Source: an uncultured Bacteroidales bacterium (GTDB lineage Bacteria > Bacteroidota > Bacteroidia > Bacteroidales > UBA932). Taken from it: a stretch of DNA of 35,023 nucleotides. The stretch covers positions 1-35,023 of the forward strand of contig CANBDZ010000013.1 of the NCBI GenBank assembly GCA_947367375.1, written 5' to 3'. Under the pieces are notes generated by a model that searched no databases, was not told the DNA's origin, and saw only the letters and a program-made list of their open reading frames with translations. A program made the translations under genes and the position numbers. Positions 1 through 35,023 of the stretch are shown here, piece by piece; the first letter of the stretch is position 1, and every line of letters begins with the position of its first letter.

Positions 1-63
1 CTTTTCAAACAGTGCCGCGAAGCCTACAGCGACAAATTCCCTAAAAGAAATATGTTTGAATAG
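1..63 (+). CDS. C-terminal end of an unidentified protein (partial)
   Basis: An open frame enters from the left edge and ends at a TAG, giving only 20 residues (LFKQCREAYSDKFPKRNMFE). It is basic and hydrophilic with no recognisable motif, so no family can be assigned. It is called coding because the frame is open to the edge and is followed within about 10 bases by a strong terminator hairpin, as expected for a gene end. Confidence 0.5.
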   Translation, partial: LFKQCREAYSDKFPKRNMFE

Positions 64-71
64 AGCATAAA

Positions 72-102
72 ATAAAAGACAGGCCGACGGCCTGTCTTTT
101 AT
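72..102. terminator. Bidirectional intrinsic terminator
   Basis: AAAAGACAGGCC and GGCCTGTCTTTT form a perfect 12-bp stem around a 3-base GAC loop, extended by A/T pairs. The arms end in T-runs when read on either strand. It sits between the partial plus-strand gene and the end of the convergent PCMD lipoprotein gene, so it probably serves both. Confidence 0.85.
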
Positions 103-110
103 ATCTATTA

Positions 111-1709
111 CTATTCGTATAGAAGTTCGAATTCGTCGACGTAGAGGGTGCTGCCGACTCCGCCGGTGAAGTAGTCGCCGAGGTAGGATGCGCAGGCTGA
201 TATTACTATATATGTAGGCTTGCGCTCGGTGTCCTTATAGTCGAAATCGAGTCTGAATTCTCTATATCCGTCTGTCGCTTCATCTGACTCAAGCCTTGCG
301 GAGGCGATGATGTAATCGGCGTACATATCCACGAACTGGCCCTCTGTCGTGTTGACCACAAACGGTTTGTCCCAGTCTGTGAGGAAGGCTGTTATCTGGC
401 ATTTGTCAGTCTGACCTTCCTTGTCCTTATATGGCTCCTTTGTCTTGTTGATTTTCGCTGGAGTATAAGAATAATAGCCCTTGAGTGCTGTAGGACGGCA
501 AGTGAACGGATAGCCCCAGTCAAGGGTTGCACCCTGCGACATTATGTCTACATCAAGGAACTTACCTGTAAAGAGGTTTCCTGCTGCAAAGACGCTGACG
601 AACAACACCTTTGCTTCCATACTTTCCATTCTTACTGCCTTTCCTGCAACAACGTGTGTCTCCTCCGGAACTGTGGATGATCCGATAAATGTAGCTGATC
701 CTGGATTTGCGGAATCCCATGCGGACTCAGGATATGAAAGTCCCTGTGCATATGGATACCACACCTTTCCATCCTGATGCCAATCATCGAAGGACATGTT
801 CGGCACTTGTTCTGCCGCTTCAGTCACAAAAGCAACCGGCTCACTCTCCTGATCTCCGTCAACTATCTTCACCTCGTATGAAGTCGAAGGTTTCAGACTG
901 GCGATCCTGGCTGTGACATCAGCTCCGTGAACATTGATATCCTCTACAACATTCCATTCTCCTGATGTTTCGCGGATCATAAGAACCGGCTCACCATCAG
1001 CGTCGAAATGTGCCTCCACGTCCACGTGGCAGGCCCAGATATCAAGAGAAGTGACCTCTGCAGGTGCGTCAAACAGAGCGAAGCATAAAGTCCACTCATA
1101 TTCTGCACCCTGGTACTCCACTGTGAACACGCGGTCATGTCTGCAGTCAAGAGTCATAGGAAATTCAACCGGAGTGCTTTCGGGCTCTGCTAAGCCATCA
1201 ACTACTGATGCTGTAGAGACCACCACTGAACCTACCGCTTCCAGCTTGACGTCGAGGAAAGTCACTGCAGACAGATCATTTGCTTTGGAGAGATAGACGA
1301 CTGCCTTACGGTTGACAACATCTATCTGTGCATCACCTACCTGGCCCTCAACTGTTATATATCTGCTGACAGGCTGGACTGCGCTGATCACCCATTCTTC
1401 TTCCTGAGTACTCATAAGATGCAGAGTGTCAGGACAAGTAAGATTGAGGTAGTCTCTGTCGTCAAGAAGATACGTATCCTCATTCATTTCCAACTTGAGG
1501 ATACGTACACAAGTAAGGTCGGCTGTCTCCTCCATCACCGCTTCCACGCGGTTGTGATCTTTGTCGATAGTCAGGTCTACCTGACCCTCAAGTTCCATTG
1601 CTGTAATGTCTGCCGGAATCTCTCTCAGATGTACAGGCTCTTCTTCGCAGCAGGCCACAACAGCAGCCATCAGAAGAGTGCAGGTCAAGAATCTTAATTT
1701 TCTCATCAT
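111..1709 (-). CDS. PCMD-domain surface lipoprotein
   Basis: The 532-residue product begins with a lipoprotein signal (hydrophobic run, then VVAC with Cys20). The acidic CEEEP right after the Cys resembles Bacteroidota lipoprotein surface-export signals. Residues about 30-300 look like beta-sandwich modules, including one fibronectin-like stretch ending in LKPSTSYEVKI. Residues about 303-532 match the PCMD family (putative carbohydrate metabolism domain): SFDDWHQDGKVWYPYA with Trp and Asn-rich motifs at the start, and GGVGSTLYVDEFELLY at the end. Such proteins are outer-membrane or surface proteins thought to bind glycans; the ligand here is unknown. The gene lies 37 bases after buk in the same direction, so it may be co-transcribed with it, although it has no obvious metabolic link. 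Two ATGs in a row make M1 or M2 equally likely. Confidence 0.8.
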   Translation of the reverse strand: MMRKLRFLTCTLLMAAVVACCEEEPVHLREIPADITAMELEGQVDLTIDKDHNRVEAVMEETADLTCVRILKLEMNEDTYLLDDRDYLNLTCPDTLHLMSTQEEEWVISAVQPVSRYITVEGQVGDAQIDVVNRKAVVYLSKANDLSAVTFLDVKLEAVGSVVVSTASVVDGLAEPESTPVEFPMTLDCRHDRVFTVEYQGAEYEWTLCFALFDAPAEVTSLDIWACHVDVEAHFDADGEPVLMIRETSGEWNVVEDINVHGADVTARIASLKPSTSYEVKIVDGDQESEPVAFVTEAAEQVPNMSFDDWHQDGKVWYPYAQGLSYPESAWDSANPGSATFIGSSTVPEETHVVAGKAVRMESMEAKVLFVSVFAAGNLFTGKFLDVDIMSQGATLDWGYPFTCRPTALKGYYSYTPAKINKTKEPYKDKEGQTDKCQITAFLTDWDKPFVVNTTEGQFVDMYADYIIASARLESDEATDGYREFRLDFDYKDTERKPTYIVISACASYLGDYFTGGVGSTLYVDEFELLYE

Positions 1710-1746
1710 TCTAAAGTGTTACACACAATTCCACATCAGATCAGCC

Positions 1747-2853
1747 CTATTTATGGTAGGTCTTGATCTCAAATTCGTTGGCAAGAATACCATAGCCGTT
1801 CTCTGCAAGAGACTCAAGCTCATCCTCACCAGGATAGACCTTTACAGGAGCTATGAATGACACTCTTGATGTGATGTCGGCAATGATGGCCTCGCTTCTG
1901 GCAATTCCGCCAGTGATAAGGATAGCATCAACCTTGCCACAGACATCTGTAGCCAAGGCTCCGATGTATTTTGCGATGCTCAAGCAATAGCCGTCGATGA
2001 AGACCTTGCACTCAGGATCACCTGCAGCAGCACGGTCAACTACACTCTTGAAATCGTTTGTTCCGAAGAATCCCACTGCGCCACCTTTTCCTACGAGCTT
2101 CTTCATTACCTCAGCCTTGGTATACTTTCCGCTGAAGCACATTTCAACAAGTGGGAATCCAGGTACGCTTCCAGCACGCTCCGGGCTGATAGGGCCGTCG
2201 CCGCCAAGTGCGTCGTTGGTATCGATCACCTCTCCGTTCCTGTGGAGAGTAACTGATGTTCCTCCTCCAAGGTGAGCCACGATGACTGTCACCTTGTTGT
2301 AGTCAGTTTCGTGCTCTCGCGCATACCTGCGACCGATTGCACGCGAATTGAGGGCATGGAAAAGAGCTCTGCGAGGGAACTCTGGAAGACCACCTATCTT
2401 AGCCTCAGGAAGCATTTCGTCTGCCATTGGAGGATCCGCTATGAAAGAACCGCAGTCAGCAGCGAGTCCTTTTTCAGCACGAGCCTCATTGACTTTGTCC
2501 GCAATGTCAGCCGCAATAAGTGCGCTGAGGTTGCAGGCATGCTTTCCTTCCTTGGCTTCACGAAGTGCCTCCTTCATGTCATCATTCACCCAATAGACTC
2601 CTGTCTTGATCGGGGTAATGAGACCGCCACGGGCCATTACTATGTCTATACTCTCAAGAGCGATCCCCTTCTCTGACAAAAAATCCATAATGGTACCAAG
2701 ACGCATCTGGTCCTGGTCCATTACGGATTCGTATTTTGACAATTCCTCGACAGAGTGTGTGAGATTCTTCTCGAAAAGTTTCTCTCCTCCGTCAAAGAAG
2801 CCTATTTTAGTCGAGGTGGATCCTGTATTTACTGCCAGTACTCTACCTTTCAT
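1747..2853 (-). CDS. buk: Butyrate kinase (branched-chain/short-chain acyl kinase)
   Basis: This 368-residue cytoplasmic ASKHA-fold kinase converts butyryl-phosphate (or isobutyryl-/isovaleryl-phosphate) plus ADP to the free acid plus ATP. The N-terminal phosphate-binding motif VLAVNTGSTSTKIGFF is clear, followed by the central AHLGGGTSV adenosine/phosphate motif and NDALGGDGPISPERAGSVP, typical of Buk rather than acetate kinase. Its length is normal for the family (about 355-370). It starts 6 bases after the ptb stop, so the two are translationally close, giving the classic ptb-buk pair. Many Bacteroidales carry such a pair, and substrate preference (butyrate versus branched acids from amino acids) cannot be read from the sequence. 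Confidence 0.95.
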   Translation of the reverse strand: MKGRVLAVNTGSTSTKIGFFDGGEKLFEKNLTHSVEELSKYESVMDQDQMRLGTIMDFLSEKGIALESIDIVMARGGLITPIKTGVYWVNDDMKEALREAKEGKHACNLSALIAADIADKVNEARAEKGLAADCGSFIADPPMADEMLPEAKIGGLPEFPRRALFHALNSRAIGRRYAREHETDYNKVTVIVAHLGGGTSVTLHRNGEVIDTNDALGGDGPISPERAGSVPGFPLVEMCFSGKYTKAEVMKKLVGKGGAVGFFGTNDFKSVVDRAAAGDPECKVFIDGYCLSIAKYIGALATDVCGKVDAILITGGIARSEAIIADITSRVSFIAPVKVYPGEDELESLAENGYGILANEFEIKTYHK

Positions 2854-2859
2854 AAAGTC

Positions 2860-3768
2860 TTATTTTACAGACATTGCTGCGATTGCGATTGAGTTAAGTT
2901 TAGTGTCGATGCTGTCCGCACGGCTTGAAAGCACGCATGGAACCTTTGCACCTACCATCATACCAGCCTGCTTGACATCCTTTGCAAGCATTGAGTTGGT
3001 CTTGTAGAATACGTTAGCCGACTCGATGTTAGGGAAGAGGAGGCAGTCTGCGTCACCGGCAACCTCGCTGTGAAGACCCTTGATCTCTACAGCCTCCTGG
3101 CTTACAGCCACGTCAAGCGCGAGAGGACCGTCAGCGATACATCCCTTGATCTGTCCGCGGTCTACCATCTTTGCAAGCATAGCAGCCTCAACACAAGCTG
3201 GCATACCTGCGAGCATCTGCTCGGTTGCAGCGATGATAGCTACCTTAGGCTTAGCGATACCTACAGCGTGAGCTGTGTTCACGAGGTGACCCATAATGAT
3301 CTGCTTCTGCTTGAAGTCTGGTGCAGGGATAACCGCCATGTCACCTACGAAGAGGAGCTTGTGGTAGTTAGGGTTCTCAAGAACTGCGCAGTGAGTAAGG
3401 GTACCCTTTGGAGGAAGGAGACCAGTCTCCTTGTTAAGGATAGCGCGGAGGAACTTGTCTGTAGAGCAGAGACCCTTCATAAGGAAGTCGCCCTGTCCCT
3501 CACGGATCATATTCACAGCCTGAGCTACAGCTGGAAGCTCGTTAGGGTTGTGTACTACTGTGAACTTAGCAACGTCGATTCCCTCTTCCTTGCACGCCTC
3601 AGCGATCATGTTCTCATCACCAACGAGGGTAACGTCAACAAGACCGAGGTCTACAGCCTTACCTGCAGCTGCGATAGTGTGGCTGTCAACGCCCCAAGCT
3701 GCGATCATTCTCTTTCTTGCGCCTCTGTTCTGGAGTTCCGCAAATATCTCTTCAAATTTTGTAAACAT
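2860..3768 (-). CDS. ptb: Phosphate butyryltransferase (phosphate acyltransferase family)
   Basis: The 302-residue product belongs to the PTA/PTB family, which converts acyl-CoA plus phosphate to acyl-phosphate plus CoA in the cytoplasm. The family blocks are visible: MIAAWGVDSHTIAAAGKAVDLGLVDVTLVG near residue 20, QGDFLMKGLCSTDKFLRAIL near residue 95, and a C-terminal KTNSMLAKDVKQAGMMVGAKVPCVLSSRADS block. The length fits Ptb (about 300) and the domain is single, unlike long Pta forms. It lies between ackA (20-base gap) and buk (6-base gap). The context predicts an acyl-phosphate branch feeding Buk, possibly also AckA. No separate pta is present in this window. Confidence 0.93.
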   Translation of the reverse strand: MFTKFEEIFAELQNRGARKRMIAAWGVDSHTIAAAGKAVDLGLVDVTLVGDENMIAEACKEEGIDVAKFTVVHNPNELPAVAQAVNMIREGQGDFLMKGLCSTDKFLRAILNKETGLLPPKGTLTHCAVLENPNYHKLLFVGDMAVIPAPDFKQKQIIMGHLVNTAHAVGIAKPKVAIIAATEQMLAGMPACVEAAMLAKMVDRGQIKGCIADGPLALDVAVSQEAVEIKGLHSEVAGDADCLLFPNIESANVFYKTNSMLAKDVKQAGMMVGAKVPCVLSSRADSIDTKLNSIAIAAMSVK

Positions 3769-3788
3769 ATCTTTATCTTTTTATATAA

Positions 3789-5000
3789 TTATTCTTCGTT
3801 CTGTACGATGTTCATTGTGTCGCGTGCGATCATAAGCTCCTCGTTTGTAGTGATGAGAGCCACTTTCACAGCTGAATCTGGAAGAGTGATGATGGTGTCC
3901 TCGCCTCTTACGACATTTGCATCATAGTCAAATTTCACACCGAGGTAAGTAAGATTCTCGCACACTCTTCTGCGGAGACGGCTGTTGTTCTCGCCGATAC
4001 CTCCGGTAAACACGATAAGGTCAACACCGTTCATCGCAGCTGCATAAGCTCCGATGTACTTTGTGATGTCATATGTGAGTTTCTTGAGAGTGAGCTTTGC
4101 CTTTGGATCACCGTTGTTTGCGGCATCGTCAAGGTCACGTGCATCCGAAGACACGCATGAAAGGCCGAGAAAACCACTCTTCTTGTTCATCACCTTGCTC
4201 ATTTCAGCAGCTGTGAGACCTTCCTTCTCCTGGATATAAGTGACAACGTCAGGATCTACGCTACCGCATCTTGTTCCCATGATGAGACCTTCAAGCGGAG
4301 TGAATCCCATAGTCGTGTCGATCGACTTGCCGTTGAGAACAGCTGCAATCGAGCTTCCGTTTCCGAGGTGGCAGGTAATGACTTTAGAGTACTCTGGATC
4401 AAGTCCTGCAAACTTTGCTCCCTTTGCAGCCACATATTTATGGCTGGTTCCGTGGAAACCGTAACGGCGGATGCCGTACTTTTCGTAATATTCGTAAGGC
4501 AAAGCATACATATATGCATATGCCGGCATTGTCTGGTGGAATGCTGTGTCAAACACACCTACCTGCGGAACTGTCGGAAGGACAGCTGTGACAGCTTTGA
4601 TACCGAGAATGTTTGCAGGGTTGTGGAGAGGTGCGAACACCGAGCACTTTTCGAGCTGCGCGATCACCTTGTCGGTAATCATCTGGCTGCACACAAACTC
4701 CTCCGCTCCGTGTACCACGCGGTGTCCTACAGCCTCGATATCCTCGAGTGTTGTGAGACATCCTGCTTCCTTATCAAGAAGCGCATCCATTACCGCTCTG
4801 ATTGCTACAGTGTGGTCTTCGATTGGCATTTCTCTTACGAGCTTTTCCTTTCCTGTCGCCTGGTGTTTGAGGCAACCTGTTTCCATTCCGATTCTCTCGA
4901 CAAGACCCTTGGCGAGGAGGTCATAGACTTCGTCGCTCTTCATATCAAGGAGCTGATACTTAAGCGATGAGCTTCCGCAATTCAGTACTAAGATGATCAT
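3789..5000 (-). CDS. ackA: Acetate kinase
   Basis: Acetyl-phosphate plus ADP gives acetate plus ATP. From the ATG at 5000 the protein is 403 residues, normal for AckA. Motifs seen are MIILVLNCGSSSLKYQL (N7 and the phosphate loop), GHRVVHG, FDTAFHQTMP, RRYGFHGTSH, CHLGNGSS, and the C-terminal GGIGENNSRLRR. The ORF track adds nine residues from a TTG at 5027; I reject that extension because the canonical acetate kinase N-terminus begins at the downstream ATG. It is the first gene of ackA-ptb-buk and is preceded by a good TTTG-N21-TAACTTTG promoter. Two kinases of the same superfamily in one operon suggest parallel acetate and butyrate or branched-acid outputs. Confidence 0.96.
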   Translation of the reverse strand: MIILVLNCGSSSLKYQLLDMKSDEVYDLLAKGLVERIGMETGCLKHQATGKEKLVREMPIEDHTVAIRAVMDALLDKEAGCLTTLEDIEAVGHRVVHGAEEFVCSQMITDKVIAQLEKCSVFAPLHNPANILGIKAVTAVLPTVPQVGVFDTAFHQTMPAYAYMYALPYEYYEKYGIRRYGFHGTSHKYVAAKGAKFAGLDPEYSKVITCHLGNGSSIAAVLNGKSIDTTMGFTPLEGLIMGTRCGSVDPDVVTYIQEKEGLTAAEMSKVMNKKSGFLGLSCVSSDARDLDDAANNGDPKAKLTLKKLTYDITKYIGAYAAAMNGVDLIVFTGGIGENNSRLRRRVCENLTYLGVKFDYDANVVRGEDTIITLPDSAVKVALITTNEELMIARDTMNIVQNEE

Positions 5001-5030
5001 GTTGTATTTAGTTTGTATTATTTTCAAGAC

Positions 5031-5038
5031 TATCTTTG
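5031..5038 (+). promoter_or_regulatory. Candidate -7 element for comEC
   Basis: TATCTTTG matches TAnnTTTG on the plus strand, 46 bases before the comEC ATG. The only nearby upstream TTTG (5012-5015) is spaced 15 bases away, shorter than usual, so the -33 half is weak. The element directly abuts the ackA -7 element on the other strand. Confidence 0.45.
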
Positions 5039-5071
5039 CAAAGTTATAAAAATAATCGCTACTTTAGCAAA
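5039..5071 (-). promoter_or_regulatory. Promoter of ackA-ptb-buk (Bacteroidota -33/-7 type)
   Basis: On the minus strand TTTG (plus 5068-5071) is separated by 21 bases from TAACTTTG (plus 5039-5046), matching the Bacteroidota consensus TTTG-N19-21-TAnnTTTG. Transcription would start near 5032, leaving about 30 bases of leader before the ackA ATG at 5000. Confidence 0.75.
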
Positions 5072-5084
5072 AAATAGGTATTAA

Positions 5085-6206
5085 ATGAATGTGGAGAGAG
5101 ATATGGCGGGGTTTACCTTACCTTTTGCTGTCGGCGCTTTCGTTGCCGCATACGCAGGACACCTCCTGCACACTGGAAATCTGTCACATATAACCCTTTC
5201 TCTGGCTGTCACATCAGTGCTGACTGCCCTGCTGCTGCACCCGGTACACAAGAAGTTCAGGCCAGCATGTATCTGGCTGAGTATAGGAGGTTTAGGGATA
5301 GCGGCAGGTATGTTCACATCTTTTCACGGAAGTGTGGCCGCAGTCAGTTCCCTGCCATGGCAGGTGGCGGCGGCCGAAGAATTCGGCGAAGCCTTGCGCG
5401 GGGCTGTAGACAAGATTCCGTTCACAGACACAGAGACCAATGCCCTTATCAAAGCCCTTCTCACCGGCGAAAGATCGGAACTGACGCAGCAGACAATCAA
5501 AGCGTTCCGCGACAGCGGAGCATCGCATATCCTGGCCCTGTCAGGACTTCATCTAGGTATAATATATGGGATTGTAAGACATTCATTATCAGTCATTGGC
5601 AATTCAAGGACTGCTTTGTATACGAAGACCCTCATAACCATATCCGCCTGCGGATTCTACACCCTCGCGACCGGAGCCGGCCCCTCGATTGTAAGAGCCT
5701 TCCTTTTCATATTTCTGAACGAAATCGCCCGTGCCTCCCATCGTCATCACACCACGGGAAGTGTGCTTTTCGCAGCACTCATCATCCAGACAGTCATATC
5801 CCCCTCCTCAATAAGATCTGTCGGCTTTCAGCTGTCATATGCAGCAATGGCCGGAATAGCCTTTATATATCCCTGGCTTCGTGACTTCTGGCCCTCAGGG
5901 GAAGGCGATCCGACAAGTCTGAGGTCGCGTATGAATCTAATGAAACGAATATGGGAAGCAGCCTCACTGTCGATAGCATGTCAAATCACAACAGGGCCTT
6001 TGGCGTATATATATTTCAAAAGCCTGCCGCTCAATTTTATTCTGACCAACTTGATTGCACTTCCGCTGACTACAGCACTGATTCCCTCCGCACTGATCAC
6101 GACAGCGCTGCACAGCGCAGGCATATGCCCTAACGCAGCCATACGTATTACCGAATGGCTGGCACAAATTCTTTTACGTTCGTTGGAAATTATAGCCGGG
6201 ATGTAG
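5085..6206 (+). CDS. comEC: ComEC/Rec2 competence-domain membrane protein, short form
   Basis: The 373-residue polytopic membrane protein carries the ComEC/Rec2 core (Competence domain). Seen are LLTGERSELTQQTIKAFRDSG, ASHILALSGLHLGIIYG near residue 145-160, TGAGPSIVRAFLF near residue 200, and VGFQLSYAAMAGIAFIYPWL. In full-length homologues this channel moves single-stranded DNA across the inner membrane during uptake. Here both the N-terminal OB-type DUF4131 region and the C-terminal metallo-beta-lactamase-like domain of long ComEC proteins are missing. There is no room upstream because the divergent ackA promoter lies there, and apbE follows convergently after 2 bases. It may be a minimal family member or a relic; no frameshift is visible inside the frame. 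Confidence 0.85.
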   Translation: MNVERDMAGFTLPFAVGAFVAAYAGHLLHTGNLSHITLSLAVTSVLTALLLHPVHKKFRPACIWLSIGGLGIAAGMFTSFHGSVAAVSSLPWQVAAAEEFGEALRGAVDKIPFTDTETNALIKALLTGERSELTQQTIKAFRDSGASHILALSGLHLGIIYGIVRHSLSVIGNSRTALYTKTLITISACGFYTLATGAGPSIVRAFLFIFLNEIARASHRHHTTGSVLFAALIIQTVISPSSIRSVGFQLSYAAMAGIAFIYPWLRDFWPSGEGDPTSLRSRMNLMKRIWEAASLSIACQITTGPLAYIYFKSLPLNFILTNLIALPLTTALIPSALITTALHSAGICPNAAIRITEWLAQILLRSLEIIAGM

Positions 6207-6208
6207 TT

Positions 6209-7267
6209 CTACTCAGCTCCTTCAAGGACAAATCCATCTGAGCACCAAGTCTGGAAGACTCCCCCCTCATCATAGACAAGACAGCCCTCGAGGTCAGGGC
6301 GAGACTGGATGAATTCACGAGAAGCTTCAAGGCCTGCCACCATGCAATAAGTGGCATAGGCATCTGCCAAAGTAGCATTGTCTGCCACTATGGTTGCACT
6401 GAGCAACGTATGCTGCACAGGATAGCCTGTACGAGGGTCTATCGAGTGAGAATATTTCTTACCGTCACGGATGTAGAACTTCCTGTAATTGCCGGATGTG
6501 ACGATGCCATGAGGGCCTTCCGGAGCCTTGAATATACCCTGGATCTGAGCACCCGGGTCGTTGTTTCCATCTTCAGGACGGTCGATTCCCAAGGTCCACG
6601 GACGTCCTGAAGGATTGACACCGTCGCAGAAGATTTCTCCTATGTCCACCATCATATCCTTGACTCCGATAGAATACAGATAGCCGGCAACCAAGTCACA
6701 GCTATAGCCCTGCGCAATTGCGTTATAATTCAATTCAGGAAGAGTTCCTTCTTCAATGAGCAGATCAGCCGGAGCGAGTGTACCGTCTTCAGAAACAGCC
6801 TCCCTCATGTCTGCCTTGAGCCTTGACATTCCGCAGTTCTGTCTCACTTTCATAACCTCTTCATCTGAAGGAAGAGACTGGTTTGCAAAGCCGAAGCCCC
6901 AAATATCGAAAAGAGGAGCCGAGGCAGCATCCACAACTCCATCTGTCTCCACAAAGACATCATATGCCTCAGCATACATATCCACAAAAAGGCGGTCCGG
7001 CGCGATAGTGTCACCTTTGTTAAAACGACTTAAAAGGGAGTTCTTGTTGTAGCCTGAAAGGGAGTTATCGATATTCAAAAGAATCGCGTTTATGGAGTCT
7101 CGAATCTCCTCTGGAGCAGTCTCCACTCCCTCAAGATTGAATTTTACGGCATAGGTACCGCCCTGTGCAAAACCTGTAATGGTGACATAGCCTTTTTTAT
7201 GCGGTGCACAAGAAAAGGCTACACAAAGCAGCATTATCAATAAAAATATCCTGACATTTCTTCCCAT
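6209..7267 (-). CDS. apbE: FAD:protein FMN transferase, lipoprotein
   Basis: ApbE attaches FMN covalently to a Thr/Ser of extracytoplasmic flavoproteins such as the RnfG/NqrC subunits. From the ATG at 7267 the product is 352 residues with a lipobox (MGRNVRIFLLIMLLCVAFSC, Cys20). Family motifs follow: GGTYAVKF, YNAIAQGYSCDLVAGYL, DIGEIFCDG, and HSIDPRTGYPV near residue 270, then ADAYATYCMVAG. The track start (TTG at 7297) lies inside the likely -7 promoter element, so I use the ATG. The gene converges with comEC. Its flavoprotein targets are not encoded in this window. Confidence 0.93.
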   Translation of the reverse strand: MGRNVRIFLLIMLLCVAFSCAPHKKGYVTITGFAQGGTYAVKFNLEGVETAPEEIRDSINAILLNIDNSLSGYNKNSLLSRFNKGDTIAPDRLFVDMYAEAYDVFVETDGVVDAASAPLFDIWGFGFANQSLPSDEEVMKVRQNCGMSRLKADMREAVSEDGTLAPADLLIEEGTLPELNYNAIAQGYSCDLVAGYLYSIGVKDMMVDIGEIFCDGVNPSGRPWTLGIDRPEDGNNDPGAQIQGIFKAPEGPHGIVTSGNYRKFYIRDGKKYSHSIDPRTGYPVQHTLLSATIVADNATLADAYATYCMVAGLEASREFIQSRPDLEGCLVYDEGGVFQTWCSDGFVLEGAE

Positions 7268-7294
7268 AATCGTCACTAAGGCAAAGTATTTGTA

Positions 7295-7302
7295 CAAAGT
7301 TA
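7295..7302 (-). promoter_or_regulatory. Candidate -7 element of apbE
   Basis: On the minus strand TAACTTTG matches TAnnTTTG, 28 bases before the apbE ATG. No good TTTG was seen at the -33 position. It overlaps the TTG that the ORF track uses as a start, which argues against that start. Confidence 0.5.
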
Positions 7303-7364
7303 GCGGTTTTTCGAATTAAAATGCCCATCTTTGCAAGATTACACTTAAAAAATAAGATAGAATA

Positions 7365-8408
7365 ATGAGTTTTCGTAAACTTTATCTGCTTGTCTTTGCG
7401 GCAGCCGCACTCGCAGCTGTGTCTTGCGATGACGATGATGACACTACAGTATATCCGTCATTGAACGGAACACTTACATTCCACGCACCGGAATTCATAG
7501 AACCAGGCCAGACATTGCACATGTCGCCGAAAGGCGTCAGCCATCCTGAGGGAGGCGAACTCGGTTACTATTGGAAAGTCACTCCGGGCATGGAAATTTC
7601 AGACACTACAAGATACGAGAATGGTCTGACACTGGACGGCAAGGAATCAGACGGTTCGTTCTCATACACATTCCCAGACACCCTCGCGACTTATACCGTA
7701 AGCGCCTATGCATTTGCACAGGGTTATTCCGGAGCATCAAGAGTAAGATACGTCACAGTGGTAATTGGTGACATGACAGGAAACGGCTCTATCACCGGAA
7801 ACGGCATCAAGGCCTCAGACCCTAAGATCACCGTAGACGGAATCGACTACTACTATACCAACATTGCAGGTCTCGACTGGTTCCGAAACAACCTTGCAAA
7901 CCCGGCTTTCGGAGCGCCTTACAACAAGGACGAAGCAATGAGTCCGGTATTCGGAAGATACTACAGCTATGAAGAGGCTGTTCAGGCCTGTCCTGAGGGA
8001 TGGAGACTCCCTACTGACGCTGAATGGACAGCAATGGCTCAGGCTGTGAACCCTGAGAGTGTTCTCACTGAAAACGGTTCACTCACTTCTATTGCAGCAG
8101 ACCTTATGGCTGATGTAGCATTCAATGGATTGACAATGTGGGAGTACTGGCCAAAAGTCGGTGAGATCACAAACAAGAGCGGTCTTGCAATTATCCCTAG
8201 CGGATTCTCTAACCTGGGAGAAAAGATCGACGGAAAGTACCCTGCAGCCAGCTTCTCTGGAACAAACGCATACTCTGTATTCTGGACAGCTGACAAGAAC
8301 GGAGAAACAATGGCGAACTACAGATACGTATTCTGCGAAGAGCCAGACATGGTACTTGCTAAAGGTGACGTGACAACATTCGGAGCATCTGTAAGATGCG
8401 TAAGATAA
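7365..8408 (+). CDS. FISUMP-domain lipoprotein
   Basis: The 347-residue product has a lipoprotein signal ending LAAVSC (Cys21), followed by a run of five Asp, a likely surface-export signal. Residues about 30-135 look like a beta-rich Ig/PKD-like module (YYWKVTPG, TYTVSAYA). Residues about 150-347 match the FISUMP family: YYYTNIAGLDWFRNNL, GRYYSYEEAVQACPEGWRLPTDAEW near residue 195-220, and a terminal GASVRCVR. FISUMP proteins are abundant in Bacteroidota and fibrobacters; their role is poorly known but they are extracellular. The next gene, lemA, begins 11 bases later, so this lipoprotein probably leads that operon. A weak -7 like CATCTTTG (one mismatch) lies at 7326-7333. Confidence 0.88.
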   Translation: MSFRKLYLLVFAAAALAAVSCDDDDDTTVYPSLNGTLTFHAPEFIEPGQTLHMSPKGVSHPEGGELGYYWKVTPGMEISDTTRYENGLTLDGKESDGSFSYTFPDTLATYTVSAYAFAQGYSGASRVRYVTVVIGDMTGNGSITGNGIKASDPKITVDGIDYYYTNIAGLDWFRNNLANPAFGAPYNKDEAMSPVFGRYYSYEEAVQACPEGWRLPTDAEWTAMAQAVNPESVLTENGSLTSIAADLMADVAFNGLTMWEYWPKVGEITNKSGLAIIPSGFSNLGEKIDGKYPAASFSGTNAYSVFWTADKNGETMANYRYVFCEEPDMVLAKGDVTTFGASVRCVR

Positions 8409-8419
8409 ACATTTGAAGT

Positions 8420-9010
8420 ATGAAGAAAGGATTAACTGCTTTACTAATTGTTGCAGCTGTCGTATTAGGCGTTTTCCTCTGGGTAAAAGGGGCTTACAAT
8501 AAGATGGTGACAGCTGACGAAGGTGTTCAGGCTGCCTGGGCACAGGTTGAAAATGTCTATCAGCGCAGAGCTGACCTCATTCCTAACCTTGTTGCGACAG
8601 TAAAAGGCTATGCACAGCATGAGTCTGAGACTCTAGAGAGTGTAGTAGCAGCTCGCGCGAAGGCTACTCAGACTGTCGTTGACCCTTCAGACCTCTCAGA
8701 AGAGGCAATTGCAAGATTCAACGAGGCCCAGGGTGAGCTTTCTGGTGCACTCGGAAGACTCCTTCTCATTCAGGAGAGCTATCCTGATTTGAAGGCAAAC
8801 CAGAACTTCAGCGAGCTTCAGGCACAGCTTGAAGGAACTGAAAACAGGATTGCTACCGAGAGAATGAAGTTCAACGACACAGCAAGAGCTTATAACACTC
8901 TCATTAGAAAGTTCCCTGACAACATCATTGCTTCTATGTTTGGATTTGAAAAGAAGGGATATTTCGAGGCACAGGCTGGAGCTGAAACAGCACCTAAGGT
9001 AGAATTTTAA
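8420..9010 (+). CDS. lemA: LemA family membrane protein
   Basis: The 196-residue product has one N-terminal membrane segment (residues about 4-24, LTALLIVAAVVLGVFLWVKG) followed by a long helical region with the LemA signature YNKMVTADEGVQAAWAQVENVYQRRADLIPNLVATVKGYA. The length is normal (185-200). LemA proteins are anchored with a helical domain outside or in the periplasm, and their exact biochemical role is unsettled. The downstream pair of TPM-domain genes (9-base gap, then an ATGA overlap) is the usual neighbourhood of lemA in Bacteroidota, suggesting an envelope complex. A role in envelope quality control is inference only. Confidence 0.95.
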   Translation: MKKGLTALLIVAAVVLGVFLWVKGAYNKMVTADEGVQAAWAQVENVYQRRADLIPNLVATVKGYAQHESETLESVVAARAKATQTVVDPSDLSEEAIARFNEAQGELSGALGRLLLIQESYPDLKANQNFSELQAQLEGTENRIATERMKFNDTARAYNTLIRKFPDNIIASMFGFEKKGYFEAQAGAETAPKVEF

Positions 9011-9019
9011 TCACAAGAT

Positions 9020-9466
9020 ATGATACTTGAAAAATTTCTGACCGCTCAGCAGCAGGAAACTGTTGTTGACGCGGTCAGACTTGCAGAAAAAGGGACATCC
9101 GGAGAAATCCGCATCCATATAGACCGCGAGTGCAAGTCCTCACCGGTCGAAAGAGCCGAAGTTGTGTTCAACAGACTTGGAATGCACAAGACTGCCCAAC
9201 GCAACGGTGTACTTATCTATATGGCAGTAGAATCAAAAGTCTTTGCCATAGTCGGTGACAAGGGTATCAATGATGTCGTGCCAGAAAATTTCTGGACAGA
9301 CGTAATTGAGGCTATGGGCAATGAATTCCGCAAAGGGAACTTCACAGAAGGACTTTGCAAAGGAGTGCTCATGGCTGGTGAGAAGCTGAAGACATACTTC
9401 CCTTACCAGGAGGGTGACATCAACGAGCTTCCTGACAGCATTTCATTTGAGAAGGAGGACAGATGA
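9020..9466 (+). CDS. TPM-domain protein, soluble form
   Basis: The 148-residue product has no signal peptide. It contains a single TPM domain (TPM_phosphatase, PF04536): GTSGEIRIHIDRECKS, RNGVLIYMAVESKVFAIVGDKGIND, and FRKGNFTEGLCKGVLMAGEKL. TPM domains occur in the plant photosystem repair phosphatase TLP18.3 and in many bacterial envelope proteins; phosphatase activity in bacteria is not established. The stop overlaps the next start as ATGA, implying translational coupling to the membrane-bound TPM protein. The short acidic C-tail (FEKEDR) is ordinary. Confidence 0.9.
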   Translation: MILEKFLTAQQQETVVDAVRLAEKGTSGEIRIHIDRECKSSPVERAEVVFNRLGMHKTAQRNGVLIYMAVESKVFAIVGDKGINDVVPENFWTDVIEAMGNEFRKGNFTEGLCKGVLMAGEKLKTYFPYQEGDINELPDSISFEKEDR

Positions 9467-10227
9467 TGAAGAGAGCATTGACATTCATAGCTGCATTGGC
9501 CTTTGCAGTAGCAGCCTTTGCAATACCGTCCAGACCTTCTCCTGCAAGATTGGTAAACGACTTGGCAGGCACATTCACTTCCAGACAGGCAGAAGAGCTT
9601 GAAAGAGTGCTTGTCGCCTTTGATGATTCCACCTCCAATCAGATTGCAGTGGTCACAGTCAAGGACCTGGAAGGATATGAACCGGCAGAATATGCCACAA
9701 GGATAGGACTTGAGTGGGGCGTTGGCTCCGAAAAGTTCGACAACGGCATTGTGATTCTGGTAAAACCAAAGGACAACACTGCCGGAAAGGTCTTCATCGC
9801 AATCGGATACGGACTTGAGGGAGCTATCCCAGACGCCTATGCAAAGAGGATAATCAATGAGGTGATGATCCCTCACTTCAGGAATGACGACTATTATGGA
9901 GGTGTTTCAGAGGCCTGCAAGGTCCTGATGAGGCTTGCCAGTGGTGAGATTTCCGAATTACGAGAAGACGAGTTCGATGCAGATGATGCTGGAGCCATAG
10001 CTGGAGCAGTAGTGACCTTGATCATACTCATCTTTGTCTTTGTACTGATTACTCAGAACGGAGGAGACAACACAGGCTCAGGCAGCCACAGAGGTGGCAG
10101 AACCATATATACCGGTCCTATAATAACCAGCGGACGCATTTACGGCGGAGGCAGCTCATTCGGAGGAGGTTTCGGAGGATTTGGCGGAGGTTCATTCGGC
10201 GGAGGCGGTGCCGGCGGAAGCTGGTAA
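9463..10227 (+). CDS. TPM-domain membrane protein with Gly-rich tail (YgcG-like)
   Basis: The 254-residue product starts with a signal peptide (MMKRALTFIAALAFAVAAFA), followed by a TPM domain at about residues 26-150 (RLVNDLAGTFTSRQAEEL, NQIAVVTVKDLEGYEPAEYATRIGLEWGVG, DNGIVILVKPKDN, GYGLEGAIPDAYAKRII). A transmembrane helix follows at about 178-200 (AGAIAGAVVTLIILIFVFVLI), then a Gly/Ser/Phe-rich tail (GGGFGGFGGGSFGGGGAGGSW). This layout is the YgcG type commonly paired with LemA. The TPM domain would face the periplasm, with the Gly-rich tail on the other side of the membrane. It is the last gene of the operon and converges on lolA 21 bases away. Confidence 0.92.
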   Translation: MMKRALTFIAALAFAVAAFAIPSRPSPARLVNDLAGTFTSRQAEELERVLVAFDDSTSNQIAVVTVKDLEGYEPAEYATRIGLEWGVGSEKFDNGIVILVKPKDNTAGKVFIAIGYGLEGAIPDAYAKRIINEVMIPHFRNDDYYGGVSEACKVLMRLASGEISELREDEFDADDAGAIAGAVVTLIILIFVFVLITQNGGDNTGSGSHRGGRTIYTGPIITSGRIYGGGSSFGGGFGGFGGGSFGGGGAGGSW

Positions 10228-10248
10228 ACTCCTCAGCCGAGATATAAT

Positions 10249-10857
10249 CTATCTCAGGTCTGTAACGATCCAGGTCTTATCGAAGCGGATTGACGGGCGG
10301 AAGGCTGTAATGTCTTTCTGAGGGAAGGCTGTCATTTTGCTGACAGTTATGTTCCATACATTGCCGTCAGACATAGTAAATGTTCCTGAACTGAGGTTTC
10401 CTTCTGTAGAGAAAGTGACTTCCGCTGAAGTAATTTCTCCCTTTGTTTTCGGTTTCATGGTATACTTCCTGCCGCTGACAGACTTCACGTCGAAGAATTC
10501 GTCCAGGCGCGAAAGAAGAAGCGCCGGGTTTGTCATATATCCGTCAGGGCCTTCTGACACAGGCTCGATTATGACTTCCTTGGATGTCTGATCCACGATC
10601 CATACAGACTCTCCGTCGCAATAGATGTCGTAACCACCTCCCATAATGCGATAAGCTTCGCCCTGTACCTGAAGTTCAGCCTTACCCTTCACCTCAGGGC
10701 CTCCGTTTCCAACAGAGTAGTCTGCTTCCAACGCAACAAGGTTAGCCGAAAAAGTGTCATAGAGGCGGGTAAGCATAGCCGGCTCTTGAGCAAGAAGTCT
10801 TCCTGACACAAAGGACAGGAAGACTACCATGATATATTTGAATACATTTTTCATCAT
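10249..10857 (-). CDS. lolA: LolA-like outer-membrane lipoprotein carrier
   Basis: The 202-residue periplasmic protein has a Sec signal (MMKNVFKYIMVVFLSFVSGRLLAQ) and the LolA fold pattern: FSANLVALEADYSV, GKAELQVQGEAYRIMGGGYDIYCDGESVWIVDQTSKEVIIEPV, and ITVSKMTAFPQKDITAFRPS near the end. Members bind the acyl chains of released lipoproteins and carry them from the inner to the outer membrane. Its ATG overlaps the ftsK stop (TAATG), so it is coupled to ftsK. The ftsK-lolA order is common in Bacteroidota. Sequence identity to proteobacterial LolA is low, so the name rests on family pattern and context. Confidence 0.82.
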   Translation of the reverse strand: MMKNVFKYIMVVFLSFVSGRLLAQEPAMLTRLYDTFSANLVALEADYSVGNGGPEVKGKAELQVQGEAYRIMGGGYDIYCDGESVWIVDQTSKEVIIEPVSEGPDGYMTNPALLLSRLDEFFDVKSVSGRKYTMKPKTKGEITSAEVTFSTEGNLSSGTFTMSDGNVWNITVSKMTAFPQKDITAFRPSIRFDKTWIVTDLR

Positions 10858-13358
10858 TATCGTACGAAGTGCGACAGAACCTCATCGAGTTCTTCGAGCG
10901 AGGCTACGAGAACCTGTCTTGGTTTCGAACCTTCCTGAGGTCCTACAATGCCGGCACCCTCAAGCTGGTCCATTACGCGTCCTGCTCTTGCATATCCCAT
11001 ACCAAGACGTCTCTGAAGATCTGAAGTTGATCCCTTCTGCGATGTAACCACCATACGGGCCGCATCTTCAAACATAGGGTCTATGTTGTTCATATCGATA
11101 GATCCGCCGCTGGTTTCACCATCCTGCGATTCCGGTACAGGGAGGTAATATGGAGTGTTGTAGCACTGCTTGTAACCGCTCTGCTTTCCGATGAAGTCGG
11201 TGATCTTGTTGATCTCTGCCATACTCACGAGAGCGCACTGCACTCGTTCCATTTCCACTCCGGAATAATAGAGCATATCTCCACGTCCTATGAGGTTCTC
11301 AGCGCCGTTCGAGTCAAGGATAGTAGCCGAATCCACACGAGAAACCACTCTGAAGGCAATTCTTGTAGGGAAGTTTGTCTTGATGAGACCTGTGATGACG
11401 TTTACAGATGGACGCTGGGTTGCGATGATCACGTGGATACCAGCAGCTCTACCCTTCTGAGCAAGGCGGACAATGGAAGCCTCAATGTTCTTCGCTGCCT
11501 TTCTTGCCTCCGGACCGGCTCCTCCCGCCATTGTAAGGTCGGCGTACTCATCGATAACAACTACAAGATAAGGAAGATACTTGTGTCCGTCAGTAGGAAG
11601 GAGATGGCGGTCTCTGTACTTTTCATTATAGAGGGTAAGCTTGTTCACTCCAGCAAGAGCGAGGAGTTTGTATCTCTCATCCATCTCTATACAAAGCGAG
11701 TTCAACACTTCTTCGGCGTGCTTTGCATCCTTTACGATAGCGTGTTCACGCTCATCCTCCTCGCTTGCTGCCATTGGAAGCACAGCAAGATAATGTTTAA
11801 GAAGAGAATTATACGAAGTGAACTCCACCATCTTAGGGTCAATGAAGACAAACTTCAGTTCAGACGGATGCTTAGCATAGAGGAGCGAAGCAATGATCAC
11901 GTTCAAGCCGACTGACTTACCCTGCTGGGTAGCACCGGCAACCAGGAGGTGCGGTGCAGAAGCCAAGTCGAAAGTCTTCACCTTCTTGGTGATGGTGTAA
12001 CCGATAGCAATCGGGAGTTCATATTTGGTCTGAGTAAAGGCCTCATTTCCAAGGGTCTTCTTCAAAGGTACTATAGAAGGTTCTCTGTTTGCCACCTCGA
12101 TACCTACGCAATCAGGAAGGACCACAACACGTACACCCTTGGCTCCCAAAGACATACCGATCTCTCTGTGCAGCATCTCGATAGAAGACACCTTGACACC
12201 CGGTGCAGGCACAACCTTGTAGAGAGTGACTGTAGGTCCGACTACAGCAGACACGTGCTGGACATCAATCTTATAATTGAGAAGAGTCGCTCTGATTCGG
12301 TTGTTGTTTATCTCAAGCTCCTCCTGAGAAACCGAATGCTGGCCATCCGAATAGTCGTCAAGAAGTTCGAGCGAAGGGAACTCATAACGTTCCAGGTCCG
12401 CTCTGTTGTCGATTCTTGGAAGTGGCTCCTGTACAGGTGCATCCGGATCGTAGTTGATGACCACATCCATAGCAGGAGTTTCAGGTTCCTCTACTGGAAT
12501 TTCAGGATTTTCAACCACTATTTCTTCTGTGACCTCATCTGCAAACGGCAGAGGATCAAGTTCGAATTCCACTTCCGACTGATCGAATTCAGAAATCTGC
12601 TCCGGCTCTTCTTCCAAGACAGGAATCTCTGCTTCTGTCTCTGTCTCAACAGGAGTCTCAGTCTCCCCTTCAGCAAGATTCTCGGCAGGAGTTACAGCCT
12701 CCTCCTCTTCAGCTTTCTCCTTCTTCTCCATTCCTGCAACTGCAAACCAATGAGCGAATCTCTTGCTTGAGAGTACAAGCCAGATAATCACCAGCACACA
12801 GATCACCAGACCGGTTACGATCCCGCCGAAAAGATTTTCCATCCAAAGAACCACTGCATGACCCGAATAACCTCCGAGACCTCCGCCAAAAAGATTTCCG
12901 AGGGCGAAAAGGTCAGAAATATATGCAAGAATCAGCGAGCTTATAAAAGCGCCACTGACACATATCATAGAGATTCTGAACAGGCCTATGCTTCTGTTCC
13001 AGAAAAAGAGTCGATATGCTATCGCACCGAGAAGGAACACAAATGCGAACGAACCGAGTCCGAGGAAATTGCGTACAAGGAAACTTCCCCACTTGTAACC
13101 CAGTTTACCTCCCGCATTGGACACATCAACATCCTGGGACATCATATTCTGCTGATATTCCAGACTCTGATCAGCCTGCCATGTAAAAAGATATGAGGCT
13201 GTTCCTATCAAGGTAATGATGGCAAATATACAGAACATCACTCCTGCTGCCTTGTAGATCAGAGACTTTACATCAGGATCAATTTCAGACAAGAACGAGA
13301 AGCGTGGCTGCTTCTCTTTCTTGCTGTCTTTCTTCTTTGTCTTATTGCTTGCAGCCAT
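10857..13358 (-). CDS. ftsK: DNA translocase FtsK/SpoIIIE
   Basis: This 833-residue septal DNA pump moves chromosome termini during division. Four transmembrane helices lie in residues about 30-200. A Glu/Pro-rich linker follows (about 210-310: EEEEAVTPAENLAEGETETPVETETEAE). The motor begins near residue 330 with Walker A GATQQGKSV near 474 and Walker B LVVVIDEYAD near 603, and TQRPSVNVITGLIKTNFPTRIAFRV is the usual sensor region. A C-terminal winged-helix gamma domain (QKGSTSDLQRRLGMGYARAGRVMDQLEGAGIVG) recognises KOPS-type sequences and activates XerCD in other bacteria. The linker is short, as is typical of Bacteroidota. The gene lies between DUF4290 (20-base gap) and lolA (overlapping). 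Confidence 0.98.
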   Translation of the reverse strand: MAASNKTKKKDSKKEKQPRFSFLSEIDPDVKSLIYKAAGVMFCIFAIITLIGTASYLFTWQADQSLEYQQNMMSQDVDVSNAGGKLGYKWGSFLVRNFLGLGSFAFVFLLGAIAYRLFFWNRSIGLFRISMICVSGAFISSLILAYISDLFALGNLFGGGLGGYSGHAVVLWMENLFGGIVTGLVICVLVIIWLVLSSKRFAHWFAVAGMEKKEKAEEEEAVTPAENLAEGETETPVETETEAEIPVLEEEPEQISEFDQSEVEFELDPLPFADEVTEEIVVENPEIPVEEPETPAMDVVINYDPDAPVQEPLPRIDNRADLERYEFPSLELLDDYSDGQHSVSQEELEINNNRIRATLLNYKIDVQHVSAVVGPTVTLYKVVPAPGVKVSSIEMLHREIGMSLGAKGVRVVVLPDCVGIEVANREPSIVPLKKTLGNEAFTQTKYELPIAIGYTITKKVKTFDLASAPHLLVAGATQQGKSVGLNVIIASLLYAKHPSELKFVFIDPKMVEFTSYNSLLKHYLAVLPMAASEEDEREHAIVKDAKHAEEVLNSLCIEMDERYKLLALAGVNKLTLYNEKYRDRHLLPTDGHKYLPYLVVVIDEYADLTMAGGAGPEARKAAKNIEASIVRLAQKGRAAGIHVIIATQRPSVNVITGLIKTNFPTRIAFRVVSRVDSATILDSNGAENLIGRGDMLYYSGVEMERVQCALVSMAEINKITDFIGKQSGYKQCYNTPYYLPVPESQDGETSGGSIDMNNIDPMFEDAARMVVTSQKGSTSDLQRRLGMGYARAGRVMDQLEGAGIVGPQEGSKPRQVLVASLEELDEVLSHFVR

Positions 13359-13378
13359 ATTTGTGACTGTTATATTGT

Positions 13379-14050
13379 TTACTTATTGTTATGCTGCTTC
13401 TTGTTCTTGCCGTTCTTGTGTCGCTGCTGGTTCTTGCCGTTCTTCTGCTGCGCACCTGGTCTTGAAAAATTCGCTCCGGATTCTACCTTGGAAAGCTGTA
13501 TTCCCTCTGGAACCTTGACTCTTCCGTCTGAAAGCTTCTCTATATCCTGGAAGATAGTCTCATCAGCGACAGTGTCCTTGTTCCAGATAAGGTACTGCTG
13601 TCTCATGTAGATGGCCAGCGAACGTATCATCGACGTCTTTACCTCACCGTCCTCGTGCTCAGCAATCAGATCTATCATGCTTTCGATATTCCTTCCATAG
13701 TGAGTAGCCTTAATAGGCTTGCCTTTGTAAGGAATCGGCTTCGGAGGCTGCTGCATCGTCTCAATCTCAGGCTTTGGATAAGGCGCATCCACATCGAGGT
13801 CAAAACCTGCAATGACATAAAGATGATCCCACAAAGTCTGCTCAAAGTTCTCCTGAAGATGAACGTCCGGATTCAGGATCTCCATCACATTTATGATAGC
13901 CTTAGCCTGCTCGTTTCGCTTGTTCCTGTCCTCGATGGTCTTGAGGTAATCAACCATCTTCTGCACATTTCTTCCGTACTCCGGAATGCACAGACGCACC
14001 CTCTCGGTGTTATACAGAAGCTTGCAGGTGTCTATATTCGTATTCTCCAT
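13379..14050 (-). CDS. DUF4290 family protein
   Basis: From the ATG at 14050 the product is 223 residues (MENTNIDTCKLLYNTERVRLCIPEYGRNVQKMVDYLKTIEDR). The track start is a TTG three codons upstream; the ATG fits better. It has no signal or membrane segment. The pattern YGRNVQKMV...HYGRNIESMIDLI with helical stretches is that of DUF4290, a Bacteroidota-specific cytoplasmic family of unknown function. The C-terminal 35 residues form a low-complexity, strongly basic tail rich in Gln, Asn and Lys (QQKNGKNQQRHKNGKNKKQHNNK), which could bind nucleic acid or the membrane surface. It precedes ftsK on the same transcript, so a link to division is possible but unproven. Confidence 0.85.
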   Translation of the reverse strand: MENTNIDTCKLLYNTERVRLCIPEYGRNVQKMVDYLKTIEDRNKRNEQAKAIINVMEILNPDVHLQENFEQTLWDHLYVIAGFDLDVDAPYPKPEIETMQQPPKPIPYKGKPIKATHYGRNIESMIDLIAEHEDGEVKTSMIRSLAIYMRQQYLIWNKDTVADETIFQDIEKLSDGRVKVPEGIQLSKVESGANFSRPGAQQKNGKNQQRHKNGKNKKQHNNK

Positions 14051-14073
14051 AAATTTCAAATGCTTACAATCTG

Positions 14074-14105
14074 CAAATATATGAAAAAATGAACTGTTTT
14101 ACAAT
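14074..14105 (-). promoter_or_regulatory. Promoter of DUF4290-ftsK-lolA
   Basis: On the minus strand ATTG (plus 14102-14105, one mismatch to TTTG) is followed after 20 bases by TATATTTG (plus 14074-14081), a perfect TAnnTTTG. The start site would be near 14067, giving a leader of about 17 bases. The -33 end touches the addA stop codon, so the ftsK operon is separable from addBA. Confidence 0.65.
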
Positions 14106-17100
14106 TATACAACCGTGATGATTTTGTCATCATTCACATACCAAAGCATAGCCGAGACATCTGTGTAACCCATACTTCTCCACAGATCCGCATAGATCTT
14201 AAGTTTAGTCTCGTATGAGCTGTAATGCTCTCCGAACTTATAGTCAACAATAACCACTGATCCGTTTTCTGCAATCATTACCCTGTCCGGCCTGTACATT
14301 TTTCCTTTGGTGTCTATCAAAGTCGTCTCATTCATCACCTTTGCCCCCTCTGCGGCAAACCATTGCGGCTTTGATGCTATCCTTTCATTCAAAAGAGCAA
14401 GAATCTCTCCCCTCTGCGGAAGATCCACATCTCCGGAGTTCACAGCGGCATCGACAGCATCTTCAAGTTCGGACACATCAGTCAGTCTCGACAATATGTC
14501 GTGAAGGACGATACCCTTAAGACGCGGAGAAGCCTCTATGCCCGCCTTGTCTTCTGCGAAGAAGTCAAGTGAATCGGCTGAGAACTTCAAACGGCTGAGC
14601 TCCCTGACATCAACCATATCTCCGTCCTCTTGATCCATTACCGGAACAACAGGATTCAACGGCACAGAAGGGAACTCGTTTCCTCCTCTCTGCACGAAGG
14701 CCTCCATCTCATCAGACTCACGCTTCATCTTAGTGAAGTCATAGCCGGATCCGAAGTGGAAGTTCAGAATGTCCTTACCTTCATCCTCTTCATTCTTGTC
14801 TACAATAAGCTCTATTCCATCAAGAATCTCTGACGAAGACACAAACCAGTAGATGAGTTCAGCAAAATTCTTGAAATCATATGTACCTGATTCTATGTTC
14901 TCCCTTCTGGTCTTTCCCGGTGCATTGGCAATAATGTGCATACCTTTCTCTGCTCTGGTAAGTGCCACATAGAGGATGTTCATATTATCCACCAGCTGAA
15001 GGAAGCTCTCTCGTGTGTAATGTCTGCTGAAATGGGTCAAGCAGCTCGCCTCTGAAAGCATCACGTCATATGTGCCTTCAGCGACACCCTCGAGTTGCGT
15101 ACCCTCAAGCTGCGGCGCACACCACATCTTTCCGCTTTTGTAGAATCCTATCTTTTCCGCATATGGAAGTATTACGTATGGGAAGGCAAGACCTTTGGAC
15201 TTGTGCACTGTCATAACCCTCACCGCGTCACCGGAAGATGGAGAACTGATGGACGGATCCTTCTCTTCCCAATACTTCAGGTAGTTGTGCAGGCTGTTGT
15301 CATGGGTGCTCACGTAGTCCTGAATCGCATCCATATATGACTGGATATGAGGGATTTCGCTCTTCCATCCGTCACCAGTCTTAAGCTTCAGTTCACGAAG
15401 GAAGTACTCAGCCAAGTCAATGAGCGAACGGTATGAGGACGGTGCATCTATGTCGAGCTGCTCAGCCAGGTAACCGTTCACCATGTCTGCAGGATTGTCT
15501 ACATAAGACATCAGGGACATAAGTCTTCTTACGGTAGCTGACTTCTTCACCTTCAGAGACTCGTCAGTTATGACAGCTATGTTTTCTTCAAGCAGGAAGG
15601 CTGCGATCTTCTCACCTTCTACATTGCCTCTCACAAGGATAGCTATGTCGCCCAGACGTGCTCCGCTTGATGTCAGTTCCCTTATTGTTTCGAGGATCTT
15701 GTCCCTCTGGAAACCATTGTCTCCCTTTCCCTTTTCCGGAGCCGGGACAAAGGTAACCTTCACACTGCCGCCTTCCTTATGCTTCGGAGCCACCTTCTGC
15801 ATCACATCCGCATAGATCTCCGCAACAGGGCCGCGTTCCTTCTCGCTCTCAGGATCCGCCAGACTGTCCATTACTGCCTCGACAGTCTCTTCAGAGATGT
15901 CCTGCCTGTCCAGAACACGAGCCAAAGTCCAGAAGAGTACATTATTGAACTTGATGACATCAGCAAGACTGCGCCAGTTAGTCTCAAGAGTATTGTCCTC
16001 CACCTTGTCAAAATGTCCCCTGATCTCGTTGTTCAGAAGATTCCAATCGGAGCCGCGCCATCTGTAGATGCTCTGCTTCACATCTCCCACAATGAGGTTG
16101 CGGCCTCCCTTGGAGTGGCTTTCCTTCAACAGCGGCAGGAAGTTATCGTACTGCACACGAGAGGTGTCCTGGAACTCGTCCAGGAGGAAATGATCGAACC
16201 TCACACCCGTCTTCTCATATATGAACGGAGCATCAGAACCGTTGATTATGTCACGAAGGATTTCATTTGAGTCATCAAGACACATTATGTTCTTCTCCTT
16301 CATTATCTCCTTGAACATCTGCTCAAGCTCGCCTGCCAATCCCAATCCATACAGCTGGGAGTCAAGGATGCAGGCAGTGTTGTAGTCCATAAGATTCTCC
16401 GCCTTGAAGAATTCTTCAACGACAGAAACATATGGGGATATATTTGAAGCTATCAGATCCAATTGTGACTTGAATCTCTTCTTCTGTTCTCCTGTAAACC
16501 ATTTGGATGAGTCCGCAAGCTTGTTCATGAAGGATGTGCCAGGCAGCTCTACGGACTCGCCTTTCTGCATCTTTGAAAACACAGCAAAATGTCCGAAGAA
16601 GGTCCTCTTGTCGGCCTTCACCTCAAGACCGTACTTTCCAAGTTCCGAAAGGACAGCCTCCGAGGCTTCAACAAGTCGGTCAAAGCCTTCTGCAATGATT
16701 TTTCTGCTTGCAGTCCTCACCTTTTTCAGATCCTCCTTGTCACGAGTGTCCGCTTTCAGTCCAGCCTCCTTTACGGCATCCTTCCTCTGACGGCTTCCCA
16801 ACCTCTTTGCTATGTCCATGAGACTTGCATCGACGCGGTACTTTCCACCTCTTTCTATCTGATCCAGAAGGTTCTCTGTCAGCCAGCCTCTCAGTTCCTT
16901 CTTTTCTTCCGTCAACGAATCCAGAAGGCGGTCTACGCTCTCCTCCACAACAGAATCTCTATCCAGTTCTACCTGATAAGAAGCGAACTGTCCTATCTCA
17001 TGAGCAAATGCCTTGAGAGTCTGCTGGAAGAACTTGTCGATAGTGCTGATGGCAAATGCACTGTAGTCGTGCAGGATGTCACTCATGACACGGGCTGACT

Positions 17101-17362
17101 TCCTCTGCAGGTCCTCCTTTGTCGGCAGCACCGAAGGCACAAAGTCATTCAGATAATCTGACTCGTGAGGTTTTGTAGCCATAATGTAGAGTTCCTTGAG
17201 TATGCGGCTCTTCATCTCATCCGTGGCCTTGTTTGTAAAGGTCACAGCCAAGATATGCCTGTAGGCATCACGATCCCTGCTTTCAAGAAGCAATCCTATA
17301 TATTTCTTTGCCAGCGTGTAGGTCTTTCCTGATCCCGCTGACGCCTTCATCAATTCCACCAT
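14105..17362 (-). CDS. addA: AddA-like ATP-dependent helicase/nuclease (UvrD/RecB family)
   Basis: The 1085-residue product unwinds and trims DNA ends for RecA loading. It has a superfamily 1A helicase core: Walker A ASAGSGKT at residues 7-14, TFTNKATDEMKSRI motif Ia, DEFQDT motif II near residue 397, DVKQSIYRWRGSD motif III, VMTVHKSKGLAFPYVILPY motif V and YVALTRAEKGMHI motif VI. The C-terminal RecB-type nuclease shows GIVLHDIL (His), YRPDRVM (Asp) and VVIVDYKFGE (DYK), then a YXXXLKIYADLW segment. It lies 5 bases after addB. The pairing with a second nuclease subunit makes AddAB more likely than RecBCD. Confidence 0.92.
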   Translation of the reverse strand: MVELMKASAGSGKTYTLAKKYIGLLLESRDRDAYRHILAVTFTNKATDEMKSRILKELYIMATKPHESDYLNDFVPSVLPTKEDLQRKSARVMSDILHDYSAFAISTIDKFFQQTLKAFAHEIGQFASYQVELDRDSVVEESVDRLLDSLTEEKKELRGWLTENLLDQIERGGKYRVDASLMDIAKRLGSRQRKDAVKEAGLKADTRDKEDLKKVRTASRKIIAEGFDRLVEASEAVLSELGKYGLEVKADKRTFFGHFAVFSKMQKGESVELPGTSFMNKLADSSKWFTGEQKKRFKSQLDLIASNISPYVSVVEEFFKAENLMDYNTACILDSQLYGLGLAGELEQMFKEIMKEKNIMCLDDSNEILRDIINGSDAPFIYEKTGVRFDHFLLDEFQDTSRVQYDNFLPLLKESHSKGGRNLIVGDVKQSIYRWRGSDWNLLNNEIRGHFDKVEDNTLETNWRSLADVIKFNNVLFWTLARVLDRQDISEETVEAVMDSLADPESEKERGPVAEIYADVMQKVAPKHKEGGSVKVTFVPAPEKGKGDNGFQRDKILETIRELTSSGARLGDIAILVRGNVEGEKIAAFLLEENIAVITDESLKVKKSATVRRLMSLMSYVDNPADMVNGYLAEQLDIDAPSSYRSLIDLAEYFLRELKLKTGDGWKSEIPHIQSYMDAIQDYVSTHDNSLHNYLKYWEEKDPSISSPSSGDAVRVMTVHKSKGLAFPYVILPYAEKIGFYKSGKMWCAPQLEGTQLEGVAEGTYDVMLSEASCLTHFSRHYTRESFLQLVDNMNILYVALTRAEKGMHIIANAPGKTRRENIESGTYDFKNFAELIYWFVSSSEILDGIELIVDKNEEDEGKDILNFHFGSGYDFTKMKRESDEMEAFVQRGGNEFPSVPLNPVVPVMDQEDGDMVDVRELSRLKFSADSLDFFAEDKAGIEASPRLKGIVLHDILSRLTDVSELEDAVDAAVNSGDVDLPQRGEILALLNERIASKPQWFAAEGAKVMNETTLIDTKGKMYRPDRVMIAENGSVVIVDYKFGEHYSSYETKLKIYADLWRSMGYTDVSAMLWYVNDDKIITVV

Positions 17363-17367
17363 AACCT

Positions 17368-20298
17368 TTAATCGTTAGAAGTCCTTCCACAGATGACCTT
17401 GAAGTCACAGTACTCACAATTCTTTTCAACTGATGTGCGCGAGAATGGTACAGCAGGATCAAGCATCTCGGCAAACAGCTGTTCCAGACCTTCCTTCATC
17501 ATCTCATAAAAGCTCTCGTTCAGAGCATCGTTCCTCACACTTTCCTTGAAAAGGAGCGAGGTCTCGTACACCGAATTCAAGACCGAACGTCCTGCATAGC
17601 TCTGTCCCGATGCATTGCGTCCCGTACGGACAAGAAGGTCATATATGAAAAACTGCAGGGCAATCTTAGGACGGGAAGACGGGTCAGTGTCGTGACTGAA
17701 TATCTTCTTCACCAGAGCCTCTGCCCTGACCTGGTCAGCCGGAATGTCTCTGTCCTCAGGGAGCACCTTTCCGGTCTTGTAATCCACAACCCTGACATTG
17801 TCAGGACCATACGAGTCCAGACGGTCTATGAAGCCCTTGAGTTTCAGCCCGGCAAAAGATCCTGAAAATTCCTGTTCGAGGCCGAGGATCTCAAAGGACT
17901 CTTTCCTCATTTCCTCGAGATGTTCCAGATCCCTCTTCAGAGTGTTCATGACACATCGCACTATCACATCCAGCACAACGATGTTCCTGCCCTCCAGCTC
18001 CACGGAATGGAGATGGTACAGCATAAGCTCCCTCACTTTCTTCCTTATGTCATCCTCTCTTCCGAGCCACTCCTTGATGTAGTCTGTTGTCACACGCATC
18101 ATCACAGGTTCCGGACACTTGGAAGCCTCCATAGGGCCATCAGGGGCCATGAAGTCCGGATTTGAGTACAGAGCCCACATCGTGTCATGGAACACTGTAC
18201 CGAACATTGCGTTGTCCAGACTTTCCACCACCTCGTCTTCCGGACGCAGTCTCTTCACCTTCTCATACCAGAACTTGGCAGGACAGGATATATAAGACTG
18301 CAATGCACTGGCAGACAGACTGATAGAGCGAATTGCATCTATATCCTCCTGAGTCTTCTCTATCTCCGGAAGAGCCTCCACAACAGCAGAATCAGACTTT
18401 ACGACGTACCTGTTTACAGGGACCTGGAAATCATACTCCAGCTGCTTTATGTAACGGCTTTCCTCACCGGAACGCATGCCTTCACTTCTTGAATCATAGA
18501 AGATCCACACATTCTCCGCCCTGGAGATCATACGATAGAAATAGTAGGCCCAGATAGCATCCTGATGCTCGTACGTCGGAAGTCCGAACACGTGTCTCAG
18601 GAACGGAGGAATGAAGGACGAGCTGACACTCTTTCTCGGAAAGACACCTTCATTTGCCGACATCAGGATGACATTCCTGAAATCTAGCGCACGAGTCTCG
18701 AGAGGTCCCATAATCTGAAGTCCCTTGAGAGATTCTCCCTTGAACGGAACTGTAATGCCTGCAAGCAGGTTGTTCAACAGACGCACAAAGGTCATAGGGA
18801 GAAGGGGCTTGTCTATACGCTTCAGCAGAGTGACTGTCCTGTAATAGGCACGGGCAAACTCCACTTCTACAGCAAACTCCGGATCACAGGCCGCCTTGGA
18901 AGCTGCAGCATTTATCAGCGCCGTAAGATAGTCCGCAAAGGTGCGGATCTGATCACAGTCAGCCACCTTGGGCTGCTGGACCGCCACCTTGAAAAGCATG
19001 TCCATCAGCGGAGACCCGTTCAAGTCCTCCACAGGTATATAATATTTTGCATCCTTCTTTACTCTGGCTGCGATCTCGACATCCTCCTCTGAAGCAATCC
19101 TCCTGAAGAACGCACTTGAGAACAGAGACCACACCTGCCTGTGATAGAAATACCACTTCCCTTTCTTCTGCATAGTGTGCATCTGTGCCGCCACCACCTC
19201 CGACATAAATGTGTACAACTCACTGGATGTCATAGGGTAACCCATAGTCACATTGATCGCCTCCACATCCTCTGGAATGGTGTTCAGAAGAGACATAAGC
19301 AGAGTCTCATCCGGAAGCACGACAGCGCAGTCATCCGGCTTTCCCGGCAGTCTTGACAGGAGCTCCGGCACACATTTGACCTGGCCGACAGCAGAAGGCA
19401 CACTCACTACATTGACAACAGGCTGAGGTAACCCTTCCTGATCAAACATGAAGGCCTGACCGAACTCAGCCACATTCTTGTCCATGAAGAATGAAGACTT
19501 GTTTCTCTCAGCCTTTATCATTTCCGACGAATAGTCCCAGCAGAACTCAGCCCTTCCCTCTTTCTGAAGCCTCCTCATCACAGCCTTCTCACATTCGTTA
19601 GGAGCATTCAGTCCCACAAAGACAAACAGACCGGGCATGAGATCTTCTGCAGACCCGGCCTTCACCTTCTGAGCCAAAGACCTGTAGACCATACCCTCAT
19701 AGGCCATACCCTTGCTTGTCAGATGAGAGTTGAACTCATCATAAAGCGGGCAGAGCATGTTCCATATCTGGAAAAACCTTTTCTTTACGTCAGGCTTGTC
19801 CGAGCCTATGTCTGCGGTAAGCACTCCAGAGCCTCTCTCAAAATGATCGACAAGTGCCTCTATCGCCTCCCTCTGGGCAGGCTCGAGATAAGAGAAATCA
19901 TCCTGAATGCTCTTATACTCAGCGACATTTGCAAACAGCCCCTTAGGATCCGCAAGATACTTGTCGACATCATTGAAGTCTGCAAGGATTATGTCACCCC
20001 AGAATATGAAATCATCAAGCGACTCCGCATTCGGATGCAGCTTGGAATAGCATTCGTGAAGTTCAATAAGCAGAGTAACCCTGTCCGAAACCTCCATAGA
20101 GGCATATTTCGAGAACATATCGCTCATCGTCATCATCTTCGGAGCAACGACCGGAGCTATCCCGTCAGCCGCTACCGCTTCGACCAGATACTTCTGGAAG
20201 AACACAAGCGAACGCCTGTTAGGAAAAACAAAACAACGCTCGGAAATCCCTCCTGCCTTATAATAATGTTCAGCTACCTGCTTTAAAAAAGGTGTCAT
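17368..20298 (-). CDS. addB: AddB-like nuclease subunit (PD-(D/E)XK, Fe-S type)
   Basis: This 976-residue partner of AddA has a helicase-like body. Near residue 670 ALQSYISCPAKFWYEKVKRL starts the nuclease region, with GTVFHDTMW (His), LKGFIDRLDSYGPDNVRVVDYKTGKV (catalytic Asp and DYK near 837), and a C-terminal CEYCDFKVICG. The Cys of ISCPAK plus the three C-terminal Cys give the four ligands of an AddB-type iron-sulphur cluster. The N-terminus (CFVFPNRRSLVFFQKYL) lacks a Walker A motif, so this subunit probably does not hydrolyse ATP and acts in scanning and cutting, as reported for divergent AddB proteins. It is the first gene of addB-addA. The upstream region holds a 21-bp dyad. Confidence 0.88.
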   Translation of the reverse strand: MTPFLKQVAEHYYKAGGISERCFVFPNRRSLVFFQKYLVEAVAADGIAPVVAPKMMTMSDMFSKYASMEVSDRVTLLIELHECYSKLHPNAESLDDFIFWGDIILADFNDVDKYLADPKGLFANVAEYKSIQDDFSYLEPAQREAIEALVDHFERGSGVLTADIGSDKPDVKKRFFQIWNMLCPLYDEFNSHLTSKGMAYEGMVYRSLAQKVKAGSAEDLMPGLFVFVGLNAPNECEKAVMRRLQKEGRAEFCWDYSSEMIKAERNKSSFFMDKNVAEFGQAFMFDQEGLPQPVVNVVSVPSAVGQVKCVPELLSRLPGKPDDCAVVLPDETLLMSLLNTIPEDVEAINVTMGYPMTSSELYTFMSEVVAAQMHTMQKKGKWYFYHRQVWSLFSSAFFRRIASEEDVEIAARVKKDAKYYIPVEDLNGSPLMDMLFKVAVQQPKVADCDQIRTFADYLTALINAAASKAACDPEFAVEVEFARAYYRTVTLLKRIDKPLLPMTFVRLLNNLLAGITVPFKGESLKGLQIMGPLETRALDFRNVILMSANEGVFPRKSVSSSFIPPFLRHVFGLPTYEHQDAIWAYYFYRMISRAENVWIFYDSRSEGMRSGEESRYIKQLEYDFQVPVNRYVVKSDSAVVEALPEIEKTQEDIDAIRSISLSASALQSYISCPAKFWYEKVKRLRPEDEVVESLDNAMFGTVFHDTMWALYSNPDFMAPDGPMEASKCPEPVMMRVTTDYIKEWLGREDDIRKKVRELMLYHLHSVELEGRNIVVLDVIVRCVMNTLKRDLEHLEEMRKESFEILGLEQEFSGSFAGLKLKGFIDRLDSYGPDNVRVVDYKTGKVLPEDRDIPADQVRAEALVKKIFSHDTDPSSRPKIALQFFIYDLLVRTGRNASGQSYAGRSVLNSVYETSLLFKESVRNDALNESFYEMMKEGLEQLFAEMLDPAVPFSRTSVEKNCEYCDFKVICGRTSND

Positions 20299-20347
20299 AT
20301 ATATACATTTTTACGCGACAAATGTCGCCATAGATATGGCCAAAGTA

Positions 20348-20368
20348 CGGCACATTCTGAATATGCCG
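20348..20368. promoter_or_regulatory. 21-bp dyad upstream of addBA (candidate operator)
   Basis: CGGCACATTCTGAATATGCCG equals its own reverse complement except for the central base and one symmetric C/T-A/G pair. It lies 50 bases before the addB start. Two smaller palindromes sit closer to the gene (GCGACAAATGTCGC at 20315-20328 and GCCATAGATATGGC at 20327-20340). No TAnnTTTG match was found here, so the promoter itself is not identified. Confidence 0.4.
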
Positions 20369-20391
20369 GTTATTTTTCTACAAAATACGGA

Positions 20392-20414
20392 TTTTTCGAC
20401 AAAATGTCGAAAAA
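20392..20414. other. Second hairpin in the hslR-addB spacer
   Basis: TTTTTCGACA and TGTCGAAAAA form a perfect 10-bp stem with a 3-base AAA loop. It lies between the hslR terminator-like hairpin and the addB leader. Its role is not clear; it could be a back-up terminator for the pgi-manA-hslR transcript or a leader structure for addB. Confidence 0.45.
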
Positions 20415-20432
20415 GAAAGGGATATAATGACA

Positions 20433-20456
20433 AAGGACCGGAAACATCCGGTCCTT
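20433..20456. terminator. Terminator hairpin after hslR
   Basis: AAGGACCGGA and TCCGGTCCTT form a perfect 10-bp GC-rich stem with a 4-base loop, starting 10 bases beyond the hslR stop in the direction of transcription. The T-tract after it on the minus strand is short and broken (TTTGTCATTA). Confidence 0.6.
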
Positions 20457-20466
20457 CGTCGATATA

Positions 20467-20928
20467 TTAATCTTCATAAAAGTCATCGTCGACTTCGTCA
20501 TAGCCGAAGTCTGATGCCAGGCGCTCGGCCACATCATCAGGAATGTCGAACGCGAGATTGCCCCAAAGCGAATCCATCTGCCTTCTGTCCTTCTTAGTCG
20601 GACGGCCAGCTCCCCTGTCTCTCTTGAGGAAGAACGTCTCCACTGGAGCGCGAAGCTTGGCGAGTTCTTCGGCAGGAGTAAGGTTCTCTGCATACGTAGG
20701 AACCAGCTTTGCACCCTGCCTCTTGTCAACCAACTCGAGTACTTTATATGTATATACGACAGCTCCCTTGCGGGCTACCAGCATATCCCCGACCTTTACC
20801 GCCTTCGACGGCTTCACATCGACTCCGTTCAGACGCACCTTTCCGCCCTTGCAGGCATCTGTGGCATCGGTTCTGGTCTTATATACCCTTATAGCCCAGA
20901 GATATTTGTCAATCCTTACTTCTTCCAT
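20467..20928 (-). CDS. hslR: S4-domain RNA-binding protein, Hsp15 family
   Basis: The 153-residue product starts with an S4 RNA-binding domain (RIDKYLWAIRVYKTRTDATDACKGGKVRLNGVDVKPSKAVKVGDML, residues 5-50). In E. coli Hsp15 binds the 50S subunit with stalled nascent chain to help rescue it. A basic stretch (FFLKRDRGAGRPTKKDRRQMD) follows and matches the Hsp15 C-terminal pattern, then an acidic tail (DYGYDEVDDDFYED-like) typical of Bacteroidota members. It is the last gene of pgi-manA-hslR, 11 bases after manA, and is followed by a terminator hairpin. Confidence 0.9.
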   Translation of the reverse strand: MEEVRIDKYLWAIRVYKTRTDATDACKGGKVRLNGVDVKPSKAVKVGDMLVARKGAVVYTYKVLELVDKRQGAKLVPTYAENLTPAEELAKLRAPVETFFLKRDRGAGRPTKKDRRQMDSLWGNLAFDIPDDVAERLASDFGYDEVDDDFYED

Positions 20929-20939
20929 AGGAACTTGCT

Positions 20940-22328
20940 TTACGACTTCATCGATGAGCCGAAGAAGCCGAACGGACTTGCTCCGGACGGTCCCATTTCC
21001 TCCTCATCGTCATCAAGAAGTCCATCCTCAAGTCCTTCATAGTCCTCTCCCTCAAGGAAGGCCTCAGTGTCAGGATTTATATATCCGTCCTGATCCTCAA
21101 CCGGACGTGTGACTGTCTCAAGAATGATAGTCTCCCTGTCGCGCGGAACAAGGAAGAAGTCCGGCATATCAGCAGGAATCATGATGGTCTCACCCTTGGC
21201 GAACTCGTAGTTGTCCATGCACGCCTCGCCCTTTTCGTTGGTCGAAGGCACCTGAACTGACGCCGCACCTTCCACACATATATATACAATGAAGCTTTCG
21301 AACTTTTCTGTATATATGTGAAGAGGGTCTGTGAGGTTTATCTTGGTTACATTGAACTGAGCTGACTCTACCAACGTCTCTGCCACCTGGCCCTTGTCGC
21401 TGTGATGGTGATGCTCGTGGCCACAATGGCACTCGCCCTCGCAATGACATTCGTCGCCGCAATGACATTCGTCGCCGCAGTGGCACTCATCACCACAGTC
21501 ACATTCGCCATGGCAGCCGCAATGACATTCTGTAACATGGCAAGGCTCATATGAAGCCTCATCTCCCCAGAGCGGTCCCTTACGGTAAAGTCCGCTGTCA
21601 AACGGTCTGTAGTCGATCAGGTCAATCGCCTCCTCCAGATGCATGTCACGGGCTGTTGCAGGATTGTGCTCACGTCCCCAATCGTAGAGACGGAAGGTCA
21701 TGTCCGATGACTCCTGGATCTCAACGATGAGCAGACCGGCATCAGCGGCGTGGACTGTTCCAGCCGGAATGTAGATGACGTCACCCTTCTTAGGCTCCAG
21801 TACATTAAGGACCTCCTCAACTGTACCTGCATTGCATCTGTCATAGAACTCCTGGGCAGTCATCTCCTTGTTGAAGCCCACGTACATCTTTGCGCCAGGC
21901 TTGGCGTCCACGACATACCAGAGTTCCGACTTTCCAAGCGAGTCATATCTTTCAGCAGCAATCTCGTCGTCAGCATGCACCTGAACTGAAAGCTTTCCGT
22001 TGATGTCGAGAAGCTTGATCAGGACAGGGAACTGACGGCCGAAGAAGTTATATACATCCTCTCCGACTATCCTCTCGAGGTAGGTCTCCATAAGCTCGCC
22101 GATGGTGTTACCCGCCAGCCAGCCGTTCGAAAGCACCGAATCCTCAAAGCCCATGTCAGCGATCTCCCAGCTTTCACCCACCGGTGTCTCCGGGCCGATC
22201 ACCACTTCGTTGCCTTCCTCGTCGCACTCGACGAAGTTCTTGCCCAGTTCTCTGACAAGAGTACTGCCGCCCCAAGGTCTCCTTGAAGCGACAGGAATAA
22301 ATTTAAAAGGATAAAGTTTCTTCTCCAT
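20940..22328 (-). CDS. manA: Mannose-6-phosphate isomerase, type I, with Cys/His-rich insert
   Basis: The product interconverts mannose-6-phosphate and fructose-6-phosphate. It has 462 residues, longer than usual short type I enzymes (about 310-330). The catalytic cupin is clear: PVASRRPWGGSTL, KLLDINGKLSVQVHADDEIA (Gln and His metal ligands), SELWYVVDAKPGAKMYVGFN (Glu ligand) and VIYIPAGTVHA. Between the cupin core and the C-terminal barrel (FNVTKINLTDPLHIYTEKFESFIVYICVEG) lies a repeat of ECHCGD units with 14 Cys and 12 His (residues about 262-308). The C-terminus adds an acidic tail with Gly/Phe (DGLLDDDEEEMGPSGASPFGFFGSS). It sits 1 base after pgi, which makes its substrate. No frameshift is needed: the frame is open across the insert. 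Confidence 0.92.
   Translation of the reverse strand: MEKKLYPFKFIPVASRRPWGGSTLVRELGKNFVECDEEGNEVVIGPETPVGESWEIADMGFEDSVLSNGWLAGNTIGELMETYLERIVGEDVYNFFGRQFPVLIKLLDINGKLSVQVHADDEIAAERYDSLGKSELWYVVDAKPGAKMYVGFNKEMTAQEFYDRCNAGTVEEVLNVLEPKKGDVIYIPAGTVHAADAGLLIVEIQESSDMTFRLYDWGREHNPATARDMHLEEAIDLIDYRPFDSGLYRKGPLWGDEASYEPCHVTECHCGCHGECDCGDECHCGDECHCGDECHCEGECHCGHEHHHHSDKGQVAETLVESAQFNVTKINLTDPLHIYTEKFESFIVYICVEGAASVQVPSTNEKGEACMDNYEFAKGETIMIPADMPDFFLVPRDRETIILETVTRPVEDQDGYINPDTEAFLEGEDYEGLEDGLLDDDEEEMGPSGASPFGFFGSSMKS
21402..21546 (-). repeat. Tandem repeat encoding ECHCGD metal-binding-like units inside manA
   Basis: An 18-base unit, GAATGTCATTGCGGCGAC on the minus strand, is repeated with small changes and encodes ECHCGD. 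The translated stretch reads CHVTECHCGCHGECDCGDECHC and continues to GHEHHHH. The repeat keeps the frame because its unit is a multiple of three. Synonymous differences between units (TGT/TGC, CAT/CAC) show that the protein pattern, not only the DNA, has been kept. Confidence 0.9.
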
Positions 22329-22329
22329 A

Positions 22330-23670
22330 TTAAAGTCTTGCTCTCAAAGCCTCAGCCTGCTCTTCGTAGCCAGGCTTGCCCAAAAGCGCGAACATATTCT
22401 TCTTGTAAGCCTCAACGCCCGGCTGGTCGAACGGATTCACGCCAAGCATGTAGCCGCTGATTCCGCAAGCCTTCTCGAAGAAATAGAAGAGGGCGCCGAG
22501 AGTGTACTCGTTGATACGCTCGATAGCAAGGCCGATCTGAGGCACTCCGCCGTCGATGTGAGCAAGTTTTGTTCCAAGCTCTGCCATTGCGTTGCACTCC
22601 TCAACGTGCTTTCCTGTGAGGAAGTTAAGACCGTCAAGGTTCTGAGGGTCATTCTCGATGAGCATTGAGCGGTTGCTGTTCTCTACAGTGACTACAGTCT
22701 CCATGAGAGTACGCTCACCATCCTGGATGTACTGACCCATTGAGTGAAGGTCTGTAGTGAAGTTTACAGATGCAGGGAAGATTCCGAGACCGTCCTTGCC
22801 CTCTGACTCTCCGTAAAGCTGCTTCCACCACTCTCCGAGGTAAGTGAGCTTAGGGTTGTAAGCTACGAGGATCTCGATCTTCTTGCCCTGGTTGTAGAGA
22901 GCGTTACGCATTGCAGCGTACTGTACTGCAGGGTTGCACTCGCACTTCTTAGCGCATGCCTCCTCCATTGCGAGGGCGCCCTGGAGCATTGCGTTCATAT
23001 CGAAACCTGCGAGAACGATAGGAAGGATACCTACCGGAGTAAGAACTGAGAAACGTCCACCTACGTTATCCTCGATAACGAAAGTTCTGTAACCCTCCTG
23101 AGTTGCGAGGCCCTTGAGAGCTCCGCGAGCCTTGTCAGTAACAGCTACGATACGCTCAGCAGCCTCTGCCTTGCCGTAAGTCTCCTCGAGATACTTCTTG
23201 ATGAGGCGGAATGCCACTGCAGGCTCAGTTGTAGTACCTGACTTTGAGATCACTACACAAGCTGCATTTCTCTCCTGAACGAGGTCCATAAGCTCGCACA
23301 TGTACTCCTCTGAAAGGTTCTGTCCTGCGAAAACGATCTCAGGAGCGTCACCCTTAGTCTTGAGCTGCTTTGCGAACTGGTGTGAAAGAGCCTCAAGAGC
23401 GCACTTTGCTCCAAGATATGAACCACCGATACCGATAACTACAACGAGGTCAACGTTCTTAGCCTTCCATGAATCTCTTACTGCCTCGCAGTCAGCCACG
23501 AGTGTGCTGTTCAATGTCTCTGAAGGGAGGTGCTTCCAACCGAGGAAGTCGTTACCTGCTCCTGTCTCGTTCTCGAGAACATCAAGGGCCGAAAGGGCCT
23601 TTTCAACATAAACCTTGTAGTCAGCGTCTTTAACGAAAGAGCTGCATCCGCTTAAATTAACTTTTACCAT
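22330..23670 (-). CDS. pgi: Glucose-6-phosphate isomerase
   Basis: The product interconverts glucose-6-phosphate and fructose-6-phosphate. From the ATG at 23670 (MVKVNLSGCSSFV) it has 446 residues, typical of the short Bacillus-type Pgi. Motifs: VVIGIGGSYLGAKCALEAL, CVVISKSGTTTEPAVAFR, GGRFSVLTPVGILPI, GESEGKDGLGIFPASVNFTTDLHSMGQYIQDG, and the C-terminal ISGYMLGVNPFDQPGVEAYKKNMFALLGKPG. The track extends it 64 residues upstream through AT-rich promoter DNA; that extension is rejected. Codon use is strongly biased (CTC, GAG, AAG, GTA), as expected for high expression. It is the first gene of pgi-manA-hslR. Confidence 0.97.
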   Translation of the reverse strand: MVKVNLSGCSSFVKDADYKVYVEKALSALDVLENETGAGNDFLGWKHLPSETLNSTLVADCEAVRDSWKAKNVDLVVVIGIGGSYLGAKCALEALSHQFAKQLKTKGDAPEIVFAGQNLSEEYMCELMDLVQERNAACVVISKSGTTTEPAVAFRLIKKYLEETYGKAEAAERIVAVTDKARGALKGLATQEGYRTFVIEDNVGGRFSVLTPVGILPIVLAGFDMNAMLQGALAMEEACAKKCECNPAVQYAAMRNALYNQGKKIEILVAYNPKLTYLGEWWKQLYGESEGKDGLGIFPASVNFTTDLHSMGQYIQDGERTLMETVVTVENSNRSMLIENDPQNLDGLNFLTGKHVEECNAMAELGTKLAHIDGGVPQIGLAIERINEYTLGALFYFFEKACGISGYMLGVNPFDQPGVEAYKKNMFALLGKPGYEEQAEALRARL

Positions 23671-23730
23671 AATATCAAATATTTTATATATTTCTAAGTC
23701 ATGTAATACGCACATATGCGCACAACTCGG

Positions 23731-23738
23731 CAAATATA
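23731..23738 (-). promoter_or_regulatory. Candidate -7 element of pgi operon
   Basis: On the minus strand TATATTTG matches TAnnTTTG, 60 bases before the pgi ATG. No perfect -33 TTTG was seen at the right distance. A near-palindrome (CGCACATATGCGCAC) sits in the predicted leader at 23709-23723. Confidence 0.5.
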
Positions 23739-23744
23739 ACATTT

Positions 23745-23777
23745 TTTGCGTAAAAGCTGATAAAATATTTATATTTG
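23745..23777 (+). promoter_or_regulatory. Promoter of the GDPD gene
   Basis: TTTG (23745-23748), 21 bases, then TATATTTG (23770-23777): a full match to the Bacteroidota consensus. The ATG lies 41 bases further on. It is divergent from and next to the pgi -7 element. Confidence 0.75.
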
Positions 23778-23818
23778 CACACACTAAACGACAATAAACA
23801 CAAACACTGATAGACAAC

Positions 23819-24628
23819 ATGAAGACAATCGCAAAGATCGCATCATTGGCAATGACATGCATGCTCGCATTGCCCCTCGGAGCAAATGCTCAGAAAAAGG
23901 CAGGAATCGTAGCGCACAGAGGTTTCTGGAACTGTGAGGAAGCCGGATTTGCAAAGAACTCAGTAGCAGCCCTCAGAGAGGCTCAGGAAGCAGGATTCTG
24001 GGGAAGTGAATTCGACGTGAACATGACTTCTGACGGAGTACTCATCGTTTACCACGACAGCGACGTAGAAGGAAAGAAGATCGAGAAGCATCCTTACTCT
24101 GAATTCAAGGATTTCAAGATCAAGAACGGAGAGACCATCCCAACCATCGACCAGTATCTTGAGCAGGGCAAGAAGTACCCTGAGACTATGCTCGTGTACG
24201 AGATGAAGCCTCATTCTTGCGATGAAGTAGAGGACAGATTCGTAGAACTCACTATCCAGAAGCTCGAGGAGCACGGTCTTCTCAGCCCAGACAGAGTGAT
24301 GTTCATCTCATTCAGCCTCCACATGTGCGAGGTTCTCGCTCAGAAACTTCCTGAATTCACAGTGCAGTACCTCGGAGCAGACCAGAGTCCTGACAAGCTC
24401 GCTGAGAAGAAGATCAACGGTATTGACTTCAACTACAAGAACTTCTACCTCCATAAGAAGTGGTACAAGATGGCACGCCGCCACAAAATGAGCGTGAATG
24501 CCTGGACAGTGAACAAGGAAGAGGACATGAGAAACATGTTCGAGATGGGCGTTGACCAGCTCACAACAGACAACCCGCTTCAGGCAAGAGAACTCCTCAA
24601 GGAGATGAAGTACGTGGAGCTCAAATAG
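23819..24628 (+). CDS. Exported glycerophosphodiester phosphodiesterase family protein
   Basis: The 269-residue product has a Sec signal (MKTIAKIASLAMTCMLALPLGANA, cut before QKK), so it is probably periplasmic. It shows the GDPD TIM-barrel motifs: IVAHRGFW (H33, R34), SEFDVNMTSDGVLIVYHD (E64, D66, H79), VYEMKPH, and a C-terminal VNAWTVNKEEDMRNMFEMGVDQLTTDNP. The enzymes hydrolyse glycerophosphodiesters to glycerol-3-phosphate and an alcohol. An oddity is FAKNSVAAL where classical members have PENT: the Glu metal ligand is replaced by Lys, so substrate or metal use may differ. Codon use is strongly biased, suggesting high expression. It is monocistronic, followed by palindromic repeats and a terminator. 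Confidence 0.9.
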   Translation: MKTIAKIASLAMTCMLALPLGANAQKKAGIVAHRGFWNCEEAGFAKNSVAALREAQEAGFWGSEFDVNMTSDGVLIVYHDSDVEGKKIEKHPYSEFKDFKIKNGETIPTIDQYLEQGKKYPETMLVYEMKPHSCDEVEDRFVELTIQKLEEHGLLSPDRVMFISFSLHMCEVLAQKLPEFTVQYLGADQSPDKLAEKKINGIDFNYKNFYLHKKWYKMARRHKMSVNAWTVNKEEDMRNMFEMGVDQLTTDNPLQARELLKEMKYVELK

Positions 24629-24629
24629 T

Positions 24630-24700
24630 AACGTCATACCCGACACAAGAACGTCATACCCGACACACGAAACGTCATGCCCGACCTGATCGGGCATCCC
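24630..24700. repeat. Palindromic repeat cluster (three AACGTCATnCCCGAC units, last one with hairpin)
   Basis: Three direct copies of AACGTCATACCCGACACA-like sequence lie 20-21 bases apart (starting at 24630, 24650 and 24670/24671). The third continues into its inverted half: ATGCCCGA, loop CCTGA, TCGGGCAT (24677-24697), an 8-bp stem with a 5-base loop. This is the style of dispersed intergenic REP-type elements. The same architecture occurs inside the gene at 26506-27453. Confidence 0.75.
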
Positions 24701-24708
24701 ATACATAC

Positions 24709-24740
24709 AAGGTGCACCGACAAAATCAGTGCACCTTTAT
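24709..24740 (+). terminator. Terminator of the GDPD gene
   Basis: AAGGTGCAC and GTGCACCTT form a 9-bp stem with an 11-base loop, followed by TTATTATTT. It overlaps the end of the convergent umuC coding sequence. Confidence 0.65.
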
Positions 24741-26000
24741 TATTTCATCCAGTGAAGTCGTGTACAGTCCCGATCTGAAATCGCACCTGATTCCGTCAGC
24801 ATAATGCCCGGGCCTCTGGGTGGCAAGCCTCAAAAGGGACGCCTCAGACGAAGATGCAGTAGAATTGACCGCATCGATAACTTTGGAGAGTCTGTCCTGC
24901 TTGTCACGAAGTTTCTCATCAAAGTCAAAAAGCGATGACTGGATAGCGTCCGCTTCTATTATCCCGCTGACAATCACTCCCGCTTTTTTGTATTTATATC
25001 CATCCCTGTATATGGTCCTGAAGGCCTTCAGGGCCGCTCCCACAATCTCCTGGGCGCTGTTGGCCGCCACCCCCAACTTGACCGTCGCCGACGGAAAGTA
25101 CTGTTCAAGATCCTCCCTGAAACGGTTGGTGTACATAAACACTGTCACCTCACCCGCAGCCGTGCCTTCCTCGCGTAATTTCCGTGCGCACATCGCGGCA
25201 AAATCCGACACTCTAAGCTCCAGTTCACGGACATCTGTTATCATATCCGCAAAAGAACGTGACGTGCAGATGGACTTGCGGTGTCCTTCATTTTCCTCTT
25301 CCACACAAGCTCGTCCCTGAAGTTCCTCCCAAGTCCTGACTCCCGGAAGATGAAGGTGCTTCCTCACCCATTCTTCAGGCCTGTTCACAAAGTCGAGGGC
25401 AGTGTTCACACCCATAGCAAGAAGCTTGGGAGCATTCCTTCTGCCTATTCCCCAGACATCAGCTATTTCAGTGAGTGACAGAGCCTTATTGCGTTTCTCG
25501 TCCGAGTCTATCATACAGACTCCCCTATATCCCTTATATTTCTTCGCGAAGTGACTAGCTATCTTTGCGAGCGTCTTTGTCGGGGCGACGCCGATGCTCA
25601 CCGGCACTCCCACCCATTTGCGCACCTTTGCCACAATATCCCTGCATAATTCGGGAATCTTTTCGGGACCGATTCCGTCAAGGTGGAGATATGCCTCATC
25701 TATCGAATATATCTCGATCTTCGGCACAGCGTCCGCCAGGACCGACATCACTCGGTTCGATATATCTCCATATAACGCATAATTCGACGAGCAGGCGTAG
25801 AGACGACCATTGTCGGCATATCCCTTTACCTGATAGAACGGCGTTCCCATCTTTATGCCCATCGCCTTGCTTTCGTTGCTTCGCGAGACGACGCAGCCGT
25901 CATTGTTGGACAGAACAACAACCGCCTTTCCTTCGAGTTCGGGTCGGAAGATCCTCTCGCAGGAAACGAAGAAATTGTTGCAGTCCACAAGTGCGTACAT
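24726..26000 (-). CDS. umuC: DNA polymerase V catalytic subunit (Y family)
   Basis: This 424-residue translesion polymerase has palm motifs YALVDCNNFFVSCERIF (catalytic D6) and IYSIDEAYL (D101, E102), plus YSSNYALYGD-like fingers (ACSSNYALYGDIS), the helix-hairpin-helix ADVWGIGRRNAPKLLAMGV, and a little-finger domain with VTVFMYTNRF. The C-terminal FDFDEKLRDKQDRLSKVIDAVNS is typical of UmuC. Length is normal (about 420). It starts 1 base after the umuD stop. UmuC acts with cleaved UmuD in error-prone bypass after DNA damage. Confidence 0.97.
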   Translation of the reverse strand: MYALVDCNNFFVSCERIFRPELEGKAVVVLSNNDGCVVSRSNESKAMGIKMGTPFYQVKGYADNGRLYACSSNYALYGDISNRVMSVLADAVPKIEIYSIDEAYLHLDGIGPEKIPELCRDIVAKVRKWVGVPVSIGVAPTKTLAKIASHFAKKYKGYRGVCMIDSDEKRNKALSLTEIADVWGIGRRNAPKLLAMGVNTALDFVNRPEEWVRKHLHLPGVRTWEELQGRACVEEENEGHRKSICTSRSFADMITDVRELELRVSDFAAMCARKLREEGTAAGEVTVFMYTNRFREDLEQYFPSATVKLGVAANSAQEIVGAALKAFRTIYRDGYKYKKAGVIVSGIIEADAIQSSLFDFDEKLRDKQDRLSKVIDAVNSTASSSEASLLRLATQRPGHYADGIRCDFRSGLYTTSLDEIIKVH

Positions 26001-26001
26001 T

Positions 26002-26433
26002 CTATCTGACTTTCTTGATCACATAAGTCACCACACCCCACATAATGAAGTCCGAGCCTTCGGAAACCTCTATTGCAGGGTACTTGTCATTTGCAGGAAG
26101 AAGGCTGAGTCCGTCCTCCCTGAACTTTATGTATTTCAATGCGAATTCCCCATCCACAAAGCACACGGCCATGTCACCGTCACGGGCTTCCAAAGACTTG
26201 TCTATCACGAGGATATCTCCTTCCTCTACTCCGGCATCTATCATCGAATCACCGACGACGCGACCGTAGAAAGTCGCCGCCGGATGTTTCACAAGTTCCT
26301 TGTTCAGGTCTATAGCCTGGGTCATATAATCAGTGGCAGGAGACGGGAATCCTGCGTGGATCTCCGTCTGGGCCATTGAAGGCAGAGACTGGCTTTGTTC
26401 CTGTCCCTGAATGATTTCATCTTTATCAGTCAT
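26002..26433 (-). CDS. umuD: UmuD-like self-cleaving mutagenesis protein (LexA/S24 family)
   Basis: From the ATG at 26433 the product has 143 residues. It shows the self-cleavage site HAGFPSPA (A27-G28), the catalytic Ser63 in VVGDSMIDAG, and Lys100 in FALKYIKF: the Ser-Lys dyad. RecA filaments stimulate its cleavage in other bacteria, after which it joins UmuC. The track start is a GTG at 26454 that lies inside a TAATTTTG -7 element, so the ATG is preferred. It is coupled to umuC by a 1-base gap. No LexA-type helix-turn-helix is present, consistent with UmuD rather than a repressor. Confidence 0.95.
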   Translation of the reverse strand: MTDKDEIIQGQEQSQSLPSMAQTEIHAGFPSPATDYMTQAIDLNKELVKHPAATFYGRVVGDSMIDAGVEEGDILVIDKSLEARDGDMAVCFVDGEFALKYIKFREDGLSLLPANDKYPAIEVSEGSDFIMWGVVTYVIKKVR

Positions 26434-26453
26434 TTTGTCTACATCCAATGCCA

Positions 26454-26461
26454 CAAAATTA
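26454..26461 (-). promoter_or_regulatory. Candidate -7 element of umuDC
   Basis: On the minus strand TAATTTTG matches TAnnTTTG, 20 bases before the umuD ATG. No clear -33 TTTG was seen. Confidence 0.45.
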
Positions 26462-26468
26462 GCAATAA

Positions 26469-26478
26469 TCCTGCAGGA
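26469..26478. promoter_or_regulatory. TCCTGCAGGA palindrome between umuD and the GNAT-like gene
   Basis: A perfect 10-bp palindrome sits midway between the two divergent -7 elements (26454-26461 minus, 26484-26491 plus). Its position suits a shared operator, for example for a damage-responsive repressor, but no known SOS box consensus is recognisable. Confidence 0.3.
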
Positions 26479-26483
26479 ATTGG

Positions 26484-26491
26484 TATCTTTG
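26484..26491 (+). promoter_or_regulatory. Candidate -7 element of the GNAT-like gene
   Basis: TATCTTTG matches TAnnTTTG and lies 14 bases before the ATG at 26506, giving a very short leader. It supports the ATG over the upstream track start at 26395. Confidence 0.5.
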
Positions 26492-26505
26492 CGAAGATAT
26501 TATCC

Positions 26506-27453
26506 ATGGCTTCACTTGTAAAAGAAATAGGATCTTTCCTGACGGAAAACGGGCTTTCGCACTCTGTCAAAAACGACAGTGGGTGCGAGGTTATCGTCAT
26601 CGACAAGCCGCAGCTGGCCATATTCCCTATCGAGGTGACGGCCGTCACTGCTGAAGAAGCGTTCGTCAAGAGCGAAGAGGAGTGGGAAAAGATAAAGGAA
26701 TATACCGACGTCCACGGCTATCCCGTCATAATCACTGAAGACAGGTGGAGGAGCGACACAGGGGCGCTCAGGAACAGGCTTCTGGCACATATGAGGCAGC
26801 ACGTCCAGGTATATGCCAGGAACTGTGAGGTGAGGCGTATTGAGAAGATGGAGGCGGCCGCGTTTCTTGCAGAGCATCACTCCTATGGCAACGCATCCTG
26901 CAGGTACCATTACGGAATGTTTCTGAAGAGGCACACCGGGCACAATGCCGACGGAGGCGTCGGCTGGCCTGAGCCGGGCACACTGGTAGCGGTGGCGCAG
27001 TTCTCCAATGCCCGCAAATGGCTCAAGGGAAACAAGGAGATACGCTCATACGAGTGGACTCGCTATGCATCCCTTTCAGGAGTGAGGATCAGCGGTGGCA
27101 TGGGAAGGATGCTGAAGACTTTCATAGAGGATGTAAAACCCGATGACATAATGAGTTATGCAGACCTCGAATGGTCTTGGGGAGATGCCTATTCACAGTT
27201 GGGATTCAGTCTTGAGGGGCAGAAGGAGCCGGTGACTTTTGTGGTTGATGAACAATGGAGGAGATCCCCGGTCAAGCCGGGGATGCCGGCAAAGGCTGAG
27301 AACGCCATTGCCGGCGTGACCGGGGAAAAAGAGAACGTCATTGCCGGCGCGACCGGGGAAAAAGAGAACGTCATTGCCGGCGTGACCGGCAATCTGTTCT
27401 TCAGAAACTTCGGCAGCAACAAATACCGCCTGAAACTGACGGATTACGAATAA
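26506..27453 (+). CDS. Phage-type GNAT-like protein with repeat-derived C-terminal insert
   Basis: From the ATG at 26506 ([12 protein letters not shown]) the product has 315 residues. The N-terminal part to about residue 90 is unassigned (a [14 protein letters not shown] stretch stands out). Residues about 95-255 contain [66 protein letters not shown] and [19 protein letters not shown] recall this pattern from phage proteins and domains attached to homing endonucleases, with an acetyltransferase-like core; the function is unknown. Between WRRSP and [15 protein letters not shown] lies an insert of about 44 residues made of 11-residue repeats ([11 protein letters not shown]), encoded by palindromic repeat DNA. 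The gene is divergent from umuDC, and purC follows from its own promoter. Confidence 0.7.
27264..27393 (+). repeat. Palindromic repeats translated inside the GNAT-like gene
   Basis: Two hairpins have the same geometry as the intergenic element at 24677-24697: ATCCCCGG-TCAAG-CCGGGGAT (27264-27284) and ATTGCCGG-CGTGA-CCGGCAAT (27373-27393), each an 8-bp stem with a 5-base loop. Between them a 33-base unit (GAGAACGTCATTGCCGGCG...) is repeated about 2.8 times from 27298, in frame. Confidence 0.85.
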
Positions 27454-27460
27454 TATTTAC

Positions 27461-27468
27461 TACATTTG
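27461..27468 (+). promoter_or_regulatory. Candidate -7 element of purC
   Basis: TACATTTG matches TAnnTTTG, 34 bases before the purC ATG and 7 bases after the preceding stop. No -33 TTTG was seen at the proper distance. Confidence 0.5.
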
Positions 27469-27502
27469 TGGGATTGAATTTAACATAAACAATTATATAA
27501 CA

Positions 27503-28447
27503 ATGGAAGCAATTGTAAAGACTGATTTCTCTTTCGCTGGCCAGACCGGCCACTATGTTGGAAAGGTACGCGACGTGTACAGCATCAATGACGAGTATCT
27601 GGTAATGGTAGTTTCAGACAGAATCTCTGCCTTCGATGTGGTTCTCCCTAAGGGAATTCCATTCAAGGGACAGGTTCTCAACCAGATCGCATCAAAATTC
27701 CTTGACGCTACTACAGACATCCTCCCTAACTGGAAGATCGCAGTTCCGGATCCTATGGTGACAGTAGGTCACAAGTGTGAGCCTTTCAAGGTGGAGATGG
27801 TTATCCGCGGCTACCTTTCAGGTCACGCTTGGCGCGAGTACAAGGCAGGAAAACGTACAATCTGCGGCGTAGAGATGCCTGAGGGAATGGTAGAGAATCA
27901 GAAGTTCCCAGAGCCTATCATCACTCCTACCACAAAGGCAGCTGAAGGCCACGACGAGGACATCTCTAAGGAGGAGATCATCGCACAGGGCATCGTAAGC
28001 AGAGAGGACTACGAGCAGCTCGAGGCTTACACAAGAGCAATCTTCCAGAGAGGAACAGAGATCGCAGCCAAGATGGGCCTTATCCTCGTAGACACAAAAT
28101 ACGAGTTCGGAAAGAAGGACGGCAAGATCTACCTTATGGACGAGATCCACACTCCTGACTCTTCACGCTATTTCTATGCTGAGGGTTACGAGGAGCGTCT
28201 CGCAGCAGGAGAGAAGCAGAAGCAGCTTTCAAAGGAGTTCGTTCGTGAGTGGCTTATGGCAAACGGTTTCCAGGGCCAGGACGGACAGCAGGTTCCTGAG
28301 ATGACTCCAGAGATCGTTGACGGCATCACTGAGCGCTACATCGAGCTCTACGAAAACATCGTAGGAGAGAAGTTCGAGAAGGCTGAAGGTACAGACATCC
28401 TCGCACGCATAGAGAAAAACGTAAGCGAGTGTCTCGCTTCACTATAG
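27503..28447 (+). CDS. purC: Phosphoribosylaminoimidazole-succinocarboxamide (SAICAR) synthase
   Basis: The product joins CAIR and aspartate with ATP in purine synthesis. It has 314 residues, typical of the longer Bacteroidota/eukaryote-like PurC. Motifs: [117 protein letters not shown]. Strongly biased codon use suggests high expression. The next gene begins 9 bases later although it has no link to purines. Confidence 0.98.
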
Positions 28448-28456
28448 TATATCACT

Positions 28457-29902
28457 ATGAAAAGAATCATCACAGTATTGGCCTCGATGCTATGCCTTTG
28501 TATAGCATCAGAGGCCAAGCTTGCATTGTCAAGCGTATGCAGCGACGGAATGGTCCTGCAGCAGAACACAGAAGCAGTCATCTGGGGAACAGCAGACGCC
28601 GGTGCTCAGATCACGGTAACCCCTTCATGGAACGGAAGAGCCTACAGAGGCAAGGCTGATGCAGAGGGCAGATGGGAAGTAAAGGTTGAGACCCCTGCCG
28701 GCAGCTACAAGGCCTACAGCATCTCTGTAAAAGGAGACGGTTCAGCACTCAAGATCAGCGATGTACTGGTCGGAGAAGTGTGGCTTGCATCAGGACAGAG
28801 CAACATGGAGATGCCTATGAGAGGCTTCTTCAACTGCCCTGTAGAGAACTCCCTGGAATACATCTGCGCTCCAGCTGCCAAAGAGAAGATCAGAATGTTC
28901 ACAGTTCCTATCAAGCAGTCATACGAGCCTCTCTATGAGGTAGATGCAAGATGGGAAGGAGCAGAACCTGCAACAGTTCCTGCAATGAGCGCCACAGCAT
29001 ACTTTTATGCACGCAAGCTGAACGAAATGCTTGATATTCCTGTAGGTATTGTTTCATGTGCCTACGGCGGAGCACGTATCGAGAGCTGGACTCCTAAGGA
29101 AATCCTCGAGACTTACAGTGACGAGAACCTGGACAAGGCCCACATCGAGGCTACTGAGCACTACCTCCGTCCTTATCTTGCATACAACGCTATGCTTTGC
29201 CCTGTAATGGGATACACAATCAAGGGTTTCATCTGGTACCAGGGATGTTCAAACGTCGGCCGACACCATCAGTTCGTCGAGAGAATGAGCAACATGATCA
29301 ACCACTGGAGAGAGTGCTGGGGTGACACAGACGCACAGCTTCCTTTCTATATGGTAGAGATCGCGCCTTACAGATACAAGCCTGCTACAGCAGTCAGCTA
29401 TGCTTCATTGCTGCGACTTGCACAGCACGAGGCTGCCCAGACAATTCCAAACTGCGGCATTGTAGTCACAAACGACCTCGTGGACAGCTTTGAAATGGAC
29501 AACATCCATCCTATGCGCAAGCTCGAGGTCGGCCAGAGACTCGCAAGACTTGCTCTGAACCGCAACTACGGTTTCCACACCGTAGCCTGCGACAGCCCTG
29601 AAGCTGTACGCTGTTATCGCCTGCCTGCAGGAAACGAGCTGGGAGTAGAACTTACCCAGACTCCTAACGGCCTGAGCAGATGGATGGAAATCGAAGGTCT
29701 TGAAGTGGCAGGAAGCGAAGGTATATTCTATCCTGTAACCTACGCCTACTTCGAGTGGGAGACAAGAGTTTTGAGAGTCAGGTCAGAATTTGTACACGAC
29801 CCTTGCGAAGTAAGGTACGGATGGGGCGACTTCAAGCCAGGCAACCTCAAGAATGCAGAAGGCCTCCCTGTAGCGCCGTTCAACCTCAAAGTTGAGAAAT
29901 AA
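28457..29902 (+). CDS. Exported sialate O-acetylesterase-like SGNH esterase
   Basis: The 481-residue product has a Sec signal (MKRIITVLASMLCLCIASEAK). It shows SASA-family motifs: LVGEVWLASGQSNMEMPM with nucleophile Ser115, GGARIESWTPKEIL, GFIWYQGCSNVGRHHQFVERM, LPFYMVEIAPY and the His block NDLVDSFEMDNIHPMRKLEVGQRLARLAL. These enzymes remove acetyl groups from sialic acids or from plant glycans such as xylan in the periplasm or outside the cell. Full SASA proteins of Bacteroidota have this length. The true substrate cannot be told; no sialidase or xylanase lies in the window. The next gene starts 17 bases after it. Confidence 0.92.
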   Translation: MKRIITVLASMLCLCIASEAKLALSSVCSDGMVLQQNTEAVIWGTADAGAQITVTPSWNGRAYRGKADAEGRWEVKVETPAGSYKAYSISVKGDGSALKISDVLVGEVWLASGQSNMEMPMRGFFNCPVENSLEYICAPAAKEKIRMFTVPIKQSYEPLYEVDARWEGAEPATVPAMSATAYFYARKLNEMLDIPVGIVSCAYGGARIESWTPKEILETYSDENLDKAHIEATEHYLRPYLAYNAMLCPVMGYTIKGFIWYQGCSNVGRHHQFVERMSNMINHWRECWGDTDAQLPFYMVEIAPYRYKPATAVSYASLLRLAQHEAAQTIPNCGIVVTNDLVDSFEMDNIHPMRKLEVGQRLARLALNRNYGFHTVACDSPEAVRCYRLPAGNELGVELTQTPNGLSRWMEIEGLEVAGSEGIFYPVTYAYFEWETRVLRVRSEFVHDPCEVRYGWGDFKPGNLKNAEGLPVAPFNLKVEK

Positions 29903-29919
29903 AATCACACTAAAACATA

Positions 29920-30495
29920 ATGAAAGGAACATACGTATTTCTTGCTGACGGATTCGAAATATCCGAAGCGCTCACTACTGTCAACATGCTCCGCAGAGGC
30001 GGCGTAAACGTAAAGACAGTTTCTATATATGACGACAGAATTGTCACAAGCTCAAACAGGATCCCTGTTGTGGCAGACATGGCATTCGGAGAATTCAGGG
30101 CCTCTACCACATTCGGCCCATGTCTTCCAACAGACGTAATGATCTTCCCGGGCGGAATGCCAGGTTCATCTAACCTTGCGACCTTCCCTAAGCTTATGGA
30201 CATCATGCTGCAGCACCATGCAGAAGGCGGCACACTTGCAGCCATCTGCGCAGCTCCAAGCGTAGTTCTCGGCCTTCTTCCTACACTCGAAGGCAAGAAG
30301 ATGACCTGCTACGACGGATTTGAGGAAGCAGTCATTGCAAAGGGAGCAGAATATGTCAAAGAAGGAGTCGTAGTAGACGGCAACATCATAACAGGACGCG
30401 GCCCAGGTTGGGCAGTAGAATTCGGCCTTGCAATCCTTGCTCTCATCAAGGGGCAGGAGACAGCAGACAAAGTAAAGGCTGGCCTGATGCTCTAA
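29920..30495 (+). CDS. DJ-1/PfpI family protein (YajL-like)
   Basis: The 191-residue cytoplasmic product has the DJ-1 pattern: YVFLADGFEISEALTTVNMLRRGG with Glu16 in the position of DJ-1 Glu18, VMIFPGGMPGSSNL, the nucleophile elbow AAICAAPSVV (Cys110), and ITGRGPGWAVEFGLAIL. Members act in oxidative stress defence or as deglycase/chaperone-like enzymes, and the biochemical role is debated. It ends the purC-esterase-DJ-1 gene run and is followed by a terminator. Confidence 0.93.
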   Translation: MKGTYVFLADGFEISEALTTVNMLRRGGVNVKTVSIYDDRIVTSSNRIPVVADMAFGEFRASTTFGPCLPTDVMIFPGGMPGSSNLATFPKLMDIMLQHHAEGGTLAAICAAPSVVLGLLPTLEGKKMTCYDGFEEAVIAKGAEYVKEGVVVDGNIITGRGPGWAVEFGLAILALIKGQETADKVKAGLML

Positions 30496-30499
30496 GAAA

Positions 30500-30530
30500 A
30501 GAGGCTCTCACATCAGTGGGAGCCTTTTTC
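30500..30530 (+). terminator. Terminator after the DJ-1 gene
   Basis: AGGCTCTCAC and GTGGGAGCCT pair over 10 bp (one G-T) with a 4-base loop, followed by TTTTT. It abuts the end of the convergent Stealth gene. Confidence 0.85.
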
Positions 30531-31489
30531 TATATTGTTATATTTAATTTTGACGTTATCCATTCCTGCAATGTGCGCCTGTCCTCTTCCGACGCAAGGT
30601 CTATAGAGTTGAAGCAGGCGAAAGGACCTTTGAAAGAGCGAAGGAGCTCCATCTTGCGGGAGAAATAGCCCGGCTTGTCCTTCGGCTGGAAGAAGAAGAG
30701 TCTGCCATCTGCCGGACGGAGTTCAATCTTATGCTGAGAGTCCAGCAATGTATACTGAAGCACTGTCGGAACAAACTGCGAGGCATCCCTGAAGCGATGG
30801 CATATATTCCTTCTCAGTATATCCTTATGGGCTTCAAAATACTCTTCATAAACATCACGTCTCAACGCCTTCTGGCAATGAGCCGGCCTTATGTACGACA
30901 TGCGGGCTCCGGCAAGCATAGCCGCATTCATCTGCAGTCCCTTTGTCGTCACAGCCTTGCTTCCACCCGAATTCCTTTTCAGCAGTCTTGTAAGCCTGTC
31001 CCAGAAAATCGATGATCTTCCGCCGTACACAACCGGAGTACCGTCTGGAAGATAGAAATCTTCCGGAGTCACAGGAGCAAGGAGCATCAGATCGTCATTG
31101 AATTCAAGGAAGCGGTCACTCAGTCCCGGAATACGCCAGGTCATTGACTCTATAGAAACCGAATTGAAAGTAGGAAGGCAGTCTTCATATCCTTTGAAAA
31201 GGACCTTATGATCCACTATCTCCACCGGTATATATCCTTCTGGAAAATTTCTCTCAAGAAAAGCATCAAGACCGGGATCCTGCTCGTCAGTGACTATATA
31301 GATCTTATTCAGCCACGGAGCATAACGATTGAGAGAGGCCACGCACCAGAATATCTCACCCAGGTCTGCATAGCGAGTCTCCCCCGCCTTGTCATTTGAC
31401 ATCAGCTGGCCCGCAGAGGCATATTTCATCCTCTTTTCACGATGACGAGCGTCATTGCCGTCAACCCAGGTAATAACAGCATCTATCAT
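30530..31489 (-). CDS. Stealth-family sugar-phosphate transferase (second gene)
   Basis: The 319-residue product carries the Stealth conserved regions: CR1 MIDAVITWVDGND, CR2 RYADLGEIFWCVASLNRYAPWLNKIYIVTDEQDP and LPTFNSVSIESMTWRIPGLSDRFLEFNDD, then CR3-like RPAHCQKALRRDVYEEYFEAH and a C-terminal CR4-like region (GPFACFNSIDL). Stealth proteins transfer sugar-1-phosphate units to build phosphodiester-linked capsules, and the human GlcNAc-1-phosphotransferase belongs to the same family. It lacks a signal peptide or membrane segment and should act at the cytoplasmic face. Its ATG overlaps the stop of the other Stealth gene (ATGA), so the two are coupled. Confidence 0.92.
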   Translation of the reverse strand: MIDAVITWVDGNDARHREKRMKYASAGQLMSNDKAGETRYADLGEIFWCVASLNRYAPWLNKIYIVTDEQDPGLDAFLERNFPEGYIPVEIVDHKVLFKGYEDCLPTFNSVSIESMTWRIPGLSDRFLEFNDDLMLLAPVTPEDFYLPDGTPVVYGGRSSIFWDRLTRLLKRNSGGSKAVTTKGLQMNAAMLAGARMSYIRPAHCQKALRRDVYEEYFEAHKDILRRNICHRFRDASQFVPTVLQYTLLDSQHKIELRPADGRLFFFQPKDKPGYFSRKMELLRSFKGPFACFNSIDLASEEDRRTLQEWITSKLNITI

Positions 31490-32364
31490 TTCTCAAAGCG
31501 CGATCTGTTCGGGAACCTCTTTTCGAAGGCTGCAAGCAGTGACTCTCTCATCACTACATACTTCGATTCCGGTATCTTCACATCGTTTATACAGCAGAGC
31601 TTCTTCGAAGGAGACTCAAGGAAGGCAGAAAGGGTGTCCATACCTGTGACAGCAAGAGAAAAATGCTTGCCCTGGATCCTCTCGGAGATTGCCATACCTT
31701 TATAATATATGTAATCCAGCATCAGGTTCTGATTTACATTAGAATCGTTCCTGACGCGGGAAAGCGTAGCCTTTATATCCTTATCTAGCAGAGCTGAAAC
31801 TTCCTGGCACTGACTGCGAAGAAGCGGAAGACAGATGTGCTGTGCCCTGACAAATCCAAGTCCCGGCTTCATTCCAAGGGCCTTTCTTGCCATATGGTCC
31901 GATCGTCTGCAATGCTTCTTGTACATACCGGATGCAAGGATATGTTTTGAGAAGCCTACCACGATCTTTCCATTCCTGAAGAAGTCCTGAGGGCTGCATT
32001 CCTTGACAGGGAAGATGTCGTCGTTGAAGTACAGGTACTCCTCATCCAATCCCTCGATCCTGTGAAGGAACATTTCGATAGTCGTACTGTTGAATGTAGG
32101 AAGGTATTCTGCAGGTATGATGTCCTTGTGAAGAACAATCTTCAGGTTTTCCTGGTCAGCCCAAGAAGGTACCTGCGAAGGATGCGAGACCACGAGGTAG
32201 ACATTTCTGATGAAAGGCATGTTCACCTCAATTCCTCTGAGCAGGTACTTCAAAGTTCCCCAGTCACGGAAACGCTTCTCCATCACAGGGACATTTGTGT
32301 ACGCCTCATAGTCCTTCTTCCAGAAAGGATCATTACCATCTACGTATGTAATAACGATATCCAT
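31486..32364 (-). CDS. Stealth-family sugar-phosphate transferase (first gene)
   Basis: From the ATG at 32364 the product has 292 residues (MDIVITYVDGNDPFWKKDY). The track start is a TTG 12 codons upstream that falls at the edge of a TACATTTG -7 element, so it is rejected. Conserved regions: CR1 MDIVITYVDGND, CR2 RDWGTLKYLLRGIEVNMPFIRNVYLVVSHPSQVPSW, LPTFNSTTIEMFLHRIEGLDEEYLYFNDDIF, and CR3-like VRAQHICLPLLRSQCQEVSALL. It is distinct from its neighbour (DYxxYTN region, Cys-rich middle), so the pair are diverged paralogues rather than a fresh duplication. No other capsule genes lie beside them. Confidence 0.92.
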   Translation of the reverse strand: MDIVITYVDGNDPFWKKDYEAYTNVPVMEKRFRDWGTLKYLLRGIEVNMPFIRNVYLVVSHPSQVPSWADQENLKIVLHKDIIPAEYLPTFNSTTIEMFLHRIEGLDEEYLYFNDDIFPVKECSPQDFFRNGKIVVGFSKHILASGMYKKHCRRSDHMARKALGMKPGLGFVRAQHICLPLLRSQCQEVSALLDKDIKATLSRVRNDSNVNQNLMLDYIYYKGMAISERIQGKHFSLAVTGMDTLSAFLESPSKKLCCINDVKIPESKYVVMRESLLAAFEKRFPNRSRFEK

Positions 32365-32388
32365 AAGCTTTATCAGGTCAACAGGATG

Positions 32389-32396
32389 CAAATGTA
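32389..32396 (-). promoter_or_regulatory. Candidate -7 element of the Stealth operon
   Basis: On the minus strand TACATTTG matches TAnnTTTG, 24 bases before the ATG at 32364. No convincing -33 TTTG was found. Confidence 0.5.
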
Positions 32397-32419
32397 GCAA
32401 ATTTCGGCAGGAGAAAGCG

Positions 32420-32498
32420 TTAAAAAAAGATTGAAAGACGTTAAAAAAAAGTTTAAAACTTTAAAAAAAGAGAAAAATCTCGTTTTTCTTTTTTTAAA
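32420..32498. promoter_or_regulatory. Phased A-tract spacer between Stealth and fimbrial operons
   Basis: A-tracts are centred near 32425, 32435, 32446, 32456, 32466 and 32475, about 10 bases apart, followed by T-tracts to 32495. Two inverted repeats lie inside: AAAGTTT-A-AAACTTT (32448-32462) and a 15-bp imperfect arm pair from TTAAAAAAAG to CTTTTTTTAA (32461-32497). Phased A-tracts bend DNA; both flanking operons are transcribed away from it. Confidence 0.55.
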
Positions 32499-32525
32499 TC
32501 ACGCAATGCTCTGAATGCCGCAATA

Positions 32526-32533
32526 TAGATTTG
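32526..32533 (+). promoter_or_regulatory. Candidate -7 element of the fimbrial locus
   Basis: TAGATTTG matches TAnnTTTG and lies only 12 bases before the ATG at 32546, predicting an almost leaderless transcript. It overlaps the TTG used as the start in the track. Confidence 0.5.
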
Positions 32534-32545
32534 CGAACAAAAAGT

Positions 32546-33058
32546 ATGAAACGTCTGATACTTTCAATATGCGCATCGGCGGCTCTAATTCCCTGTTCCG
32601 GACAAGTCCGGGGACATATCGGAGCCGGCGTGACAGAGATGCTGACAAAAGAAGCGGCAGGTATATACATAGGTCACAGCTTATCACCGAAGTGGTCAAT
32701 TGAAAGCGGAGCGGTGTTCAAGCTCCCGCATCACGGAAGGTCAGGCAACGAAGAATGGAAGGAACATGTCAACGAGTTTACAGATGAGGTCACAAAGGAA
32801 AAGTCACAAGTACCTGCAAGGTTTACCGTCAGTCTCAGACATTGGAATCACAGTGCCTATGACGGAGGCTGCATACTTGTCGGAATCACGCAGTATGAGG
32901 AGAACCTTCCGGTCATACACACCGGAGCCGCCTACTGCATGAAACTGTGCAGGCACATCGGCCTGGACCTGTCCTTCAGGATAAATCTGAACGGATACAG
33001 TACGTCCAAGGCCATAACCGGAAACGGGATAACATTAACAATAGACTATTTATTCTGA
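32546..33058 (+). CDS. Small exported beta-rich protein at the head of a fimbrial locus
   Basis: From the ATG at 32546 the product has 170 residues with a Sec signal (MKRLILSICASAALIPCSGQ). The mature part alternates hydrophobic residues (ARFTVSLRHWNHSAYDGGCILVGITQY, KLCRHIGLDLSFRINLNGY) and ends ITLTIDYLF. The terminal Phe and beta pattern suit a small outer-membrane barrel. Many Bacteroides fimbrial operons begin with a small outer-membrane protein such as DUF3575, but I cannot confirm that family here. The next gene starts 2 bases after the stop. The track start (TTG at 32531) is rejected because it lies in the -7 element. Confidence 0.7.
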   Translation: MKRLILSICASAALIPCSGQVRGHIGAGVTEMLTKEAAGIYIGHSLSPKWSIESGAVFKLPHHGRSGNEEWKEHVNEFTDEVTKEKSQVPARFTVSLRHWNHSAYDGGCILVGITQYEENLPVIHTGAAYCMKLCRHIGLDLSFRINLNGYSTSKAITGNGITLTIDYLF

Positions 33059-33060
33059 AT

Positions 33061-34113
33061 ATGGGAAAACAGCATCGGGACAGATTCAATCTACAGTCAC
33101 ACATCTCACTTGCTACATCAAACACACCCATTCTGGGACGCATCATCACATTGCTACACCTTGTCCCGGCTGTTCTGTGCGGATGTTCAGATGCGGAACA
33201 TCCCGCTTATGAAGAGATCCGGAGGGAAATTGGCATCGCTTTGACAAAGAGTCAGGATGTCAAGGGCCCTCTGGACATCTTCGTTTTCGAGGACGACAGG
33301 ATGCAGAGGCTGGACTGCTATCTGCGTCTTGAAGACTTCAGTTTATGGAAAGGAGGAGTAGTCACCGGAAGCGGAGACCGCATCATATCATTTGTCACAG
33401 GAATACAGAAAAAGAAAGAAGACTGGACCGGCATCACTTCCAGAGCGGCTCTGGAGAAGGTTACGGTCAACCTCGAGGATGAAAGCAGAGACGCTGCGAT
33501 AATGAGCGGGGAAACAACGGGATCCACCGCTGAACTAGTCCCGGTATCAAGCCAGATATGTCTGGAACGGCTCTCATGTGACTTCACCGGGAAACCGTAC
33601 TCAGACAACAGTATAAAAGAGGTGAAAGTCTACCTGACCAACGTCAATGCCAGCTGCGGAATACTGGCATCAGGAGAGATCTCCCCTACCCGCATCATCA
33701 ACCAAGGCAGACTTTCGGAGGAAGATCTGGCCGGATTCAAGGATAAAAGCCTTGTCTGTCACCATGTGAAGGATCCTGTAGGAAAGTCAGACAGCTGGAC
33801 TCCGATAGACTTTCTATGCTATCCGAACAACGCGTCTGAAGAGGGTCCCGGCACACCTTTCACCAGACTGGTCATCGAAGGGAAGGTGGACGGAAGGACA
33901 TTCTACTGGCCGATCGACATCAACAGGAATGAAAGGCAAGGAGTCGACCGGGCAGGGAGCGGAATAGACAGAGGCAGAAGATACACCTTCGACATAACCA
34001 TAACCGGTAAAGGAGTGTCTGATCCGGACACCCCGGTAAGTTCTGAATATGTAGACGTAAACTTCAAGATAAAGGAATGGGAAGAACAGGAAGACTATGC
34101 AATTTTATTCTGA
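33061..34113 (+). CDS. Fimbrillin-like lipoprotein
   Basis: From the ATG at 33061 the product has 350 residues. The signal region is long and atypical: 27 polar residues, then ILGRIITLLHLVPAVLCGC with Cys42 as the likely lipidated residue. The body has the two-domain beta pattern of FimA/Mfa1-superfamily fimbrillins: GPLDIFVFEDDRMQRLDCYL near residue 70, VKVYLTNVNASCGIL near residue 190, FYWPIDINRNE, and the C-terminal RGRRYTFDITITGKGVSDPDTPV followed by VNFKIKEWEE. Such subunits are exported as lipoproteins, cut by an Arg-gingipain-like protease, and polymerised. Whether this is stalk or tip is not clear. The next gene overlaps it by 37 bases. Confidence 0.72.
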   Translation: MGKQHRDRFNLQSHISLATSNTPILGRIITLLHLVPAVLCGCSDAEHPAYEEIRREIGIALTKSQDVKGPLDIFVFEDDRMQRLDCYLRLEDFSLWKGGVVTGSGDRIISFVTGIQKKKEDWTGITSRAALEKVTVNLEDESRDAAIMSGETTGSTAELVPVSSQICLERLSCDFTGKPYSDNSIKEVKVYLTNVNASCGILASGEISPTRIINQGRLSEEDLAGFKDKSLVCHHVKDPVGKSDSWTPIDFLCYPNNASEEGPGTPFTRLVIEGKVDGRTFYWPIDINRNERQGVDRAGSGIDRGRRYTFDITITGKGVSDPDTPVSSEYVDVNFKIKEWEEQEDYAILF

Positions 34114-35023
34114 GACATGCAGCCACAATAGCCGTCATCTGTGCGCCGGGCTGCACCTTCTCAGTTGTCGAAAGAGACGAATATGTGATGACCACAATAA
34201 ATCTCACAGGAGGTAACATGATCACAAAAGCAGCAGACCCGAACGAGGAGCTCATCACAGACATAAGTCTGATGGTGTTCGACGAGCACGGGGATGCGGA
34301 GGAGTGCACATGGTTGACAGGCGGCAGGACCAGCCACATGACAAGGCTCATCAAAGGCAAGAAATATATAATATGCGCCTGTGCCAATTTTGGTCATCAG
34401 GTCTACGCAGACAACATAGACGAACTTGACGAAATCACTTACCACATCGCCTATCCGGACGAATATCGTGAAGGCATCCCGATGTGCGCGAGGGCTGAGA
34501 CTGTTGTCACCAAAGATGGCGAGATAACTGTCGAACTTGAAAGGTTGATGTCAAAGATCAGCCTCAAGATAGACAGGACTATGCTCTCGGAAGATGTGGA
34601 GATGAATGTACGCTCCGCCCTTATAGGAAACTGCCCACGCGTCACCAAAGTATTCACCGACAACAGAGCAGAAGATGAAGATGACTGCTTCCCATTGGGA
34701 TTCTACAGAAACGAGCTCCAGGCTGCCATTCTGAACTCCGATGCCGGAGGCGGTATCAGCAGGGAGATATCCTTATATATGTTGGAAAACCTGCAAGGCG
34801 AGATGCCATTCCACGTCGGCAGCGACAGCGACAAGATCTTCGGCAGCAACGACCTGCGAAATCAGACCTGCTCTTACATAGAACTTGAAATAGAGTACAG
34901 CTCAGACACTTACATCAGCGGTAGCGAAGGCCTCATCTACAGATTCTACCTTGGAGAAGACAGAAACAACCTCGATGTCAGACGCAACACCCACTACCAC
35001 ATCACGGTGACTCCACAGGACAC
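34077..35023 (+). CDS. DUF4906-type fimbrial lipoprotein (partial, runs off the window; absent from the ORF track)
   Basis: An open frame from the ATG at 34077 to the right edge gives 315 codons. It starts MGRTGRLCNFILRHAATIAVICAPGC, a lipoprotein-like signal with Cys26, and overlaps the previous gene by 37 bases in another frame. The body shows TTINLTGGNMITKAADPNEELITDISLMVFDEHGD, KKYIICACANFG, IPMCARAETVV, VELERLMSKISLKID, then SLYMLENLQGEMP and a TCSYIELEIEYSS...YRFYLGEDRNNLDVRRNTHYHITVTPQD segment. These are typical of Bacteroidota fimbrillin proteins with DUF4906 or FimB/Mfa2-like regions. It probably anchors or caps the same fimbria as the gene before it. The C-terminus lies outside the window. 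Confidence 0.78.
   Translation, partial: MGRTGRLCNFILRHAATIAVICAPGCTFSVVERDEYVMTTINLTGGNMITKAADPNEELITDISLMVFDEHGDAEECTWLTGGRTSHMTRLIKGKKYIICACANFGHQVYADNIDELDEITYHIAYPDEYREGIPMCARAETVVTKDGEITVELERLMSKISLKIDRTMLSEDVEMNVRSALIGNCPRVTKVFTDNRAEDEDDCFPLGFYRNELQAAILNSDAGGGISREISLYMLENLQGEMPFHVGSDSDKIFGSNDLRNQTCSYIELEIEYSSDTYISGSEGLIYRFYLGEDRNNLDVRRNTHYHITVTPQD

Follow-up and report, generated by a model that had tools for sequence, protein, structure and literature searches.

In the Sxy-dependent CRP-S regulon of Haemophilus and other Pasteurellaceae, one promoter element is common to unlinked transformation genes. Competence regulons of this type are mentioned in PMC5809987. In Streptococcus pneumoniae, radC, dprA, ssbB, and comF are on the list of late-competence genes under ComX, and Rpn-like genes are also ComX-regulated (PMC6560143). 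Regarding the Bacteroidota, transformation in Riemerella anatipestifer needs DprA, YifB, a HhH protein, and ComEC (PMC8459023), and that in Porphyromonas gingivalis needs ComF, ComEA, and ComEC, with import into the periplasm being called unclear (PMC11532111). In these papers (PMC11532111; PMC8459023), the crossing of the outer membrane by DNA in Bacteroidota is called unclear and competence signals are only speculated on; no shared regulatory element is described in either source to the extent searched.

The present study concerns an A-tract array at positions 32418-32500 of a 35,023-nucleotide stretch of Bacteroidales DNA (hereafter, the window), located between divergent Stealth and fimbrial genes. 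The original prediction regarded this array as a shared bend or nucleoid-protein site that silences or alternates the two operons. Judging from the sequence comparisons described below, the array is not a one-off bend; it is a copy of a recurring promoter element.

Structure of the A-tract array

The AT content of the array is 84%, against 51% for the whole window. The predicted series of six A-tracts approximately 10 bases apart with accompanying T-tracts was confirmed by the positions of the runs (32425-32492), with A-runs centered at 32425 (7 A), 32435 (3), 32446.5 (8), 32456.5 (4), 32466 (7), and 32475 (5), and T-runs at 32485 (5) and 32492 (7). The long A-runs are spaced by 20-21 bp, which corresponds to two helical turns, and since the shorter runs are placed midway, the overall A-tract spacing is approximately 10 bp. 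The inverted repeats, anticipated at 7 and 15 bp, were found as AAAGTTT/AAACTTT (7 bp) and TTTAAAAAAAGAGAAA/TTTTTCTTTTTTTAAA (16 nt, 94%).

On the forward strand, the array consists of three A-tract direct repeats of 20-21 bp and a T-rich arm that follows them; a long A-run and, halfway, a shorter one are present in each repeat. The repeat search located unit 1, CGTTAAAAAAAGATTGAAAGA, at 32418..32438 (+; family D1, start-to-start 21), unit 2, CGTTAAAAAAAAGTTTAAAAC, at 32439..32459 (+), and unit 3, TTTAAAAAAAGAGAAAAATCT, at 32460..32480 (+). Unit 3, the second half of the regulon element, was also recovered by alignment and by R1, a sequence-only covariance model of 40 bp built from array copies. 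Units 2 and 3 together represent the 40-bp regulon element, with an R1 match of 30.8 bits at 32442-32480. The T-rich arm, TTTTTCTTTTTTTAAATC (32483..32500, +; repeat search and alignment), is the inverted-repeat partner of unit 3, and TCTTTTTTTAAATC within this arm is identical in two related genomes, G063 and G032. Near copies of the 20-21 bp direct-repeat structure, which was absent from the original prediction, are present elsewhere in the genome.

While resampled sequence yielded 0-1 arrays with at least four A/T runs, each of at least 5, within 80 bp, 25 such arrays were counted in 818,711 bases of the host genome. The window array is, thus, not attributable to chance; it is the strongest of its class in these bases, with six runs of at least 5, four of which are at least 7. 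Regarding curvature, a wedge model placed the array at the 99.8th percentile of the window, with a predicted bend of approximately 72 degrees over 84 bp. Several other sites in the window equal this predicted bend without the motif.

Promoters and flanking operons

The Bacteroidota -7 consensus is TAnnTTTG. A candidate -7 box for the fimbrial operon, TAGATTTG, was identified at 32526..32533 (+) from sequence and alignment, and one for the Stealth gene, TACATTTG, at 32389..32396 (-) from sequence, repeat I9, and alignment. The host, G063, and G032 have a common divergent Stealth/fimbrial gene order, and the spacer has remained AT-rich in both relatives, as expected from the original prediction. 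Alignment of the three spacers brings the array, the arm TCTTTTTTTAAATC, and the box ATAGATTTGC into register, and the distance from the T-rich arm to ATAGATTTG is exactly 24 bp in 3/3 species. On the Stealth side, some TAnnTTTG-like box occurs in each of the three species, and its distance to the array varies. Since spacing and the -7 box are kept on the fimbrial side and spacing is not kept on the Stealth side, the fimbrial promoter is the best assignment for the array according to these alignments. Conservation gives no support for effects of the array on Stealth, which are nonetheless possible. Stealth orthologues elsewhere mostly have different gene neighborhoods that lack the array, which suggests that the array does not follow Stealth.

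The fimbrial operon is a candidate type V (FimA/Mfa) pilus operon, with weak Pfam matches for its subunits. Gene 1 (32546..33058, +) encodes 170 aa with a signal-peptide-like start and no Pfam family; its orthologue in G032 showed a marginal DUF3575 match, and a contig scan with the 170-aa protein as the query found no relative. Gene 2 (33061..34113, +) encodes 350 aa with a lipoprotein-like N-terminus and weak Mfa2/FimA-type matches (Pfam and sequence). Gene 3 (34077..35021, +), which was assigned to DUF4906 by Pfam, continues past the window end, and its orthologue in G063 showed P_gingi_FimA and FimD matches in addition to fimbrillin-like fold matches. AlphaFold models of genes 2 and 3 were of low confidence, and the fold search covered gene 3 only; its low-confidence model showed likeness to FimA, Mfa2, and Bacteroides fimbrillin-like proteins, with Foldseek E-values to 5e-11 (Bacteroides fimbrillin-like) and 1e-8 (FimA) at a pLDDT of 54 and TM-scores of 0.2-0.35.

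The divergent neighbor encodes a Stealth CR2/CR4 protein (31486..32364, -), and a second Stealth gene (CR1/CR2) is located in the same operon (30530..31489, -). For comparison with this pair (30530-32364), three Stealth genes are present in tandem at G007:C21:13423-15857 (L012, L033, and L037). An Rfam scan of the window returned no RNA family, and terminator and sigma-70 scans returned nothing beyond chance.

Recurrence of the element

The host genome (G000) is a MAG of 2.69 Mb (85.8% complete, 3.5% contamination). A nucleotide search of this genome with the spacer detected seven other places with 75-90% identity over approximately 38-84 bp. The consensus of the aligned copies, GTTAAAAAAAAAGCAAAACTTTAAAAAAAGAGAAAAATCT, is an A-rich direct repeat, the conserved positions of which include non-A bases. 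With R1, 13 sites in the host genome scored above 25 bits, 11 of which, or their neighbors, were included in the training set, and the next best site scored 19.7.

At E<=0.01, R1 matched 18 of the 101 genomes of the genus, five of which had at least five matches (G000, 16; G063, 16; G024, 8; G080, 8; and G026, 5). G125, an additional member of the genus, had two matches, and the 97 genomes of other genera in the order yielded five weak matches only. Since matches are strong in some members of the genus and weak outside, the element is specific to a subclade and does not reflect a generic A-tract effect. The generality of the element across the genus, which was assessed by comparing dprA and comM with purC, was rejected because it was not found beyond the subclade; only 2/59 upstream regions of dprA and comM in other genus members exceeded 8 bits.

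At most sites, the A-rich strand reads toward a gene start 60-140 bp downstream, and a TAnnTTTG-like box lies between the element and gene start at many of them. The exceptions are comM and comF, for which the T-rich strand reads toward the gene at 30-56 bp.

Genes associated with the element

Target groups were defined as genes flanking the sites of a broader model, R2, in nine genomes, grouped by orthology. These groups were RAYT-like Y1 transposases (11 genes, 5 genomes), Rpn/PDDEXK nucleases (7 genes, 5 genomes), an AraC-type regulator and dprA (5 genomes each), ssb (4 grouped genes, next to which a small cysteine-rich protein is encoded divergently), radC, a ComEA-type HhH protein, a second, larger HhH protein, and comM/YifB (3 genomes each), comF (2 genomes), and gene 1 of the fimbrial operon (2, plus G032 by eye). 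The remaining groups, the labels of which are readings of the sequence and not database matches, were lipoproteins (4; no NCBIfam match for one tested member), YchF (3) with a divergent exported nuclease-like gene (2), and a 5'-nucleotidase-like gene (2). Pfam and NCBIfam confirmed DprA, SSB, RadC, YifB, HHH_3/ComEA, PDDEXK_2, and HTH_18; the ComF match (63 bits) was under the strict cut-off, as was the ComEA match.

The promoter-proximal element is, therefore, shared by unlinked dprA, HhH, ssb, radC, comM, and comF genes, and is kept at orthologous genes in 2-5 genomes within the subclade. The same bias was apparent in genomes where R1 matched only once or twice; two occurrences each of comM and ssb, in addition to dprA and radC, were among the 13. 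The enrichment of transformation genes was approximately 1e-10 in a hypergeometric calculation, for which the gene set was picked after the first matches, gene totals were assumed, and some G063 sites were weak. We are confident that a repeated promoter element is common to transformation genes in several species. Some targets, such as YchF and unnamed lipoproteins, have no known link to uptake.

The candidacy of comEC as a target was rejected; no array was present upstream of this gene in six species. In the window, comEC (5085-6206) is divergent from its neighbor with a short spacer without an array. The MAG carries two DprA genes (G000:C4:4688-5320 and G000:C36:17581-18210), of which only the C4 copy has the element; contamination is possible. 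Elements at G000:C54:5239, G063:C2:158562, G000:C12:15276, and G024:C42:2515 lie beside YchF, which is paired with a divergent exported nuclease-like gene, and beside purine phosphoribosyltransferase-like and 5'-nucleotidase-like genes, hinting at nucleic-acid scavenging. One of the strongest elements is followed, in 2-3 species, by a gene for a small protein of approximately 70 aa (G000:C144:391, G063:C2:226484, and G080:C105:8275). REP-like palindromes distinct from the A-tract element were observed on both sides of one RAYT-like gene (CTCATAACGGT..ACCGTTATGAG; L080, G000:C99) and near another (CTCACGGGGGT..ACCCCCGTGAG; L003, G000:C102).

A candidate regulator

The AraC-type regulator is a predicted membrane protein of 367 aa (G000:C7:13276-14376) with hydrophobic segments in the N-terminal half and HTH_18 at the C terminus (35.4 bits). 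Its gene has the element in its own promoter, with a separate hairpin between the element and gene start. Full-length close orthologues were present in 9/101 genomes of the genus, 8/9 of which were among the 18 R1-matching genomes (Fisher P of approximately 2e-6, without phylogenetic correction); in the ninth, G032, arrays were recognized by eye and R2 matched at dprA.

A wider scan yielded approximately 40 full-length relatives, in MAGs mostly from the ruminant gut, that overlap with genomes already used, such as G063. A-tract units 17-24 bp apart were present upstream of the regulator gene in 32/40 relatives against 2/40 distant homologues, and the same count gave 1/29 for dprA and 1/30 for comM from other subclades and 0/30 for purC; the regular expression used in these counts was written after the sequences had been seen. 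The upstream regions of only 13/39 relatives reached 8 bits with the sequence model, which suggests that the motif drifts. Considering these associations, the AraC-type protein is a tentative candidate for the reader of the array, with odds slightly below even.

Discussion

We estimate a probability of approximately 60% that the array is an operator belonging to a competence-type regulon and controlling the fimbrial operon. This reading is weakened by the array-free comEC, the targets with no known tie to uptake, the scarcity of the element at dprA and comM of other genus members, the low complexity of A-rich motifs, and the 85.8% completeness of the MAG. The array would serve as a protein-binding operator and upstream promoter element for the three-gene Mfa/FimA-like operon, with direct repeats every 20-21 bp placing the sites on one face of the helix directly upstream of the promoter. 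A transcription factor, possibly the AraC-type membrane regulator with the array in its own promoter, may bind the array and activate transcription as part of a natural competence program, and A-tract curvature would be part of the working of the site and not a separate function. Since the element is also present at genes for binding, protecting, and recombining incoming DNA, as well as at ssDNA transposases and Rpn nucleases, the pilus-type operon is probably co-expressed with the competence program. This distribution suggests that induction of the operon accompanies DNA uptake and does not depend on a passive bend alone.

In line with the original prediction, the array looks like a regulatory A-tract structure. 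The idea of a nucleoid-protein bend that silences or alternates Stealth and fimbriae is not supported as stated: the -7 box and constant spacing are both on the side of the fimbrial gene, the -7 candidate for Stealth varies in position relative to the array, and unlinked DNA uptake and processing genes that have no Stealth gene beside them also carry the element. A related explanation is that the array is curved DNA with a constitutive effect, either UP-like or through nucleoid proteins, by which adjacent promoters are simply boosted or silenced, with the likeness among sites reflecting A-tract constraints only. The phasing of the A-tracts, the high percentile of the predicted bend, and the location directly upstream of promoters are consistent with such a site; however, equally bent sites in the window lack the motif, the 40-bp consensus keeps its non-A positions at unlinked loci, and the targets make up only a minority of genes, with coherent functions and conservation between species. 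We consider this explanation unlikely; the array is quite probably not a passive site of this kind but an operator for a transcription factor. Some copies start immediately after a stop codon (L042, L045, and L047), which would fit termination of transcription or a 3'-end function for the gene before them, but the window copy sits between divergent genes where the terminator scan found none, and the regulator gene has its separate hairpin between the element and start; a terminator function is, thus, extremely improbable.

The same kind of regulon may instead serve a program other than competence, such as DNA damage, nucleic-acid scavenging, or the response to mobile elements. The absence of comEC from the targets fits such a program, as do RadC, SSB, Rpn nucleases, RAYTs, and the nuclease-like and 5'-nucleotidase-like neighbors. 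On the other hand, a ComEA-type HhH protein, comM, comF, and dprA are jointly difficult to explain except by transformation (PMC8459023; PMC11532111). A program other than competence is unlikely, and competence is the probable program of the regulon. The RAYT-like genes raise a further explanation, in which the element is a dispersed mobile repeat spread by these transposases, as in REP/REPIN systems, without a role at the fimbrial operon. Eleven element-flanking genes are RAYT-like, several of which keep the HUH motif in spite of falling under the Pfam cut-off; however, the sites are constant in their side and their distance from gene starts and are retained at orthologues in other species, some RAYT genes have separate palindromic repeats of their own, and the element does not have the form of a GC-rich tagged hairpin. 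We regard the spread of a mobile repeat as very unlikely.

Regarding the function of the operon under the favored reading of a competence-type operator, a direct role for the fimbrial operon in DNA uptake is unlikely. Similarly, it is a long shot that the Mfa/FimA-like operon, under the control of the membrane AraC-type regulator via the array, provides natural transformation in this Bacteroidota lineage with its pilus for capturing DNA or its device for uptake across the outer membrane. The regulon-wide element provides a list of co-regulated candidates together with a candidate regulator. If the proposed reading is true, this would be the first predicted competence regulon in gut Bacteroidales within the literature searched, and a surface pilus-type operon would be tied to gene uptake.

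In comparison with known systems, helical-phase A-tracts directly upstream of promoters are shared with phased A-tract curved promoters and UP elements, whereas a specific 40-bp sequence recurs at a coherent gene set here; a literature search for A-tract or UP-element promoters in Bacteroides found nothing. The frequent location beside RAYT-like genes resembles REP/REPIN systems, from which the element differs in its AT-rich direct repeats at fixed promoter positions, its 13 clear copies, and the lack of a tagged GC-rich hairpin. The presence of one element on unlinked transformation genes is common to the CRP-S regulon, but the element here is an A-rich 20-bp direct repeat and not a palindromic CRP site, and comEC is not included. 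The inclusion of comEC in competence regulons is usual, not universal, and comEC is without an array here. In a comparison by eye with the known boxes, GTTAAAAAAAAAGCAAAACTTTAAAAAAAGAGAAAAATCT was neither a CRP-type palindrome nor a sigma-X box. The ComX (sigma-X) regulon of S. pneumoniae has radC, dprA, ssb-type, comF, and Rpn-like members in common with the present set; ComX acts as an alternative sigma factor that recognizes a promoter box of its own, whereas an upstream array precedes ordinary TAnnTTTG-like boxes here. In relation to R. anatipestifer and P. gingivalis, the genes that are necessary for transformation in these species, namely, DprA, YifB/ComM, HhH/ComEA, and ComF, carry the element in the present subclade.
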